Assembly: GCA_945861715.1 (NCBI GenBank)
Contig: CAMAVK010000001.1
Coordinates: forward strand, 186,001 to 250,000
Source of the DNA: Candidatus Woesearchaeota archaeon
GTDB taxonomy: Archaea > Nanobdellota > Nanobdellia > Woesearchaeales > GW2011-AR9
DNA: 64,000 nt
Direction of reading: 5' to 3'
How positions within the stretch are numbered: position 1 is the first letter of the stretch; every line of letters starts with the position of its first letter. Both the position numbers and the translations under genes were made by a program. This document shows, piece by piece, positions 1-64,000 of this stretch. A model generated the notes under the pieces. It worked only from the letters and a program-made list of their open reading frames with translations. It had not been told where the DNA came from and did no database searches.

Positions 1-206
1 AGCAACCCCACTGTTTCTTCCGTATTAATACCGTAGCGAATCGCTACACTCTTCGCATCTGCCACACACTCGGTCATAATCTTAATATTCTCCCGTCTAC
101 ATTCATCTTCAACCGCCTTCTCTTCTTCACTATCTAGTCGAACCTCTTCCCAGATTGGATAGTTTGTTCCTGCAATTTGTTTTGGAAAGGTCTTTGAAAA
201 TCCCAT
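1..206 (-). CDS. Hypothetical protein, C-terminus cut by window edge
   Basis: An open frame begins at an ATG at 206 on the minus strand and runs off the left end of the window, giving about 68 residues. A strong Shine-Dalgarno site (AGGAGGAT, complement of 211-218) lies just upstream and fixes the start. The product starts MGFSKTFPKQIAG and is rich in charged residues (a run of E, K and R around residues 22-40). No domain was recognised. It lies downstream of the MutS-like gene on the same strand, 50 bases away, and may be co-transcribed with it. Confidence 0.6.
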   Translation of the reverse strand, partial: MGFSKTFPKQIAGTNYPIWEEVRLDSEEEKAVEDECRRENIKIMTECVADAKSVAIRYGINTEETVGL

Positions 207-256
207 ATTAATCCTCCTGTTTTTTTAATATAATTAAAAGGGTCCGATAATCATCC

Positions 257-2041
257 TCACTTCTTAATCTTCTCCTTTGAAATACTCTTAAGTTGTGTAT
301 GCAAATGAATAAAATACTCCTTCTTCTTGAGCGTAGCCAACCTCTCCACAATCAACTCCGGTGTCGAATTAGCAAGCTGACCTAAGACAGGATTATGGCA
401 CACCATCAAATTCATGTCAGCGTCCAACCCCGAGGCCGAAATCCCATCCACTCGAGCGCCTGACGGCAAATGTGTAATAATCTCTTCTCCCAAGTGCGTT
501 GCAATAACAAGATAACATCCCTTTGACATAAAATACGAACACGTTGACGCAATAATGTGTGCCGCAACTCCTGGCTCCGTCACTGCCTCCATCTCATCTG
601 CTAAAATCAACGTACCCATCCCACCAGAAATACCTGCGAGTTGTGTGAGCATTGTCTCAAACGCACCCTTACTAGTCGATCCTTTATTTTTTGCAAAATA
701 ATAAACAGAATCAAACACACCAATCCCCACCCGCCCACGAATTGGCAATCCCATCTGCGCTAGCGTTATAGTTTGAATAATATGTTCCAGCAGTGTCGTC
801 TTCCCACCACTATTTGCCCCCGTCATAATAGAACACTTAATCTGAGAGTCCAAAAAAAACGTAATCGGCTCTGGCTTTTCAAGGAACATATTGGAACATT
901 CATCCATCAAAAGACCCTTCCCAACACCAAGTTCAGCATGCGACCCATCAAAGCTTGCGCGCAGGGCACACACAAAATCCGCATACACTAAAAACGTTTG
1001 CAACCGTTCAACAAATGCAGGAACACCGGAAAGTAACGTCGCATGCGTTTTCAACTGACGTACAAAGGAATCAATCCCCTGCTGTACTAGGCGACCTCGT
1101 TCACGCTCAAACTCCTTCTCATCGATAGTAATCGGGAGCGCTTCAACAAATAGTGCTCGCGAATGCCCACACCCAGCAATTGAGCGCGAAATAATCTGCT
1201 TAATCTCAGCTGGCATCGTGCCTGACGAAAGTGCCGCAACCAACGCATCACCTTGCAGAGTAAGAGACTTCACCTGCACTCGTACAGACGCATTCAATTC
1301 AAGACATACCTTCTCAAGTTCCGCACGGCTAATAGGTTTTTTATCCTCACCACCAGCACCAAAGATAGACAATGCACTACTATATTGATCAAGTAAAACC
1401 ACCAATTCCGCGTCAATTCGCCCCACCTCATCTCGATGCAAAATCAAATCATGCACAACCCCACTCCATAGCGCCAGCTCCTCAACATACTGCTCAGGAT
1501 ATACCACCTCCTCGCCAACTTCAACAGCGCAATCCATCTCTCGCGCCCAAGAAGACACTTCATCTCCCTTAATTGTATACACCACGGCATATTTCTCAAG
1601 TGATCGCAATTCTCCTCGCTGTTGCAACAACAGAACCGGCAACTTCCGAGCCTTCAACCGAGAATAGAGTCGCTCATCAGCAACCGCAATAATGGCTTGA
1701 TATGGCAATTTCCAATTCGCACGGGGTTCTCTCAACTTTCGTAGAAACACAGGCGACACCGTAGGAATAGAATCAAAGAATACTCTTCTTTCTGCAATAA
1801 CCTGCGCATCAGCCACCGGTTCAAACCGTGATAACACTGAAATGGAATCCTCAAACACACACTCAGCTGCAACCCTATCTCGTATCCTTCGAAAAACAGC
1901 GCGAGCTTCCTTGGTTTTGAATATGGATTCACTTTTACTCTCACCAACATGAATCTCCGGCATAATATGAGTACTCTTACTCACCCCTTTAAACGGCACA
2001 AGACCAGAATTAGAAATAAATTGTAACATCTCATCTTTCAT
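257..2041 (-). CDS. MutS-family DNA mismatch repair-type ATPase
   Basis: This 594-residue protein has the C-terminal ABC-type ATPase domain of the MutS family: Walker A GANSGGKT at about 408-415, a signature-like STSKGAFETML at 455-465, a Walker B stretch LILADEMEA near 478-486, and a switch histidine in IATHLGEE near 516. The N-terminal 400 residues would form the lever and clamp helices. No mismatch-recognition domain and no C-terminal Smr nuclease were seen, so it resembles archaeal MutS2-like proteins rather than MutS1. It probably binds branched or mismatched DNA, but its exact role is not known. The start is supported by a TATA-like TTTTAAAG about 25 bases upstream, which suggests a leaderless message. 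Confidence 0.82.
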   Translation of the reverse strand: MKDEMLQFISNSGLVPFKGVSKSTHIMPEIHVGESKSESIFKTKEARAVFRRIRDRVAAECVFEDSISVLSRFEPVADAQVIAERRVFFDSIPTVSPVFLRKLREPRANWKLPYQAIIAVADERLYSRLKARKLPVLLLQQRGELRSLEKYAVVYTIKGDEVSSWAREMDCAVEVGEEVVYPEQYVEELALWSGVVHDLILHRDEVGRIDAELVVLLDQYSSALSIFGAGGEDKKPISRAELEKVCLELNASVRVQVKSLTLQGDALVAALSSGTMPAEIKQIISRSIAGCGHSRALFVEALPITIDEKEFERERGRLVQQGIDSFVRQLKTHATLLSGVPAFVERLQTFLVYADFVCALRASFDGSHAELGVGKGLLMDECSNMFLEKPEPITFFLDSQIKCSIMTGANSGGKTTLLEHIIQTITLAQMGLPIRGRVGIGVFDSVYYFAKNKGSTSKGAFETMLTQLAGISGGMGTLILADEMEAVTEPGVAAHIIASTCSYFMSKGCYLVIATHLGEEIITHLPSGARVDGISASGLDADMNLMVCHNPVLGQLANSTPELIVERLATLKKKEYFIHLHTQLKSISKEKIKK

Positions 2042-2120
2042 AGAACGTAAAGACCATCCACCCTTTAAAATAATTTAGGAAGTCAGGAATAAAATAAAAA
2101 TAATCTAATTAATTAAAAAA

Positions 2121-2867
2121 CTAATCATTATCTACTCGAGGCGCAAGAATAAAACTCATCATCAATCGATCCGTTACCTTATAATCAATTTTAAGAGGAT
2201 AATCTGAACTAAATTGTACGTGGGCTTGCTCCGCTAATTTACCACCAGTTGCCATCTTCTTCAAATACTCAAGAGAATACTTTGATTTACACTTGTCCGT
2301 GCCCTTAGCAGATATTATTACAACCTCATTGGGTTTAATTTCAATAAGCGCTTTTGACATATCTCCTTCTGCTTTAATGAGCATCTCTTTAGCGTCCCCA
2401 AGAAACGTAACCGATTCTCCAACCACTGAAACATCATCAATAGCATCAACCAACATGGAAGAAGGCAACATCAAAGAATACTGAAATTGAAGTTCCGGAA
2501 CTCTTTGTTCCTTATCATCAATCTCAAGAGTAGGAATACTAAACGACCGAATAGTATTACTCTTCATCGTAATCATTAACTTTGAATCATCTGTGGTTTC
2601 AAGAGATAAAATATCATCCGATTTAGCCCGACGTAAAATTTGCTTCAAGCTCGCAAGATTAATAGCAATAATCTCTTGTTTCTCAACCTTATACTCAGAA
2701 AAACAACTCGCAAGAAGTTTAAACACAATCATCGCAACATTTGCTTGATCCATTGCAACAAGTTCAAGACCATCCTTGTTCGCCTTAAATTTAGCTTCAG
2801 TAACCATTTCTGAAATGATGCCGATACTATCCTTAAAGAATCGTGGTTCGCTAAGCACAAGTTTCAT
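2121..2867 (-). CDS. pcn: DNA polymerase sliding clamp PCNA
   Basis: This is the archaeal PCNA clamp, a ring-forming trimer that tethers DNA polymerase, FEN1 and ligase to DNA. The family-typical N-terminus MKLVLSEPRFFKDSI is followed by GLELVAMDQANVAMI, which matches the first clamp domain, and the protein ends in the second-domain strand MMSFILAPR. The length of about 248 residues is normal. A longer reading from 2900 would add 11 residues, but that segment overlaps a TATA-like element, so I place the start at 2867. It lies upstream of the MutS-like gene on the same strand, with a separate promoter. Confidence 0.95.
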   Translation of the reverse strand: MKLVLSEPRFFKDSIGIISEMVTEAKFKANKDGLELVAMDQANVAMIVFKLLASCFSEYKVEKQEIIAINLASLKQILRRAKSDDILSLETTDDSKLMITMKSNTIRSFSIPTLEIDDKEQRVPELQFQYSLMLPSSMLVDAIDDVSVVGESVTFLGDAKEMLIKAEGDMSKALIEIKPNEVVIISAKGTDKCKSKYSLEYLKKMATGGKLAEQAHVQFSSDYPLKIDYKVTDRLMMSFILAPRVDND

Positions 2868-2888
2868 AGAAGTTTTCGGGGCAAAGAG

Positions 2889-2898
2889 GTTTATAAGC
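2889..2898 (-). promoter_or_regulatory. TATA box of the PCNA gene
   Basis: The minus strand reads CTTATAAA here, centred about 27 bases before the ATG at 2867. This spacing predicts transcription starting at or next to the start codon, a leaderless message. Confidence 0.6.
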
Positions 2899-3008
2899 AT
2901 TATTGTTGCGCATAAGGCAAGTTTCTGTATGTAAATCTCAATTTAATTCTAATCATACATCAACATTTCAGAACACTCGTAAAAAAGAAACAAAAAAAAA
3001 TCAAAAAT

Positions 3009-4349
3009 TTACTCAGGAACAACGAATCGCTCGCCATCCTTCATAATCTTGGTATTCTTATATCCTAAACTTTCTGCTAATTCAGCAAGCATCTGAGCCT
3101 TATCTGCTCCTGCGTGAGCAGGAATAATATATTGAGGTTTAACCATCTCAAGCATATCTCGATGATCTTCACGAGCAGCGTGACCAGATACGTGAACATC
3201 TCTGAAAATTCGAACACCTTTAGCTTGAAGACCTTGCTCTAGTACATCTCGATTCTGTTGATTAAGTTCAACCGGGATAACCGAACAACTAAAGACAACA
3301 ATATCTCCACTTTCGAAATTAAATGCGAGCTCTCCACGAACCATTTTTGAAAGCATTGCTTTAGGTTCTCCTTGATGACCAGTACAAATAATAAGATACT
3401 TATCTTTACCTGTCTTTTGAATCTTATCAAGAGTCTTCTCAATTTGATCTCGATAAGATACCATCAACGCATCTTTTTCAAAGTTCACAAGTTCAATCTT
3501 TTCAGCTGCCTTGATATACTTAGTAAGAGATCGTCCAAGAACAATAACCTTACGATTAAGTTTCTTACCCATCTCAATAATTGTTTTTAACCGTGCAATG
3601 TGCGATGAAAACGTTGTAACAATAATTACTTTACCTTCTGAGGGAACACCAAACAAAACATCCTTTAACATTTGTTTAGCCACACTTTCAGACGGCATCT
3701 TACGATGTTCATGAGCATACAAACACTCCATAATAAGTAACTTCACTCCACCTTCTTTTCCAATTTCAGTGAGACGCTCAAAGTTAGGGCGTTTACCAAC
3801 AACTGGTTGCAAATCAAATTTGTAATCATTTGCATACATGACCTTACCATACGGTGTATGTAACACAACAACTGCCGTATGCGGGATACTATGTGTAATA
3901 TGAATAAATTCAGCGGTAATATTTGGCGTTACTTTATACGATGAATTCAAATTCACGGAAATAATTCTATTTGGTGATTTGATTCGCTCATCATAAAAAA
4001 TCGTCTTCAATACTTGCGCGGTAAATGGCGTACAAATAATTGGAACCATTGGATACAACGACGCAGCAAACGGAACTGCACCAATGTGATCGAGATGTGC
4101 GTGTGATGGAATAATCGCTTTGACTTTTGTCTTCCAATCATCAACCAGACCATAGTTTGGTACGGCACCCGCTTCAAGCAGAGCATCGTACGTTTTTGTG
4201 GACGCATCCTCTCGGTCATCACCGAATCGGATGTAGTTTTCCATGGACAAACCCATGTCAAGAATGATAACTTCGTCGTCTATTTTAACGGCGACACTAT
4301 TACCTGCGGTTTTAGTAAAACCACCAATTGTACATACTTCAATTCCCAT
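3009..4349 (-). CDS. Archaeal RNase J-type beta-CASP ribonuclease
   Basis: This 446-residue metallo-beta-lactamase fold protein belongs to the archaeal RNase J group, 5'-3' exoribonucleases in RNA turnover. The zinc-binding motif SHAHLDHIGAVPF is visible near residues 80-90, with later histidines in ITHSIPHT, the aspartate in MYANDYKFDL, and a C-terminal IIPAHAG block. The beta-CASP insert follows (VIIVTTFSSHIARL). The length fits the compact archaeal form, with no C-terminal extension. TTTTAAAT about 26 bases upstream of the ATG supports a leaderless start at 4349. The next gene upstream, corA, is on the same strand but 88 bases away. Confidence 0.9.
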   Translation of the reverse strand: MGIEVCTIGGFTKTAGNSVAVKIDDEVIILDMGLSMENYIRFGDDREDASTKTYDALLEAGAVPNYGLVDDWKTKVKAIIPSHAHLDHIGAVPFAASLYPMVPIICTPFTAQVLKTIFYDERIKSPNRIISVNLNSSYKVTPNITAEFIHITHSIPHTAVVVLHTPYGKVMYANDYKFDLQPVVGKRPNFERLTEIGKEGGVKLLIMECLYAHEHRKMPSESVAKQMLKDVLFGVPSEGKVIIVTTFSSHIARLKTIIEMGKKLNRKVIVLGRSLTKYIKAAEKIELVNFEKDALMVSYRDQIEKTLDKIQKTGKDKYLIICTGHQGEPKAMLSKMVRGELAFNFESGDIVVFSCSVIPVELNQQNRDVLEQGLQAKGVRIFRDVHVSGHAAREDHRDMLEMVKPQYIIPAHAGADKAQMLAELAESLGYKNTKIMKDGERFVVPE

Positions 4350-4437
4350 AATACGAGATAGAATCAGATTCCATTTAAAAAGCTTTGTGAGACAACCGCA
4401 TTACTTATTCAAAACCAGTTTTCTAAGAAATAAAGGC

Positions 4438-5340
4438 TCAAATAACCTTATTTCTTCTTAAAAACACCAAAAATAGCGCCCAAATCGCAACAACCAATCC
4501 TACCACATACCAAAATGCATGTGGTGATGACTGAAATGGTAATGCAATATTCATCCCATAAAAACCTGATATTGCAGCTGGAATGGTCACAAAAATAGTA
4601 AATATCGTTAAAATTTTAATGGTACGATTCAACCTATTCGTCAAAATAATTGAGTAAAAGTTTCGCAAATTTGAAATATTTTTAAGTGACGTCTTAGCAA
4701 GTGTCAAACTCTGCGTTGTCTCAATAATTAAATCATCCAATTTGTTCTTATCTTCCGAGTCAAACTTCAACTTCTTACTCATCCTCATATATAATAAATT
4801 AGAATAAAAATGCGAACTAATCACAGTATTGAGAAACTCTTCTTCTTCAAGAAGCTTCTCCATATCATCTTCCGATAAGTGCTCAGTATCTGACTTCTTC
4901 TTCTGAACACTTTTAACAACCTTATGAATCGCCTTATCAAGCAACTCATTTTGCTCTAACAGTAACTCCATCAAAAAAGAAAGTTTACGAGTTGTCAAGG
5001 CCTTTGTTTTATCAAGAACTGTAACAAGGTTTGCATCCTCACGACAAACAGTAATCAGAAAATCATCACCTAATATAACGAGCAACGTAACAAGTTTCTT
5101 CTCATTGGGAGATAGAATTTTGATAAACACATACACTCGTTTTTCAAACACATCCATACGTGCAAGTTCATGCTCATCAATACCTTCAAGAAGCAAATCC
5201 ATATCTAAATCAAAGCTCGATGACAACCTCTCAAGCTCCACTGTATCCGGCGATATAGCATTAACCCAACAGCCCTTCTCATAAGTATCAAGACTCTTCA
5301 AGTTCCGTGACGCAACCGTCCGTTTAAAATATGAAATCAT
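4438..5340 (-). CDS. corA: CorA-family magnesium/cobalt transporter
   Basis: This 300-residue protein is a CorA-type pentameric divalent-cation channel. It has an N-terminal cytoplasmic alpha/beta domain, a long helical stalk (about residues 120-235), and two C-terminal membrane helices. The first helix ends in the diagnostic GMN motif (SGFYGMNIALPF, about residues 261-272) and the second is FWYVVGLVVAIWALFLVFL. The C-terminus RRNKVI is positively charged, as in the family. An AGGAG site lies about 10 bases before the ATG, and a TATA-like CTATATG lies a little further up. Confidence 0.93.
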   Translation of the reverse strand: MISYFKRTVASRNLKSLDTYEKGCWVNAISPDTVELERLSSSFDLDMDLLLEGIDEHELARMDVFEKRVYVFIKILSPNEKKLVTLLVILGDDFLITVCREDANLVTVLDKTKALTTRKLSFLMELLLEQNELLDKAIHKVVKSVQKKKSDTEHLSEDDMEKLLEEEEFLNTVISSHFYSNLLYMRMSKKLKFDSEDKNKLDDLIIETTQSLTLAKTSLKNISNLRNFYSIILTNRLNRTIKILTIFTIFVTIPAAISGFYGMNIALPFQSSPHAFWYVVGLVVAIWALFLVFLRRNKVI

Positions 5341-5682
5341 GATATATTCTTCTCCTCAGCACATATAGTCCATGCACTACAACATATGGCATACAACCTA
5401 CCCAAAAAACGTAATCCACACCAATTTAATTTAAGAAAATACAACTTCTCTACCCTTTTTAATCTTTCTTTTTGAGTCGTCCACATTTTGTGTACATTTG
5501 AACTAGTACCCACCTCCAATGGATGAACTACAAAAGCCACTCCCGCACTGGACAACCTCGGCTGGACTATATAAACCCCTTAACCAATACTATGCTTAGC
5601 AAACACAAACCGTGTCTGCCCCTCACCGACGAAAAAACAGAGTCGGCTGAAACAAAACCCGAAAGGAAGAGGAAATAAAAAA
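5341..5682. other. Divergent intergenic region upstream of corA and the radA operon
   Basis: No convincing gene was found in these 342 bases. The right half carries a TATA box for the rightward operon and a leader of roughly 85 bases ending in the ribosome site AGGAAGAGG at about 5664-5672. The left part carries the corA promoter. Short frames here are not supported by any recognisable similarity. Confidence 0.5.
5568..5575 (+). promoter_or_regulatory. TATA box of the radA operon
   Basis: A perfect TATATAAA on the plus strand predicts initiation near 5595-5600. Unlike most genes here, the first gene then has a leader of about 85 bases with its own Shine-Dalgarno site. Confidence 0.65.
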
Positions 5683-6069
5683 ATGCAACAAACAACCATG
5701 GCGCCAAGCGCAAATAAAGTATATGTACAAACAGCAACTGTGAGACCTACCCAAAAAGCAGAACAAAGAACAGAAGTAAAATCAGAAACAAAACAAGAGC
5801 AGTCCCACACCGGAAATTTTCCCGAAAAGAAATTCCGCGCAGGACCTATTTCTGTAACAGTATGGCATAATAAAACTCAGAAGCAAAATGGGGAAGAAGG
5901 CGACTATCAAACTGTTTCCATTGAACGATCGTACATGGACAAAGATGGAAAGTGGCAAACCACCAATTCTCTTCGAACTAATGATGTACCAAAAGCAATC
6001 GTAGCGCTTCAAAAGGCCTACGAACACATTGTTCTACAAGAACAAGATTTAACTAAAGGAGGAAATTAA
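5683..6069 (+). CDS. Unknown protein co-transcribed with radA
   Basis: This 128-residue protein has a low-complexity, Q/T/E-rich first 45 residues. A compact conserved-looking domain follows (FRAGPISVTVW, then YQTVSIERSYMDKDGKWQTTNSLRTNDVPKAIVALQKAYEHIVL). The alternating strands and the WxTTNSLR segment suggest a small beta-sheet domain with a C-terminal helix. The gene ends one base before radA and contains radA's GGAGG ribosome site, so the two are translationally coupled. A role beside recombinase RadA, for example binding single-stranded DNA or modulating the filament, is inference from context only. Confidence 0.8.
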   Translation: MQQTTMAPSANKVYVQTATVRPTQKAEQRTEVKSETKQEQSHTGNFPEKKFRAGPISVTVWHNKTQKQNGEEGDYQTVSIERSYMDKDGKWQTTNSLRTNDVPKAIVALQKAYEHIVLQEQDLTKGGN

Positions 6070-6070
6070 A

Positions 6071-7090
6071 ATGGCTAAAGCAAAAGAGTTGAAACAAGAT
6101 GTTCTCGGAATCGAAATCGAAGCCATAGAGCAACAACCAAAAGAACTAAAGATGGAAAAATTAACAATCTATGATTTACCTGGTGTTGGCGCAGCCACTG
6201 CTGAAAAACTCGAATCCGCCGGATTTAGAGATATGATGTCCGTAGCTGTTGCAACCATTGGTGACCTTGCAGAAACAGCAGGCGTCTCCGAAGCAGTAGC
6301 AAGGAAAATGATAAATGCTGCTCGTGATAGTATGAAAATGGGTTTTGAATCCGGTGTTGACGTGTTAAAACGCCGAGCAACTGTTCTCAAACTATCAACA
6401 GGGTCCCCTGCTTTTGATACTTTATTAGGTGGCGGATTTGAAACCGGTTGTATCACTGAATGCTTTGGTGAGTTTGGTTGTGGAAAAACCCAAATCGGAC
6501 ACACTCTCTCAGCCAACGTACTGAAATCAGATCCCGAGGCATGCGTTGTGTACATTGATACAGAAAATACCTTTCGTCCCGAGCGATTAATCCAGCTTGC
6601 AAAAGGTGTCGGACTCGATCCAGATGATGCTCTCGCACGAATAATGGTGGCTCGTGCATTTAACTCTGATCATCAAATGCTTCTCACTGAAAAAGTAGAA
6701 AGCCTCATTCATGAACAAAAAAAGAAAGTGAAATTAGTTGTCATTGACTCCTTAACCAGTCACTTTCGAGCCGAGTTTACCGGACGTGGAACACTCGCTG
6801 AACGACAGCAAAAATTGAATCGCCATATGCATGCTCTTGCTAAAATTGCAAGCACCTTTAATTTATGTGTATATGTAACCAACCAAGTAATGGCCAAACC
6901 AGATCAATTTTTTGGTGACCCTACTCAAGCAATTGGCGGCCACGTCGTAGGACACGCCTCAACATTTCGAATATATTTAAGAAAAGGCAGAAAAGGCACA
7001 CGAGTAGCAAAACTCATCGACGCACCAAACCTTCCTGATGGTGAAGTTGTGTTCGAAGTTCAAGAAGACGGTCTCCACGATGCCGCATAG
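6071..7090 (+). CDS. radA: DNA repair and recombination protein RadA
   Basis: This is the archaeal Rad51/RecA-family recombinase, which forms filaments on single-stranded DNA for strand exchange. The 339 residues contain an N-terminal helix-hairpin-helix domain (DLPGVGAATAEKL, about 35-80), the polymerisation-linker region, Walker A GEFGCGKT at 133-140, and Walker B KLVVIDSL near 218-226. The DNA-binding loop region includes ERQQKLNRHMHAL and NQVMAKPDQFFGD. The ATG follows a GGAGG site located at the end of the upstream unknown gene. No intein interrupts it. Confidence 0.96.
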   Translation: MAKAKELKQDVLGIEIEAIEQQPKELKMEKLTIYDLPGVGAATAEKLESAGFRDMMSVAVATIGDLAETAGVSEAVARKMINAARDSMKMGFESGVDVLKRRATVLKLSTGSPAFDTLLGGGFETGCITECFGEFGCGKTQIGHTLSANVLKSDPEACVVYIDTENTFRPERLIQLAKGVGLDPDDALARIMVARAFNSDHQMLLTEKVESLIHEQKKKVKLVVIDSLTSHFRAEFTGRGTLAERQQKLNRHMHALAKIASTFNLCVYVTNQVMAKPDQFFGDPTQAIGGHVVGHASTFRIYLRKGRKGTRVAKLIDAPNLPDGEVVFEVQEDGLHDAA

Positions 7091-7093
7091 AAT

Positions 7094-7109
7094 CTTTTAT
7101 TCTTTTTTT
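7094..7109 (+). terminator. T-rich terminator after radA
   Basis: TCTTTTATTCTTTTTTT directly follows the radA stop codon. Archaeal RNA polymerase commonly terminates on such T-runs without a hairpin. Confidence 0.5.
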
Positions 7110-7143
7110 AGTTTATTATTTCTCAAAATTATCGCAAGACCGT

Positions 7144-7977
7144 TTAACCTCGACGTGGTCTTACCCGTTCTTCAACCGGAACAGGCACACCATATTTTCC
7201 TGCCATCGATAAAACATATCTCTCGGGTTGAATTTGAACGCCCTGCTCCACATCAACCGGTCCTAATAGTTCATTCGCTTTGAATTCTAGGCAATCCCTC
7301 ACTCGCAATTCCGCCTCTTTATCTCCAGAGTGATCCATCTCATACAATGTACTAATCAATCTTTTCTTCATATGAGTACCAAGTCCCCATTTAAGCGCCC
7401 GAGCTCCATTCAAATAATCACCCAATGTACCATGCACTGAGTTTTCCATACCTAATTGAAACAACGGCTCAATACTTTCTTCTCCGCTAATCAGTGCTAT
7501 CTGTACCCCTTCCGGTTTCCCTGGTGTATAATTCATCTTGAGATGTTCAATTCGTGAATGTGGCAACAGCACTCCTCCTCCTTGAGTTTTCCACACTCGC
7601 GATAGCATCCATTCTCGATCATTGCGTCGTGCAGAATAACTCAGCATCATGACATGCTGACTCATTGGTATAACCAGTCCCTTCCCCTCACAAGCCCAAT
7701 TTCCTGGGTGTAATAAACCTAGATATAACTCTGTTCGTGTCTCAGCCCACATTTTTCCCGGTGTAAAACCTGCGGAATAATGGCCTTCTTGTACTACAAC
7801 AAGTAACGGCTTTGCCACACATGGGCGCAATTCTTTTTTGGTCTGTGCATCAATCTGTTTCTGACAATCCTGGTTCGTTCCAGCTAACGGTTTCCAAAAC
7901 ACGTTTTGTTTCAAAACATCATACAGCGTCCTTGGGTCCGCCTCAGGTCGCTCAGAAATAATTGTAGATTGAATCAT
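7144..7977 (-). CDS. Unknown protein
   Basis: This protein has about 277 residues and no family I recognise. It has no signal peptide or membrane segment. Cysteines and histidines are scattered (DCQKQI, LRPCVAKP, GNWACEGKG) without a clear metal motif. A tryptophan-containing stretch (VFWKPLAG, MWAETRTELYLGLLHPGNW) and a C-terminal RVRPRRG tail are notable. I start it at the ATG at 7977 because a TATA-like ATAAAT lies about 26 bases upstream; a TTG 15 bases further up is less likely. It converges on radA. Confidence 0.6.
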   Translation of the reverse strand: MIQSTIISERPEADPRTLYDVLKQNVFWKPLAGTNQDCQKQIDAQTKKELRPCVAKPLLVVVQEGHYSAGFTPGKMWAETRTELYLGLLHPGNWACEGKGLVIPMSQHVMMLSYSARRNDREWMLSRVWKTQGGGVLLPHSRIEHLKMNYTPGKPEGVQIALISGEESIEPLFQLGMENSVHGTLGDYLNGARALKWGLGTHMKKRLISTLYEMDHSGDKEAELRVRDCLEFKANELLGPVDVEQGVQIQPERYVLSMAGKYGVPVPVEERVRPRRG

Positions 7978-8097
7978 ACCACCATCAATCAAAATTCACT
8001 ATTTATCCTTTTCCGTACTTCACCCCCCATTTTCTACTGAGCTATTTCATCCAGTACCTTTTTATATGGACCACCCTTTTTAATCTCTATTAATCCT

Positions 8098-8103
8098 AGG
8101 AGG
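8098..8103 (+). promoter_or_regulatory. Strong Shine-Dalgarno site for the TRAM gene
   Basis: AGGAGG lies about 9 bases before the ATG at 8113, a full match to the anti-Shine-Dalgarno sequence. This gene therefore appears to have a real leader, unlike most first genes here. Confidence 0.65.
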
Positions 8104-8112
8104 AATACATAC

Positions 8113-8430
8113 ATGAATGGAAGCGAGCAAGTAGCACCTGTTAAATCCGGTGAAACATACGATGTGAGTATCAATGCAGTTGGTGGCAAAGGCGATGGAA
8201 TCGCAAAAGTAAAAGGATTCGTTCTCTTTGTTGCAAACGTAAAAAAAGGCGATTACGTCAAAATCAAAATCACAAAAGTTCTACCAAAAGTAGGATTTGC
8301 TGAAGTTGTTGAAAAACTTGAACGACCTCAAAACACAAGGTACACTACCATTAGCACCTCAGAGCTTCGAGACATGCGACGTGACGAACCTGCTGTGCAA
8401 TACGAGGATTCCGAAAATTTCGGTGAGTAA
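8113..8430 (+). CDS. TRAM domain protein
   Basis: The 105-residue protein consists of one TRAM domain, a small OB-like RNA-binding barrel (about residues 10-75). The family pattern is clear: YDVSINAVGGKGDGIAKVKGF, then VLFVANVKKGDYVKIKI and VGFAEVVE. A charged C-terminal tail of about 30 residues follows. Stand-alone TRAM proteins are widespread in archaea and are proposed RNA chaperones, acting somewhat like cold-shock proteins. The next gene starts four bases after the stop, so the two form a unit. Confidence 0.88.
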   Translation: MNGSEQVAPVKSGETYDVSINAVGGKGDGIAKVKGFVLFVANVKKGDYVKIKITKVLPKVGFAEVVEKLERPQNTRYTTISTSELRDMRRDEPAVQYEDSENFGE

Positions 8431-8433
8431 ACT

Positions 8434-8973
8434 ATGCCTAGAATTTTTTTAGGCATTTTTTGTCCTTCTTTAATATTATCCAACATAACCCCTCTTCTAA
8501 CCGAACTAAACACAATCCCTAACTGTCACGCAACAGAAAAAAATCAATGCCACATCACACTGCATTTTTTTGGTGAAGTTCAACATTCAGAAATTCCTCA
8601 AATCATCGAAAAAACACAATCCGTACTCAACAACTTCACCTCCTTTCCTATCCAAATCGAGAACATCAACACATTTGGATATAGAATAATGTACCTCGAA
8701 GCCAATCACCAGATTCTCACCCAACTCACGCAAGACCTCGCAACTACATTAGGAATTTTAGATCACCATCCAAAAACAATACCCCATATCACCATCGCAA
8801 GACAAAAAATATCATTAAATCCAACCAATCCAGAACTACTCGATTTCCTCAAAAAATATCAATTAACCAAGATAGGAATATTTACTCCCACAAAAATATG
8901 TCTTATTCAAAGTAATCTAACTGACACCGGTTCAGAATACAAAATTCTGCATGAGTTCCCCCTTAAACCTTAG
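8434..8973 (+). CDS. thpR: RNA 2',3'-cyclic phosphodiesterase / 2'-5' RNA ligase-like protein
   Basis: This 179-residue protein is a member of the 2H phosphoesterase superfamily. Both catalytic HxT motifs are visible: CHITLHFFGEV near residues 45-55 and PHITIAR near residues 111-117. Family members hydrolyse RNA 2',3'-cyclic phosphates and can ligate 2'-5' ends of tRNA halves in vitro, which would fit an organism with intron-containing tRNA. It starts four bases after the TRAM gene. A perfect 15-bp inverted repeat overlaps its stop codon. Confidence 0.88.
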   Translation: MPRIFLGIFCPSLILSNITPLLTELNTIPNCHATEKNQCHITLHFFGEVQHSEIPQIIEKTQSVLNNFTSFPIQIENINTFGYRIMYLEANHQILTQLTQDLATTLGILDHHPKTIPHITIARQKISLNPTNPELLDFLKKYQLTKIGIFTPTKICLIQSNLTDTGSEYKILHEFPLKP

Positions 8974-8984
8974 ATTACTTTGAA
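8906..8984. repeat. Inverted repeat spanning the end of thpR
   Basis: TTCAAAGTAATCTAA (8906-8920) and its exact reverse complement (8970-8984) enclose 49 bases that include the thpR stop codon. A smaller hairpin, CAGAAT/ATTCTG, lies inside the loop. It could form an RNA stem-loop at the 3' end of the transcript or be a short palindromic insertion. Confidence 0.7.
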
Positions 8985-9035
8985 AAATAATAATTTTTGC
9001 AATGTAGCAAAATCAAAGATATTTCAAAGTATCTT

Positions 9036-9077
9036 GGATAACTTGGCCATTTAATTAATAATTCGGCAAAGTTATCC
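9036..9077. promoter_or_regulatory. Inverted repeat upstream of ppsA, possible operator
   Basis: GGATAACTTGGCC (9036-9048) and GGCAAAGTTATCC (9065-9077) form a 13-bp dyad with one mismatch and a 16-base AT-rich spacer. It ends about 60 bases before the ppsA start, so an operator for a dimeric regulator of this gluconeogenic gene is plausible. Confidence 0.45.
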
Positions 9078-9139
9078 TTAAATACCCATACTTCTTACTT
9101 TAATCATACTCAAAAAGATTTCAAACAAGAGGTGTTCAG

Positions 9140-11464
9140 ATGTCATACATAGCGTGGTTTAAAGATTTAACAAAAGATTCAATTCCTATTGCTGGTGGAA
9201 AAGGTGCAAATTTGGGAGAAATGACTCAACTTTCACTCCCTGTTCCATACGGTTTTGCCATTACTGCTCAATGCTATGGAGAATATATCGAAAGAACCGG
9301 GCTCAAAAACAAAATAAACGAAATTCTAGTAGGCCTTGACTCAGAAAATAATGATGCGCTCCAAAAAGCTTCCGTTGACATAGCTGCTGTCTTCAATCAA
9401 ACACCAATCCCCGAAGACATGTCTGAAGAGATCATGGACGCATACGAACTCCTAGGAACAAATCGAAAAAAAGCAAGTGATTTTGTAAAAGGAACCGAGG
9501 TATTCGTAGCTGTCAGATCATCCGCGACCGCTGAAGACTTACCCTCCGCAAGTTTTGCAGGACAGCAAGCAACATTCCTTAACGTCAAAGGAAAAAACAA
9601 CGTCATAAAGGCGGTGCGAGATTGTTGGGCATCTCTTTTTACCGCTCGAGCAATTTATTATCGCGTGAAGAACAAATTCGACCACGATAAAGTATTAATC
9701 TCTGCCATTGTCCAAAAAATGGTCAACTCGGATAAAGCTGGCATTATGTTCACCATCAACCCCGCAACCAACGATGCAGCACACATCGTCATTGAAGGAA
9801 TTTATGGTTTAGGAGAAATGATTGTTGGTGGCGATATTACCCCTGATCTGTATATCGTTGAAAAATCTTCCAGGGAAATAACTTCAAGAGAAATACGAAA
9901 ACAAACATTCGGACTATTCAGAAAAGTAACGGGTGACAATGAACGACGTGACATCGACATACTCCTGCAAGACCGTCAGAAAATCAACGACGCACAAGTA
10001 AAAGAACTCGCAAGACTTGGAAAAAAACTTGAAGAACACTACGGCTGCCCGCAAGATATCGAATGGGCAATTGAAGGGGATGACGTATGCATTGTACAAA
10101 CAAGAGCAGTGACCACCTTCAAAAAATCACCAACCCCGCAATCATCACAAAACACATCAAACAATAACCTAAAAGGAAAAGAAATTCTTAAAGGCGAAAT
10201 CGCGTGTCGCGGAGCATATACGGGCATTGTAAAAGTAGTACATGACATCTCCGAATTAGGAAAAGTCACAAAAGGCGACATCATGGTAACAACCATGACC
10301 ATGCCCGACATGGTTCCTGCTATGCAACGCGCCGGCGCCATTGTAACCGACGAAGGTGGCATGACGTGTCACGCAGCAATTGTCTCGCGTGAAATGGGAA
10401 CACCCTGTTTGGTTGGAACACAAAAAGCAACACAAATTCTCAAAGACAATCAAAAAATAACCGTTGATGCCTTCGCTGGTGTGGTGTATGATGGAGAAGT
10501 CCAACTTCAAACTCCAAGCACAACAACTTCTACCTCAGCGTCCGAATTCCAAAACAGCGGCGAATCCATCATTACCGCAACTGAAATAAAAATTGTTCTA
10601 GATCTCCCCTACCGAGCTAAAGACGCAGCCGCAACCGGAGCGGATGGAATAGGTTTAATTCGAAGTGAAATAATTATCGCACAAGGAGGTATTCATCCAG
10701 CTGAATACTTAAGACAAAACAAAGCAGCAGATCTTGTCAAACTCCTAAAAGACGGTCTAAAAGAAATGGCGCAAGCTTTCGCCCCTAGGCCAGTGTGGGT
10801 ACGAACATCTGATATGCGCAGCGACGAATATCGTAACCTTCAAGGTGGTGACAAAGAACCTCACGAGTCCGACCCTATGATTGGATGGCACGGAATCCGT
10901 CGCCATCTCGACGAAAAAGAGTTACTCAAAACCGAGTTTATGGCTATTAAAGAACTGCACGACGAAGGAATAAAAAACGTTGGAGTGATGATCCCATTTG
11001 TTATTCGTGCAAACGAAGTAGCACAGGCCAAAGAGATCATGCGAAGCATAGGTTTAGAACCATGTCGAGATGTTGAGTTTGGAATCATGTGTGAAACTCC
11101 AGCTGCGTGTTGGGTTATGGAAGACATTTGTCGCGAAGGAATATCGTTTGTCTCATTTGGAACCAATGACTTAACGCAACTCACTTTAGGACTTGACAGA
11201 AACAACGCGAAAATTGCGCACCTCTTCGACGAAATGCACCCGGCAGTATTACATGAAATAGAACACGTTCTCAAGGTATGCGCTAAGTATCATGTCAAAG
11301 CCAGCATTTGTGGTCAAGCAGGTTCACGACCAGAAATGGCCGAGTTCCTTGTCAGACACGGATGTGATTCTATCTCCGCAAACTTCGATGCTGTACAAAG
11401 CATACGTCATACAGTCGCACGCATTGAAAAAAAGCTACTGCTCGAAAAAACAAATAAGAGATAA
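9140..11464 (+). CDS. ppsA: Phosphoenolpyruvate synthase
   Basis: This 774-residue enzyme interconverts pyruvate, ATP and water with PEP, AMP and phosphate, the entry to gluconeogenesis. Its domains run in the usual order. First is an N-terminal ATP-grasp nucleotide-binding domain (AGGKGANLGEM near 18-28; AVRSSATAEDLPSASFAGQ near 124-142). Second is the swivelling phosphohistidine domain with GGMTCHAAIVSREMGTPC and the catalytic His at 411. Third is the C-terminal PEP-binding barrel (GIGLIRSE; near the end ASICGQAGSRPEM with the catalytic cysteine). A GAGGTG site precedes the ATG, giving a leadered message. The dyad upstream suggests control. Confidence 0.95.
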   Translation: MSYIAWFKDLTKDSIPIAGGKGANLGEMTQLSLPVPYGFAITAQCYGEYIERTGLKNKINEILVGLDSENNDALQKASVDIAAVFNQTPIPEDMSEEIMDAYELLGTNRKKASDFVKGTEVFVAVRSSATAEDLPSASFAGQQATFLNVKGKNNVIKAVRDCWASLFTARAIYYRVKNKFDHDKVLISAIVQKMVNSDKAGIMFTINPATNDAAHIVIEGIYGLGEMIVGGDITPDLYIVEKSSREITSREIRKQTFGLFRKVTGDNERRDIDILLQDRQKINDAQVKELARLGKKLEEHYGCPQDIEWAIEGDDVCIVQTRAVTTFKKSPTPQSSQNTSNNNLKGKEILKGEIACRGAYTGIVKVVHDISELGKVTKGDIMVTTMTMPDMVPAMQRAGAIVTDEGGMTCHAAIVSREMGTPCLVGTQKATQILKDNQKITVDAFAGVVYDGEVQLQTPSTTTSTSASEFQNSGESIITATEIKIVLDLPYRAKDAAATGADGIGLIRSEIIIAQGGIHPAEYLRQNKAADLVKLLKDGLKEMAQAFAPRPVWVRTSDMRSDEYRNLQGGDKEPHESDPMIGWHGIRRHLDEKELLKTEFMAIKELHDEGIKNVGVMIPFVIRANEVAQAKEIMRSIGLEPCRDVEFGIMCETPAACWVMEDICREGISFVSFGTNDLTQLTLGLDRNNAKIAHLFDEMHPAVLHEIEHVLKVCAKYHVKASICGQAGSRPEMAEFLVRHGCDSISANFDAVQSIRHTVARIEKKLLLEKTNKR

Positions 11465-11465
11465 T

Positions 11466-11481
11466 TCTTTTTCTTTTTTTT
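11466..11481 (+). terminator. T-rich terminator after ppsA
   Basis: TCTTTTTCTTTTTTTT begins two bases after the stop codon, typical of an archaeal T-tract terminator. Confidence 0.5.
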
Positions 11482-11558
11482 ACTCATATACCCTCTCTTC
11501 TAAGTTTTCAAAGATATCTTAATAAATCACCAAACCACCCACATTCTCGGTGAAATTT

Positions 11559-11948
11559 ATGAACTTAAAACACAAATATGTAATCTTAACTGTAAGAATC
11601 CTCTTCGGACTCTTTATGCTCTTTAGTGGTATCAGTGGTCTTATGGCTATCTCCAACGGTATGGAAGGCATACCAGAACCAATGCAAGCATTCACCTCAA
11701 CTCTTGTAGCATCCGGAATGTTTCACATGATTAAAATTACCGAAATAGTAGTCGGCGTTATGTTCCTCTTCAATCTATTACCTCAACTCGCAGCAATTGT
11801 TATGGCACCCGTTTCTATTGGAATAATTGTTGTTAACGCAATGTTAACTCCAGCATTTCTCCCCATGGGGATCATCGTGGCTCTATTCAACATCTACTTT
11901 GGCTACGTGTATATGGACAAGTATAAACCACTTTTCAAGAAAGCGTAA
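11559..11948 (+). CDS. DoxX-like small membrane protein
   Basis: The protein of about 129 residues has four predicted membrane helices. The pattern is that of the DoxX/DoxD superfamily: RILFGLFMLFSGISGL in helix 1, then IKITEIVVGVMFLFNLLPQLAAIVMAPVSI, and a last helix IIVALFNIYFGYVYM. The function of most DoxX proteins is unclear; some are linked to thiosulfate or quinone redox chemistry. I start at the ATG at 11559, preceded by GGTGA. An in-frame GTG at 11550 matches the leaderless spacing from TTAATAAA and remains possible. Confidence 0.75.
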   Translation: MNLKHKYVILTVRILFGLFMLFSGISGLMAISNGMEGIPEPMQAFTSTLVASGMFHMIKITEIVVGVMFLFNLLPQLAAIVMAPVSIGIIVVNAMLTPAFLPMGIIVALFNIYFGYVYMDKYKPLFKKA

Positions 11949-11956
11949 TAATTCAA

Positions 11957-11977
11957 TTCTTTTTTCCTTTTTTTCTA
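11957..11977 (+). terminator. T-rich terminator after the DoxX-like gene
   Basis: Three T-runs of 5 to 7 bases follow the stop codon and lie between convergent genes. Confidence 0.45.
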
Positions 11978-12020
11978 TCCAATTAAACCCCGATAGAAAC
12001 CATATCAAACCGTCGATAAC

Positions 12021-12404
12021 CTATCTTCGTCGTGGTCTATCCTTTCTTTTCCCATCAACCACTTTAACCTTCTTTGCAACCATTTTTCGCCGTCGCAATG
12101 TAAGCGGAATGCGTGTAAATTTCTTACATGAAAAGCACGATATAACAATCTTAGAATTATGAACTCGAATAGAACCATTTACCCCAGACACTAAATACGA
12201 ATAGCAATGAATGCAATATTGTCGCTTATACTCCCGCGGCATCCGAATTTTTGCCTTCATCTGAATTTTGCGAGCAAGATCTACGTACCGATGAGCCCGG
12301 CTCTGATCCACATGAAACACTTTACGTGCCTGTAAAAACAAAGTATCTAGACGTTCTTTTGCAATCCGCTTAACATCCTCTTTCTTCGATTGATTCGAGC
12401 GCAT
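12021..12404 (-). CDS. rnp4: Ribonuclease P protein component 4 (Rpp21)
   Basis: This 127-residue protein matches the archaeal Rpp21/Rpr2 subunit of RNase P, which helps the RNA catalyst cleave tRNA 5' leaders. The N-terminal helical part (KKEDVKRIAKERLDTLFLQA, then ARKVFHVDQSRAHRYVDLARKI) is followed by a zinc ribbon with four cysteines: YCIHCYSYL and later ISCFSCKKFTRIPL. A basic tail (RRRKMVAKKVKVVDGKRKDRPRRR) suits RNA binding. I start it at 12404, where TTTAAA lies 26 bases upstream. Longer readings would run through the divergent promoter. Confidence 0.9.
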   Translation of the reverse strand: MRSNQSKKEDVKRIAKERLDTLFLQARKVFHVDQSRAHRYVDLARKIQMKAKIRMPREYKRQYCIHCYSYLVSGVNGSIRVHNSKIVISCFSCKKFTRIPLTLRRRKMVAKKVKVVDGKRKDRPRRR

Positions 12405-12501
12405 AAAACCAAATAGGCTTCTTAAGTTTAAATATCTACTCCCTAACAAACTAATACCCCGCGCCAAAACCATTTTATACTCCTCCTCACACAAACCAAA
12501 T
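12405..12501. promoter_or_regulatory. Divergent promoter region for rnp4 and the PadR-like gene
   Basis: The minus-strand TATA-like element at about 12427-12432 lies 26 bases from the rnp4 ATG. A plus-strand TTTTATAC at about 12473-12480 lies 26 bases before the ATG at 12502. Both genes therefore look leaderless and are driven from the same 97-base interval. Confidence 0.6.
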
Positions 12502-12816
12502 ATGCCACGAGGACGACCAAACGCATCACAAATTCGCCAGAACGTCATTGAAATTTTAGCGCAGACCGGACCACTTCATGGTTATCGAGTGGCTAAACTC
12601 TACAACGAAATCTTCGCTCCCGTAACGCAGCGCTCAATTTATTATCATCTCAAAAAAGGACTTAAAACCAAAGAAGTTGCAATCAACAAAATAGTCGAAG
12701 AAAAAGGAGAATACTCCTGGGGCAATGTCGTTGAAAAAACATACTATGATGTAGCTGAAAACGCCATCATTCAAGGGTCTGACCGAGTCAAAAACTTTTT
12801 GAAATACAAATTATAG
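12502..12816 (+). CDS. PadR-like winged-helix DNA-binding protein
   Basis: This 104-residue protein is a winged helix-turn-helix of PadR type. The segment IRQNVIEILAQTGPLHGYRVAKLYNEIF followed by VTQRSIYYHLKKGL (about residues 11-55) gives the recognition helix, with the GPLHGY turn typical of PadR. The remainder is a short wing and a C-terminal helix. The target genes are unknown. It could autoregulate, since its promoter abuts that of rnp4. The N-terminal MPRGRPNASQ is basic and could contact DNA. Confidence 0.75.
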   Translation: MPRGRPNASQIRQNVIEILAQTGPLHGYRVAKLYNEIFAPVTQRSIYYHLKKGLKTKEVAINKIVEEKGEYSWGNVVEKTYYDVAENAIIQGSDRVKNFLKYKL

Positions 12817-12862
12817 TCCTCCTTCACTGCCACCCCTATTATCTATCGTCACACTCTCAACC

Positions 12863-13177
12863 ATGCCAACCTCTTTCCAAGAACAAGTGTACGCACTTTG
12901 TAAACAAATCCCAAAAGGCAAAGTATCCACGTACAAAGGACTAGCCCATGCGCTACACATCAACAGTTCTCAAGCTATAGGCCAAGCCCTCAAATGCAAT
13001 CCTTATGCGCCAAAGGTCCCTTGCCATCGAGTAATTAAATCAAATGGGACCATAGGTGGTTTCATGGGACAAACAGCAGGGCCAGAAATCCAACAAAAAA
13101 TAAAACTCCTCAAACAAGAAGGAATCAAAATCGAAAACGGCAAAATTAGCCTTCAAGTATATCTTCACACATTCTAA
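12863..13177 (+). CDS. ogt: Methylated-DNA-protein cysteine methyltransferase family protein
   Basis: This 104-residue protein is just the C-terminal catalytic domain of the O6-alkylguanine-DNA alkyltransferase family. It has the IPKGKVSTYKGLA segment, the helix-turn-helix (SSQAIGQALKCNPYAPK) and the active-site motif VPCHRVI with the acceptor cysteine at about residue 53. The protein removes alkyl groups from guanine by suicidal transfer. The lack of the N-terminal domain is common in small archaeal versions. TATA-like TATTATC lies about 25 bases upstream. Confidence 0.88.
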   Translation: MPTSFQEQVYALCKQIPKGKVSTYKGLAHALHINSSQAIGQALKCNPYAPKVPCHRVIKSNGTIGGFMGQTAGPEIQQKIKLLKQEGIKIENGKISLQVYLHTF

Positions 13178-13217
13178 TCCCGAAAATATTTAAACAACCC
13201 CTCAAAATCACAAATAT

Positions 13218-13940
13218 ATGATTTCCCTTGCTCCCGCAGTTAAAGTACCGCTCCAATCAAAGATTGTAAAATACGAGTTCCTAACCGAAGATGTCATATT
13301 TCTCTCCTGCACAAGACCAACAAATTTTAACTTCAAAGCAGGACAATTTATCTCGATCAAAATATTCAACGCAAACGGTATAGAACCTCTTTTTCGATGG
13401 AAATCATACTCTATTTGCTCTCCTCCATCCCAACAGGAATCCCTTGATCTCATAATCAAACTCATACCCGATGGTTTCGCTTCCGACGCGTTCAAAAAAA
13501 TGAAAGTAGGCGACACTTTTGAACTCCGCGGGCCGCTTGGTCATTTCACATTCAAGGACACAGAAGAAATCAAAGATCATTGGTTCCTTGGCGCAGGAAC
13601 GGGAGTAACTCCCTTGTACAGCATGATAGCTGAACACGCATCGCATCAACCAACTCACCATTTCACCTTAGTTTTTGGTGTCCGCCACGAACATAACCTC
13701 TTCTACACCAAAGAAATAGAACACCTCACCAAAACAAACAAGAACATCACATTCATTCCAACTCTATCTCGAGACAACTGGCCAGGTGCAAAAGGCAGAG
13801 TGCAACTTCATCTTCCAAAAGACCTAAGTAACAAAGATTTCTATATGTGCGGATTAAACGAGTTAATCCAAGAGACCAAAGATCTCCTCCTAACCGCCGG
13901 GGTAGAAAAAGAACATATTCACTTCGAACGCTACGACTAG
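13218..13940 (+). CDS. Ferredoxin-NADP reductase-like flavoprotein
   Basis: This 240-residue oxidoreductase has an N-terminal FAD-binding barrel (FKAGQFISIKIF; the RxYS-like RWKSYSIC near residue 59; GPLGHFTF) and a C-terminal NAD(P)-binding Rossmann domain (WFLGAGTGVTPLYSMI; FGVRHEHNLFYTKEIE; FYMCGLNELIQETKDLL). It would move electrons between NAD(P)H and a small redox carrier. There is no C-terminal iron-sulfur domain, so its partner must be separate. TATTTAAA 26 bases upstream indicates a leaderless start. Confidence 0.85.
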   Translation: MISLAPAVKVPLQSKIVKYEFLTEDVIFLSCTRPTNFNFKAGQFISIKIFNANGIEPLFRWKSYSICSPPSQQESLDLIIKLIPDGFASDAFKKMKVGDTFELRGPLGHFTFKDTEEIKDHWFLGAGTGVTPLYSMIAEHASHQPTHHFTLVFGVRHEHNLFYTKEIEHLTKTNKNITFIPTLSRDNWPGAKGRVQLHLPKDLSNKDFYMCGLNELIQETKDLLLTAGVEKEHIHFERYD

Positions 13941-14007
13941 ACTCTCTCATAGTAACACTACTCTTTTAGTGCAAAAGAATTAATAAAGAGACCATTCCCC
14001 TACACAT

Positions 14008-15495
14008 ATGGTGGCAACAATGAAAATTATAACCAATAGCGGTTTCGATTCAAAAGTAGATGCATTAGTTCTTACTATATTTGAAAATGAATCCTATAAA
14101 TCCTACTCCAAAGAACTTGCAACGGATCTAGACAATGCCATAAAACAAGAACGCTTCTCCCTCAAATTCCAAGAAGTATTCATTACCAAAGCCCAAGACC
14201 TCCCATATGAACGAACAATAATCATCGGTTTAGGAAAAAAAGATGAATTCACAACCGAACGTCTGCGAAAAGTAACTGGCAAAATAGTCAAAACTATAAA
14301 AGCTCAAAAATTAACATCATTCTCAACCAATCTTGCGCACGTAGCAGCAACTATTCTACGAGAGCAAGACGTAGCCCTTGCAATATCTGAAAGTCTCATT
14401 CTTGCAAACTATCATTTCAATAAATATCTAGGAAAGGAAAAGCGAACAAGACCAATCGAAACCGTTTCATTGCAGTGGACAACATCATCTCCAAGTTTTG
14501 ATGAAGGTCTCAGAACTGGTACCATAATTGCAGAATCGACCAACTTTGTAAAAGATCTCGTAAACGAACCAGCAAGTGTCATGACACCAACCGAGATAGA
14601 AAAAATAGCAAGAACTCTAGCTTCATCAAAAAAAATCAAAATCCGCGTCATGGATCGAGACGAAATGAAAAAAGAAGGTCTTGGCGCACTTCTTGGTGTT
14701 GCTCAAGGTTCAGCTCAGCCACCAAAACTCATTTTTCTTGAGTACAAAGGAGGATCATCTGACCCATTCATTGCAATCGTTGGAAAAGGTATCACCTTTG
14801 ATAGTGGTGGATACAACCTCAAGCCAACCGGGTACATGGAAGACATGAAATGTGATATGGCTGGAGCCGGAGCAGTTCTAGGGACACTAAAAGCAGCTTC
14901 CGAACTCAAAATCAAAGTAAACATTATTGGTGTCATCCCAACATGTGAAAATATGGTCTCGGGCATTGCGCAACGCCCAGGTGATATTGTACGTGCCTAC
15001 AACGGAAAAACCATTGAGATAACAAATACTGACGCGGAAGGTCGACTCATCCTTGCTGACGCAATAAGTTATACCGAAGCAAAATACAAACCATCAATCA
15101 TCATTGACTTAGCAACACTCACTGGCGCATGTGTTGTTGCATTAGGTGTTGTGTGTGCCGGCATCATAGGAAAAGATGAATCATTAATCCACTCTTTAAT
15201 TGATGCTGGAGAGAAGAGTGGTGACCGTCTCTGGCGGCTTCCCTTCTTTGACGACTATCAAGATTATATGGATGGCTCACTCTCTGATTTGAGAAATACG
15301 GCAGGTAAAGGAAAACCAGGTGAAGCCGGCGCAATAACAGGGGCCGTATTCATCAGTAAGTTCGTTGAGAAAGCTCGTTGGGTACATATTGATATCGCAG
15401 GAACTGCCCATTTAAATGAACCAAACAGTTATAATCAAAAAGGCGGAACAGGAAGCGGCGTGCGACTCTTATCGTATTATTTTATGAACCTATAA
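14008..15495 (+). CDS. pepA: Leucyl aminopeptidase (M17 family)
   Basis: This 495-residue cytosolic aminopeptidase removes N-terminal residues from peptides using two metal ions. The catalytic domain shows the expected ligands: K260 and D265 in VGKGITFDSGGYNLKP, D283 in MKCDMAGAGAV, and D342/E344 in the NTDAEGRLILADA signature. The N-terminal domain (residues 1-170) is the divergent macro-like part. The length matches bacterial PepA. ATTAATAAAG lies 25 bases before the first ATG, which favours the start at 14008 over the internal ATG four codons later. Confidence 0.93.
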   Translation: MVATMKIITNSGFDSKVDALVLTIFENESYKSYSKELATDLDNAIKQERFSLKFQEVFITKAQDLPYERTIIIGLGKKDEFTTERLRKVTGKIVKTIKAQKLTSFSTNLAHVAATILREQDVALAISESLILANYHFNKYLGKEKRTRPIETVSLQWTTSSPSFDEGLRTGTIIAESTNFVKDLVNEPASVMTPTEIEKIARTLASSKKIKIRVMDRDEMKKEGLGALLGVAQGSAQPPKLIFLEYKGGSSDPFIAIVGKGITFDSGGYNLKPTGYMEDMKCDMAGAGAVLGTLKAASELKIKVNIIGVIPTCENMVSGIAQRPGDIVRAYNGKTIEITNTDAEGRLILADAISYTEAKYKPSIIIDLATLTGACVVALGVVCAGIIGKDESLIHSLIDAGEKSGDRLWRLPFFDDYQDYMDGSLSDLRNTAGKGKPGEAGAITGAVFISKFVEKARWVHIDIAGTAHLNEPNSYNQKGGTGSGVRLLSYYFMNL

Positions 15496-15587
15496 CTCCA
15501 TTACTATCTACCAAACAGTATACTACCAAACATCATGTCAACAAACATTTTACAACCATCACACAAAAAACACAAAATCTGAAGAAC

Positions 15588-16511
15588 ATGGAAAACGTCA
15601 TCATACTTGGAACCGGTATTTCCGGATGTACTGCTGCTATCTATACAGCAAGATCAAACCTCAAACCGCTAGTCATCTCAGGTCCTGAAGACGGCGGACA
15701 ACTTACATTAACCACTGAAGTAGAAAATTTTCCTGGTTTCATCCATGGTGTGCAAGGGACCGAACTCGTCTCAAACGCCAAACAACAAGCAGAGCGCTTT
15801 GGCGCGAGATTCAAAGTTGACATAGCATCCAAATTCAATCCAATCAAAGACGGCTACGAACTAGAACTCACTTCAGGAGAAAAAATTCAAACAAAAACAC
15901 TCATCATCTCAACTGGAGCATCAGCCCGCTGGCTCAATATCCCTTCAGAAGAAAAATTCAAAGGTCGTGGTGTTTCCAGTTGCGCAACATGTGATGGTCC
16001 ATTTTACAAAAATAAACATGTCATAGTCATCGGTGGTGGAGATTCCGCGATGGAAGAAGCCACATTCTTAACCAAATTTGCATCCAAGGTAACCGTAATT
16101 CATCGAAAAGACAAATTCACCGCATCCAAAATAATGCAAGATCGTCTTTTAGCCAATCCAAAATGCAACGTAATCTGGAATAAAACCATCACTGAATTTC
16201 AAGGAGAAAAAACAATCAAATCTGTCACCCTTGAAGACACCAAAACAAAAGAACACACCTCGTTTGCGTGTGACGGCGTATTCCTTGCAATTGGTCACAT
16301 CCCAAACTCCACCATATTCAAAGATCAAATCACCATGGACGCTCTAGGATACATTCAAACCGATCGCTTCACCAAAACCAATCTTGAAGGAGTCTTTGCG
16401 TGTGGTGATGTCCAAGACACAAGGTATCGTCAAGCAATCACGGCTGCAGGTTCTGGGTGCCAATCTGCCATCGAAGCAGAACGATATCTAGCAGAAAAAG
16501 GCATACATTAA
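15588..16511 (+). CDS. trxB: Thioredoxin reductase
   Basis: The 307-residue protein is a low-molecular-weight thioredoxin reductase, transferring electrons from NADPH through FAD to a thioredoxin or glutaredoxin. The FAD fold motif GTGISGCTAAIYTAR is near residue 8. The redox pair CATC is at 132-135, the nucleotide-binding GGGDSAMEEA is near 150, and the C-terminal FAD motif GVFACGDVQDTRYRQAITAAGSGC is present. No thioredoxin gene is adjacent in the window. Confidence 0.95.
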   Translation: MENVIILGTGISGCTAAIYTARSNLKPLVISGPEDGGQLTLTTEVENFPGFIHGVQGTELVSNAKQQAERFGARFKVDIASKFNPIKDGYELELTSGEKIQTKTLIISTGASARWLNIPSEEKFKGRGVSSCATCDGPFYKNKHVIVIGGGDSAMEEATFLTKFASKVTVIHRKDKFTASKIMQDRLLANPKCNVIWNKTITEFQGEKTIKSVTLEDTKTKEHTSFACDGVFLAIGHIPNSTIFKDQITMDALGYIQTDRFTKTNLEGVFACGDVQDTRYRQAITAAGSGCQSAIEAERYLAEKGIH

Positions 16512-16584
16512 ATCAATATTTATCTTATGATAATCCCATCCCCAATCTAGAAACTAATATAAACCTAAAATGTATCTAACATCC

Positions 16585-16956
16585 ATGGAAAATAATCAAA
16601 TAACCAGGCTACAAGCTGAATGTGAAGTACTCTATGAAAAACATCTCAAAAAATTAGTTACTCCTGAAAAATTGCCATTAGTTCGTTTCTTTGCAGATCT
16701 TACCATCGTAACCGATCTCACATTTAAAAAAGATTTCAAACAGCGTGCAGCCGACCTAACCTTACCTGCAGGGGTTATTCTCTTAAGAAAGAATATTCCT
16801 ACCGGTAGTAACGAAAAACATGCTCTCGATCAAATTCATGATAAGTTACTCAAAATGGTTGACTTACACTTTAAGTTACTCACTCAAAAACAAACATCAA
16901 AGCCCAAAACAAGTGGAATCTTTAGTAGGATTTTTGGGCTTGGAAACAGTAGATAA
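16585..16956 (+). CDS. Unknown small helical protein
   Basis: The 123-residue protein has no recognised family. It looks mostly helical and soluble, with MENNQITRLQAECEVLYEKHLKKL at the N-terminus and a C-terminal SGIFSRIFGLGNSR that resembles a short amphipathic tail. I start at the ATG at 16585 because TAATATAAA lies about 26 bases upstream. An ATG at 16570 is too close to that element. Confidence 0.6.
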   Translation: MENNQITRLQAECEVLYEKHLKKLVTPEKLPLVRFFADLTIVTDLTFKKDFKQRAADLTLPAGVILLRKNIPTGSNEKHALDQIHDKLLKMVDLHFKLLTQKQTSKPKTSGIFSRIFGLGNSR

Positions 16957-16987
16957 GCTAAGAAAAAACGGATTATATTTATCTCTT

Positions 16988-17590
16988 CTATACTATTTTT
17001 TTCTTCGTACTCTTCTTTATTTTCTCCCCACGTGACCCAAATGTCCCTTTAAACAATCCAAACAGAACAATAGTGGCCATGACTTGAATTATACCCATTG
17101 CTGTAAACAACGCAAAGAATGAATAATAGCTCACAACAAATCCACCAATAACCATAGCGAGTGCAAGAAGTAATTTACTTTGTCCTTGTGCTATACCCCA
17201 CGACCAACCTCGTTCTTCTTCCGTTTGATATTTAGAATACAATGCATACCATGTTGGAGTTGAGAGTGCAGCTGCAAATCCAAGACCACCTTCCACAATA
17301 TACAACTTCATGGGCGTATCAACGAACAAATACAAAAATGTAAACAACGCCGAAACCGCATATCCAACAAGAAGCATTTTTTTCTTCCAACCAGGACGAT
17401 CGCTATACGCACCAACAAACACAATTGTAATACCTGATACCACCAAGTACACTGCCCATGCCCATGTAACATCCAGCACCGACCCCCCGATTTGCTCAGC
17501 AAACACCGCATATAATGGACCAAAGAGCCCTTCACCTAGCATAGCAAGATTATTTGCGTACAACAGAACTTTCGCTTTAAAGGAGAGCAT
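16988..17590 (-). CDS. Half-length MFS transporter-like membrane protein
   Basis: This 200-residue protein has about six membrane helices and resembles one half of a major facilitator superfamily transporter. The loop between helices 2 and 3 carries an MFS-like GAYSDRPGWKKKM, and ALYSKYQTEEERGWSWGIAQ resembles the later cytoplasmic segment. Full MFS proteins have twelve helices and about 400 residues. The frame is intact, with a TTTATAAA 25 bases upstream of the ATG and a basic tail (KKSTKKKIV), so it does not look like a recent truncation. Its substrate is unknown. Confidence 0.75.
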   Translation of the reverse strand: MLSFKAKVLLYANNLAMLGEGLFGPLYAVFAEQIGGSVLDVTWAWAVYLVVSGITIVFVGAYSDRPGWKKKMLLVGYAVSALFTFLYLFVDTPMKLYIVEGGLGFAAALSTPTWYALYSKYQTEEERGWSWGIAQGQSKLLLALAMVIGGFVVSYYSFFALFTAMGIIQVMATIVLFGLFKGTFGSRGEKIKKSTKKKIV

Positions 17591-17743
17591 AGAACAAAGA
17601 AAGAAAATAACGTTTATAAACTATCCTTTTGAGCACAACCTGAAAAAAATAAGAAATCCGCCTCAAAAATGAGCCTTAAACCGCAAGAAAAACTTAATTT
17701 AAAATTCAGAAAAAAGAAAGAAAAAAATAATCCCCAAAAAAAC

Positions 17744-18955
17744 TTACGCAGCAAATATCTTCACGAGCAATCCCGGAATCTTTGCAATGAGTGGATAAAG
17801 AAGGTTCAAAAGCAACAACAGTAAAAAGAACATTCCAATTTGTCCATATCGTTTATCACCAAGTACTGTTCCTTTCAATTTGCGACAAAACGTCTGTACC
17901 ATCCGTCCACCATCCACAATCGGAAGTGGAAGCAAGTTAAACACTCCAATACCCATACTTAACAGGAACACCCACTTGAAAAATTCTCCCATCTCATGAA
18001 CAACCGCATAGACATACGATAAACCTCCTGCATATTCAGGTTTCACATCAAACGTATCATGAATATTTGTAATCCCTAAAAATGGCTTTGTAGCATCCGA
18101 CGGATTTGCAGCAAGCACAATTGCTTTCTCTACTCCATCTGTTTTGAGAACAATCGTATCTCCTGGTTTTTTTGTATCAAGTGTTTTTTGCAAATCGGCA
18201 AATGTTGTAACAACCGCACCATCAGCTCCCGTGATAACGGAGCCTGGCTCAATTCCTGCTACCGCAATGGGTAAATCTGGTGACACATACGCATCAAAAG
18301 TAAATCCTACTGGTGTTCGCATTGATTGTTCAAGTGGTGATACCGCAAACAACAATCCAAGGGCTATGAGCGATAATAAAATATTTGAAAAAGCACCTGC
18401 GGCAAGAACCGAGTATTGTACTATATCATCTGCTTTACTCATCTTCTTCTCATCTGGTTCAACAAACGCTCCAATAATCGGACCAAAGAGAACAAGACCT
18501 GAACTCTTAACTTCTATTTTGTGAGCACGAGCAACCACTCCATGAGAAAATTCATGCACCACAGCGATTAAAAAGATTGCAAACAACCAATGCCAAAATG
18601 GTAAAATTCCAACACCCGGGACATTTGCTCCCGGAAGAACAAGTGAAACTCCTGATGCAGCATTTTCAACCGTAATCAAGTCATAGAGATTCTTAATTAA
18701 AACTCCTGAAATAAAGACCATACCCACAAACCCAACACCTGCACCAATATAACCAAGCAGAATAACCCATTCTCTGTGTTTTGTTGCAATCCGATCCATC
18801 AGATTCAAACCAATTTTAGTTCGAAGCAAGAAAATAATTTTATTTTGTATATCAAACTTCTTCCTAAAAATAAAAATCAGTGTCGCAACAACAAGATAAA
18901 AAATAATAATCACCTTGTATTTCAAAAAAAAGTCCAATACCACATCTAAAGCCAT
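17744..18955 (-). CDS. Site-2 protease family membrane metalloprotease with PDZ domain
   Basis: The 403-residue protein is an M50 intramembrane zinc protease that cleaves substrates inside the membrane. The HExxH motif is in IAVVHEFSHGVVARAH. The third ligand lies in FNLLPLPIVDGGRM near the C-terminus. A PDZ domain (PIAVAGIEPGSVITGADG, about residues 230-290) sits between them. Several hydrophobic helices flank these motifs. TATATATA at about 18976-18985 lies 25 bases from the ATG, so the start is leaderless. A MITE inserted just upstream of this promoter. Confidence 0.92.
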   Translation of the reverse strand: MALDVVLDFFLKYKVIIIFYLVVATLIFIFRKKFDIQNKIIFLLRTKIGLNLMDRIATKHREWVILLGYIGAGVGFVGMVFISGVLIKNLYDLITVENAASGVSLVLPGANVPGVGILPFWHWLFAIFLIAVVHEFSHGVVARAHKIEVKSSGLVLFGPIIGAFVEPDEKKMSKADDIVQYSVLAAGAFSNILLSLIALGLLFAVSPLEQSMRTPVGFTFDAYVSPDLPIAVAGIEPGSVITGADGAVVTTFADLQKTLDTKKPGDTIVLKTDGVEKAIVLAANPSDATKPFLGITNIHDTFDVKPEYAGGLSYVYAVVHEMGEFFKWVFLLSMGIGVFNLLPLPIVDGGRMVQTFCRKLKGTVLGDKRYGQIGMFFLLLLLLNLLYPLIAKIPGLLVKIFAA

Positions 18956-18999
18956 ATTCCAATGACCATTTTAGTCTATATATATGTTTTGGTGGGGTT

Positions 19000-19159
19000 G
19001 GCTCTGTAGAAAAAATCGCCAGCCTTCCAATCGAACCCATTCAAATACACATAGAGCGCGTCATGAGGTTGCTCCCTACGGGAACATAGTGCTCTCTAAT
19101 AACAAATATTGTGGGTTCGAAGCTGGCAATCGAGCGAACGAGAGATTTTCTACAGAGCC
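19000..19159. mobile_element. 160-bp MITE with terminal inverted repeats and 9-bp target duplication
   Basis: The element is bounded by GGCTCTGTAGAAAA and its reverse complement, and flanked by a perfect 9-bp direct repeat GGTGGGGTT (18991-18999 and 19160-19168). Inside, more paired segments (GCCAGC/GCTGGC, TCGAACCCA/TGGGTTCGA, AGAGC/GCTCT) make nearly the whole element foldable into one long hairpin. No transposase frame is present. The ends resemble IS5/IS903-group termini, which also produce 9-bp duplications, so it is probably a non-autonomous derivative mobilised by such a transposase. Confidence 0.85.
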
Positions 19160-19291
19160 GGTGGGGTTGGATGTTAAATGAAACCGAAAAGTCTGATTTA
19201 AAGTAAGGAAAAGTTTTGAAAGGAATGATAAAGGTAAATGAGCAAGTAGACTTTCGCAACATATAAATACCATTTTTTCCTATATAGATTC

Positions 19292-19675
19292 ATGAAAATC
19301 AACCAAGGCTATGTAGATGGATTTGTAATCCCAGTACCCAAGAATAAATTAGCTGATTACAAGAAAATGGCTGCTGTTGGAGCTAAACTCTGGATGAAGC
19401 ACGGTGCGTTGCAGTATGTTGAATGTGTGGGTGAAGATTTGAAAAGTGCACTCAAATTCAAATGTGTGCCGTTCTATACTCTGGCTAAAGCAAAATCTAA
19501 TGAAGTTGTCGTGTTCTCGTTTATTACCTATAAATCCAAAGCACATCGCAATAGTGTCAATGCTAAAGTCATGAAAGATCCTGCTATGGCCCCCGAAAAA
19601 TGGAAAGACAAGACAATGCCTTTTGATATGAAGCGTATGGCAGTAGGTGGATTTAAAGTTCTTGTTAATGCATAA
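19292..19675 (+). CDS. DUF1428 family protein (YbaA-like)
   Basis: The 127-residue protein matches the DUF1428/YbaA family, which has a dimeric alpha-beta barrel fold of unknown function. Characteristic pieces are YVDGFVIPVPKNKLADYKKMA at the N-terminus, the central VVVFSFITYKSKAHRNSVNAKVM, and the C-terminal MPFDMKRMAVGGFKVLV. The family is mainly bacterial, so transfer is plausible given the MITE next door. ATATAAATA lies about 26 bases upstream, so the gene has an archaeal leaderless promoter. Confidence 0.88.
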   Translation: MKINQGYVDGFVIPVPKNKLADYKKMAAVGAKLWMKHGALQYVECVGEDLKSALKFKCVPFYTLAKAKSNEVVVFSFITYKSKAHRNSVNAKVMKDPAMAPEKWKDKTMPFDMKRMAVGGFKVLVNA

Positions 19676-19742
19676 TCATGAGTAATTTGATTAACAAGAA
19701 AAAAGAGATAGAGTTTATAAAAAAGCAGAAAAACAACAACTT

Positions 19743-20423
19743 ATGAATCCTCTTACCCTTCCTCATCTTCTTCCACAGCTAGAATCAATACTACATGGCT
19801 ATGAATCATATCACCACAAGCAAATTCAGTTTGGAAAACCTTCACCAGTTAGAGCAACTCCTGAGAAACCATACACCGCACGTACAAATGTCCCAATATT
19901 GTATGAGAATCAAAATTGTGGAGATATAGCAGTACTAATCTTTGCACCAGGCGATGGTACCGGAGACACAAGTATGTTCCAAGCGGGTACAATTGAAGTT
20001 CCCCCAAAATATCACCATGACGATAAACCACATAGAGTTTTTCCTCGTGCTAAAGAGAGGGTTATTAGTGAAGGATATCTCCCGCTCTTTGCTATTCGAG
20101 ACGATACATTGACGATTCCTTATGCTGGCTGCCTTGAAGAGCTAACTGTCAGAGATGGAAAAGTAGTAAGGGCTTGGGGCCTGGGTCAGTTCCCTCACGT
20201 ATTCTCGCAAAATGTGGAGAGTGGTCATGGGACAACGCCAAATGTCACATACACTTGTGGTTTAGATGACCGGACTTATTTTGGAGATCCACACGCACTC
20301 TACAATGCCACCAATATTCATCAAGTAGCAGGATTTTTAACTATAACTTGGGGAAATAATCAACTTAACGAACTAAGACAATATTGGAAAATACCTAAGC
20401 TAAATTCTCCCAAAAGTACATAA
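19743..20423 (+). CDS. Unknown soluble protein
   Basis: The 226-residue protein has no recognised family. It has no signal peptide or membrane helix. The middle of the protein (CGDIAVLIFAPGDGTGD, GTIEVPPKYHHDDKPH, HGTTPNVTYTCGLDDRTYFGDP) is rich in His, Asp and Gly and could be a beta-rich metal-binding or cupin-like domain, but this is weak. TTTATAAA lies 26 bases upstream of the ATG. It sits between the DUF1428 and RsuA-like genes on the same strand. Confidence 0.6.
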   Translation: MNPLTLPHLLPQLESILHGYESYHHKQIQFGKPSPVRATPEKPYTARTNVPILYENQNCGDIAVLIFAPGDGTGDTSMFQAGTIEVPPKYHHDDKPHRVFPRAKERVISEGYLPLFAIRDDTLTIPYAGCLEELTVRDGKVVRAWGLGQFPHVFSQNVESGHGTTPNVTYTCGLDDRTYFGDPHALYNATNIHQVAGFLTITWGNNQLNELRQYWKIPKLNSPKST

Positions 20424-20446
20424 AGTAACCCCCATTTTGTACACCC

Positions 20447-21163
20447 ATGGACGAACTCGAACGCGTACAAAAAATCATCGCCAACTCTGGATACTGTGCA
20501 CGCCGTAAAGCTGAAGAGCTCATCGACCAAGGCAGAGTCCAAGTCAATGGTAAAACCGTCAAAATTGGTGACCAAGCGAGCACATCTGACATGATTACTA
20601 TTGATGGAAAACCATTACATTCCGAGAAAAAAGTCTACATCGCACTGAACAAACCCTTTGGCTACGTGACTACCACCGAGGATCCTCACGAGACACGAAT
20701 TATCACTGATTTAATTGATGTCCCCGAGCGTATTTATCCTGTTGGCCGACTAGACAAGTTTACCGGTGGCTTGATCATTCTAACCAATGATGGTGATTTT
20801 GCCAATCGTATCATGCATCCTCGCTATGAAATTGAAAAGACCTACTATGTGAAGACGGATAACCCTATCACCCCTCCTGTTTTGATGAAACTGGCTCGGG
20901 GTATCCTCATTGATGATCGTATGACATCGGATGCGAAAGTCAAACAACTCAGCCAAACAGAAATTGAACTCACCATTCATGAAGGCCGCAACCGAATTGT
21001 CCGTAGAATGATGGAATCATGTGGCTACATGGTCAAAGTATTAATTCGCATTCAAATAGGCAGATTAAAACTGGGAAATCTCAAACCAGGACAGTATTAT
21101 CAAATGACCAATGAAGAAAAAGAATTAATCTTCATGACCAATGCATCACCGACGAGGAAGTGA
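20447..21163 (+). CDS. RsuA/RluB-type pseudouridine synthase
   Basis: This 238-residue enzyme isomerises uridine to pseudouridine in RNA. An N-terminal S4 RNA-binding domain (RVQKIIANSGYCARRKAEELI, about residues 5-60) precedes the catalytic domain with YPVGRLDKFTGGLIILTNDG, the catalytic aspartate being D103. The C-terminal EGRNRIVRRMMESCGY motif is typical. This family modifies rRNA in bacteria and is uncommon in archaea, which suggests acquisition from bacteria; its RNA target here is unknown. Confidence 0.9.
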   Translation: MDELERVQKIIANSGYCARRKAEELIDQGRVQVNGKTVKIGDQASTSDMITIDGKPLHSEKKVYIALNKPFGYVTTTEDPHETRIITDLIDVPERIYPVGRLDKFTGGLIILTNDGDFANRIMHPRYEIEKTYYVKTDNPITPPVLMKLARGILIDDRMTSDAKVKQLSQTEIELTIHEGRNRIVRRMMESCGYMVKVLIRIQIGRLKLGNLKPGQYYQMTNEEKELIFMTNASPTRK

Positions 21164-21408
21164 TTTATTGTTTTATTATTTTATTTAATCCTCTTCCGTT
21201 TCTCTTTCTCTGGCGTCTCTAGATAATTCTCACTCGTTGTAATCGGCCTTCCAAGTTCTTTTTCCGTATCTTTTCGAGCGTTACCTGCAACTCTTCCACC
21301 ACGTTTAGCTGCATCTTCCACTTCAGAATAACCTTTAGCATCTTCTTTTCTTGTGATCTCAGTAGACACCCTTTCCCCTAGCATTGAGAATATTAACTCC
21401 CAATCATT

Positions 21409-21472
21409 CACAAGAAATGAACGTGTTCACATTCATTTCTGTGCAGAAATAGGGTAGGTTCCCTATTTCTTG
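21409..21472. repeat. 64-bp palindromic insertion in the BRO pseudogene
   Basis: The insert begins CAAGAAAT and ends ATTTCTTG, and folds into two side-by-side hairpins: AGAAATGAA with TTCATTTCT, and AGAAATAGGG with CCCTATTTCT. It adds 64 bases and shifts the frame. CA at both junctions may be a short target duplication. Confidence 0.7.
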
Positions 21473-21662
21473 CATATGATCTCGAAGGTTCTCTTTCTTC
21501 AACCCCTTAAGGTCTTTGTATTCATTGGGAGTCATCCCAAACGTTGCCTTTGAAATTTCAGCTGTTAGAACAGCAAACTCTCGATCAGTTTTGACATCCC
21601 TCTTCTTCCACTCATCTGTAAGCTCGTCTCGAATCGCGATACCCCTAACCCGTTTTTCTATC

Positions 21663-21707
21663 GTTTGCGCTTAGCAAACCGCCGAACGAGTGAAAACAGT
21701 GACTGCG
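21663..21707. repeat. 45-bp insertion in the BRO pseudogene
   Basis: Forty-five extra bases interrupt the codons that would encode DDWIEKRV. The insert contains a hairpin, GTTTGC/GCAAAC, and an in-frame stop codon. It does not obviously share sequence with the 64-bp insert. Confidence 0.6.
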
Positions 21708-22281
21708 CAATCATCAGAATAACCCTTAGCTTTGTAGATTTCTCTTGTTCGTTTTTGCGCAAGTTCAGGATTTTCAATCTCTTGCACTCTCTCATAGCCA
21801 ACTTTTGCCAGCCATAATTTGAACGGTTCTGCCTTCTTGGATGGAATCGATTGAATAATACGAAAAATACCTTCGGTATTCGCACAATCTGTTTCATAGG
21901 ATTTTCCATCAGAAGATGGTAATTTCAGTTGTACCCAAATTGGGGACGACTCAAGCTCAGTGAACTCTCTATCTTTCATTTTCCCCCAATATTGCCTTGG
22001 AGTAGGACTGTCCGTTAACGCTTGAACTACATCAACCACCGAAAAAAACCATTCATCATTGTGCCACGTTTTACGGATTTCCTTTCCTTCAAATAGTGCC
22101 AAGTTTGCCATATTACCTTGAAAGGTGAGGCCGTTTAAATACCCTAGCAGGACTTGACCAGTGCGGGAGTGGGTTTGGTTGGATACATTGAACGAGACAA
22201 TGTGATTTTAGCATATCTAGTATAAAACAGTAAGGATACGGCTTTAAAGTTGGTTAAAGGATTATTACTTAAAGACTTAAT

Positions 22282-22803
22282 TTATCCTAAGATTAATTTC
22301 TCCATCTCCATACTAAACTGTTCTGCCCTTTCTAAAGAAGTCTTCGCTTTCGCTCGTTTTATTTCATCAGTTGATTCGTATTGAAAAGCGGAACGCTTTA
22401 CTCTTTCAAGATCATAATTTTGCAGTAGGTTGTCAGATAGTGTTAAAGCTTCGTTGCTGGCTAATTCGTAATCTTCAATGAGATGATCCTTGAGCTTATT
22501 TCGTACTAACACAATTAACGCATCAGAGGTTACTTTATGTGCTACTTTTGGTCCTACCTTGTACCCTAATGTATAAATCATGGCGTTTGATATATAAAAC
22601 ATAGAATAGTAACTTGTTACCACAACCCAAAGTGGAGATATATTATCATTAAAGAGTTTTTTAGCAACAAGTAAAGATTCTGTATGGTTTCTCATGTAGG
22701 TTTGGAAGATAAGCTCATTACGCTTTTCTTTTTTGAGCAAACCATCAGCAAGATACAACTTCACATTACTTTGTGCTTCTTTGATTCGTTCATTGCTTAA
22801 CAT
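22282..22803 (-). CDS. HEPN-domain RNase toxin
   Basis: This 173-residue all-helical protein fits the HEPN family, ribonuclease toxins usually paired with a nucleotidyltransferase antitoxin. The likely catalytic RX5H motif is RNKLKDH at residues 101-107. Helices typical of HEPN (YMRNHTESLLVAKKLF; WVVVTSYYSMFYISNAMIY) precede it. It overlaps the MNT gene upstream by 14 bases, so the two are translated together. The module would act post-translationally, the partner blocking or modifying the RNase. Confidence 0.85.
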   Translation of the reverse strand: MLSNERIKEAQSNVKLYLADGLLKKEKRNELIFQTYMRNHTESLLVAKKLFNDNISPLWVVVTSYYSMFYISNAMIYTLGYKVGPKVAHKVTSDALIVLVRNKLKDHLIEDYELASNEALTLSDNLLQNYDLERVKRSAFQYESTDEIKRAKAKTSLERAEQFSMEMEKLILG

Positions 22804-23386
22804 GATGTATCATCTCATAAAAGCTTTCAATTCCGTACAGGATGATGCTATGTTTCATAATTTCATTTCCAACATTAAATTCTTTACTCGTGAGCATGGC
22901 TAAGAATTGCTCTGAGGTAAATTCCTGTAGATCAATATTGAGGGAAGTTATACTTAGCATTGATTGTACTTGACTCGTTGTTTTTTCATTATCAGTAATA
23001 AGACAGATATCAATATCTGAACCTTTTTTGTTTGTTTTTTTGGCATACGAGCCAAAAAGTATCAGGCAGTAGAAAGGACTTTTAATTGTTTTAATCCGAT
23101 GATAGATCAATTTTATATCTTTATTTTTGAATATTTCTTGCTTACGCATATCTTCAATTTCAACTATCTTACTGTGATATTGATAATTAAACGAACATAC
23201 TTTGGCATTTCCGTGTTTGACGATTTTGAGGAGATGTTCTTGTTCTAATTTTATTATCTCTTGGTAAACTATCTTATAGTTAATGTTGAGTGTTTGAGCA
23301 GCCTTTCGGATTGTAAACGATGTGTCTTTGTTGTCCACGAAGAGTTTGAGAACGGCGAGGTTATTATTACTCATTTGTAATAGCAT
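22790..23386 (-). CDS. Winged-helix plus MNT nucleotidyltransferase antitoxin
   Basis: The 198-residue protein fuses an N-terminal winged helix (about residues 10-65, FTIRKAAQTLNINYKIVYQEI) to a minimal nucleotidyltransferase domain. The nucleotidyltransferase motif GSYAKKTNKKGSDID (112-126) provides the GS and the paired aspartates D124 and D126, with D152 in LNIDLQEF as the likely third. MNT antitoxins neutralise HEPN toxins, in some systems by AMPylating them. The DNA-binding head probably gives autoregulation. A TATA-like element about 27 bases upstream of an internal ATG (23374) leaves the exact start uncertain. Confidence 0.85.
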   Translation of the reverse strand: MLLQMSNNNLAVLKLFVDNKDTSFTIRKAAQTLNINYKIVYQEIIKLEQEHLLKIVKHGNAKVCSFNYQYHSKIVEIEDMRKQEIFKNKDIKLIYHRIKTIKSPFYCLILFGSYAKKTNKKGSDIDICLITDNEKTTSQVQSMLSITSLNIDLQEFTSEQFLAMLTSKEFNVGNEIMKHSIILYGIESFYEMIHHVKQ

Positions 23387-23528
23387 TATTACCTTTTAGT
23401 ATATAAACTTTGTGTGGGTATTTAGAATAAGTGTGAAGAGTGATGGTGGTTGGTGGTGGACTGACTGAGATATCAGTAATGATTATAAAGGACGTTTCAA
23501 AAGAGGTTCGTAAAAGAGATTGATTACA

Positions 23529-23933
23529 ATGGAACGAATTTATGTTGATACTAATATCTACCTCAATCTCTTTCAAGGAGAGAGTGGTCGTTGGCACAAT
23601 TTTGCTGACTTAGCCGCTCATCTTTTCAATAAAGTAAAGAAAGGAGAGTATACCCTCATTATCTCAGATTGGGTGATACAAGAGTTCTCTAAAAAACAAG
23701 ATATGCAAGAAATACAAAAATTGATTGATGACATCCCTCAGAAGCATATAATCCAAGTTAAAACAACATTCCAAGACAAACAGAAAGCACGAGAAATATC
23801 AACGGTTAATTATCCAGACGCCCTCCATGTTGTACTTGCAATGAAAAGTAATGCTATCTACCTTGTAACACGTGATTCTGACTATCAAGAATTTTCTAAT
23901 CTTATTGAAATTCGTTTTCCTGAAGAATTATAG
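23529..23933 (+). CDS. PIN-domain ribonuclease, VapC-like toxin
   Basis: The protein of about 134 residues has a PIN nuclease domain. It starts MERIYVDTNIYLNLF with the first acidic residue in VDTN, then has an acidic DWVIQEFSKK, and ends NYPDALHVVLAMKSNAIYLVTRDSDYQEF with the last metal-binding aspartates. Such proteins cleave tRNA or mRNA. No small VapB-type antitoxin lies upstream. Instead its last 6 bases overlap the end of the convergent winged-helix gene, which may be a functional partner. The ATG at 23529 is chosen over an upstream TTG. Confidence 0.85.
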   Translation: MERIYVDTNIYLNLFQGESGRWHNFADLAAHLFNKVKKGEYTLIISDWVIQEFSKKQDMQEIQKLIDDIPQKHIIQVKTTFQDKQKAREISTVNYPDALHVVLAMKSNAIYLVTRDSDYQEFSNLIEIRFPEEL

Positions 23934-24890
23934 ATCGAGAGGTGGTACGTAATCCTTTAGATGAAAAAGATATTCTGTTGCCACTTGTTTGAGACTTTCC
24001 ATCCTTAGATGATAATATTTCTGAATCTCTGCCTTAGAATAAAAGCCGTTTGATTCGAGAGAAGTATAAAGATTATATGTTGCAATGATTTCCCACACCG
24101 CATTGAATGCTTCAATAATAATTGGACGAATCTCCTCGGCCTGAAGCGGCCCTAATTTGGTTGTTATTCGAAGAGCCATAGAGACAAATCCATCGATATA
24201 TTCTAAAAGTGGTTTGGTTTCTTCATTTACTTTGATACTAAAAAGTAAATTTTTTAATTCACGACGTAAATCATGAATTGAATTCTCCGTAAAGCGATCC
24301 ATAAGAATGTTTGTTATGTTGAGTCGTGCTAAGTACGTTGCGTTCTGTTCATCGCGATACGTTTTTCGCATTAATTCTGCTGTTGTCTGGCAATCCTCAT
24401 AGTACTTAATCGCTGCATCAATTTCCGGATCATATTTAGTAATACTCTTTTCAGTCAATTCTTCATGAAGTACAACACACTCCCCAAATAGATACCAGCC
24501 GTACGGGATGTCTTTGATCTTTGCATCCTTAACTACCTTGACCAGGATTTTGTTCTGGAATGTCTTTAATTGAGCTCGTCGATCTTTCCAACGTTCTTGA
24601 ATCCTTTTTTTAAGTTGGAGAGTGAGTTTGCGCTGTGGTTCGCTAATAGGGATACCAAGCAGAGTATTTTCATTAAGAGAGAGAATGTTTGACTCATTGA
24701 CAAAGTAATAGGTTTTACCATTCTTTTCTTCTAGCGAGATTAGCTTAATTGCGAAAAGTGTTTCAACGGCATTTTTGGCAGTCTCCCAATTGATATTTGT
24801 GTGTTCCGCTATCTGTAAGGTCGTGTGGGAGCCAGTCTTGAGAAACTTGACGACGTCCGTATAGATTTGAGTTCTGGGTCTGTTTGACAT
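23928..24890 (-). CDS. Winged-helix protein with long helical C-terminal domain
   Basis: This 320-residue protein starts with a winged helix-turn-helix (YTDVVKFLKTGSHTTLQIAEHTNINWETAKNAVETLFA, about residues 10-50) plus a wing ending TYYFVNES. A long, mostly helical region of about 240 residues follows, with no family I recognise. Archaeal islands often carry such HTH proteins beside toxins. Here it converges on and overlaps the PIN gene by 6 bases, so it could be the cognate antitoxin or regulator; this is inference. Confidence 0.7.
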   Translation of the reverse strand: MSNRPRTQIYTDVVKFLKTGSHTTLQIAEHTNINWETAKNAVETLFAIKLISLEEKNGKTYYFVNESNILSLNENTLLGIPISEPQRKLTLQLKKRIQERWKDRRAQLKTFQNKILVKVVKDAKIKDIPYGWYLFGECVVLHEELTEKSITKYDPEIDAAIKYYEDCQTTAELMRKTYRDEQNATYLARLNITNILMDRFTENSIHDLRRELKNLLFSIKVNEETKPLLEYIDGFVSMALRITTKLGPLQAEEIRPIIIEAFNAVWEIIATYNLYTSLESNGFYSKAEIQKYYHLRMESLKQVATEYLFHLKDYVPPLDL

Positions 24891-25053
24891 TGTTGGTATT
24901 TATGTATGTATGTACGTATGTATTAACGTTATAACCGTGAGGTTTATATGGATTGCGGTCCGATTTTAGGAAATTAGTAAGGCAATAAACGTAAACTTGA
25001 ATTATAGTTTCTGGTTTAATAAGATTTAAAAAGTGTCAGAATAATTTGAGACT

Positions 25054-25335
25054 ATGGGCATAATTGGGGGTTTTCCAAAATATATCATCGGAGTTTTGCT
25101 AAGTGTTGGATTTGTTAGTATGTATATCTTTGGCGGAACGCTAATTACGTTTTATAATACTGTTAGTCAATTACTTTCTGGAAATTTTATTAACACATTT
25201 TTAGAATACTTCATTTATAGCGCTCTTCCTCCAACTTCGCTAGAACATGTGATTTTGCAAGCTGTGATTGGGGCCGTTGTTGCAGGTGTATTGTGGTTTA
25301 TAGCAATGGCCGCAAGGATAGGGATTAGTTTTTGA
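25054..25335 (+). CDS. Small membrane protein with about three hydrophobic segments
   Basis: The 93-residue protein has hydrophobic segments IIGVLLSVGFVSMYIFGGTLI, FINTFLEYFIYSALP and VILQAVIGAVVAGVLWFIAMA. No family was recognised. TTTAAA lies about 24 bases before the ATG, giving a plausible leaderless promoter. It ends 15 bases from the convergent helicase gene. In defence islands small membrane proteins sometimes act as effectors, but nothing here proves that. Confidence 0.6.
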   Translation: MGIIGGFPKYIIGVLLSVGFVSMYIFGGTLITFYNTVSQLLSGNFINTFLEYFIYSALPPTSLEHVILQAVIGAVVAGVLWFIAMAARIGISF

Positions 25336-25350
25336 AATCATAGAAAATTC

Positions 25351-27240
25351 CTAAATAGGGAGTCTTTTCCTAAAATATTCACTCAACTGCACATCACAGC
25401 AATAAACATAACATCCTTTCAATCCCCTTGTCATCAATGTTCTATAAGTATTTCGAATTATTCGATCAGCTATCTTCTGAGCTTCGGAAGGATTGTTCTT
25501 CGCCAATTGTTTAATACCTTTCAAAGATTGATCGGTGGTAGCTCGCTTTGTGAAATCAGATATAATTTTTCCATTCTCAAATCGTAAGTCTTCTCCAACG
25601 ATGACCCCCACATAGTCAAATTCTAAGCCTTGACAAGTATGGATACATCCTGCCTCCTTTATTGAATCTTTATCAATTGCCCAAGTTTTACTATCACCTA
25701 AATTCCAACTCATCCGAAAACTCTCTCCTATTTGTATGTTAAATAAATATGGATTATTTTTACTGTCCTTTGGCCAATTCCAACAATAACCTGCAACAAT
25801 TCTCGATTTATTATTAATTTTATTTTTTAATTCAATTGCCTGACGCATTTCTGAAGGATCATTAAATATCTTAAACTCATAATCCATAGAAAAACCATCA
25901 TCATTCGCTGTTTCTCGGATACCCAACAGATCATCTAACCATGAAAGATATCCATCCGATCCATTACATCTAAACTGTGACTCTAATTGATAATAAGAAA
26001 TATCGGCCCCCAATTCTTTTGCAAATCGTTCTATTTGCTCTTTACTCCCTATATCAAAGATATCCACTTTTTGATTTTCATCAATGAAGAACATACAACA
26101 TTTAGCAGTATGTATAATTTCTTTGATTTGATTTTCTCCTTTGTTACGATAAAGCCCTGATTTTTCATTTAAACGATGAGCTTCATCTACTATGAGCACA
26201 TTAATTGAACTTTCTTTGCATCCTTCAAATGTACCGGACCCTCGAAACAAATGGTCAATCTCAGGTGCCCGCATAGATCCTTTCAATTTCGCTGCGTAAA
26301 CATAACGAGGAGCTGAATTCTTTGAAATATATTGTGTTACAATCCCCTTTTGGAGAAGTTGGGCTAACAATTGGATAGCTACAACTGTTTTTCCTGTACC
26401 TGGTCCACCCTCAATGATCATAACACTTTTTTTAGGTTGTTGAATAGAATGCAGAGCTAAATTGAGAGCATTCTCAAATACTATTTTTTGACTGTCAATC
26501 ATCACAAATTCAGTGTTTCCCTGCATTAATGTAGAAATGGATTCCTGTAATGACTTTGAAGGACGAATTTTTCCATCACTCAATTCATAGAGATTTTTTT
26601 TCTGATCTCCTTTTATAATATGCTTCTCAATAAATTCGCGTAACTTGTCTGATTCACCTTTGAGAAAAAGAGGTGCTGCATTAACATAATATGCATAGAG
26701 TTTATTATCTATTTCATCTTTATATTTCTGTTCATAATTATGAAGGTAGGCACATGGGTTAACTAATATTTTTTCTTCTTGAATACTCTCATTAAAATTT
26801 TTTAATAATTGGAAATAAGACCATGCTTGATAGGAAGGATGTAAACTCTCGCAAGTTCTTCCAGCAATTCTAGTTAAAACCAACCCATCTTTACCTTCTA
26901 TCTTTGAAGTAGTGTCGCCGGACCATTGTTTTAGCTCAATAACGATCACAACCCCTCGGTTATCTTCACCATATCCTGAAACCACGAAATCAATTCGCTT
27001 CGAAGATAATGGAATCTTAAACTCAATAGCTATTCCTACATCAGAGGGGATCGTATCAGAGAGCAATACTTTGTACATCTGTTGCAATGAATTTTGCCAA
27101 GACCAAAGTTCCCCTTTACTCCCCATGCCCACATTAAGAAATGGTTTGGGAGTGTTGATTTTATCTATAAGAACATCATTTACAAAGTCTTTGAGAAATT
27201 CTTCCTTTGTAGCTTCGTATATTAACATGTTTTCATTCAT
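25351..27240 (-). CDS. DUF2075-type helicase/ATPase fused to a nuclease-like domain
   Basis: The 629-residue protein combines a restriction-like PD-(D/E)XK region at the N-terminus (RIDFVVSGYGE with D84, then VVIVIELKQWS with E102 and K104) and a superfamily 1-like ATPase of the DUF2075 group. Walker A is GGPGTGKT (278-285) and Walker B is IVDEAH (350-355). A late motif, GCIHTCQGLEFDYVGVIVG, matches helicase motif V/VI-type segments. Such proteins are found in defence-rich regions and probably act on foreign nucleic acid. It follows the DUF2779 gene by 77 bases on the same strand. A TATA-like GTATAAAT before it suggests it can also be expressed separately. Confidence 0.85.
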   Translation of the reverse strand: MNENMLIYEATKEEFLKDFVNDVLIDKINTPKPFLNVGMGSKGELWSWQNSLQQMYKVLLSDTIPSDVGIAIEFKIPLSSKRIDFVVSGYGEDNRGVVIVIELKQWSGDTTSKIEGKDGLVLTRIAGRTCESLHPSYQAWSYFQLLKNFNESIQEEKILVNPCAYLHNYEQKYKDEIDNKLYAYYVNAAPLFLKGESDKLREFIEKHIIKGDQKKNLYELSDGKIRPSKSLQESISTLMQGNTEFVMIDSQKIVFENALNLALHSIQQPKKSVMIIEGGPGTGKTVVAIQLLAQLLQKGIVTQYISKNSAPRYVYAAKLKGSMRAPEIDHLFRGSGTFEGCKESSINVLIVDEAHRLNEKSGLYRNKGENQIKEIIHTAKCCMFFIDENQKVDIFDIGSKEQIERFAKELGADISYYQLESQFRCNGSDGYLSWLDDLLGIRETANDDGFSMDYEFKIFNDPSEMRQAIELKNKINNKSRIVAGYCWNWPKDSKNNPYLFNIQIGESFRMSWNLGDSKTWAIDKDSIKEAGCIHTCQGLEFDYVGVIVGEDLRFENGKIISDFTKRATTDQSLKGIKQLAKNNPSEAQKIADRIIRNTYRTLMTRGLKGCYVYCCDVQLSEYFRKRLPI

Positions 27241-27317
27241 TCCTCTTAGTTATTATTTATACTCAATCTCCATCCTTGCTCTGGCGTAATCAATTTCAAC
27301 ACTTCCTATCCTCACTC

Positions 27318-28790
27318 TTAATCTTTTCCCTTTCCAACCAGCTTCTCCAATTCTTTCACAATCCACACCATTCCTTCGGTATCCAATCCGCAATACGCAA
27401 GTAAATCCCGCCGAATCCGAGCCTTCTCATCAAAACCCAAGTTCCCAAAAGCCATCTTGCAATACGAAACCGATGCCAACCCACCATTATTAATATCCAG
27501 ATTCTTGTAACCTTTCCCAGTCAATGCAGGCAACACCGCTTTGATAGAACAACTTCCTCGTTGTGTTGGATTATAATAATCAAAGTTCTTGAATGGCACA
27601 ATCAAATCAACGATACGAACAACAATCTCTTCAACCCACCCAGCATACGCAGGAAATGCAGTAGCCAACTCTCGCAACCGAGCAATCTCAAACGATTGAT
27701 TAAACACAATAATAGTCCCCGTGGGTAAAATAGCATCCTTCAACGCCAGAAGAAATTTCTCTCGTGGATCATCCGCAGAATCATGTAAGAAGTAGGAATG
27801 TTTCAATGTCATCGCATCATCAATATGCACACTGAATTGAAATGGAATTTGCTGATACGGTTTCGTACCGGAGTACATCGGAACCGCAGTTTGAAATGTC
27901 TCAAAGTCAAGATAATGAACAGGATATTTCAACTCACCCAAAAACTTCCCTAACCCAACAGAGTTCACATGCACAGTACCAGACACCGCACATTTCTTCT
28001 GAATGAGTTGTTTGTCAGTTAGCTTAAATGGAGAAGGAATATCTTGAATACGCACAACTTCAGCTTGAAACAACTCAAGAGATTTCTTGCCACCATAATA
28101 CAACTCGAACACATGACTTTCAGGTAAAAAATTCCAGCAGTCTTCAGATTTGCACTCAAGACCATTGTGACAACCATTACCAATATGTACTTGAGGTGGA
28201 GATGACGAATTAACAATCTCCATCATTTCAAAAATCAAGTCAGGCAAACTAGCAACAAGCTCATTAACTTGAGTTGTTACATCTGTCTGCTTCAAGAGCT
28301 GTGAGACATCAAGTTCCCCATTCAAAATATACTCTTTATTAATATGTAAAACAGCACAGTTACGAATCTTTAACCCGAATTGAGTATACACATACTTCTG
28401 AAATGATAGATCGTGTAGATGATCTTCTTTAACTTCTGTTGACCCCTTCACTTCAATAACATCCCATTCATCAACACCAACTGGAACCAATATGTCAGCA
28501 CGTGCAAATAACTCACCAATCATAATCCCTGCTTCAAAAAGAACCTGACGTAATAACAAACACTCTTTGGTCTTCTGCAAATTCAAAGAAAAATCTGTAG
28601 ACTCATCTGGCAAATCAATTCCACCAGGATACAACTTCTTTGCTAATTTACCTATTTCTTTTCCTTGATCAATAATATACTGCGTGGCAGCATCATTTTC
28701 AGGAATTTTATCCAACTCATGAAACATCATCCATAAATAACGCGGACAGGAAAGACCGACAATGTATTTTGACTTTGTGAGTAATGGCAT
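27318..28790 (-). CDS. DUF2779 protein: Cas4-like nuclease fused to DEDD exonuclease domain
   Basis: The 490-residue protein appears to join two nuclease modules. The first half has Cas4/AddB-like features: a cysteine at 15 (GLSCPRYLW), D99, EVK at 113-115, a QxxxY motif (QKYVY, 131-135) and three more cysteines at 207, 213 and 218, which together could hold a 4Fe-4S cluster. The second half has an RNase H-fold exonuclease pattern: LDFETF (D295, E297), VFNQSFE (N364), RIVDL (D395) and CGLDTEGM (D470). CTTTTTAATGG 26 bases upstream gives a leaderless start. The gene precedes the helicase-nuclease gene. Confidence 0.85.
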   Translation of the reverse strand: MPLLTKSKYIVGLSCPRYLWMMFHELDKIPENDAATQYIIDQGKEIGKLAKKLYPGGIDLPDESTDFSLNLQKTKECLLLRQVLFEAGIMIGELFARADILVPVGVDEWDVIEVKGSTEVKEDHLHDLSFQKYVYTQFGLKIRNCAVLHINKEYILNGELDVSQLLKQTDVTTQVNELVASLPDLIFEMMEIVNSSSPPQVHIGNGCHNGLECKSEDCWNFLPESHVFELYYGGKKSLELFQAEVVRIQDIPSPFKLTDKQLIQKKCAVSGTVHVNSVGLGKFLGELKYPVHYLDFETFQTAVPMYSGTKPYQQIPFQFSVHIDDAMTLKHSYFLHDSADDPREKFLLALKDAILPTGTIIVFNQSFEIARLRELATAFPAYAGWVEEIVVRIVDLIVPFKNFDYYNPTQRGSCSIKAVLPALTGKGYKNLDINNGGLASVSYCKMAFGNLGFDEKARIRRDLLAYCGLDTEGMVWIVKELEKLVGKGKD

Positions 28791-29043
28791 TTAATGTAAC
28801 TATTGCCTTCGCCATTAAAAAGTATTTGTTAGAAAAAATCTAAGAGGGAAATCTCGCATTTTTTTCACCCTGCAACTCCATCCCTTCTCTTGAAATTACC
28901 TTATGGTAAATCCTATGCTTTTTTCTTTAACCGAGGCCACATATCTAATAGATTCTCTTTAAAAAATAGATAATTCAACAAGAAAATAATCTTCTAATCA
29001 ACAAATTCAAACTAAAAAAATCAAAAAAGAATTATGACCTAGC

Positions 29044-29205
29044 TTATTTCTTTCTCTTAGGTCTGAGTTTTCTGCCTTTACAACTTCGGCATTTAATCTT
29101 ACCTTGGGATACCTTCAAACTTTGTGCTCGAATTTTTGATTTACATCCTCGACAAACGAAAACGCCTTTCAAAATTCGTGCGGTTGCTTCTTCAAATTTT
29201 ACCAT
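29044..29205 (-). CDS. rpl40e: Ribosomal protein eL40
   Basis: This 53-residue protein is the archaeal large-subunit protein eL40. It has a zinc ribbon with CRGC (residues 18-21) and CRSC (39-42), followed by the basic tail KGRKLRPKRKK. The length and pattern match the archaeal family closely. An AGGTG site precedes the ATG. It is the last gene of a three-gene operon after the histone and aIF5A, with 30 bases between it and aIF5A. Confidence 0.95.
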   Translation of the reverse strand: MVKFEEATARILKGVFVCRGCKSKIRAQSLKVSQGKIKCRSCKGRKLRPKRKK

Positions 29206-29235
29206 AGTGAGCACCTATAATTATATTTTTAATAT

Positions 29236-29631
29236 TTATGCCTTAATCTGCTTCATGATCATCATACCAACCATAGTCCAGTACAAAATCTCAACACCTT
29301 CATGAACATCAGCTTGAAGTTCTTCAGGAATATCCATCTCAAAGGTTTCAAAAGACTCTGAATCCATAACACTAGCCTTAGTGCCTGAAACAGACAACAC
29401 TTGAGCGGACTTCTTCTCAATAATAGGAACTTCAACTCTATCGTGACCAGGCATAACCACGTTTCGTTTCTTCCCATCAATAAGACCAACCGCCATCAAA
29501 TTAACCTTAGCGTGACCATGTTTACCAGGTCGTGATGTAGCCGTATCCGTAATCTTACACGGCGCATTATCAATAATAATAGTATCTCCCTTGTGGAGTG
29601 TACCGACACTTACGAGCTTTCTCTCATCCAT
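29236..29631 (-). CDS. eif5A: Translation initiation factor aIF5A
   Basis: The 131-residue protein is the archaeal IF5A, which helps ribosomes through difficult peptide bonds such as polyproline. The N-terminal SH3-like domain carries the hypusine loop SRPGKHGHAK, where the modified lysine is K38, and the C-terminal OB fold ends VGMMIMKQIKA. An AGGTG site lies about 8 bases upstream, located just after the histone stop codon, so the gene is co-transcribed with the histone. Confidence 0.95.
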   Translation of the reverse strand: MDERKLVSVGTLHKGDTIIIDNAPCKITDTATSRPGKHGHAKVNLMAVGLIDGKKRNVVMPGHDRVEVPIIEKKSAQVLSVSGTKASVMDSESFETFEMDIPEELQADVHEGVEILYWTMVGMMIMKQIKA

Positions 29632-29641
29632 ATGATTACAC

Positions 29642-29854
29642 CTACTTACTTGTTGCTAAAGCAATATCCTTCTCAGTCACCGTCTTGCGACCTGCGTGTT
29701 CTGCGAACTTCTTTGCTTCCATTGCAATCTCGATACCTTTCTGCTCAAGCACAGCAGCCAGTGCTTCCTTTGCGTCATCAGAAACACGAACCACACCTAC
29801 CTGTCGCATAATCTTATCCATTGCATTATAGGACAAGAACGATTTGCTAGCCAT
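29642..29854 (-). CDS. Archaeal histone
   Basis: The protein has 70 residues and one histone fold: helix 1 (NAMDKIMRQV), helix 2 (VSDDAKEALAAVLEQKGIEIAMEAKKFAEHAG) and the closing helix after the RKTVTEKDIALA motif, which is diagnostic of archaeal histones. It would wrap DNA as dimers or longer hypernucleosomes. I use the ATG at 29854 because CCTTTAAA lies 27 bases upstream, suggesting a leaderless message. It heads the operon with aIF5A and eL40. Confidence 0.93.
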   Translation of the reverse strand: MASKSFLSYNAMDKIMRQVGVVRVSDDAKEALAAVLEQKGIEIAMEAKKFAEHAGRKTVTEKDIALATSK

Positions 29855-29893
29855 ACAACCCAAAAATGAGCTTTCTTTTTTAAAGGTATCGAA

Positions 29894-30115
29894 ATATTAG
29901 TTGATTGTCCAGTGTGTTATATCTATTCTATCAACTAATATTAGAAAGAGACATCTTCCACCTCTCTTTCTTTATATTAGTTGATTTTATAGTGGGTTAT
30001 ATCTATTTCATCAACTAATATTAGAAAGAGACATCCTCCACCTCTCTTTCTTTATATTAGTTTATTTTATAGTGTGTTATATCTATTCTCTCAACTAAAT
30101 TTGAAAGACAAGCCT
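29894..30115. repeat. Three tandem 80-bp repeats with internal dyads
   Basis: Units begin at 29894, 29974 and 30054, an exact 80-base period; the third is degenerate at its end. Each unit holds a dyad, ATATTAGTTGAT with ATCAACTAATAT, around a conserved GTTATATCTATT core. Units 1 and 2 also hold AGAAAGAG/CTCTTTCT flanking a C-rich loop. The array fills the 331-base gap between the leftward histone operon and the rightward gene at 30195. No gene is present. Roles as a protein-binding array, origin or partition-type site, or regulatory element are possible. Confidence 0.85.
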
Positions 30116-30194
30116 CCCGTCTCAAATAAACGGCAGCATAAAACCTCCTCTCAACCACCATAATACTTTTAACCAGATTTCTCCTATTTCCATC

Positions 30195-30623
30195 ATGGCA
30201 GACCTATATGAAATACTAAGCAGGAATGAGACAACAAAATCGAGAGCGCAACCATCAATTATACCACTTCGAGATGTAAGTCTTCTCAACGATTTTTACG
30301 CACAATTAAACATCTATAACGATAGTGAAGTGATGTTTCCTCGTGAAAAGCGAGTTATCGGAATCATCGGAGTCAATCGGGCCCAATCGGGCATATACGA
30401 ATTAGAAATAACGAATGCTCACGTAAGGGGTAAAACCCTTGCGCTTACACTCATTGATCAAATTCCTGAAGGATTCAAAGGTGGAAGTATGCTCTCAGTT
30501 GCTGGAAGCCCCGTACTTGTAGCAAGCATCCCATACAACATCCTAAGAATACATGCCACATATACTCCCACCAGTGGTCGCGGCCAAGAATTCCAAGAAA
30601 TGAAGCTCAATACAACATTTTAA
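30195..30623 (+). CDS. Unknown protein
   Basis: The 142-residue protein has no recognised family. It appears soluble and beta-rich in its second half (IGIIGVNRAQSGIYELEITNAHVRGKTLALTLIDQI). A TATA-like CTTTTAAC lies about 25 bases upstream of the ATG, so the start looks leaderless. It is the first rightward gene after the 80-bp repeat array. Confidence 0.65.
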   Translation: MADLYEILSRNETTKSRAQPSIIPLRDVSLLNDFYAQLNIYNDSEVMFPREKRVIGIIGVNRAQSGIYELEITNAHVRGKTLALTLIDQIPEGFKGGSMLSVAGSPVLVASIPYNILRIHATYTPTSGRGQEFQEMKLNTTF

Positions 30624-30724
30624 TTTTTTTATTTTTATTTAAGTTCTCTTTAGTTTTCAACGTGTTTATCTCAGAAAAACAACGAAGTGTTCTCAGAATA
30701 CCAACAACCACCACAAAAATACAT

Positions 30725-31555
30725 TCAAAAAAATTTCCACCAACTTCCCTTCTTCTTCCCATTTTTAACCGTTCGAACATACCTCTCAATCTCCTTCTCA
30801 AGCATTTCAAAACGAGGAAACTTTCGCTCATCAGCACGAAATGCTGCACTATGACTCACATCCCGCACTCCCCGGACATGAAATTTATGCACGATATGTA
30901 ACATCTCATGGTACATAATAAAATCAAGCATCTCAGCCGGTGCCGAGCAAAACGCCGTTGACATCACAATTGTATGACTCTGAAAATTATAGTGCGCCAA
31001 TCGTCGAGTCGACTCCTGCCCCCACTTCAAATTCGGGCACTCCAACCCACCTTCAAAAAACAAAATATTATTGCGATCAAACGATGCCTTCAACACCACA
31101 TCCTGTTCCTCAACCACTGCAAACGACGAAATTGTCTTCACAAAATTCTTGTATAACAAAACAGAAGGAGTCATCTCAACTCTGCGATACACTTTGCGAA
31201 GCAAATGCTCAATAAGTCCTAGTTTAATCGAGTCATCAATATCTCTCCATTCCTCATGCATCCCAATTTCAATCCCGCGACCACCCACTCTGATATTCGC
31301 ATTGAATCGTGTAAACCGTCGATTATACACAAGAGATGTCAAAGGAATATCCTTGCGAGGAAAAATAGCACGAAACGCAACCGCAATGAGATCATGAGTA
31401 GATTCAGCCTTTTCACCAATATCTTTCTCAACAGAATTAATTTCTTTATCTTGCAAAATCTCAGCATCCACTTCCTCAACAAATTCAAAATCTAACAGCG
31501 ATGTCGCAACTTCTCCACGTCCATTTCGTAACATTGAATTATTGGCATGTACCAC
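30725..31555 (-). CDS. SprT-like zinc metalloprotease
   Basis: The protein of up to 276 residues has an HExxH zinc site in IMYHEMLHIVHKFH, followed by SHSAAFRADERKFPRFEMLEKEIERYV, the pattern of SprT/YgjP-type metalloproteases. The N-terminal part is a strand-rich region (YNRRFTRFNANIRVGGRGIEIGMHEEW). Relatives such as Spartan degrade DNA-protein crosslinks, but the role of the archaeal forms is unclear. The first codon in the long reading is a GTG that fits the TATA spacing; an ATG at 31534 is an alternative. It diverges from the patatin gene. Confidence 0.8.
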   Translation of the reverse strand: MVHANNSMLRNGRGEVATSLLDFEFVEEVDAEILQDKEINSVEKDIGEKAESTHDLIAVAFRAIFPRKDIPLTSLVYNRRFTRFNANIRVGGRGIEIGMHEEWRDIDDSIKLGLIEHLLRKVYRRVEMTPSVLLYKNFVKTISSFAVVEEQDVVLKASFDRNNILFFEGGLECPNLKWGQESTRRLAHYNFQSHTIVMSTAFCSAPAEMLDFIMYHEMLHIVHKFHVRGVRDVSHSAAFRADERKFPRFEMLEKEIERYVRTVKNGKKKGSWWKFF

Positions 31556-31681
31556 ATTTACTCAAACTCACACCAAGTTATAAACGCTGCTCATGATTTT
31601 ATCACAAAAATACACAGTAAAAGAATCAACTACATATATCTATACTCTAAAACTATATCTTTGAGAATTCTCCTTCCTCCT

Positions 31682-32539
31682 ATGGAGCTCACACATCCAA
31701 ATCTTGGAATCGTAGCCCCTGGTGGTGGCCTTCGCGGCGCGTTTGTCTGCGGCGCACTTGAAGCATTAATTGACCAATACAACCTCACCGCCCCCAAAGC
31801 CGTTCTTGGTTGTTCAGGCTCTGCTGCTCCGTTTGCCTATTATGCAGCAAACCAAAGCGAAGTCGGATACGAGGCATACAAGTATCTCTGTCTTAATAAA
31901 CTAATTGACCTAAAGCGCATCTTCACAAATAATAAAATTAAATTCTCAAATCTATTCAATTTCACCCTTCTAAGACAAACATTTGCGCAAGAATACCCAA
32001 TAAACATCCAAAACATCATTCAAAATCCAACCACACTTCACATCGCATTAACTGAGTACGAAACTGGAAAACCAATCTACCTCTCAAATTGGACTAACGC
32101 TCCGCTTGTAGACGCCCTGCTCGCTTCCAAATCAATCCCGGTTGTAAACGACGGAAAAATAAAAGTCAACGATACATACTTTACTGATGGCGAACTTGCC
32201 TGTCCACTTGACAAAAACATCGCATACCTCAAATCTCTTGGTATCCAAAAAATCCTCGTTCTCGATTGCGGCTCAAAATTAACCTTTGCACGACGACTCC
32301 TCCTCAAAGTCCATTCACATAGAGATAGAATCCCCCGGTTACTCGGAAACACCATCAGAGAATATTGTGACTCAACCCTCCAATTCTACGATGAGCCAGA
32401 CGTCTTCTACATCAACCCAATGAAGCCACTCCCTGCAGGAACATTTTCAACATCATGGGACAAAGTAAGATCCACAATGGACATCGGCTCAGATTCAATC
32501 ATCTGCAATCCATATCTCAAAGAATTCTTAAACAAATAA
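31682..32539 (+). CDS. Patatin-like phospholipase family protein
   Basis: The 285-residue protein has the patatin hydrolase signature. The oxyanion segment is APGGGLRGAFVCGALEAL, the nucleophile elbow GCSGSAAPFA carries the catalytic serine, and the dyad aspartate is in YFTDGELACPL. These enzymes hydrolyse acyl esters, which is notable because archaeal membranes are ether-linked; the substrate could be host-derived or dietary lipid (inference). I start at 31682 because CTATATC lies about 27 bases upstream and family similarity begins there; a longer reading lacks support. Confidence 0.88.
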   Translation: MELTHPNLGIVAPGGGLRGAFVCGALEALIDQYNLTAPKAVLGCSGSAAPFAYYAANQSEVGYEAYKYLCLNKLIDLKRIFTNNKIKFSNLFNFTLLRQTFAQEYPINIQNIIQNPTTLHIALTEYETGKPIYLSNWTNAPLVDALLASKSIPVVNDGKIKVNDTYFTDGELACPLDKNIAYLKSLGIQKILVLDCGSKLTFARRLLLKVHSHRDRIPRLLGNTIREYCDSTLQFYDEPDVFYINPMKPLPAGTFSTSWDKVRSTMDIGSDSIICNPYLKEFLNK

Positions 32540-32588
32540 ACAAGTAAAAAAAATAAACAAAACAACACCAAAATAAATTCCCCAAAAA

Positions 32589-33179
32589 CTACTTCTCACC
32601 CAACATCACTCGCACATGCGCAGGCAACGATGCAACCATTCGTCCACGTAGCAAGGTAGTAAATGGATGATGAAGATGATCTGGAATTCTCTCATCCGCC
32701 ATTTGACCCCAAATATGTGTATCATAAAACCGAAGTCCATGGTGATCTTGCCAACTTCCCCACACCGGACGCAGTGGATAAGGTCCTTCTTCAATATATG
32801 AAATTATTCCCTTCAGATTCGACTCCACTCGCCAATCTATACCATACCCTCTGTCCTCTTTACTCGAATGACATGGCCCTCCACCAGAACGCATCTCACC
32901 AAACCCGCGAATAAAAGTATCAAAGACCTCGCCATCAACGAGCGAATGAATTGGTTGTGGTAGTTCTATCTCACAATGCAGATTTGCCTTATTGATCTGT
33001 TTTGAAAAACTATCAGCCTCAACCACTAATCCTTTTGATGGCAGTACCCACACACCATAGTTATCTCGTTTGCGACCATCCTCTCTGTCCCTGCGTGATA
33101 GCGGAATCTGATAACCTAGCACTTTCTCAAACTGCAACGCATCCAAATCCTTTCCTAATTTCTTCCAAGTATAATCCAT
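32589..33179 (-). CDS. Unknown protein
   Basis: The 196-residue protein is soluble and unrecognised. It has many His and Trp residues in its C-terminal half (WGSWQDHHGLRFYDTHIWGQM, then DHLHHPF), which could bind metal. It lies 15 bases downstream of another unknown gene on the same strand, so the two probably form an operon. Confidence 0.6.
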   Translation of the reverse strand: MDYTWKKLGKDLDALQFEKVLGYQIPLSRRDREDGRKRDNYGVWVLPSKGLVVEADSFSKQINKANLHCEIELPQPIHSLVDGEVFDTFIRGFGEMRSGGGPCHSSKEDRGYGIDWRVESNLKGIISYIEEGPYPLRPVWGSWQDHHGLRFYDTHIWGQMADERIPDHLHHPFTTLLRGRMVASLPAHVRVMLGEK

Positions 33180-33194
33180 AGTACAAATCCCCTA

Positions 33195-34079
33195 TTAAAC
33201 CGTGCGCGGTTCATTTACACGATTCAGCATGTTTCGTCTTCCATATCCTATTCCAGCTACTCTCCAATTTGTTGCAATTGATGCATCCTTATCCGACGTT
33301 ACACTCAACACAACATCTGGCATTTCAGCACCCACTCTAAATTCTCGCGAATTAAAATCATCCATCTTCAATTGTGCTGCTGGAACAGTCTGCACTGTAT
33401 ACTCGGCACTATGTGGTTCCAATACCAATGCACCAAGGCCATCCGCCGAAGGCAATTCACGAATAAAATATCGTGCGTCTTGAAATCGAACAACTGCTCC
33501 TGGTGTTGGAACGTCAGTAAACATGCGACCAACTAAACCCTTAAACGCATCATCATTATACAATTGAAAAGAGCCGGTTCCTACATTTGTTTGCATTGCA
33601 TACTTACGAAGTGTCCAAAACTCACTCTCCTTCACTTCCTTAATAATCTCTTCAACACGTGGTCTATTGGTGTCATCAATGTGAATATCATGTGAAGCAT
33701 CGAGAGAATCAAACCAACTTGTATCCGGTCCATCTAAACCAGATTTACGTTTTCGTGCAGGAAGACGTTTAGAAGATAAATATCGAATGGTATGCCCTCT
33801 CCCCCCTTCCCCCGCACTTCGTAAAAACCTATTTCCATCGTACGTAAACATACCACCCGCTTTAACCACCAGCATGGTATTTCGCTGAGCATGAAAATCA
33901 AAATATCCCTTATACAAGCCACCATGAGTAGGATATCCTTCCCAACCAATACATACCGCACCAAACGCAGTACCATTATAATCTCCACCAACAGCCTTAC
34001 TAATAAAGCGATGAAAGTTAACAGTAGAATTATCAAGGAGTTGTTCTAATTGAGTAATATGTTCTTCATGAGTTGCCAT
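33195..34079 (-). CDS. Unknown protein
   Basis: The 294-residue protein is not recognised. The N-terminal half includes FHRFISKAVGGDYNGTAF and YKGYFDFHAQRNTMLVVKAGG; the C-terminal half is strand-rich and ends in GRRNMLNRVNEPRTV. No signal peptide or membrane helix is seen. It is upstream of and close to the gene at 32589, and probably co-transcribed with it. Confidence 0.6.
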   Translation of the reverse strand: MATHEEHITQLEQLLDNSTVNFHRFISKAVGGDYNGTAFGAVCIGWEGYPTHGGLYKGYFDFHAQRNTMLVVKAGGMFTYDGNRFLRSAGEGGRGHTIRYLSSKRLPARKRKSGLDGPDTSWFDSLDASHDIHIDDTNRPRVEEIIKEVKESEFWTLRKYAMQTNVGTGSFQLYNDDAFKGLVGRMFTDVPTPGAVVRFQDARYFIRELPSADGLGALVLEPHSAEYTVQTVPAAQLKMDDFNSREFRVGAEMPDVVLSVTSDKDASIATNWRVAGIGYGRRNMLNRVNEPRTV

Positions 34080-34133
34080 TCAACAATAAGAACACATCCA
34101 CTTTAAAAAACATCACACAAAAAACAAAAATCA

Positions 34134-35237
34134 CTAATTCCCAATCTCAAACCGCAACATTGCAGCAATGCCACCCATTTCTTTAAGTTGCACACCTTCA
34201 CGTGTTTCAATAGAAATAATTTTGACCGTCGATCCACCTGCTTGTGCTTGTTCATCAAGTTTCAAAACCATCTCATCAGGTAAACTCTCAGATAAAATGA
34301 GTACACTCACTGCGTTCATCTCCAAAGCTCGTAGTGTCTCCTTCTCACCATACGTGATTTTATTAGGAGTTTCGCGAAGCATCGTAAAAAAGCTGAGCAT
34401 CACCTTCTTCTCCATTGCAACTTCTTCTTCAGAAAGTAAATCTTCAGATTTATCAAGTAATTCCTGTAATCCAAACTCTTCTGTATATGACAAATCCTTA
34501 GTACCTAAAATCTTACGCTGTAACTCCCCAGTCAAATATTCGTGATTTAAAAAATCATTAATTGTAACACCCGGTCCACCAATAATAATACCTTTCAAAT
34601 TATTTCCCAGTGGAAGAAATTGATCTTTCATATAATCACAAATTTTCTTAAAATGATCTTTAAGAGCCCCTTCACGTAAACGAGCAAACCGTGCCGCACT
34701 CTGACCACCCGCTTTAAATTTACCAGGAACCTCACTATGTGTCTTCTGTAAAATTTGCATCGTCTTCCCACGAAGAAGCGCAATAGTAGCGTCGCGTTTA
34801 TCAAGAACAACCAGGCCATACACTAAATGAATCATCATCATATCTTCGAGAATATCAGTGACAAAATTTTTATCGCAGCGATAAATACGAGTATTTAACG
34901 GCATTGGAGGTTCTATAGACCAAGCACGAACATCAACCTTACCTTCCGTAGCTGCCACGTTCCCAGAAAACGCAGCAATTCCATTTGCTGGCGTTCTACC
35001 ATATTGCCGAAGGTGCACTATCATCTTCTCAAGTGCCATCTGCACGTTCTTCCTCGTTACACTTGACTTAATGTTAGATGCTGTACCAAGTTCCTCTTGA
35101 AGGTGCTGAATAATTTTAACCAGATCGTAATCCTTTGGAACATACACTGAGACGAACTCTGTATGGAGTGCTTTTTGTTCCTTTAATTCTGCAATAATTT
35201 TCCTCAAACGCAGTTTTTCTTGTGGTGTAATTGCCAT
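34134..35237 (-). CDS. prf1: Peptide chain release factor aRF1
   Basis: This 367-residue protein recognises all three stop codons and triggers peptide release. Domain 1 has the NIKS motif (residues 55-58, TASNIKSSVTRKNV). Domain 2 has the GGQ motif (177-179, FKAGGQSAARFARLREG). Domain 3 follows and ends at the C-terminus. It is shorter than many archaeal aRF1 proteins of about 410 residues, apparently by reduction of domain 3. It lies downstream of the AK6-type gene on the same strand, about 95 bases away. Confidence 0.95.
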   Translation of the reverse strand: MAITPQEKLRLRKIIAELKEQKALHTEFVSVYVPKDYDLVKIIQHLQEELGTASNIKSSVTRKNVQMALEKMIVHLRQYGRTPANGIAAFSGNVAATEGKVDVRAWSIEPPMPLNTRIYRCDKNFVTDILEDMMMIHLVYGLVVLDKRDATIALLRGKTMQILQKTHSEVPGKFKAGGQSAARFARLREGALKDHFKKICDYMKDQFLPLGNNLKGIIIGGPGVTINDFLNHEYLTGELQRKILGTKDLSYTEEFGLQELLDKSEDLLSEEEVAMEKKVMLSFFTMLRETPNKITYGEKETLRALEMNAVSVLILSESLPDEMVLKLDEQAQAGGSTVKIISIETREGVQLKEMGGIAAMLRFEIGN

Positions 35238-35331
35238 GGAGTATATGAAAATGAATCCTACTCAGAATTCCGGCACACGCTATATAAATATTTGGGCGGG
35301 ATTAAGAATGCACCCACAAACTATTAATAAA

Positions 35332-35835
35332 CTACTTTTCCCCCCTCCCTCTCAAAAATTTCTTCACCATCAATAGAATTTTCTTCTCATACCCTGCTCG
35401 AGTAACATCAACCGAAATAACATTCTTATGCGCAGCAAATGCTTCTTCTTCACACACATGGAACATCTCACATTCCAAGTTCTCAGCAATCTTTGCTTTG
35501 GGATACCTTCGCGCAACCAACCGAGAAGAAATTATTTTCAAATCAGAACAAGTCAACACAATAACCAAATCAACAAGTGCCGAAGGCAACCGATGTGCCA
35601 CATGGCTATCTAAAAAATACACACCTTCCTTATTTTTCACAACTCCAGAAACAAACTTTCTAACCCGTGCAAAATCCAAGTTATAACATCGACCAGAATA
35701 ATCATACGAAGACGAAAGGGCTTTATAATGTGGGTGCAAATCAATTCTCACCCCTTCTTTAACATGCGACGCCAAGTAAGTAGCAATAAAACTCTTTCCC
35801 ACTCCGGGTGTTCCCGTAATCGCAATAAATACCAT
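35332..35835 (-). CDS. AK6/Fap7-type adenylate kinase-like NTPase
   Basis: This protein of about 167 residues has a P-loop (TGTPGVGKS, about residues 6-14) and the segment YFLDSHVAHRLPSALVDLVIVL typical of the AK6/Fap7/hCINAP family. Members have adenylate kinase activity and take part in the maturation of the small ribosomal subunit. I start at 35835, where a GAGGTG site precedes the ATG; a GTG two codons earlier is the alternative. It begins 13 bases after the ABC permease gene on the same strand. Confidence 0.85.
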   Translation of the reverse strand: MVFIAITGTPGVGKSFIATYLASHVKEGVRIDLHPHYKALSSSYDYSGRCYNLDFARVRKFVSGVVKNKEGVYFLDSHVAHRLPSALVDLVIVLTCSDLKIISSRLVARRYPKAKIAENLECEMFHVCEEEAFAAHKNVISVDVTRAGYEKKILLMVKKFLRGRGEK

Positions 35836-35848
35836 GAACACCTCTCAA

Positions 35849-37588
35849 TTAAAATTCTGATTTACCAACTGATGCCTTATGTGGTCCGCCACCCTTATGA
35901 TGGCCCCGCATAAACCTTTCAACCAAATGACGATGTAATAAAGTCTCAAGAAGCAAAATCAAAAAGAACAGAACAAGCATGTACCCGGCTAGAATTGCCA
36001 AATCCAACACCACATCGCCAAACCCAGATCCAAACAAAAATACTTGACGAATGATCCGTTCACTCACAACAAACGGATTATAGAACATTATTTCCTGTAC
36101 ACCGCGAGAAATAGCTTCGATCGGAAGAATAACTCCTGACACAGTTAAAAATAATGTGCCAACTGAAATCGACCCAAGAACCGCCGTTTCTTCAGACGCA
36201 AAGATATACCCTACAATCATGCCAAGGAATGTAAATATTGACGCTGTTAAAAACAACACCAAAGCAATAAGTGGAAACGTTGCAACTTGCTCAGGTAAGA
36301 ACACAGAAGCAATAATTAAAATAATCACAATCTGACTTACAATTAAAATTAAATTAGTCAAATACGTTGCCAGAACAAACATGAATTTAGGGATCGGAAC
36401 AAAAAAGTTACGAACAAACGCCGGACTATTTTTTTCAATCATTACAAGAGTCGTACCAAGAAGAAGCGATCCAAACATAACTACCAAAATTAAAATCCCT
36501 GGAAACAAATAACTCAAATATGTTGCTTTTGGGCTCACATTTTCCACCCGTGTGGTAAGCGGTGCTGAAATCACCTTAGGATCCGTAACTTTCTGATCAG
36601 TAATCACTTTAACAACCGCATCTAAATTTGTTGACAGCGCATCTAAACTTGTAATACTTTCCTGAAGAGAGCTTGACGTACTATCAAGTGATGTACTACT
36701 CGCACTAACTCCACTTTGAGCAGCGCCAAGTTTTGCGTTCGCTGCACCTAAATCAGTTTGCACCTGACCAAGAAGTGCAGTGATGGTGGTTCCATTACCC
36801 CCAAGAATCATCCCTGATGCCGCATCAATGGCTACCGACGTATTCAACAAATATGAATCCAACACAAGTTTATCAGCAGCCGAAATATTACTGTTATTCA
36901 ATTGCAGTACTGCAAGACTTAAAATTGTCTTCGTCGAATTCAACTGTAAGATAGTTGCATCAATGACGCTTTGGTTATAAGTTCCCCCTGTAGGTGTTAA
37001 ATCAATTCCTTGTAACCCTGTTTTAGCTGATTGCGCATTCGTTGTTGCAGTCGACGTTTTTCCTTTAATCGCGACAAGTTCTGCTTTTCGTGCCGCAATA
37101 TTATCCTGAATAGTTTTCAACTTAGCTAAAATCGCAGTCGATACTCCTTCACTAATTTCAGATGATCTACCTCGAACAGTTGACTTTAACACATCTTCAA
37201 GAGCATACACAAGTTGTTGTCTTGAAGGATCAACATAAATCACAATCTCTTTTTGTGTATTATCTTCAAGAACCAGAGACACCGGAATAGAAAGACAAGC
37301 ATGACTAAACCCTGCTTTTATATCCGCAACACAAGTATCAATAGACTCATTATACTTCACTACCGTATAATTTTGCGCCTGTAATGCACCAATAATAGAA
37401 TCAGTTTCCGCAGAAAATACCGGTGTATACACCCCAATATTTACATTGTAATTACCTTGAGAATTATATGTGAGGGCAAGAACCAATATCAACAGCAACG
37501 GAGCAAAAATAAGAACCAACGCTGAACTTCGTGAACGAAGAAGTAACTGCAAATTCTTCTTAGTAAGTAACCAAATAGATTCCATCAT
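35849..37588 (-). CDS. ABC-2 type transporter permease
   Basis: The 579-residue membrane protein has one N-terminal helix (SALVLIFAPLLLILVLALTY), then a large extracytoplasmic region (about residues 45-350) with long helical, T/S/A-rich stretches, and five or six C-terminal helices starting at YLFPGILILVVMFGSLLLG. This is the layout of ABC-2 permeases of the YhgE/DrrB type. The extracytoplasmic coil could act as a stalk. It is downstream of the ATPase gene, so the two form an exporter of unknown substrate. Confidence 0.88.
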   Translation of the reverse strand: MMESIWLLTKKNLQLLLRSRSSALVLIFAPLLLILVLALTYNSQGNYNVNIGVYTPVFSAETDSIIGALQAQNYTVVKYNESIDTCVADIKAGFSHACLSIPVSLVLEDNTQKEIVIYVDPSRQQLVYALEDVLKSTVRGRSSEISEGVSTAILAKLKTIQDNIAARKAELVAIKGKTSTATTNAQSAKTGLQGIDLTPTGGTYNQSVIDATILQLNSTKTILSLAVLQLNNSNISAADKLVLDSYLLNTSVAIDAASGMILGGNGTTITALLGQVQTDLGAANAKLGAAQSGVSASSTSLDSTSSSLQESITSLDALSTNLDAVVKVITDQKVTDPKVISAPLTTRVENVSPKATYLSYLFPGILILVVMFGSLLLGTTLVMIEKNSPAFVRNFFVPIPKFMFVLATYLTNLILIVSQIVIILIIASVFLPEQVATFPLIALVLFLTASIFTFLGMIVGYIFASEETAVLGSISVGTLFLTVSGVILPIEAISRGVQEIMFYNPFVVSERIIRQVFLFGSGFGDVVLDLAILAGYMLVLFFLILLLETLLHRHLVERFMRGHHKGGGPHKASVGKSEF

Positions 37589-37694
37589 TCCCTCTTTATC
37601 TCTTCATCATACCCGTAACATCAATCGGATTAATACCATCCTACACACATCAATCAAATTATTAATGTAAACAACCAAAACCACATCGAATTTC

Positions 37695-38660
37695 TTATTT
37701 AGGCACGATAGGTACATCATCTTGTGCTGCAATCTTCTCAAACACTTCTGAGAGCGACGGCTTGCGCAAATCCATGTCATTCATCTGCAAATTTTCTTCC
37801 TTAATAATTTGAAGAAGCGCAGCAACCGCTTTATCCACTTGCGATGGATATACCACCAGTGTCTTGCCCTGCTCTTCAATTTTTAATATAGGTACTCCCT
37901 TCAATCGTGCAAGCAACCGATCTTTATCAACTCCAGAGTGGAGTGTGATAGTAAAATGATCGCTCAAATACGGCTTCTTCACATCATCAACAAGTCCTTG
38001 AACAGAGACTTTTCCTTTATGAATAATTGCAATTTTATTACAGATATTATCAATACTCTCAAGGTGATGCGAAGCAAGAATAACCGTAACTCCCTGCTTA
38101 TTCACTTGTTGTAATAAAGCAAGAACATCTTTTTGTAAAATAGGGTCTAAGTCAGAGGTTGGCTCATCAAGAATCAAAATTTTTGGCTTATGCACCATAC
38201 TGCATGAGATATCAAGCCTCTTTTGCATTCCGCCTGACAACTGTTCTGCAAGCTTATGTTTATCATCTTCTAAACGCATAAACGCAAGTAAACTCTTTAT
38301 ATTAGCAATAAGTGTTGGATGAGGTATCCCATACAATTTACCAAAGTGTAACAAATTCTCAGCAACCGTCAATTTATGATAAAATGAATTATGTTGAGGA
38401 GCAAATCCCATATGTTTCTTAATTTTGTGAAAATTCTTGTGTAAATTTTTATCTGCTTGATCAATCTTAGAATAATAAGTTACTTCACCTTCTGTTGGCT
38501 CTAAGAACCCCGCCATAATATTCAAAAGCGTCGTTTTGCCTGATCCTGATTGACCAATAACACCAACCATATCACCTTCTTCGATAACGAGATTAACATC
38601 ATCAAGCACTCTATGATTCTTATACTCTTTCGTCACCCCTTTTAGCTTCAGCAATTCCAC
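37695..38660 (-). CDS. ABC transporter ATP-binding protein
   Basis: The 321-residue ATPase powers the ABC-2 exporter encoded downstream. Walker A is GQSGSGKTTL (about 36-45), the Q-loop is FAPQHNSFY, the signature is LSGGMQKRLDIS, and Walker B is ILILDEPTSDLDP, followed by an ASHH switch. The C-terminal 90 residues form an extension of the kind seen in DrrA/CcmA exporters. The pair is followed by the AK6 gene in the same direction. Confidence 0.93.
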   Translation of the reverse strand: MELLKLKGVTKEYKNHRVLDDVNLVIEEGDMVGVIGQSGSGKTTLLNIMAGFLEPTEGEVTYYSKIDQADKNLHKNFHKIKKHMGFAPQHNSFYHKLTVAENLLHFGKLYGIPHPTLIANIKSLLAFMRLEDDKHKLAEQLSGGMQKRLDISCSMVHKPKILILDEPTSDLDPILQKDVLALLQQVNKQGVTVILASHHLESIDNICNKIAIIHKGKVSVQGLVDDVKKPYLSDHFTITLHSGVDKDRLLARLKGVPILKIEEQGKTLVVYPSQVDKAVAALLQIIKEENLQMNDMDLRKPSLSEVFEKIAAQDDVPIVPK

Positions 38661-38805
38661 ATAAAAGCTAGCGTTTGCGCGTTTATAAATGTTTTGAGCA
38701 ACCCCCCGCCAAAAAATCTATTCGATTCTTCCTGCATTCAATAAAATCCCCCTCCCATTACTTAACATCCATAATCTTTATAATATACCCCCTAAGAACA
38801 AGCTC

Positions 38806-39699
38806 ATGGCAATCGGTTCAAAAATAAAATCATTTTACGAGGAAAAGTACAAAATACTAATGTTCATACCATTTCTAATGGTTCTTCTTGCATTTGCTCA
38901 AATTGGGTACCAATATCATAGCACCGGCGACTTTGTAAATCGAGGAGTTACCCTTAAGGGTGGCTCACTTATCAGTTTTGTTGCACCGCAAGGAAGTGAT
39001 ATAGCCTCAATTCAATCATCTCTTACCAGCTCCTTTCCAGGTCATGAAATCGCAGTAAGGACCCTGGGTCCAGCTTCAAACCCAACAGGAATAGTAGTGG
39101 AATCTGAATATCAAACTGAAGCCGAGATTATTAAACTCAAAGCCGAGCTTACTCGTCTAACCAACGTCCCAACCAAAGAAATGGGAACCGAAATTATTGG
39201 TTCAGCTATTGGTGCAAGTTTCTTTAAACAATCCTTAGTAGCTCTTGGCGTTGCGTTTTTACTCATGGGTTGTGTTGTATTTGCGTATTTCCGAACTCCC
39301 GTACCATCGCTCGCAGTTATTCTAGCTGGTGCATCTAATTTGATAGTTACCCTTGCCATATTCAATCTAACCGGAGAAAAACTCTCAACCGCAGGAATTG
39401 CCGCATTTCTCATGTTGCTTGGATATAGTGTAGACACAGACATTCTTCTTACCAGTCGGGTACTTAAACGTAAGGAAGGAACAGTAATGCATCGGATTCA
39501 TGGTGCAATCAGTACGGGAATGTCCATGACCGCAGCAACACTTGGCGCTGTAATTGTTGCACTTATTTTTGTTCATAGCGACGTAATTCACCAAATCATG
39601 TTAGTTCTTTTCATAGGACTATTAACAGACATGTTCATGACCTGGATTCAAAACGTGGGCATCCTACGCCTCTATGTTGAAAAAGGAGAAAGAAAATGA
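38806..39699 (+). CDS. secF: Protein-export membrane protein SecF
   Basis: The 297-residue protein is an RND-fold SecF, with six membrane helices and one extracytoplasmic domain after helix 1. The conserved GVTLKGGSLISF, and later helices such as LMLLGYSVDTDILLTSRVLK with the conserved D residues, are present. SecF works with SecD to use the ion gradient to aid protein export through SecYE. CTTTATAATA lies 25 bases upstream of the ATG. Its last 4 bases overlap the secD start. Confidence 0.93.
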   Translation: MAIGSKIKSFYEEKYKILMFIPFLMVLLAFAQIGYQYHSTGDFVNRGVTLKGGSLISFVAPQGSDIASIQSSLTSSFPGHEIAVRTLGPASNPTGIVVESEYQTEAEIIKLKAELTRLTNVPTKEMGTEIIGSAIGASFFKQSLVALGVAFLLMGCVVFAYFRTPVPSLAVILAGASNLIVTLAIFNLTGEKLSTAGIAAFLMLLGYSVDTDILLTSRVLKRKEGTVMHRIHGAISTGMSMTAATLGAVIVALIFVHSDVIHQIMLVLFIGLLTDMFMTWIQNVGILRLYVEKGERK

Positions 39700-41279
39700 A
39701 ATTTACCAAAGCTATAACTCAATGGAGAGTGATCATATTACTCTTCTTCATACTGTTTTCATTAGTAGCTATATTTTCCTTCACCCCTCACTTTGTTGAA
39801 AACGGGGTAGCTATCCGATCTGTACAAACAAATTCACCTCTAGCCATAGCCGGCATGACGGGTCCAACCGGGAAAGTAACCCCCTTAGCTCGCGAACTTA
39901 TTATATCAATAAATAATATACCCACACCAAATCTTGAGAAATATAACGAAGTTGAAAAGACACTCATCCCAAACAGTACCGTTCTTGTTCAAACAACAAA
40001 GCAACTCTACACTGTAAAATTAAAAGAGTCTCCTATTTTAGGTGCTCGGGTCTCAAAAGATGCAGTCACCAATTTACGAAAAGGCTTAGATCTTGAAGGA
40101 GGTACGCGTGTCGTACTAAAACCAACGGAACAAATCACCGACGATCAACTTCAATTAACGATTCAAAGTCTCTCTGAGCGTTTAAATGTCTATGGTCTCT
40201 CTGATGTTGTAATAAGACCCGCATCCGACCTATCGGGAGATCAGTTCATTATTATTGAAATAGCAGGCGTTACCGAAGACCAAGTAAGTGAGTTAATTGC
40301 GTCTCAAGGCAAATTCGAAGCAAAAATTACTAATCAAAGTGTGTTTGCAGGCGGAAAAAAGGACATAACGTATGTGTGTCGAACTGCCGAATGTTCAGGT
40401 CTTGACCCAAGTCAAGGATGCAGTAGCTCCCCAGAAGGGTCGGTGTGTCGATTCTTCTTTAGTATCTCGCTCTCAAGTGAAGCAGCACAACGTCAAGCCG
40501 ATCTAACCAAAAATCTCAAAGTAATATCCAGTGGTGACGGTAGCTCCTACCTTAGTGATGATATCGTACTCTATTTGGATGACGTAGAAGTAGATCGATT
40601 AAAAATAGGATCCGAACTCCGCGGACGAGCATCCACTACTATTCAAATATCGGGCTCTGGAACAGGACGAACAGAATTAGAAGCAAGGCAAAACACTTTA
40701 GAAAATATGAAAAGACTGCAAACAGTTATTTTCACTGGTTCTTTACCCGTAAAATTGGACGTCGTAAAACTTGATACTATCTCACCAAACCTTGGAGATG
40801 AATTCTTAAAAAATGTGCTTCTTGTCGGTGTACTTGCAACCCTTGCTGTAGCACTCGTTGTAATCATTCGATACCGAAAACCTGTTATTGTCATACCAAT
40901 GATCTTTTGTTTACTCAGTGAAGTAGTCATGTTACTTGGGTTTGCAGCGCTCGTTGGTTGGCAACTAGATCTCATCGCAATTGCTGCAATAATAATTGTT
41001 ATAGGAACGGGAATTAATCACCTTGTTATAATCTCAGATGAAGTAACCCGTGGAGAACAAGGCGGATCCTGGGTTAATAAAACCAAAGCTGCAATCTTTA
41101 TTATTACGGGAGCATACCTAACCAACATCTCCGGTCTCATCCCATTAATGTGGGCAGGAGCAGGATTACTCAAAGGTTTTGCCGTAACAACTATTGCTGG
41201 GCTCTCATTTGGTGTTCTTATTGCCAGACCCGCATACGCAGCAATCATTCGCGCAATGCACGAAGATGAAGAAAAATAG
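39696..41279 (+). CDS. secD: Protein-export membrane protein SecD
   Basis: The 527-residue protein is archaeal SecD. It has helix 1 near residue 10, the conserved LRKGLDLEGGTRVVL, the P1 domain with SERLNVYGLSDVVIRP, and the C-terminal helical RND domain (IAIAAIIIVIGTGINHLVIISDE). A PDZ-like stretch, AIAGMTGPTGKVTPL, follows helix 1 and is worth noting. It overlaps secF by ATGA. The order secF-secD is the archaeal one. Confidence 0.93.
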   Translation: MKFTKAITQWRVIILLFFILFSLVAIFSFTPHFVENGVAIRSVQTNSPLAIAGMTGPTGKVTPLARELIISINNIPTPNLEKYNEVEKTLIPNSTVLVQTTKQLYTVKLKESPILGARVSKDAVTNLRKGLDLEGGTRVVLKPTEQITDDQLQLTIQSLSERLNVYGLSDVVIRPASDLSGDQFIIIEIAGVTEDQVSELIASQGKFEAKITNQSVFAGGKKDITYVCRTAECSGLDPSQGCSSSPEGSVCRFFFSISLSSEAAQRQADLTKNLKVISSGDGSSYLSDDIVLYLDDVEVDRLKIGSELRGRASTTIQISGSGTGRTELEARQNTLENMKRLQTVIFTGSLPVKLDVVKLDTISPNLGDEFLKNVLLVGVLATLAVALVVIIRYRKPVIVIPMIFCLLSEVVMLLGFAALVGWQLDLIAIAAIIIVIGTGINHLVIISDEVTRGEQGGSWVNKTKAAIFIITGAYLTNISGLIPLMWAGAGLLKGFAVTTIAGLSFGVLIARPAYAAIIRAMHEDEEK

Positions 41280-41293
41280 TTTTTTTCTTTTTT
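41280..41293 (+). terminator. T-rich terminator after secD
   Basis: TTTTTTTCTTTTTT directly follows the secD stop codon. Confidence 0.5.
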
Positions 41294-41323
41294 AATTAAA
41301 TCAAGCAAAACTTTTTGTTAAAT

Positions 41324-41785
41324 ATGGAAAATTCTTCCCAGCACAAACCGATAAAAAGCAACTCTCATCGCGCAGCTATTCTCATCATGGTTCTATGCAC
41401 CGTGTTCACTTCCACTGGCCAGCTACTTTGGAAAACGGGGTTCAATCAAGCTGACCTCACCACCTCATTTCTAACCCTTATAAACCTCCCCTTCCTACTC
41501 GGTTTTATCTCATACGGAATTGGCGCAATCTTAATGCTTATCGCATTTAAAAAAGGAGAATTAAGTGTACTCTATCCAATTATTGCAACCAGTTATGTCT
41601 GGGTCACACTACTCTCCCCCTGGCTTTTTAACGAACACATTTCTCTCTTAAAGTGGATTGGAATTACCATCATTGTACTTTCTGTGAGCATTCTAGGAAT
41701 CGGAGGATCAAAAAAACACGCACAGCAACCCTCAAATCAAAACAAACCGCAGATTCCCACCAAAAAATCCGAGGTGCATCAATGA
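41324..41785 (+). CDS. EamA/SMR-like four-helix membrane protein, first of a pair
   Basis: This protein of about 153 residues has four predicted membrane helices and the half-size drug/metabolite transporter architecture. Helix 1 contains STGQLLWKTGF and helix 3 contains KKGELSVLYPIIATSYVWVTLLSPWLFNEHISLLKWIG, typical of SMR/EamA halves. The C-terminus is a hydrophilic, Q/K-rich tail. It overlaps the next gene by ATGA, and both likely form a heterodimer. The substrate is unknown. Confidence 0.85.
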   Translation: MENSSQHKPIKSNSHRAAILIMVLCTVFTSTGQLLWKTGFNQADLTTSFLTLINLPFLLGFISYGIGAILMLIAFKKGELSVLYPIIATSYVWVTLLSPWLFNEHISLLKWIGITIIVLSVSILGIGGSKKHAQQPSNQNKPQIPTKKSEVHQ

Positions 41786-42123
41786 ATAAACTCATCATTA
41801 CCTGTATTGTCCTCATCGGTGGCCTTCTTGGATCGCTTGGAACACTCCTCATCAAAATAGGTGTAGACAAATTCCATCTGAAAGACCTCTGGAAACATAA
41901 GGTATTTTACATCGGCGGGTTTTTCTACGCCCTATCTTCCGTGCTCTACTTATTTGCCCTCTCCAAAGGAGACGTAACTTTTGTATATCCGTTAGTATCA
42001 ACTGCATACATTTGGACACTCTTATTCTCCGTACACCTCTTGGGTGAGAAAATGAACAAATGGAAATGGATAGGTATTATCGGAATAATTCTCGGAGTGA
42101 TTCTAGTCGGAATAGGAAGCTAA
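41782..42123 (+). CDS. EamA/SMR-like four-helix membrane protein, second of a pair
   Basis: The 113-residue protein is homologous in layout to its upstream neighbour: GSLGTLLIKIGVDKF in helix 1 and KGDVTFVYPLVSTAYIWTLLFSVHLLGEKMNKWKWIGI later. The ATG overlaps the upstream stop (ATGA), and GAGGTG lies just before it, so the two are translationally coupled. Paired SMR-type subunits can insert with opposite orientation to make one transporter. Confidence 0.85.
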   Translation: MNKLIITCIVLIGGLLGSLGTLLIKIGVDKFHLKDLWKHKVFYIGGFFYALSSVLYLFALSKGDVTFVYPLVSTAYIWTLLFSVHLLGEKMNKWKWIGIIGIILGVILVGIGS

Positions 42124-42175
42124 TCTTTCCACATTTCTTCCTCATACTTCTTCATGCAAACAATTCTTGCTATTT

Positions 42176-42682
42176 CTATTTCCGCGAAACCCACAGCCGA
42201 TGTCCCACAATCGGAATAAACATACACATCCCAAATGTCATCGCAACATATACTGGATTTGTCAACACACTCAGCCCATGCAAAATACTAATTCTATTTG
42301 TCAGTTGAACCAGCGTAATTAAAATGACAATAGAACTTAACGGAATGATAGTCATCCCAAACAAATGATGTCCTTGTGTTATGTGATGAATTTGGTCTAT
42401 TAAGTGAACATACACTGCCCCAACAATAAGCGCAAGCAATACCGAAATAAAATACACAAACCATCCTTCTAAAAACAGCATGACTGGAATCAGTATTGAC
42501 ATAATCAACATACTTCCAAAGAGCACACATAAAATAACACTCCAATACACCACGTGAGAATGAGCCACATCTGAATCCTGCGCGCGCTCCATAATTCGAA
42601 TCGCCCGTGACAACTCTTCACGAGACCATCCCTTCATCATGAGTTTCTTAATAGTTTGAATCTTCATCAGTAATATCCTCAC
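42176..42682 (-). CDS. Unknown multi-helix membrane protein coupled to a MinD-like ATPase
   Basis: The 168-residue protein has a cytoplasmic helical N-terminus (IQTIKKLMMKGWSREELSRAIRIME) and four hydrophobic helices (VVYWSVILCVLFGSMLIMSI, FVYFISVLLALIVGAVYVHLI, IIPLSSIVILITLVQL, NPVYVAMTFGMCMFIPIVG). No family was recognised. Its ATG overlaps the MinD-like stop codon (ATGA), so it is translated with that ATPase. Membrane partners of MinD/ParA ATPases often serve as positional anchors. Confidence 0.7.
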   Translation of the reverse strand: MRILLMKIQTIKKLMMKGWSREELSRAIRIMERAQDSDVAHSHVVYWSVILCVLFGSMLIMSILIPVMLFLEGWFVYFISVLLALIVGAVYVHLIDQIHHITQGHHLFGMTIIPLSSIVILITLVQLTNRISILHGLSVLTNPVYVAMTFGMCMFIPIVGHRLWVSRK

Positions 42683-43374
42683 ATCCCATGCATCAGATGC
42701 GACGCTAAATCAACAAATATTTTTCTACTTTTTGCATGAGGATACAAATAAACCAATGGCCCACCATGTTGTTGCGATGCCGGGATTTTAGTATCGTGTG
42801 GAATCACATACAGCGTAGAGTGCTCAAGAGTTTTCTTGATTTCATCCAACTCCAACCCCGCAAGATTGTGGGGATTATTAACCAACACCGCTGCAATTGT
42901 ATGATTATATTTTTCAGCCAACTCCTTTGTTTTTTGCGCGTCATACACCGCACTCATCGTAGGCGTTGTTACCACAATTGACTCATCCGCTTGTTTCAAA
43001 ATATCATGTACTAACGAAGAAAAACCCGACGGACAATCAATGACCACAAAATCAAATGCCTTATCCAAATGTTCAAACACTTCATGAATGTTAATATGTT
43101 TCATCTCAGGAGTACTCGCAGCAGGAATAAATCGAAGTCCTGATTCATGTTTATACACTGTATTTCGTAAATCCTTAGTACCTGAAAGAAACTGATGAAT
43201 ATGATGCTCCGGTGTAACGAGACCTAAATACAACCCAATGTGTGGCGTATCTAAATTCAAATCTACAAGGATAACTCGCGCCCCTCTCTCAAGCAGTGAT
43301 GCAGCAACATTAATTGCAACCGTACTTTTGCCAACCCCTCCTTTTCCCGAATGAACCGCAATAAATTTAGTCAT
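42679..43374 (-). CDS. MinD/ParA-like ATPase
   Basis: This 231-residue protein is a deviant Walker A ATPase (SGKGGVGKST, with the KGGVGKS motif at 11-17), also having VILVDLNLDTPHIGLYLG and the Walker B-type FDFVVIDCPSG. Such proteins place cell-division factors or other cargo at membranes or DNA. No C-terminal amphipathic MinD helix is obvious. The next gene encodes a membrane protein whose start overlaps this stop, suggesting a two-part module. Confidence 0.85.
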   Translation of the reverse strand: MTKFIAVHSGKGGVGKSTVAINVAASLLERGARVILVDLNLDTPHIGLYLGLVTPEHHIHQFLSGTKDLRNTVYKHESGLRFIPAASTPEMKHINIHEVFEHLDKAFDFVVIDCPSGFSSLVHDILKQADESIVVTTPTMSAVYDAQKTKELAEKYNHTIAAVLVNNPHNLAGLELDEIKKTLEHSTLYVIPHDTKIPASQQHGGPLVYLYPHAKSRKIFVDLASHLMHGM

Positions 43375-43570
43375 CTATTTTCAACCCTATCAACTACTCT
43401 TTCAACAAACAATATCCTGTTACTTAGATATATATGTTTTACTCTTATAACCCTCTTGCACCTTTTAGTATAGAACTCTTAAAACCCCCTACCTCTCCTA
43501 AATCCAGAACTCCAACTAATAACAAAACTAACTGCATAATATTCTTAAAGAAAACCCTCATTTTGAGCCT

Positions 43571-44362
43571 ATGGCAGACAAAAAAATTGAAAATCACCCC
43601 TCCACTCCCACCTCCACAAATCTCCATGTACTCAATCCTCACGCACCAGTACATCATGAACCAAATCACACCGCACATGTAAAGATGGAAGACCAAACCC
43701 CTCCCACCCCGGAGGAAGTTCGCTTTGAAACAAAATCACTATTAATCGGTGCAGCAGTAATTATTGGACTTCTCCTTCTCATATTCCTTGCAATCAAAAT
43801 ATACCCTGAACTCGCGGCAAAACCAATGACCATCACCGAACTTCATCAACAAAATCTAGATGGAAAACTCAAGCCAGACCAAGGTATCATCTACAATGGG
43901 TTCAGTTTCATCAAACTTGACGGTTTGTGGTGGGGCGAAGTCCAAGTCTCTGATCAGCTAACACGTATCCGCTTCCATTATAACCCAAAAGAACTTGAAA
44001 ATATAACCATAACTGGCCACTTAAATGAGAGTTTCAACAATGGATCAAATGTGTATCTAGCAGTAAGGCCGGACTACGCATCAAAATATTATAACTTGGC
44101 ATTAAGTGAATTAACTACAAACATTAATCACGGAATCTACGGTAAAGTAAAAGCAGCATGTACCATGGAAGACGATATCTGCGTCAATCGCACAATAGCA
44201 TCCTGCAATAATACTCAGGGACTTCCAGTTATAGAGCTCATCCCCCATGATGAAGCAAAAGTAGTGTTACAAGGATCATGCATTGGAATTTACGGAAACG
44301 AAAGTGACCTTACAAGAGCCAGCGAAAGAGTGTTATATCAATTGTATGGGGTTATGAACTAA
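43571..44362 (+). CDS. Unknown single-pass membrane protein
   Basis: The 263-residue protein has a cytoplasmic P/H/T-rich N-terminus (about 55 residues), one membrane helix (SLLIGAAVIIGLLLLIFLAIKIY, about 57-79) and an extracytoplasmic domain of about 180 residues. That domain has cysteines (AACTMEDDICVNRTIASCNN, QGSCIGIYG) that may form disulfides. The family was not recognised. It would be surface exposed. A TATA-like CTTAAAG lies about 26 bases upstream of the ATG. Confidence 0.7.
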   Translation: MADKKIENHPSTPTSTNLHVLNPHAPVHHEPNHTAHVKMEDQTPPTPEEVRFETKSLLIGAAVIIGLLLLIFLAIKIYPELAAKPMTITELHQQNLDGKLKPDQGIIYNGFSFIKLDGLWWGEVQVSDQLTRIRFHYNPKELENITITGHLNESFNNGSNVYLAVRPDYASKYYNLALSELTTNINHGIYGKVKAACTMEDDICVNRTIASCNNTQGLPVIELIPHDEAKVVLQGSCIGIYGNESDLTRASERVLYQLYGVMN

Positions 44363-44395
44363 CAATTGAGTTAATAAATAAAACCCAAAGCAGAG

Positions 44396-44797
44396 ATGAA
44401 TATGGTTATCAGATATGATATTAACAAAGTAGCAGATCAAGTCAAAGCATCCATCACCCATGAATCAGCCTTTACCCGCGGGCCAACCGCTCATAGCTGG
44501 GTTCCCAAAATAAATATGAACTATGATATCACTTGTGTCAGCCCTTTAGAATTGGTAGTAAAAGAAATAGGGGACGCTTCAGATATAGCAGCAAGAATAG
44601 GAATTCCTTTAACACCTCCAATTGTAGCTAGAGTATCCTATTTGGAAGGTCAAGATGTAATCAGTGTTCAATCTTTAGATCCAGGATACGACCAAAAAAT
44701 GAGTACCGTCGCATCTCATCTGGAGAGTAGGTTAGCCCCACCTGGTCGAGTATTAAAAGTATGTTTCTACGCAGCACCAGAACCGAACAGACAATAA
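44396..44797 (+). CDS. Unknown small protein
   Basis: The 133-residue protein has no recognised family, signal or membrane helix. It has alternating strands and helices (SWVPKINMNYDITCV, LELVVKEIGDASDIAARIGIPLTPPIVARV). It follows the membrane protein gene by 33 bases and may share its transcript. It ends just before a T-run (44798-44805). Confidence 0.6.
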   Translation: MNMVIRYDINKVADQVKASITHESAFTRGPTAHSWVPKINMNYDITCVSPLELVVKEIGDASDIAARIGIPLTPPIVARVSYLEGQDVISVQSLDPGYDQKMSTVASHLESRLAPPGRVLKVCFYAAPEPNRQ

Positions 44798-44851
44798 TTT
44801 TTTTTAAAACCCTTCTTTTCTTCCTTTTCGATTAGCATTTATCAGCACGTT

Positions 44852-45223
44852 CTATTCCCGTCTAATCCCAAGAACATCATAATTCCCATTCGTTAACGTC
44901 ACAATACGAAAACTAAAACCCATCTCCATAATTGCTTCAAGAAGTGCCATATGTTCGCGACCCGAGCCTGAAGCAAAATTAATTGCCACTTCAAAATCCG
45001 TTATCTTCCCCCGCAGCTCCTTAATGATAACATCACATTGCGCACGCGAATCCAATTCTGCATTCACCAAAATAAGTTCCGTATTTGCTGAACACGTAAA
45101 ATTATCCTTCCCAAACTGATTCGTAATAAGAAACACCCGAGACCACGCAAACGAAGAAATCATCCGATTCACTTCCGCCCACGTTCCTTTTCCCGTAGAT
45201 AAATTCGCAATTAAAACCGGCAT
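44852..45223 (-). CDS. Unknown protein with a CARF-like Rossmann pattern
   Basis: This 123-residue protein reads like a single Rossmann-type domain. The N-terminal strand VLIANLSTGKGTWAEV is followed by ILVNAELDSRAQCDVIIKEL. The later segment VAINFASGSGREHMALLEAIMEMGFSFRIVTL resembles the conserved NxTGGT-type strand-loop-helix of CARF ligand-binding domains. No effector domain is attached and no CRISPR locus is seen nearby, so any nucleotide-sensing role is speculation. Confidence 0.55.
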   Translation of the reverse strand: MPVLIANLSTGKGTWAEVNRMISSFAWSRVFLITNQFGKDNFTCSANTELILVNAELDSRAQCDVIIKELRGKITDFEVAINFASGSGREHMALLEAIMEMGFSFRIVTLTNGNYDVLGIRRE

Positions 45224-45274
45224 CTCATCTCACTGTCTCTGATACATATAAACCAATTGGAAATTTCCTTAACA

Positions 45275-46375
45275 TCAGATTTTTTCAAACACTTTCCTAT
45301 CTTGCTCCATAAATCGTCCAATCAACTCTCGATCCATATCTGTGAGCATCTTACCAGTACTTAGTTTGGCTAAAATATCCACATTGTAAAATCGTATTGC
45401 ATTTGATAAACAATGCACTTCATCCGTTAAATCAACCGTTGTGCTCGGCAAAAAGACATCAGCAACATTATCGGAGCCTAGTCGTACGGGAACTTCCCGA
45501 GCCAAAAAGTCCAACACGCGAGCAACACTATTATGTGTGGGAGTTGTAATTGGACGCAACTGTCGCATGGAAATTGCTGCAGTGGGACAACAAATGATTC
45601 CAATATTATACTTTACAAGACCATCCACCATTCGAGCAAATTTATCTTCTCCATAACCCGACGGTGAAATAGAATGCACCGCCCAAACTGCAGGACCATC
45701 CTCATTTATTTTTGGTGAACCAAGCCAGCGTACTGCATCAATCAATGTCTCCGTTCCCTGTTCGCGTGGATCATTTGCTTGATCAACATGATAATGAACT
45801 GGTTTCTTCAGTTCATGAGCAAGAGCCAGCGTTCGTCGAAAATGTTCATCAAACCCTATATGATTTGGATGATACTGTTTATCGTCCCGCTCAGGCAATA
45901 ATCCCATAAAATCTGCCTTTCGTGCAGCTTCCACAAAAAGTTCCCATCGTTGTGGTTCAGAGTCCTTAAACCCAAAGATGGGATATGCTCCTACTCGAAA
46001 ATCAATTTTCTCTTTCAATTCGTCTTTAAGCGCAAGGGCACAGTCAATCGCTCTCATCCCCACATTATCTGATGAAACATCAATGAATGAATCTGCACGT
46101 ATGGTCCCACAAGAAATCATTAAATCCAAGTTGTCCTTCATTCGACGTCGTAGATCATCATTTTCGTATGCTACCCCCCGATGCAAGTCCCCTGTTAAAT
46201 TTTGTTTTACTCGTAAAGGGTATCCTGACGCTTCAAGAGGATTCATTCCAACATGTGCAAGATACTTTTGCGCAAGAGTCGAAGACCTATCCAAGTGAAG
46301 GTGTGCATTAAACAGTCCGCCATAATGGCCAACCGACGCAGAAAACAACTCAAAGAATTCCGATTTTGGTGTCAT
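45275..46375 (-). CDS. Amidohydrolase superfamily protein
   Basis: The protein of about 366 residues resembles cytosine deaminase-type amidohydrolases. Metal-binding motifs in order are NAHLHLDR (HxH), PVHYHVDQAND, AVHSIS and LGSDNVAD (catalytic aspartate). These enzymes hydrolyse C-N bonds in nucleobases or related compounds. The exact substrate cannot be named. I start at the ATG at 46375, with TTATAAGG about 28 bases upstream; an earlier TTG is less likely. Confidence 0.75.
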   Translation of the reverse strand: MTPKSEFFELFSASVGHYGGLFNAHLHLDRSSTLAQKYLAHVGMNPLEASGYPLRVKQNLTGDLHRGVAYENDDLRRRMKDNLDLMISCGTIRADSFIDVSSDNVGMRAIDCALALKDELKEKIDFRVGAYPIFGFKDSEPQRWELFVEAARKADFMGLLPERDDKQYHPNHIGFDEHFRRTLALAHELKKPVHYHVDQANDPREQGTETLIDAVRWLGSPKINEDGPAVWAVHSISPSGYGEDKFARMVDGLVKYNIGIICCPTAAISMRQLRPITTPTHNSVARVLDFLAREVPVRLGSDNVADVFLPSTTVDLTDEVHCLSNAIRFYNVDILAKLSTGKMLTDMDRELIGRFMEQDRKVFEKI

Positions 46376-46530
46376 TAAAAACAATACAACCTAAGCTATC
46401 CTTATAATAATTTAGAACTCCATATAGGTTGTAACAAAACATAATTCTCGTTCTACAAAACAATTACCCTATTTCTAAATCCTCCCCCAGTTCCACAACC
46501 TTTTTATCCCACCCCGCCCAAAAACCAGCT

Positions 46531-47382
46531 ATGAAAACACTCCTCCTCGGCCAAATCCATGACGATGCGCTCTCTACATTAAAATCAAAATGTCAGATTA
46601 TCCAAATGAGTCAAGGAGAGTTTGACATCGTTGACAAATTAGATTGCGAAGCCATAGTTTTCCGAACATTCAACCCCATCAAAAAACCGCAGCTAGACAA
46701 ACTTCCAAAATTAAAATACGCCATCCTCTGCAGTGTAGGAACCGATAATATTGACCTAGACGAATTAAAACAGAGAAATATAGAACTCATCTTCATCCCT
46801 GGAACCAACGCAAACAGCGTTGCAGAACACACCCTCCACCTTCTTCTTTCTCTCTTAAGGGAAGACTCAAAACGACCATTTGCCGAACTAAAAGGAAAAA
46901 CCGTAGGGATATGCGGTTTTGGTGCAATTGGAAAATTGGTAGCTAAAAAACTAAGTGGTTTCGAATGTAGCCTCATCGCCTTCGACGTCATTGCGCAAGA
47001 TCAATCCGTCCTCAACCAACTCAATGTAACCATGGTCCCAATTGAAGAACTCTTCATCAAATCAAACATTATCTCAATTCATGTACCCTACATGAAAGCT
47101 ACCGATGGGCTAATCAATCAAAAAGTACTCTCCCTCCTCCAACCAAACTCGTTTTTCATCAACACCTCACGAGCCGAAGTAATCAATGAAACCGACCTCC
47201 TTGCTCATGCACAAAGACTCCGAGGAATCGCGCTTGACGTCTACTCACCATCTCTTCTCCAGCAGCTTCAAAACCAAAAACATCCTAATCTCATCACCAC
47301 CGAACACATCGCTGCCCTTGGAGAGGACTCATTTAGAGCGCAGTGTGTAAGACCAGTTGAAGAGTTCCTAAAAAAAATATAA
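46531..47382 (+). CDS. D-2-hydroxyacid dehydrogenase family protein
   Basis: The 283-residue protein is a D-isomer-specific 2-hydroxyacid dehydrogenase, such as a phosphoglycerate or lactate dehydrogenase relative. It has the NAD-binding GFGAIGKLVAKKLSGF motif near residue 127, the catalytic-site segment FINTSRAEVINETDLL, and a late ITTEHIAALGED with the histidine. It is short for the family, without regulatory ACT domains. TTTTTATC 27 bases upstream of the ATG indicates a leaderless start. It is adjacent to the aromatic hydroxylase, which could mean keto-acid metabolism. Confidence 0.87.
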   Translation: MKTLLLGQIHDDALSTLKSKCQIIQMSQGEFDIVDKLDCEAIVFRTFNPIKKPQLDKLPKLKYAILCSVGTDNIDLDELKQRNIELIFIPGTNANSVAEHTLHLLLSLLREDSKRPFAELKGKTVGICGFGAIGKLVAKKLSGFECSLIAFDVIAQDQSVLNQLNVTMVPIEELFIKSNIISIHVPYMKATDGLINQKVLSLLQPNSFFINTSRAEVINETDLLAHAQRLRGIALDVYSPSLLQQLQNQKHPNLITTEHIAALGEDSFRAQCVRPVEEFLKKI

Positions 47383-47470
47383 TGGACATGGTACGCTTTA
47401 TATTATTCTAGATTTTATTCTCATTGTTATTCTCTCTCTAATCTATCTATACACAGTTCGACACGAGAAC

Positions 47471-48292
47471 TCACATTAAGCCTTCCTTTGCAAGCCACTC
47501 CTTCAAGTCTGCAATCAACGAAGGCAGAGACTCAATAACAAAAAAGTGTGGCTGTTCAAACGAGTAATTGTAATCAGTCAAAATAACGTCGGAAATAACA
47601 AATGGACGAATCACTCGTTCTCCCGTCATTGCGTTCGTTAAGTCTTTTATTCCTCCAAGTAACCCAGCACCAAATGCTTTTATCTCCCCATCTTCCCGAA
47701 TCAACCCATATTCAATGGAATACCAATATAAACGATTTAAACAAGTAAGTTGTTCTTCTGTAGCATGATCAGCACCTTGACCAATAAGAGTTTGCAACAT
47801 AACAACCTCCTCAGACATAAACATCGGCACATGCCCCAATACTTCATGCACAATATCGGGCTCTGGAGTAAAAAATGGATTACTCGAATGACGAATATAC
47901 TGTGTACATAACATCGCCTTCTGAGCAATCTTGAACAGAAATTGCCTTGGCAACACTAACCCATGAATCGGCTCTAAACGAAATCCTACTCGACGCAGCA
48001 CCAAATCAAGATCACACAGTTGCGGAATACGTAACATATCAATTTGAATCAACTCACGACCGCGTAGATATTCTTGGCATGCCCATTTCTGATGAAGCAC
48101 AGAAATCACTGAGTTGATTATAGCCCACGTCTCATGCTCATCCTCTGAATAAACAACCAGAGGAATATCCCCCCCGCCATGAGCATGAAAATCAAGTGCA
48201 TTTTGCACAATAACTCTTCTTCGTTCTCTATATTCCGCATCTTGCGCACCGGGGTGATCTAAGTCCAAAATAGGTAATGTTTCAATATTCAT
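47471..48292 (-). CDS. Aromatic amino acid hydroxylase (phenylalanine-4-hydroxylase type)
   Basis: The 273-residue protein matches the catalytic domain of pterin-dependent aromatic amino acid hydroxylases. Iron ligands are visible: H149 and H154 in PEPDIVHEVLGHVPM and E194 in YWYSIEYGLI. The region FRLEPIHGLVLPRQFLFKIA forms part of the pterin pocket. These enzymes convert phenylalanine to tyrosine, or hydroxylate tryptophan or tyrosine, using O2. The family is rare in archaea. No ACT-type regulatory domain is present, matching bacterial enzymes. The gene is divergent from an Lrp-family regulator. Confidence 0.9.
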   Translation of the reverse strand: MNIETLPILDLDHPGAQDAEYRERRRVIVQNALDFHAHGGGDIPLVVYSEDEHETWAIINSVISVLHQKWACQEYLRGRELIQIDMLRIPQLCDLDLVLRRVGFRLEPIHGLVLPRQFLFKIAQKAMLCTQYIRHSSNPFFTPEPDIVHEVLGHVPMFMSEEVVMLQTLIGQGADHATEEQLTCLNRLYWYSIEYGLIREDGEIKAFGAGLLGGIKDLTNAMTGERVIRPFVISDVILTDYNYSFEQPHFFVIESLPSLIADLKEWLAKEGLM

Positions 48293-48394
48293 AAGTAATC
48301 TCTTCTATCACCCACCTCTCCATTATAAGTAAAATGGTACTAAATTCAAATAATTACCAATAAAATTATAAATAATTGAATGTCATTCAACTTT
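48293..48394. promoter_or_regulatory. Divergent promoter between the aromatic hydroxylase and lrp-like gene
   Basis: A minus-strand ACTTATAAT at about 48322-48330 lies roughly 35 bases before the hydroxylase ATG. A plus-strand AATTATAAAT at about 48364-48373 is 26 bases before an ATG at 48395. The AT-rich spacer is a likely binding site for the Lrp-like protein. Confidence 0.45.
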
Positions 48395-48844
48395 ATGAAA
48401 AACTTAGGTGAAAAATTAATCCCTCTTCTCAAAACAGGATCTTGCACCCCACTTATCTCTCAACTCGCCAAAAAAATCAAAGAACCGTCAGCAACCATTC
48501 ATTACAACATCAAAAAGTTAGAGCAAGACGGATCCATCATCAGCTACAAAGCAGTATTCAATAACAAGAAAATAAACCAAGGGTTCGGAGTATACGTATT
48601 AATCACCTTAAGTCCAGACGAGTATGGTGACCCTGAGCGCATCGCACATGACTTAGCAAAACATCCCCAAATCGAAGCAATTGACATCTGCACCGGTGAC
48701 TGGGAAATGGTGCTCAAAGTGCAATGCAAAGATCAAGATGAATATTACGAATTCATGAAAAAAGTAATCTCAAGAAAAGGCATAACAAAAATTAAATCAC
48801 TAACCTCATTAAAACAAGTTAAAACTGAATATGTGAATCTCTAA
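48395..48844 (+). CDS. Lrp/AsnC-family transcriptional regulator
   Basis: The 149-residue protein has an N-terminal helix-turn-helix (LISQLAKKIKEPSATIHYNIKKLEQDG, about residues 20-45) and a C-terminal RAM ligand-binding domain (GFGVYVLITLSPDEYG; IEAIDICTGDWEMVLKVQCKDQDEYYEFM). Such regulators sense amino acids. The placement divergent to an aromatic hydroxylase suggests local control by Phe or Tyr. I prefer the ATG at 48395, 26 bases from AATTATAAAT; an ATG at 48380 lies too close to it. Confidence 0.85.
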   Translation: MKNLGEKLIPLLKTGSCTPLISQLAKKIKEPSATIHYNIKKLEQDGSIISYKAVFNNKKINQGFGVYVLITLSPDEYGDPERIAHDLAKHPQIEAIDICTGDWEMVLKVQCKDQDEYYEFMKKVISRKGITKIKSLTSLKQVKTEYVNL

Positions 48845-48894
48845 TAAAAACATTCTAACTCCATTCTATTTTTTAATCATTTCTCATTGATAAG

Positions 48895-49329
48895 TTAGTC
48901 TCGATTTTTTACCTTGTCAATATCCCCAACACACATCCATGCACAAGCATTTCCAAAACCTTTCTTATCAATATTAAACGGAGTAATATCAACCGCATCT
49001 GCAAGAAAAATCAATATACAATGTTTCTTATTCAACGCCCATTGAAATACCTCTTCTTTAGAAGATACAAACCGTACCTCATCATAATATTCATCAATCA
49101 TCTCGCGTAACGTATTCTCATTATATTGCTCAAACTGCAACACCTTCAAAACTCTAGCACGAGCGGTTACAGGTTCACCCGCATCTTTGAAATAAATCAT
49201 ATCCCCGCAAGAAATCCTTCCCCATGGTGCAATCTTATGCTTATACCACCTTGACTCAATAGTCTTCTCACATCGTAGAATCTTCGCAATCAGTTTCCAA
49301 GACTTATTCATAATCGCAATGTGATCCAT
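48895..49329 (-). CDS. ASCH-domain (PUA-like) protein
   Basis: The 144-residue protein resembles ASCH-domain proteins, a PUA-like fold that binds RNA or modified bases. The N-terminal part has KSWKLIAKILRCEKTIESRWYKHKIAPWGRISCGDMIYF, the usual start-and-loop pattern with the charged KTIESRW motif. Later strands include ARARVLKV and HCILIFLADAVDI. Its role is unknown; possible tasks include RNA modification recognition. Confidence 0.75.
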   Translation of the reverse strand: MDHIAIMNKSWKLIAKILRCEKTIESRWYKHKIAPWGRISCGDMIYFKDAGEPVTARARVLKVLQFEQYNENTLREMIDEYYDEVRFVSSKEEVFQWALNKKHCILIFLADAVDITPFNIDKKGFGNACAWMCVGDIDKVKNRD

Positions 49330-49430
49330 AGTTTTAGTAGGTAATCAACCGCTATAAATCATTATCTCCACTCCAGCTTAATCCAACCAAGACCACAACC
49401 TTTTTATCATCACCCCTCCACCCTAAAATC

Positions 49431-50777
49431 ATGGCGTTTGATGTGGTGATAGGTAGGTCCAAAAAAGATCTTGCTAAGTTCGGACTTGAGGGAACCGTAC
49501 TCATTGGAAAACAGTACGTAAAAATGGGTCAAACCACCTCGTTATCAAACCCAGTATACATGGATGTAGCTGGCGCACACGTTGTCTTTATCGTCGGCAA
49601 AAGAGGCTCGGGAAAGTCTTACACCATGGGAGCTATCGCTGAGGGTCTAGCCGATCTTCCAAAAGCAATCAAACAAAATCTTGCTATTCTTTTAATTGAC
49701 ACCATGGGTATTTATTGGACTATGAAATATCCGAATTTTCAAGACGCAGCCTTATGTAAAGAATGGGGGTTTGAGCCAAAAGCACTCGATATCAAAATAT
49801 ACACCCCCGGCGGATTCTTCAATAAATTCAAAGAGGAAGGCATCCCAACTGATTTCCCATTCTATGTACGACCAATTGATGTAGGACCAGAAGATTGGTG
49901 CACAGTGTTCGCGTTAGGCGCAAATTCCGCCCCTGGCGTCCTCATAACAAGATGTGTCCAAACTCTTCTCAACAAAGGTGAAAGCTACGAATTAGAAGAT
50001 CTTATTGCATTAGTAAACAACGATTCAAACAGCGACACTGTCTCAAAACAAATTGTCATGAGTCAATTTGGAAAAGCACAAGGGTGGGGAGTATTCTCAA
50101 AAGTAGGAACCCCCCTTAAAGACCTCGTCTCCGGTGGCCAAGTAACAATTCTCGACGTGAGCCCGTACGCAACCATGGCAGGTGGTTGGGAAATAAAAGG
50201 ACTCGTTGTTGGACTTGTATGTCGCATTCTATTCAACCAACGCATGCTAGCAAGAAAAGCCGAAGAATTCTCAAAAGTAGATTCCTCAATGCATTACTTC
50301 ACCAAAGAAGAAGAGCAAGAACTAAAGGATCCATTAGTGTGGGTAGCACTTGATGAAGCACACGAACTCCTTCCATTTGAAGGACGAACTGCCGCAACCG
50401 ACGCCCTCATTGCTATCTTGCGTGAAGGTCGCCAGCCTGGAATCTCATTAATCCTTGCAACCCAACAACCAGCAAAAATCCACACTGACGTCATGACCCA
50501 AAGCGACATTGTCATATCCCACCGTTTAACCGCCAAAATGGACGTAGAAGCATTAGGAAAATTAATGCAAAGTTACATGAGCTCAGGACTTGATCAACAA
50601 CTCGGCATCCTTCCTCATACACAAGGAGCCGCATTATTATTCGACGACTCAAACGAACGACTCTTTCCTTGTCAAATGCGACCACGCTTCACCTGGCACG
50701 GCGGCTCATCCCCTACAGCTATTCGAGAAAAAAAGAACGACTTCGAAAAAAGACTAAAAGACTTAAAAGATTTGTAA
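49431..50777 (+). CDS. HerA-like ATPase (DUF87 family)
   Basis: The 448-residue protein is a ring-type P-loop ATPase of the HerA/FtsK superfamily. It starts with a beta-barrel N-terminus, then Walker A GKRGSGKS (56-63), the segment ILLIDTMGIYW, Walker B VWVALDEAHELL, and an arginine-containing EGRQPGISLILATQQPAKI. Such ATPases pump DNA and can pair with NurA nuclease in end resection; no NurA gene is visible here. A TTTTTATC 27 bases upstream marks the leaderless start. Confidence 0.88.
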   Translation: MAFDVVIGRSKKDLAKFGLEGTVLIGKQYVKMGQTTSLSNPVYMDVAGAHVVFIVGKRGSGKSYTMGAIAEGLADLPKAIKQNLAILLIDTMGIYWTMKYPNFQDAALCKEWGFEPKALDIKIYTPGGFFNKFKEEGIPTDFPFYVRPIDVGPEDWCTVFALGANSAPGVLITRCVQTLLNKGESYELEDLIALVNNDSNSDTVSKQIVMSQFGKAQGWGVFSKVGTPLKDLVSGGQVTILDVSPYATMAGGWEIKGLVVGLVCRILFNQRMLARKAEEFSKVDSSMHYFTKEEEQELKDPLVWVALDEAHELLPFEGRTAATDALIAILREGRQPGISLILATQQPAKIHTDVMTQSDIVISHRLTAKMDVEALGKLMQSYMSSGLDQQLGILPHTQGAALLFDDSNERLFPCQMRPRFTWHGGSSPTAIREKKNDFEKRLKDLKDL

Positions 50778-50886
50778 CAAGCCCATTCATTTTCTTCCAT
50801 TTTGATTACTATCTAATTTTTCCCCATTGGTAAATAATCCAATCTCCAAAGAAACATTAAAGAATAAACACCTTTAACACTCAATC

Positions 50887-51420
50887 ATGCAAGTCATCTT
50901 AATCCACGGCCCACCTGGCGCAGGAAAATTCACCGTAGCCACCGAACTCTCAAAAATCACCGAATACAAAGTAATTCACATTCACAGTATTTACGATTGC
51001 TTAGAAAACATCTTCACAAAAGATCGCTACGAAATAAGTCTCAAACTACTGAACAAAATATACCTAGATATTTTCGAAGAAGCATCAAACGCCAACGTCA
51101 AAGGATTAATATTCACATACACAGAGATAGCCAAAGACGATTACGCATTTGTACGAAAAGTCAAAGAAGTACTCGATAAAAAAAACGGTCAATTACAGTT
51201 TGTACACCTCGTGTGCAACAAAGACGAACTTAAAAAAAGAGTTCTAGGCGAATCCAGAAAAGCCTTCAAAAAAACAAAAACAATTGAAGAATTAGAATAT
51301 CTCCTCAGCATCAAAGATTACGTCTCAATCTTTCCCGGTTCAAAAACGTTAGAACTCGACAACTCAATTCTCACACCGCAAGACGTTGCACAAAAAATCA
51401 AGAACCACTTTTCAATTTAA
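50887..51420 (+). CDS. Small P-loop NTPase/kinase-like protein
   Basis: The 177-residue protein has an N-terminal P-loop GPPGAGKFT, where the usual residue after lysine is F and the T follows. The rest is alpha-beta (KVIHIHSIYDCLENIF; KGLIFTYTEIAKDDYAFVRKV; LQFVHLVCNKDELKKRV with the arginine-rich lid). It looks like a nucleotide or small-molecule kinase of unassigned substrate. It follows the HerA-like gene by 109 bases on the same strand. Confidence 0.7.
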   Translation: MQVILIHGPPGAGKFTVATELSKITEYKVIHIHSIYDCLENIFTKDRYEISLKLLNKIYLDIFEEASNANVKGLIFTYTEIAKDDYAFVRKVKEVLDKKNGQLQFVHLVCNKDELKKRVLGESRKAFKKTKTIEELEYLLSIKDYVSIFPGSKTLELDNSILTPQDVAQKIKNHFSI

Positions 51421-51455
51421 TTTTCCTACAAAATGAACTTTCGCCAAAAATAATC

Positions 51456-52112
51456 TCACTTACCAAGAAGCAATTCTTTCAATTCAAACACCTGCCGAGC
51501 TTGAAAGGTGGCGGATGAATACGTATCAAAGCTAGCACCGATCTTTACAGTCACCATCCCCAAATCTGCAGCACATCTAATATCTGTTTTCTCTTGATCA
51601 CCAAAATATATCATCTGAGATGGAGAAACACCAAGGCTCTCAGAAATTCCTTTCATACCTTCATATTTATTTTCTGTACCATAACACGTTGCATGAAATA
51701 AGCTGGAATCTATTCCTAAGGCCGAAAATTTCCGTGCTGCATGACGTTCTCTATTTCCCGTAACAACAAATAATCGATACTGAGTAGACAACTCTTTCAT
51801 ATATTCGCTAAGGCGAGAGTCATACTGAGAAGTATCTATCTCTTCATGTTTTTCTAATATATCCCAAAATAGTTCATCCAGCAAATCCTGTGCCACATGT
51901 CCTGCACATAATGCTCGTGCTGTTTGCAACGAGTTTCCATACTGTGCTCTCTTTGTTTCAAAAAAAGTCAAGACTTCATCAGAAGATATACTCAATGTTG
52001 TCGCAAGTGCGCCATACAGATTTGGTAAAAATGAATCTTCCTTATTCTGAAAATATAAAGTGCCATCTATATCAAACCCTACTGCTCTAATATTTTCAAT
52101 TAATTCTCTCAT
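51456..52112 (-). CDS. HAD superfamily hydrolase
   Basis: The 218-residue protein is a HAD-fold phosphatase: motif I is GFDIDGTLYF (nucleophile aspartate), motif II VVTGN, motif III within KFSALGIDSSLFHATCYGTENKYEG, and motif IV FGDQEKTDIRCAADLG. A helical cap lies after motif I (about residues 25-105). The substrate is unknown; its place at the end of a NadM-like operon suggests nucleotide or NAD metabolism (inference). A GGAG site lies 6 bases before the ATG. Confidence 0.87.
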   Translation of the reverse strand: MRELIENIRAVGFDIDGTLYFQNKEDSFLPNLYGALATTLSISSDEVLTFFETKRAQYGNSLQTARALCAGHVAQDLLDELFWDILEKHEEIDTSQYDSRLSEYMKELSTQYRLFVVTGNRERHAARKFSALGIDSSLFHATCYGTENKYEGMKGISESLGVSPSQMIYFGDQEKTDIRCAADLGMVTVKIGASFDTYSSATFQARQVFELKELLLGK

Positions 52113-52131
52113 AGATTCTCCGGTATACTCC

Positions 52132-52830
52132 TCATCTCTTCATAAAAATATATCTCTCTGCAACCCTTCTATAAGGCATTTCTTTCTCATCCATCAAATT
52201 GCGATATGCTTCCCATTTTTGCTCAAACGTTAGATCAGATTCAACTTGAAGTATTCCTTGTTTAATAAAATGTTCAACAAGACCATGAATAAATTCGTAT
52301 CCATCAGGATTCACTGATCTAAATTCTTCACCATCTTTAACTGGTTGAAATAAATCCGTCAAATCTCGTGAAATATTCACTCGAAAGTCATTTTTTCGAC
52401 TGTCTTTTTTCAAAAAATCCATCGTGCCCCATAATAAAAATTCATCCTGATTTGTATAAAGCGATGTTGCCGAACCGTGGTAATTGTTAGCAATAACATA
52501 TCCACCTGAGATTAAATGAGGCGTTGCCCAGCTTACTGGAATAGCCGGATTTAACAAGATGAGAAGATCATGTTTTTCGCTAGGATCATATTCTCTAATG
52601 TCCTGTTTGATCGCGTTCAATCCTGCTTTTTGAAGTTGAGAAACACATCCTTCATTTCCATCTTCTTTGTCAACAAACATAACTTTATCAAAAACTCGAG
52701 CAGGACTTGCATCATACCCGCAACTAGGATATAGTACTGATCCCGAAGAAAATATTTCTTGCTTAAACGCAGTGTATATTGCGATCAAATCATCTGCAAA
52801 ATAAATAGGATATTCAGTCTGTTTTACCAT
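52132..52830 (-). CDS. Unknown protein with Rossmann-like N-terminus
   Basis: The 232-residue protein has no firm family. The stretch VLYPSCGYDASPARVFDKVMFVDKEDGNEGCV resembles the glycine loop and acidic strand of a SAM-dependent methyltransferase, and LLILLNPAIPVSWATPHLISGGYVIANNYHGSAT looks like a following catalytic strand, so a methyltransferase-like fold is possible. It is sandwiched between the tandem NadM and HAD genes on the same strand. The ATG at 52830 has a GAGGT site 8 bases upstream. Confidence 0.6.
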   Translation of the reverse strand: MVKQTEYPIYFADDLIAIYTAFKQEIFSSGSVLYPSCGYDASPARVFDKVMFVDKEDGNEGCVSQLQKAGLNAIKQDIREYDPSEKHDLLILLNPAIPVSWATPHLISGGYVIANNYHGSATSLYTNQDEFLLWGTMDFLKKDSRKNDFRVNISRDLTDLFQPVKDGEEFRSVNPDGYEFIHGLVEHFIKQGILQVESDLTFEQKWEAYRNLMDEKEMPYRRVAERYIFMKR

Positions 52831-52848
52831 ATCAAATACCTCACACAT

Positions 52849-54033
52849 TTATTCAGTTCGATTCGCAATGTCATGCATCACATGATACAGCTTAAGTGCT
52901 TTAAACGACCCTAAAATAGCGGGATCAAGTGCCCCAACCAACCGAGATTCAATAGTTGGTATCAACCCCTCAACAGCATCAGACGAAACTCCTCGAAGAC
53001 CATCATACATTGTCTTTCGGACTAAACTTGCACTTAATGCCTCCCCAGCTTTACCCGCTACTTCTGATCGCACCAAAACAAAAGGATCATACGATTTGAA
53101 AATACTCAGCACCGCACCATTCCCACTACTCACCCTCTGAAATGCAGGAGTAAGCGTACTCAAATGTGGTTCATACAGAGCGTTTGACCCAATATCAGTT
53201 ATTGGTACAATATAAAACCGAGTAGCATCCACTCCATTTGAGAGCATTGCATACCGCATCATCTCAATACGCTGCCCCGCAGTAAATGGACATCGCTCAT
53301 CATCAGACCGTTGTGCCGACCCAACTGCAATAACCACTTGTGCACCGCCATCAAGACATTGCTTTATCGCTCCAAGATGACCATTCCCTTCAGACCAAAT
53401 TCCATGTGGCGGTCGAAGCCCACCTAAGAACAAAATACGATTAACCTTATCGCATCGAACTTCATTATTCCGTTTACGATTATAAATCGTATCCACCCGA
53501 GATAAAATCCCCATTTCCTGCATTTTCACCATCGCTGACTCCGGAACATAAGACTCAACACGATCAACTGCACTAGCTTCACCCCGAATCATCGCAGCAA
53601 TATCTTCAAAATAATCAATCTCGGGTTTTTGTTGATCCATTTGTACCACGTTATACCCACGCGCCTTGCGATGCGACAAAAACATACTTGCATTCTTGAA
53701 ATTTCGAGTATAAAATGTATCCCACCGTGGACATACCATAATAGATTGTCCCACCCAATGTGCATTCGCTCCTTGATCTTCAATTGGAATAAGAATATAC
53801 CTTGCAGGATCAATTCCTTCAGATTGTAAAACATGATCCGTAATCTCCATCCGCTCACCTGCGGTGCAAATCATCCCGGGTTCATGACTCTTCAGAGCTG
53901 ATCCAATGCCAATCACAACCTCATCATGTGAACTAAGAACACATTTAACCAAATCAACGTCTAACTTAAGAAACGGATTCTTTTCAACAATCAACCCTCG
54001 AGAGGGATTCAATGTAGGAGTATAGGTTGCCAT
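52849..54033 (-). CDS. Tandem NadM-like nucleotidyltransferase
   Basis: The 394-residue protein contains two consecutive copies of an archaeal NMN adenylyltransferase-like (NadM) domain. Copy 1 (about 1-200) shows VVIGIGSALKSHEPGMICTAGERMEI but lacks the clear HxGH-type N-terminal motif. Copy 2 (about 205-394) shows LGGLRPPHGIWSEGNGHLGAIK with the histidines, VVIAVGSAQRSDDERCPFTAGQRIEMM, and LSASLVRKTMYDG as the late motif. NadM makes NAD from NMN and ATP. The first copy may be structural. TTTTAAAG 26 bases upstream supports the start at 54033. It leads an operon of three genes. Confidence 0.78.
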   Translation of the reverse strand: MATYTPTLNPSRGLIVEKNPFLKLDVDLVKCVLSSHDEVVIGIGSALKSHEPGMICTAGERMEITDHVLQSEGIDPARYILIPIEDQGANAHWVGQSIMVCPRWDTFYTRNFKNASMFLSHRKARGYNVVQMDQQKPEIDYFEDIAAMIRGEASAVDRVESYVPESAMVKMQEMGILSRVDTIYNRKRNNEVRCDKVNRILFLGGLRPPHGIWSEGNGHLGAIKQCLDGGAQVVIAVGSAQRSDDERCPFTAGQRIEMMRYAMLSNGVDATRFYIVPITDIGSNALYEPHLSTLTPAFQRVSSGNGAVLSIFKSYDPFVLVRSEVAGKAGEALSASLVRKTMYDGLRGVSSDAVEGLIPTIESRLVGALDPAILGSFKALKLYHVMHDIANRTE

Positions 54034-54127
54034 AATAATCATTTATAAGTAGTACTTTAAAAGACCTCGCTCTCTAAAATAACCCATAAAGGAATTTAAA
54101 AAATATACCGATCAGAAGAACAAATTC

Positions 54128-54466
54128 TTACTCCCATCCCCGGCGTTGAAAAAGCGCAATCCACCTGGATCGTTTCTCATATTTCGCAGGTTCAAAAGAA
54201 CTCAAGTCTTGACCACTTGGAAATTCAGCGAAACGCTCAATTTCATATTTACCACCTGTACCCTTAACTTTAGCCGCAAAAGGCGCATTTGCCATGCTAT
54301 AGCAAGGATATGTAATGACTGCTTCTCCCTCTGATAATTTGAACGCATACGCAGTATTGTCCGCATCATCAAGTCGGTGCATATCACTATGTTTCATTAA
54401 TGCGCGCGTAACCGCAACGATGTTGAATCCTTGTGCTTGCAATGTAATTTTTTCAAGAGTTACCAT
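54128..54466 (-). CDS. Unknown small protein
   Basis: The 112-residue protein is not recognised. It appears alpha-beta, with FNIVAVTRALMKHSDMHRLDDADNTAYAFKL and AAKVKGTGGKYEIERFAEF. No signal peptide or membrane helix is seen. It lies between the AlaX and NadM-like genes on the same strand, without clear coupling. Confidence 0.6.
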   Translation of the reverse strand: MVTLEKITLQAQGFNIVAVTRALMKHSDMHRLDDADNTAYAFKLSEGEAVITYPCYSMANAPFAAKVKGTGGKYEIERFAEFPSGQDLSSFEPAKYEKRSRWIALFQRRGWE

Positions 54467-54535
54467 CTTCTACTATTTTCAAATGCATTTTAAAAACAAT
54501 TCTATTCTAAAGTATTAATAACAAAACCGCCTATT

Positions 54536-55189
54536 TCAAGAAGTCAGAAATATCTCAATTCTCTCTTTTCCTTTTCCCTTATTCACCCGAGCCAACCTCA
54601 AAGGCCCAATCTCAGAAACATTCCGTACATGCGTACCACCACACGGCATCTTATGTTCACCACACGTCCACCATCGCAAATCTGCTTTCTCCTCATCATT
54701 CTTCATCACAATAGCAACTCCAGATGAAATAACAGAGTTAACAGCCTCCTCAATAAGTGCAATCTTCTCCACCAGCGGCAACTCATATGAAAAATCCATC
54801 CTTGCTTTATCCATCCCCACGTTCGACCCAACAATCTTAATTGGACCAAGAACAAAAATTGCACTATAATACAATAAATGCGCCGCACTATGCAATCGTC
54901 GTAGTCTATCCCGTTTCGCAGCGTCAATCACAACCTCAACAGTATCCCCTACACGAAACAAAGGCACTTCTGCAAGTGTATAATCAATATCAATGATGCT
55001 CTCCTTATCACCTTGCTTGTGGGCTTCCAAAACAGAGATACCCCCAATCGTTCCCGTATCCGACTCTTGGCCACCTGAAAACGCATAAAATATTGTCCTA
55101 TCTAATTTCACAACTCTTACATCAATACTTGTAACAACAGCAGTACAAGTTGTCAAATACGGATCGTCCCAAAATAATTTAATCGTCAT
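54536..55189 (-). CDS. alaX: Alanyl-tRNA editing protein AlaX
   Basis: The 217-residue protein is a free-standing version of the AlaRS editing domain, hydrolysing Ser- or Gly-tRNA(Ala) in trans. The zinc-binding residues are present: H100 and H104 in RRLHSAAHLL, and C183 and H187 in MPCGGTHVRN. The N-terminal segment TIFYAFSGGQESDTGTIGG is the usual glycine-rich barrel part. The length fits the AlaX-M group. Confidence 0.93.
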   Translation of the reverse strand: MTIKLFWDDPYLTTCTAVVTSIDVRVVKLDRTIFYAFSGGQESDTGTIGGISVLEAHKQGDKESIIDIDYTLAEVPLFRVGDTVEVVIDAAKRDRLRRLHSAAHLLYYSAIFVLGPIKIVGSNVGMDKARMDFSYELPLVEKIALIEEAVNSVISSGVAIVMKNDEEKADLRWWTCGEHKMPCGGTHVRNVSEIGPLRLARVNKGKGKERIEIFLTS

Positions 55190-55225
55190 GATTACTTCCG
55201 AATTTTTCCCAATATGATTTTTAGA

Positions 55226-56209
55226 TTAGATTCCAGATTTTGCTGATAGCATTTCTAGAAGATAATCAACACATTTGGTAACATCTTTTTTAATATCTAA
55301 TCCCCAAAGTATAACCAAAGTCCATCCTTCAGATTTGTAGATATCTGCCTTTTTTACATCATTATTCAAAGTCCGAAGTTGAATTGGTTTTAAATTATGC
55401 TGAGAGTAAATTTTCGGATTAGCATGGTGAAAATCTCCATGTACTTCCAAGATTACTTTTTGTTTAGGAAATGCAAAGTCACTAACACAAATATATTGTC
55501 CCTGCGAGTTTCTAAATTTATACTGAAAATCGTACCTAACATTCCTTCTATCTAATTCTTCTTTAATTTTTACTTCAATATCTGTATTTATTTTTTTAGA
55601 TTTGATTACGGCTGTAATCCCTTGCTGAATTAAGCGTGCTTTAACTTCAGGAAGTTGTGACCGTATTATGGCATAGTTCGATAATGATTTCTTTACCTCA
55701 GAAGTATGTTTTTTACCAAAAAAAGCATTACTACCTCCTATGAATTTGCCTTTCATAAATTGACTGTGGGCGTTTCGGTTTTCATCAGAATGATGTTTAC
55801 CAAAGAATGGATTTTTATCACCCACTAAGGTTTTCCCAATTTCACTTAGTTTTTCGGATGTACGCCTAAGGAACTCATTTGTTTCCTTGGTGAGATTTTT
55901 ATTCCAGACCACTCTTCCATCAAGATATTCTTTTTTAATTGATTCACTTAGCTTTTGCTTGGTTTCCTCCTTCATTGGACCCTTCGATTTACCGCTATGA
56001 AGCTGACTTATCTTTAGCTTTGTTTCTTCTGTATGCGTGCGTTTTTTAGCCTTTTCAGCTAATTTTGAAATAGTGTTCTCATTATGCTTCTTTCCAAAGA
56101 AAGGATTGTTTACTCCTGTACGAGTTTTAAGAAATGCACCATAGCACGTTTTGCCACAGAATGTTTTTTTAATATCAATTTCTACATTACATCCCTTGCA
56201 AAAAGTCAT
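55226..56209 (-). CDS. NUMOD3-repeat protein with Vsr-like endonuclease domain
   Basis: This 327-residue protein has an N-terminal zinc-finger-like CKGC...CGKTC (cysteines 4, 7, 18, 22), then three NUMOD3-type DNA-binding motifs (NNPFFGKKHNEN at 34-45, KNPFFGKHHSDEN at 132-144, SNAFFGKKHTSE at 160-171) and a C-terminal nuclease-like domain with VSDFAFPKQKVILEVHGDFHHANP and a late GWTLVILWGLDI. The combination points to a homing-type endonuclease with a very-short-patch-repair (Vsr/EDxHD) fold. It is free-standing, between alaX and htpX, not inside an intron. Confidence 0.83.
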   Translation of the reverse strand: MTFCKGCNVEIDIKKTFCGKTCYGAFLKTRTGVNNPFFGKKHNENTISKLAEKAKKRTHTEETKLKISQLHSGKSKGPMKEETKQKLSESIKKEYLDGRVVWNKNLTKETNEFLRRTSEKLSEIGKTLVGDKNPFFGKHHSDENRNAHSQFMKGKFIGGSNAFFGKKHTSEVKKSLSNYAIIRSQLPEVKARLIQQGITAVIKSKKINTDIEVKIKEELDRRNVRYDFQYKFRNSQGQYICVSDFAFPKQKVILEVHGDFHHANPKIYSQHNLKPIQLRTLNNDVKKADIYKSEGWTLVILWGLDIKKDVTKCVDYLLEMLSAKSGI

Positions 56210-56260
56210 TTCTTTTTCACCTACAATTAATTTAAATTATGAAAATATTCCGCCAAGATT

Positions 56261-57154
56261 CTACATCGAATCCAATCGTCGAATTCGCTCATCAATATCT
56301 GGGTGCGTACTAAACAACGAAAGCGTCCACGATTTCTTCTTTCGAAATGGAGTTGAAATAAACAAATGAGCTGTTGCCTTATTAGCGTGATCAACAAGCG
56401 GGTCTGGGTCATCCTTGATTTTTCGAAGTGCATCTGCAAGCCCTTTTGGATAGCGAGTTAACTGCGCAGCCGATGCATCAGCCAAGAACTCACGTTGCCG
56501 TGATACAGCAAGTTTAATCATTTCACCAATAAGGGGAGAAAGAATTGCAAGCCCAATTCCAACCGCAATCAAAATAAAATTCGCGTTTCCACCTTCTCGA
56601 TCCCGGCTCCCACCAAACAAAAAGCTTCGAAGCAGAAAATCGGACAGCAAAACAGTAACACCAACCAGAACCGATGCAAGCAACATTACTCGAATATCAA
56701 AATTCTTAATGTGGGATAACTCATGCGCAAGAACTCCTTCTAACTCCACCTTATTCAACTTCGCAAGCAATCCCGAAGTGACACACACAGAAGAATGCAT
56801 AGGGTCTCGACCAGTTGCAAACGCATTAAGTGCAGTATCATGAATTACATACACATCAGGAACCTTCGGCAAACCAGCCGCAATAGACAACCCTTCAACT
56901 GTATTAATCAAATAAGTATACTCTGGTTTCGTAGCAACTTTGGCCCCCGTCATAGACAGAACCATACTTGCTCCCGCATAATAACTAATCAGAAAATATA
57001 TCGTACCAATCACAACTGCAAGGCCTATTCCAAAATAAGTCGAACCCCAAAATAGGCCAATTATTAACCCAATGAAGGTAATAAGAGCAACAAAGAAGAA
57101 CAAGAGCAGTACTGTTCGTCGTTTATTGCTTGCAATTTGATCGTAAAAATTCAT
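56261..57154 (-). CDS. htpX: HtpX-like membrane metalloprotease
   Basis: The 297-residue protein is an M48 zinc protease of the membrane quality-control HtpX type. Two N-terminal helices (residues 13-36 and 41-60) are followed by the catalytic HELSH at 144-148 and a later third-ligand region (REFLADASAAQL), plus two more hydrophobic helices. It degrades misfolded membrane proteins. It is downstream of a LemA gene on the same strand, a pairing often seen in archaea and bacteria. Confidence 0.93.
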   Translation of the reverse strand: MNFYDQIASNKRRTVLLLFFFVALITFIGLIIGLFWGSTYFGIGLAVVIGTIYFLISYYAGASMVLSMTGAKVATKPEYTYLINTVEGLSIAAGLPKVPDVYVIHDTALNAFATGRDPMHSSVCVTSGLLAKLNKVELEGVLAHELSHIKNFDIRVMLLASVLVGVTVLLSDFLLRSFLFGGSRDREGGNANFILIAVGIGLAILSPLIGEMIKLAVSRQREFLADASAAQLTRYPKGLADALRKIKDDPDPLVDHANKATAHLFISTPFRKKKSWTLSLFSTHPDIDERIRRLDSM

Positions 57155-57228
57155 AGTTCACCACACCAAACAAATTAACTGTTCACCAGCTGCCAGCCAA
57201 AATAAAAAAAAGAAATCCAAAACTAATT

Positions 57229-57783
57229 TTAATTGAAATCCACTTTCACAACTTCCTTCTCTTTACCCTGTGCTTCAAAGAAATCTCGCTTCACAAAGTT
57301 AAACATCCCAGCCAGAATGTTACGAGGGAATACTTGTATACCCGTATTATATTCCATAACTGAATCATTGTAAAATTGTCGTGCGTACGCAATCTTTGAC
57401 TCCGTGCCAGACAATTCTTCTTGAAGTTGCATAAAATTTTCATTTGCTTTAAGTTGTGGGTAATTCTCAGCCACAGCAAAAATAGTTTTAAGTGCATCTG
57501 TAATTTGATTTGACGCAGCTGCCTTAGATGATGCTGACCCCTTCATAAGGCCAGATCGAGCCGCTGTGACCTCTTCAAGAACCCCTTTTTCATGCTTCAT
57601 ATATCCCTTCACTGCATTCACTAAGTTCGGAATCAAATCATATCTTCTTTTCAACTGAACATCAATTTGTGCCCAGGCATTATCAACTCGCAAACGCAAG
57701 CGTACAAGACCATTATACATTAATACAATTGCAAGCACAATAAAAACAACAATTCCAATACCAATCCACAATCCAAGTGCCAT
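57229..57783 (-). CDS. lemA: LemA family protein
   Basis: This 184-residue protein has one N-terminal helix (WIGIGIVVFIVLAIVLMYNGLVRLR) and a helical body with the family sequence VDNAWAQIDVQLKRRYDLIPNLVNAVKGYMKHE and AENYPQLKANENFMQLQEELSGTESKIAYARQFYND. The C-terminal domain ends with VFPRNILAGMFNFVKRDFFE. LemA function is uncertain; it commonly accompanies HtpX, as here. A GGGGGGAT site lies before the ATG. Confidence 0.93.
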   Translation of the reverse strand: MALGLWIGIGIVVFIVLAIVLMYNGLVRLRLRVDNAWAQIDVQLKRRYDLIPNLVNAVKGYMKHEKGVLEEVTAARSGLMKGSASSKAAASNQITDALKTIFAVAENYPQLKANENFMQLQEELSGTESKIAYARQFYNDSVMEYNTGIQVFPRNILAGMFNFVKRDFFEAQGKEKEVVKVDFN

Positions 57784-57900
57784 AATTCATCCCCCTATGT
57801 AATTTATCCATTACTTGAAATATAACAATAACCTTCTTATTTACGTACAAGCATCCAACTCTCTTTAAAAACATTATGAACTAATTAGTAAAAGAAAAAC

Positions 57901-58091
57901 TGTGGACGGCAGGGTTCGAACCTGCGTAGGCACTAAGCCAATAGATGACTTACATCAAAGAGATTTAACCTTTGATCAGCATTTAAAGTCGCAACTTTAA
58001 CGCTATATCGAGTTTAGTCATCGCACTCTATTGAGCACTCATCACTCAAATGCCTTGAGTCTATCCCGTTTGGCCACTCCGGCACGTCCAC
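57901..58091 (-). tRNA. tRNA-Leu (CAA anticodon) with a ~107-nt intron
   Basis: On the minus strand the acceptor stem GTGGACG (5' end at 58091) pairs with CGTCCAC near the 3' end (57902-57908). A class II variable arm (GGC/GCC), a T-arm with GCAGGTTCGAACCCTGC and a D-stem CCG/CGG are present. The anticodon stem is ATAGA/TCTAT, with loop CTCAAG and then A, anticodon CAA. About 107 bases (57947-58053) lie between position 37 and 38, a canonical archaeal intron site. The intron folds into at least two hairpins. The exact splice points are inferred. CCA is not encoded. Confidence 0.85.
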
Positions 58092-58154
58092 ATTGTTCAT
58101 GTGCGTGACGGTTCAAAAATGCATAACTCACATTTTTTCTCACCGGCACGTCCA
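58079..58154. repeat. Direct repeat of the tRNA-Leu 5' end
   Basis: CCGGCACGTCCA occurs at 58079-58090, inside the tRNA 5' end, and again at 58143-58154, upstream of it, 64 bases apart in the same orientation. It is an extra copy of 12 bases from the tRNA start. No integrase is adjacent. Confidence 0.65.
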
Positions 58155-58253
58155 TCTAGTATCTAGAAATCCACTTCTGTTTTATAAACTTAATCACTCG
58201 CAATAATGCACTGATAAAAATAGTAACTAAAATTCACTTTAAATAAAAAAATT

Positions 58254-58733
58254 CTACTTCAATCCATTCAATTGTGACTCAATCTCTCGAAGTTGTGCTT
58301 CAAGTTCATCAAGCTCACTTGGGGGTTCAGGTACGGCCTCTTTTTTGGCGGGAGCATTTACCACACGCGGTGCAACTGCAACAGGCGCACTAACCGTACT
58401 CACAGAAGCAACCGTTTCTTCTTCATGAGACTCTTCATGTATCTCTTCTCGTGGAGTAGGTTTGAATTTACCGCGTGGGAAATTACGTCGTAACTTAGTC
58501 TCAATAAGGAGATTTAAATCTCGAACATCTCCCTTCAATTTCATAAAAAGAGCCATTTTTTCTTCTTGAACTTTTCGTAGTTGTTCATACCCTTGCATAA
58601 ACAAAATGACTTCTTTAAGAGATTCAAGAACATCCTTACGCATAGTAGCAGGATCATTAATTTGCACCATAAACTCTGGTTCTCTCTCCTTTGCAACAAT
58701 CTTGCGTACAACGTGTTTCTTTTTAGCAGCCAT
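58254..58733 (-). CDS. Unknown coiled-coil protein, third gene of a cluster
   Basis: The 159-residue protein has a predicted helical region (KDVLESLKEVILFMQGYEQLRKVQEEKMALFMKLKGDVRDLNLLIETKL, about 34-83), a P/V/A-rich linker (about 95-135) and a final coiled segment (ELDELEAQLREIESQLNG). The N-terminus is basic. It is the last gene of an operon with the two coiled-coil genes upstream. The family is not recognised. Confidence 0.7.
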   Translation of the reverse strand: MAAKKKHVVRKIVAKEREPEFMVQINDPATMRKDVLESLKEVILFMQGYEQLRKVQEEKMALFMKLKGDVRDLNLLIETKLRRNFPRGKFKPTPREEIHEESHEEETVASVSTVSAPVAVAPRVVNAPAKKEAVPEPPSELDELEAQLREIESQLNGLK

Positions 58734-58757
58734 AATAATATCCTTTACATCAATTAC

Positions 58758-58988
58758 CTAATGAAATTGTTCCGGTTCTGAAAGCGACTGATCAATAAAA
58801 TCAATTTTCTTCTCAACTTCAGAAAGTGTATTCTGCCACATCTCAAGTTGATGATCTTCTTCGGCTTTAAGCTCGTGAATCTTAGCTAAAGTATCTTTTG
58901 ATTCATCAAGTTTTTTCCGAATTGTTTTCATAACAGTCAAAACTTGATCATAATCTTCTATTTTTACAAAGACAGGCATGCGTTCCAT
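58758..58988 (-). CDS. Unknown coiled-coil protein, second gene of a cluster
   Basis: The 76-residue protein is one short domain: MPVFVKIEDYDQVLTVMKTIRKKL followed by two helices (DTLAKIHELKAEEDHQLEMWQNTLSEVEKKIDFIDQSL). The same pattern of strand, helix and paired coil is found at the C-terminus of the upstream gene, so the two are paralogues. A GGAG site precedes the ATG and only 5 bases separate it from the upstream stop. Confidence 0.75.
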   Translation of the reverse strand: MERMPVFVKIEDYDQVLTVMKTIRKKLDESKDTLAKIHELKAEEDHQLEMWQNTLSEVEKKIDFIDQSLSEPEQFH

Positions 58989-58993
58989 TTTTT

Positions 58994-59443
58994 TTATCTC
59001 CTCACACTAAAGAGTACTTTATCAATTGAGACTAACTTATCATGGGACAGTTTAAGTCCCCTCTTTATTTTATCATAATCTGCTTCTTCATTGAACTCTG
59101 AAGCTTCAAGAAGTCTGTTAACTTCCCCTAAATGACCTAAATCTTTTTTAAGCCCATCAAGGTCCGCAAGAATCTGCTGGTATGTATCTACCTTAAGGTA
59201 AAAATGACGATGAACAACAGGTGTTGAACTTACCGACCCCTTCACAACCCCACGTTTAACTGCTACCGAAGCACTTGGCATAGTAGGGGTAGAAATAGGA
59301 GCATTATCCTCATCCTCATGATATTCAGGAATAATTGTTCGAGATTGGGTTGCCACAGGAAAATGTAGTGAATGCTCATCAAACATACCTGCCTCAGGTA
59401 ACGGCACCTTAGGTGCCTTCTTACTTCCAAATAACCATCCCAT
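58994..59443 (-). CDS. Unknown coiled-coil protein, first gene of a cluster
   Basis: The 149-residue protein has a short N-terminal motif (GWLFGSKKAPKVPLPEAG), a disordered middle, and a C-terminal domain HRHFYLKVDTYQQILADLDGLKKDLGHLGEVNRLLEASEF ending in helices. That domain parallels the neighbour at 58758. TTTTTAAA lies about 26 bases upstream of the ATG, giving a leaderless operon start. The first residues may be a membrane-association or partner-binding tag (inference). Confidence 0.75.
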   Translation of the reverse strand: MGWLFGSKKAPKVPLPEAGMFDEHSLHFPVATQSRTIIPEYHEDEDNAPISTPTMPSASVAVKRGVVKGSVSSTPVVHRHFYLKVDTYQQILADLDGLKKDLGHLGEVNRLLEASEFNEEADYDKIKRGLKLSHDKLVSIDKVLFSVRR

Positions 59444-59560
59444 TGTAATATGGACAACGGGAAATATTGTTTAAAAACTTTGTTTAGTATGTCATAATAG
59501 TAACTACTCTCTTTTTATGTCTTTAAGCCTATTTAGTACTTTGAGCATTCTTCTTTGAAG

Positions 59561-59618
59561 CAATCAAAAATCACCCTCACTCAATCAGAAATCATTTTAT
59601 ATTCAATCAGAAATCATT
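59561..59618 (+). repeat. Three iterated ~13-16 bp motifs upstream of the surface-protein gene
   Basis: CAATCAGAAATCA occurs at 59582-59594 and 59604-59616, and a variant, CAATCAAAAATCA, at 59561-59573. The 21-22 base spacing is about two helical turns, which puts all three on one DNA face and suggests an operator array. Confidence 0.5.
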
Positions 59619-59644
59619 AATAACCTCTTAAAAAATATTCTTCT

Positions 59645-61900
59645 ATGAAAAAGTGGCAATACCTCCTATCCTTCTTCATTTTTCTACCTCTAATAATCCC
59701 TTTAACCATCGCACTTCAAATCACCGAAGTAATGTATGTCCCCTCTGATGGCAACGAATGGGTCGAAATATACAACAACGACTCCAGCACATTCAACCTG
59801 GCTCCTCTTCAACTAAAAGACGCAACCAGCACCGACACCATTGAGTGTTGTCAAGCAAACTGCACACTTTCCATCCCAAGTGAATCCTTCGCGCTCATTG
59901 TAGACAAAGATTCCTCTCATCTCTTACTTCTATCTAACTACTCCCAAATATTTTGCGTTGACGACAATTCAATTGGAAATGGGTTAAGCGACACTGCTGA
60001 TTCCATCACGCTTCAAATTGGCCAACCTAACAACCTCACTATTCTCGACGCCATGTCGTATGGCCAAGAGATACTAGCCAATCGCAATTTCACATTAGAA
60101 CGAACACTTCAAGATGATTTCACTCAAGGTTTTGATCGCGGAGGTACCCCCTTGATGTCAAACAGTGTATGGGATCTCACACGTGCATATCGTGGCCTCA
60201 CTATCTCAGAAATACTAGCAGACCCTGTTGGTTCCGACACTGCGCAACTCCCGCAAGGAGAATGGATCGAAGTCTATAACGGAGCAGATCATGAAATAGA
60301 TTTGCGCGACATAACTCTAAGCGATCAAAGTGGTAACTTTCTTCTAATCACCTCAACCAACACATTTGGTTCCGGCGTCATCATCTGCAGCGGTTGTTAT
60401 TCTGTAATTTATCGCAACGCAGACATCCACTTCTCACTCAGCAACACAGAAGATGCCGTCACATTATCAATAGAAGATCAAGTAATCAACGCTTTCACAT
60501 ACCCCGACACAACCACAGGCCTCAGTTGGTCTAAAGTTACCATTCTTGACGATTTAAACAACAGCATAACAGATTGGGTTGAACAAATACCTACACCAAA
60601 AGAACCAAACATTGTCATCAATAACTGTGATTATGCCCTCACTCTACTCACCCCCGTAATCATTGAAGATCCAGATAATTACACCTTTGAAATTGATATA
60701 ACTCATCTCAGTGGCACGCAAGCAAACATCAACGCGTCAGGTTTTATCGGCACACCTGAAGGAGACATCATCGAAGAGTTCATTATTCTTGAAGACGAGC
60801 TCGTCTCGAATTTTTCTGCCTCAGAATATTCCCCTTCCTTGGATGGTGGATTGTATCTAATCAATCTCACCATGAACCCCGGTTGCATGGACACATATCC
60901 AGAAAATAATAATATCCAACAACTAATTAGTGTTCCCATAATTGATGATGTGGGTGAAGATGTCGGGGACTTTGAGTATTGGGATATTGTCAACATAGAA
61001 CCCGTACCAGTCAACGCAGGAGATATTGTCAATGTTCGGGTAGTCGGTAATGTGCAAGATGTAAGTCGATTCTGGATGTGGGTCCAAGATGAAAAAGGCA
61101 AACTAACAAAAGAATCCGATTTCACAGTCGAAGCAGGCACCTTTGACATCACTCTTCCTTTTGTACTAAAAGATGTCTGCGACCGCGGAGGGCCAACATT
61201 CATAGTTATGGAGGGTCGTGGCACAAATCTCCAAACGGAATTCATCGTATCTCCTATTGAATGTCCTCCCACTACAACCTCCAAAAAATCAACTGCATCA
61301 TCCAAATCATCCTCCAACTCAGGTTCATATAGTCTTAAAGAAAAGATAGTCCAAGGTCTACAAGTTCCCAGTTCCGTTGAATCTCAAAGTACCTTCGAAA
61401 CGACCTTAACATTCGACGCACCAAAAGGTGAGTATGATCTTTGGGCGTATGTCTATCGAGGATCTGCATGTTATTCATGTGCGCAAAAATCAATAAAACC
61501 CGATGAGCGTACCTATCCTCTCTCATCTCCTGGTAAGACCGCAATTAAAACAAGTATACCTATTACTCTCGATAACCTCGAACCAGGTGAGTATCAAGTT
61601 AAAGTAAAAGTTCTAAAAAAAGGCAATAAAACCCCTCGTGAATTTCACGCACCCATACATGTGACCTCTTCAACGAGCAAAACAAAGACTTCCCAAGAGA
61701 CCTTTACTGCCGCATCAAACTCCAGCACCACATCATCCCCACAATCATCTTCAAGGAACACAATTGACACAACAACCATCGGCCCAGGCATCATCATGTA
61801 TCAAAAAGATAACAGCACCCCGTCTGAAGTCATCACCCTTTTCTTAGCCTTAACCTTTGCCGTATTCTTGGCCGCCATCATATTTTCCAAATCTTCATGA
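59645..61900 (+). CDS. Surface-anchored protein with lamin-tail domains
   Basis: The 751-residue protein begins with a signal peptide (KKWQYLLSFFIFLPLIIPL) and ends with a membrane helix (VITLFLALTFAVFLAAIIFSK), so it is anchored with its body outside. Two lamin-tail-like domains are visible: LQITEVMYVPSDGNEWVEIYN at about 24-130 and LTISEILADPVGS...GEWIEVYNGADHEIDLRDITLSD at about 186-300. Later regions are beta-rich with cysteines, then an S/T-rich stalk. Lamin-tail domains occur in secreted nucleases and surface proteins of bacteria and DPANN archaea. Partner unknown; attachment is possible. Confidence 0.85.
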   Translation: MKKWQYLLSFFIFLPLIIPLTIALQITEVMYVPSDGNEWVEIYNNDSSTFNLAPLQLKDATSTDTIECCQANCTLSIPSESFALIVDKDSSHLLLLSNYSQIFCVDDNSIGNGLSDTADSITLQIGQPNNLTILDAMSYGQEILANRNFTLERTLQDDFTQGFDRGGTPLMSNSVWDLTRAYRGLTISEILADPVGSDTAQLPQGEWIEVYNGADHEIDLRDITLSDQSGNFLLITSTNTFGSGVIICSGCYSVIYRNADIHFSLSNTEDAVTLSIEDQVINAFTYPDTTTGLSWSKVTILDDLNNSITDWVEQIPTPKEPNIVINNCDYALTLLTPVIIEDPDNYTFEIDITHLSGTQANINASGFIGTPEGDIIEEFIILEDELVSNFSASEYSPSLDGGLYLINLTMNPGCMDTYPENNNIQQLISVPIIDDVGEDVGDFEYWDIVNIEPVPVNAGDIVNVRVVGNVQDVSRFWMWVQDEKGKLTKESDFTVEAGTFDITLPFVLKDVCDRGGPTFIVMEGRGTNLQTEFIVSPIECPPTTTSKKSTASSKSSSNSGSYSLKEKIVQGLQVPSSVESQSTFETTLTFDAPKGEYDLWAYVYRGSACYSCAQKSIKPDERTYPLSSPGKTAIKTSIPITLDNLEPGEYQVKVKVLKKGNKTPREFHAPIHVTSSTSKTKTSQETFTAASNSSTTSSPQSSSRNTIDTTTIGPGIIMYQKDNSTPSEVITLFLALTFAVFLAAIIFSKSS

Positions 61901-62080
61901 ACCAAAAATGTTTTCTCTAAAATGATCTCCAAAAGTACTGATTTCCAACCCCCCTACTTTTCTATTTTCAAAGAGAACTTAAATCGCCACATCCTCCCCC
62001 TATTTTTTAAAAGGAGCTAAAAATAAACCACTTCTCAACTGACAAAAGGCTTATATATCAACCCCTCGTTTAAAGTCAAA

Positions 62081-62716
62081 ATGACTATCACTTTTAGAGC
62101 AGTAATTGAACTACTAGGAAAACCAAAGGAACATATCCAAGATACACTTCAAGAATATATTGCTGCAATTAAAAAAAACCCGAAATATAAAATCCTAGTA
62201 GAAGAAATAGCAGACCCAAGCAAGCATGGTGACACAGAGGATCTTTGGTCCGTGTATGTAGAGCTCGAGATAAAAGCAAATGAAACAATCGATGTGCTTC
62301 ATTTCTGTTTTGACTACATGCCTTCAGTTATTGAAATTCTTGAACCACAAGAAATCACTACTACTGATGTAGAGTTTGGCTCATTCCTAAACGATCTTCA
62401 AACCCGGCTCCATCAAATAGATATGATGGCAAAACAAATCAAAGGCGAGCGAGATATTCAAGCAGAGCTTACCGCAACGATTCTTCGAAATTTCCTTCTC
62501 TTTATACTAAGAAAAAATAATTACGAGGTAAAGATGTTGAGTACCATGACTGGTGTTGCCGAAAAACCACTGGGCAAATTCCTTGACGCCCTCGTAAAAG
62601 AAGAAATATTACAGGAGAAGGCCGGTTTTTATACTGCAGCACCAATAAAAGTCGAGAATAAATTATCCGAAGAAAACAGTACCACCCAAACCTCAACCGA
62701 GTCAAACAAACAATAA
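62081..62716 (+). CDS. Unknown protein upstream of scpB
   Basis: The 211-residue protein is not recognised. The first half is alpha-beta (FRAVIELLGKPKEHIQDTLQEYIAAI; DLWSVYVELEIKANETIDVLHFCFDYMPSVIEILEPQEI), and the second has a winged-helix-like arrangement (FLLFILRKNNYEVKMLSTMTGVAEKPLGKFLDALVKEEIL), then a T/S-rich tail. A TATATATC lies 27 bases upstream of the ATG. It is 85 bases before scpB on the same strand. Confidence 0.65.
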   Translation: MTITFRAVIELLGKPKEHIQDTLQEYIAAIKKNPKYKILVEEIADPSKHGDTEDLWSVYVELEIKANETIDVLHFCFDYMPSVIEILEPQEITTTDVEFGSFLNDLQTRLHQIDMMAKQIKGERDIQAELTATILRNFLLFILRKNNYEVKMLSTMTGVAEKPLGKFLDALVKEEILQEKAGFYTAAPIKVENKLSEENSTTQTSTESNKQ

Positions 62717-62801
62717 ATAATACTCAATAATAATACTCAATTAAATTACATATGTACTCTTTAATGAGTATAACCCTTACTTTAACACGGGTGAAAAATA
62801 G

Positions 62802-63428
62802 ATGGATCAAAATAAAAAAAAGGTTGAAGCTGTACTTTTTGCTGTTGGTAAAGATATTACTTCTGAACGTGTTGCCAGTCTATGTGCCCTCACTGTCGAA
62901 GACGCAGACACCATCATCTCTGAACTTGCCGAGTCCTACGCAACAGCAGACAATAGTTTGCAATTAATTAGACGCGAAGGATCTTGGAAACTTACCGTAA
63001 AAGATGAATTCGTACCATTAGTAAGTTCAATAGTAACCAGCCTCGAACTTGAACGACCGCTCATGGAGACATTAGCAATCATTGCATGGCGATACCCTAT
63101 TCTCCAATCTGATGTTGTCAAAATGCGTTCTGCCGCAGCCTACGACCATATGCGCGAGTTAGAAGTAAAAGGACTCATCCAAAAAGAGCGGACGGGAAGA
63201 ACCTATAAAATAAAATTAACTCCTAAGTTCTTTGAATATTTCGACCTCCCAAGCGAGCAATCAAAACAAGCCTTCCTCTCCCAAGTTCCAGCCGAAACCC
63301 TCACTGAAGCTGACGAAGTTGAAAAAGAAGCCGACGAAGTAGAACGCCTAATAGAGTTAGATGGCAAAGAAAGCGAAGCAAAATCCGAGATCCAAAAAGC
63401 CATGGACGACATGCGTAAAGACGAGTAG
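62802..63428 (+). CDS. scpB: Segregation and condensation protein ScpB
   Basis: The 208-residue protein is ScpB, an SMC-complex winged-helix subunit that binds the kleisin ScpA. The family sequences KKVEAVLFAVGKDITSERVASLCAL, LIRREGSWKLTVKDEFVPLV and the central ETLAIIAWRYPILQSDVVKMRS are all there, followed by HMRELEVKGLIQKERTGRTYKIKLTPKFFEYF. The C-terminus is charged (acidic). No smc or scpA gene is in this window. A GGGTG site precedes the ATG. Confidence 0.9.
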   Translation: MDQNKKKVEAVLFAVGKDITSERVASLCALTVEDADTIISELAESYATADNSLQLIRREGSWKLTVKDEFVPLVSSIVTSLELERPLMETLAIIAWRYPILQSDVVKMRSAAAYDHMRELEVKGLIQKERTGRTYKIKLTPKFFEYFDLPSEQSKQAFLSQVPAETLTEADEVEKEADEVERLIELDGKESEAKSEIQKAMDDMRKDE

Positions 63429-63498
63429 ATTTTCCACTAATTTAATCTAAGCATTTATCCTGAGAACTCTATTAAATAGAAGTTATTTCTCACTCTTA

Positions 63499-64000
63499 AT
63501 GAAACACTTATTGGATTTCGAACAGATAATAGGCTTAGTAACCCCCAGTGCGAGAAAAATCTCTTCTAGTTGGGATGAGGTAAATCTCGCCTCTGCTGAA
63601 AATTCATATTCTCAAAATCTAGCTAATTATTTCATATCATATCATACTAATCTTCTCCAAAGGCCTGATTTAACCGGATTAATTGAATTTAGTGGTAGCA
63701 CAGCAAATGAAAGAGCTCTTAAAATTGCCAAAGAAAAAACGGGAAAAACAAAAGTCCTAATGAGTAATCTCGCGCACAGTTCAATTCAACACGCAGCACA
63801 AGGTCAAACGGGTTTCTTTTCCGGAATCGGGCTTGAACCAATAATTGTTGATGTTGATCATACCGCGAATTTCCAAGTAAATAGCGATCAATTAAAAAAA
63901 ATTATTGATCAGCATGGCAAAGAAATTGCAGTAATAGTTTCAACATATGGTACGACACAATTGGGTCATGCTGAAAATATCGCCACCCAGGACAGCGTAA
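63499..64000 (+). CDS. PLP-dependent group II decarboxylase-like protein, cut by window edge
   Basis: An open frame starts at the ATG at 63499 and runs past the right end, giving about 167 visible residues. It shows the aminotransferase-type large-domain pattern of group II decarboxylases: FSGSTANERALKIAKEK (substrate and PLP loop), VLMSNLAHSSIQHAAQGQTG, and VIVSTYGTTQLGHAENI leading towards the PLP lysine, which lies beyond the edge. The relatives include glutamate, tyrosine and aspartate decarboxylases; the substrate cannot be told from this part. Confidence 0.75.
   Translation, partial: MKHLLDFEQIIGLVTPSARKISSSWDEVNLASAENSYSQNLANYFISYHTNLLQRPDLTGLIEFSGSTANERALKIAKEKTGKTKVLMSNLAHSSIQHAAQGQTGFFSGIGLEPIIVDVDHTANFQVNSDQLKKIIDQHGKEIAVIVSTYGTTQLGHAENIATQDSV

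Follow-up and report, generated by a model that had tools for sequence, protein, structure and literature searches.

A DUF2779 nuclease and a Schlafen-type helicase are probably separate modules of an archaeal defence island

Two large nucleic-acid enzymes, a DUF2779 nuclease and a helicase, are encoded in tandem in a 64,000-nucleotide stretch of DNA from a Candidatus Woesearchaeota archaeon, which was analysed as a whole and is called the window here. Do they form one dedicated system, or are they separate genes that came to lie side by side? The first-pass annotation of this DNA had taken the two together as a probable defence or DNA-processing system. Our analysis indicates, with a probability of about 0.68, that they are two modules, intact and separate, within an archaeal defence island acquired by horizontal transfer. 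A dedicated nuclease-helicase pair they probably are not. Both belong to known families, DUF2779 and PF09848, here arranged in a defence island. Their open reading frames, intact at the coordinates where they had been annotated, and the other features of the locus are listed below.

17744-18955, minus strand: M50 site-2-type protease gene, one flank of the island.
18956-29043, no strand: accessory island between the M50 site-2-type protease gene and rpl40e.
21671-22111, minus strand: truncated Bro-N/RhuM-type gene, PDC-S13-like (PF02498 and PDC-S13 matches).
22282-23386, minus strand: NTase and HEPN pair of MntA/HepT type (NTase 22790-23386, HEPN 22282-22803; profile matches).
23520-23933, plus strand: PIN-domain protein (PF01850, 37 bits).
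25054-25335, strand opposite to the helicase gene: small membrane ORF.
25351-27240, minus strand: PF09848 (SLFN-g3, ex-DUF2075) nuclease-helicase, 629 aa (profile, alignments, Foldseek).
25393-26430, minus strand: SF1 helicase domain, aa 271-616 (PF09848, invariant motifs).
26611-27063, minus strand: PD-(D/E)XK/NERD-like N-terminal region of the helicase, about aa 60-210, with E73, D84, E102 and K104.
27241-27317, minus strand: gap of 77 bp between the DUF2779 and helicase genes, the place of a MazG-like gene in most relatives; no trace of one was found in it.
27318-28790, minus strand: DUF2779 protein, 490 aa, a Cas4-like Fe-S PD-(D/E)XK nuclease fused to a DEDD-type exonuclease domain.
27336-27935, minus strand: DEDD-type exonuclease domain, about aa 286-485 (PF11074, invariant residues, Foldseek DnaQ/3'hExo).
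28101-28790, minus strand: Cas4-like N-terminal domain, about aa 1-230 (PADLOC Cas4, conserved residues, Foldseek Cas4).
29044-29214, minus strand: rpl40e, the other flank of the island.

In the window, 10.1 kb (18956-29043) separates the M50 protease gene from rpl40e. In four relatives this site is empty: only 26-90 bp lie between L40e and the protease, and the gene order SprT/(histone)/aIF5A/L40e/M50 protease is unbroken. This comparison shows directly that the accessory island, already proposed from the sequence, was inserted here, in a genome of 1.3 Mb. A MITE had been proposed as well; it was not confirmed, and the island ends showed neither a convincing MITE nor convincing terminal or flanking repeats. 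Besides DUF2779 and the helicase, the cargo comprises a winged-helix protein, a PIN protein, an NTase-HEPN pair, a truncated Bro-N gene and a pseudouridine-synthase block. The two toxin-type modules of the first-pass annotation correspond to the NTase-HEPN pair, whose homologues were found near DUF2779 at three other loci, and to the PIN protein. Its mobile-element pseudogene is the Bro-N/RhuM fragment, which has 146 aa while its homologues have 282-297 aa. The small membrane gene that it placed at the edge of the enzyme pair is present as an ORF, but it is read from the strand opposite to the helicase gene and had no homologue among the loci examined.

The DUF2779 protein matched PF11074 at 136.6 bits (cut-off 23.3) over aa 292-415, with all profile positions covered (1-126 of 126). 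Its N-terminal half gave a PADLOC Cas4 match (8e-6, aa 13-208), and the Pfam Cas_Cas4 model gave 17.9 bits, under that model's cut-off. A sequence search against solved structures returned nothing for the DUF2779 protein and, for the helicase, no more than a match to the RecA P-loop, so the folds were predicted and compared instead. The AlphaFold2 model of the DUF2779 protein had a mean pLDDT of 94, and Foldseek placed Cas4 crystal structures (4r5q, 8d3l) on top and DnaQ/3'hExo-type exonucleases lower in the list. Three groups of residues of this protein were invariant or mostly conserved in alignments of 24 and 30 proteins: C15/C207/C213/C218 as Fe-S cysteines, D99/E113/K115/Q131 for the nuclease, and D295/E297/E368/D470 for the DEDD site. 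Judged by these residues, the protein appears to carry the complete Cas4 set of four Fe-S cysteines and D/ExK/Q. The annotated fusion of a Cas4-like nuclease to a DEDD exonuclease is thus borne out by profile, PADLOC match, model and Foldseek, and it is not new. A 2014 paper (PMC3985635) presents DUF2779 as DUF83, which is Cas4-like, joined to an RNase H-like 3'-5' exonuclease fold, which makes the Cas4-exonuclease fusion an already published architecture.

Our profile search found strong-scoring DUF2779 proteins in 60 of the 279 genomes of the phylum. The family is also present in many bacterial phyla, on plasmids and on two IMG/VR contigs, and it was not found in the annotated phage collection. 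A close match among named genomes, at 65% identity, is a protein of a Woesearchaeota archaeon. The two proteins most similar to that of the window (87% and 73% identity) are both encoded in a single genome (G062), where each copy adjoins a type I RM operon and lacks a linked helicase. Recurrent neighbours of DUF2779 were WYL regulators, Dcm-type DNA methyltransferases, type I RM subunits, GmrSD nucleases, NTase/HEPN pairs and Bro-N. For 20 DUF2779 loci and control stretches from the same contigs (E below 1e-10), 137 neighbour proteins matched 419 PADLOC models while 140 matched control proteins matched 51, counts that are inflated by redundant models. Type I/II methyltransferase and specificity models top the neighbour list and do not top the control list. 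Despite the redundancy, the enrichment in defence and RM genes near DUF2779 has a clear direction. DUF2779 is a mobile, promiscuous defence-island gene, and these contexts suggest that this almost unstudied yet widespread family travels as a mobile accessory with restriction and other defence loci.

The neighbouring enzyme matched PF09848 at 342 bits over aa 271-616 (profile positions 1-354 of 354). This family, formerly DUF2075, is now the Pfam "Schlafen group 3 helicase", so the annotated DUF2075 ATPase stands under a new name. The Walker A core, DExH, QFR and later helicase motifs were invariant in the alignments. The nuclease said to be fused to it gave a weak NERD match (16.7 bits, aa 82-155, under the cut-off), and the N-terminal E/D/ExK pattern (D84, E102-x-K104) was invariant in two alignments. 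The predicted active-site residues are therefore kept in both proteins. The structure model of the helicase was moderate (pLDDT 73.5), with RecD2, SLFN11, SLFN14 and Dna2 among the top Foldseek matches. PF09848 nuclease-helicases were identified in 19 of the 279 phylum genomes. No relevant paper linking DUF2075 or COG3410 to defence was found in the literature searched.

The usual partner of this helicase is a MazG-like pyrophosphohydrolase, not DUF2779. A readable PF09848 nuclease-helicase was available at 17 other loci of the phylum. At 16 of them a MazG-like gene (PF12643) lies directly upstream on the same strand, and in 13 of these the two genes touch or overlap (gaps of -7 to +2 bp). The sole exception has a very divergent helicase. 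The pair was also found in Halalkalicoccus, Marivirga, Priestia and a Microcystis phage, and the helicase without MazG in examples from Methanosphaera, Hymenobacter, Halomonas and Streptomyces. In the window, a MazG profile run against the six frames of 20001-32000 gave nothing above chance, and no MazG-like gene was found elsewhere in the genome. Because MazG is missing here, this partner was invisible to the first-pass annotation. We regard the window helicase as a module orphaned from MazG, which either acts on its own or is losing its function; three family members elsewhere also lack MazG, so its lack need not mean decay. The MazG partner of the wider helicase family had no PADLOC match, and a pairing of MazG with a Schlafen-type helicase was not found in the literature searched; one paper there counts MazG among defence domains that are predicted but unvalidated (PMC13092281). 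Among the phylum cases examined, prokaryotic relatives of the human Schlafen helicases are thus mostly encoded with a MazG-like nucleotide hydrolase. This module of MazG and a Schlafen-type nuclease-helicase is a better target for testing than the DUF2779-helicase pair.

Are DUF2779 and the helicase nevertheless one system? Counting genes within 8 kb of each other as linked, the two were linked in five of the seven phylum genomes that hold both (the window's own genome included; seven is a small sample) and also in an Elusimicrobia bacterium. Their co-occurrence elsewhere is therefore real. By the same measure, DUF2779 was linked with GmrSD in 4/7 and with HsdS in 6/17 genomes, the latter a linkage count only, from an HsdS list restricted to genomes of interest. 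The comparison of 5/7 with the combined 10/24 gave a Fisher p of 0.22, and at n = 7 it has little power against a moderate preference. Six changes are required to explain the six linked proteins on the DUF2779 tree, the number that shuffled labels also give; on the helicase tree, linkage needs four. Taken with the linkage control, both trees point to repeated co-residence in defence islands and not to inheritance of a fixed pair. The DUF2779-helicase linkage arose repeatedly, and the GmrSD/HsdS control and the trees speak against a dedicated two-gene system as the main reading. Of the suggested defence or DNA-processing system, the defence-type context is supported and the single dedicated two-enzyme system is not.

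It is doubtful, on this evidence, that the locus is a MazG-less variant of a dedicated DUF2779-(MazG)-SLFN helicase defence system, in which the helicase would unwind foreign DNA, DUF2779 would degrade both strands from the ends and MazG would deplete nucleotides. Linked loci are few (5 of 65 phylum DUF2779 loci; 2 of 80 in the genome-contig collection, one of them G149 again), and 14 of the 19 phylum genomes with the helicase have no linked DUF2779. DUF2779 is linked to unrelated defence genes at a rate not detectably lower, and on its tree the linked proteins lie dispersed among unlinked ones. Moreover, 5.5 kb lies between the two genes in G042, and an SRA-HNH gene intervenes in G167. What speaks for such a system, besides the 5/7 linkage, is the arrangement. 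In all six linked loci (the window, G149, G165, G167, G042 and the Elusimicrobia locus), the genes share one strand and follow the order DUF2779, (MazG), helicase, with DUF2779 upstream, and DUF2779 and MazG are only 24-49 bp apart in G149 and G165. Chance co-residence would not favour one constant order and strand across two domains of life, and this fixed order is the one feature that still favours cooperation; three of the helicases concerned are close kin. The idea of an antiviral trio of Cas4-DEDD nuclease, MazG-like protein and NERD-Schlafen helicase, assembled several times in the same order in archaea and bacteria through cooperation, with a variant lacking nucleotide depletion in the window, is rather unlikely.

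Two other explanations set aside a defence system of this kind. That the enzymes serve DNA repair or recombination in the manner of RecB, Dna2 or AddAB, with no role in defence, is quite unlikely. The Foldseek matches do include Dna2, RecD2, AdnAB and Exo5, and Cas4-like and SF1 enzymes act in repair elsewhere, but the patchy presence of both families (60/279 and 19/279 genomes), their occurrence on plasmids and a phage, the island insertion, and the restriction, toxin and WYL neighbours argue against it. A DUF2779 protein that processes prespacers as in CRISPR adaptation, the Cas4 part trimming together with a DEDD trimmer, is hardly credible. Its structural matches do include Cas4 and DnaQ-domain proteins, yet a CRISPR Cas4 is expected near cas1/cas2, Cas1 was not found in the window's genome (98% complete), and the recurrent DUF2779 neighbours showed no evident cas gene cluster.

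If the two proteins are separate defence modules, as we prefer, each would probably act against viruses without direct cooperation with the other. With its Cas4-like Fe-S and DEDD 3'-5' exonuclease domains, a stand-alone DUF2779 protein would most likely degrade or trim the ends of foreign DNA. By analogy with UvrD-Cas4 proteins, to which an ancillary nuclease role has been ascribed at type III RM, Dcm and WYL loci (PMC5704561), its substrates might be ends made by accompanying restriction systems or left by the helicase-nuclease. The helicase-nuclease itself would most likely engage single-stranded or forked DNA in phage replication, translocate and cut, and in its relatives MazG may drain nucleotides alongside it. 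The analogy here is with Nhi, a nuclease-SF1 helicase enzyme. Nhi is named as activated by the phage single-strand-binding protein (PMC10732053). The sources searched contained no phage challenge or biochemistry for the DUF2779 or the helicase family.

Compared with known systems, the window DUF2779 protein has the same architecture as its family (PF11074; RNHL clade F.17), with a full-domain match, and differs only in adjoining a Schlafen-type helicase. UvrD-Cas4 (PMC5704561) resembles the locus in joining a Cas4-like nuclease with an SF1 helicase, in its RM, Dcm and WYL neighbourhoods and in its changing partners. There, however, nuclease and UvrD helicase form one polypeptide, whereas the window has a Cas4-DEDD fusion and a separate helicase of another family. 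ACE1, an Argonaute-associated Cas4 family protein and a weak Foldseek match (9iab/9iac), is likewise a Cas4-fold nuclease outside CRISPR, but without the DEDD fusion. The window helicase matched the SF1 core of Nhi (47 bits, positions 193-332 of 470) and of AbiO (51 bits, positions 120-342 of 468) and failed full-length membership in both. The PDC-S41 PADLOC model gave 55.5 bits in three short stretches, and 83.6 bits with the G149 homologue. The scores for these three systems are low and partial and lie mostly within the helicase core. With Schlafen group 3 (SLFN11, SLFN14), the window helicase shares the C-terminal family (PF09848) and Foldseek matches; as far as its sequence tells, the N-terminus of this prokaryotic protein is PD-(D/E)XK/NERD-like and not a SLFN core.

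Analysis of the helicase loci of the phylum showed that a MazG-like gene overlaps or is near the PF09848 nuclease-helicase gene in 16 out of 17 (L068–L078 and L080–L084), and the two constitute a conserved two-gene module in this phylum. Two of these MazG-like proteins were searched against the PADLOC models, and neither matched any.

At six helicase loci, a conserved small ORF of 52–72 aa, with the signature FEGYTVDxRLRQFR..., converges on the helicase gene from its 3′ side and overlaps that gene by a few bases in five of the six:

L073:3076-3267, small convergent ORF
L072:8029-8217, small convergent ORF
L076:6364-6552, small convergent ORF
L074:4884-5102, small convergent ORF
L080:6862-7047, small convergent ORF
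L071:7939-8097, small convergent ORF

The one copy tested had no Pfam match, and this ORF is absent from the window. Visual inspection of the window upstream of the histone/aIF5A genes showed a tandem repeat with a unit of roughly 80 bp, present in about three imperfect copies (29880–30110).

The closest homologues of the DUF2779 protein, both from genome G062, are encoded directly beside type I RM operons:

G062:C2:577000-592000 (L124), DUF2779 locus beside type I RM operon
G062:C2:1289000-1304000 (L119), DUF2779 locus beside type I RM operon

The pseudouridine-synthase block of the window's island recurs ~8 kb from one of these two DUF2779 copies. In G167, an SRA-HNH nuclease gene, whose product is likely modified-DNA-dependent, lies between DUF2779 and the MazG-helicase genes (L083:10232-11125). 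A distant DUF2779-like subfamily (24–33 bits, ~450–475 aa) was represented by L147, with weak matches in G123, G150, G198, G134, G164, and G247; it may form a separate family.

WYL-type regulator homologues were found <4 kb from DUF2779 in 12 mostly bacterial loci (L062, L064, L179, L182, L184, L204, L214, L215, L219, L223, L225, and L230), adjoining it directly in several. On the IMG/VR contig L062, DUF2779 occurs together with a divergent WYL-type gene; judged by eye, this contig seems to encode terminase-like and ParB-like proteins also, and DUF2779 may be carried by a provirus. It is possible that DUF2779 acts as a single-gene defence with a WYL-type neighbour as its dedicated regulator.
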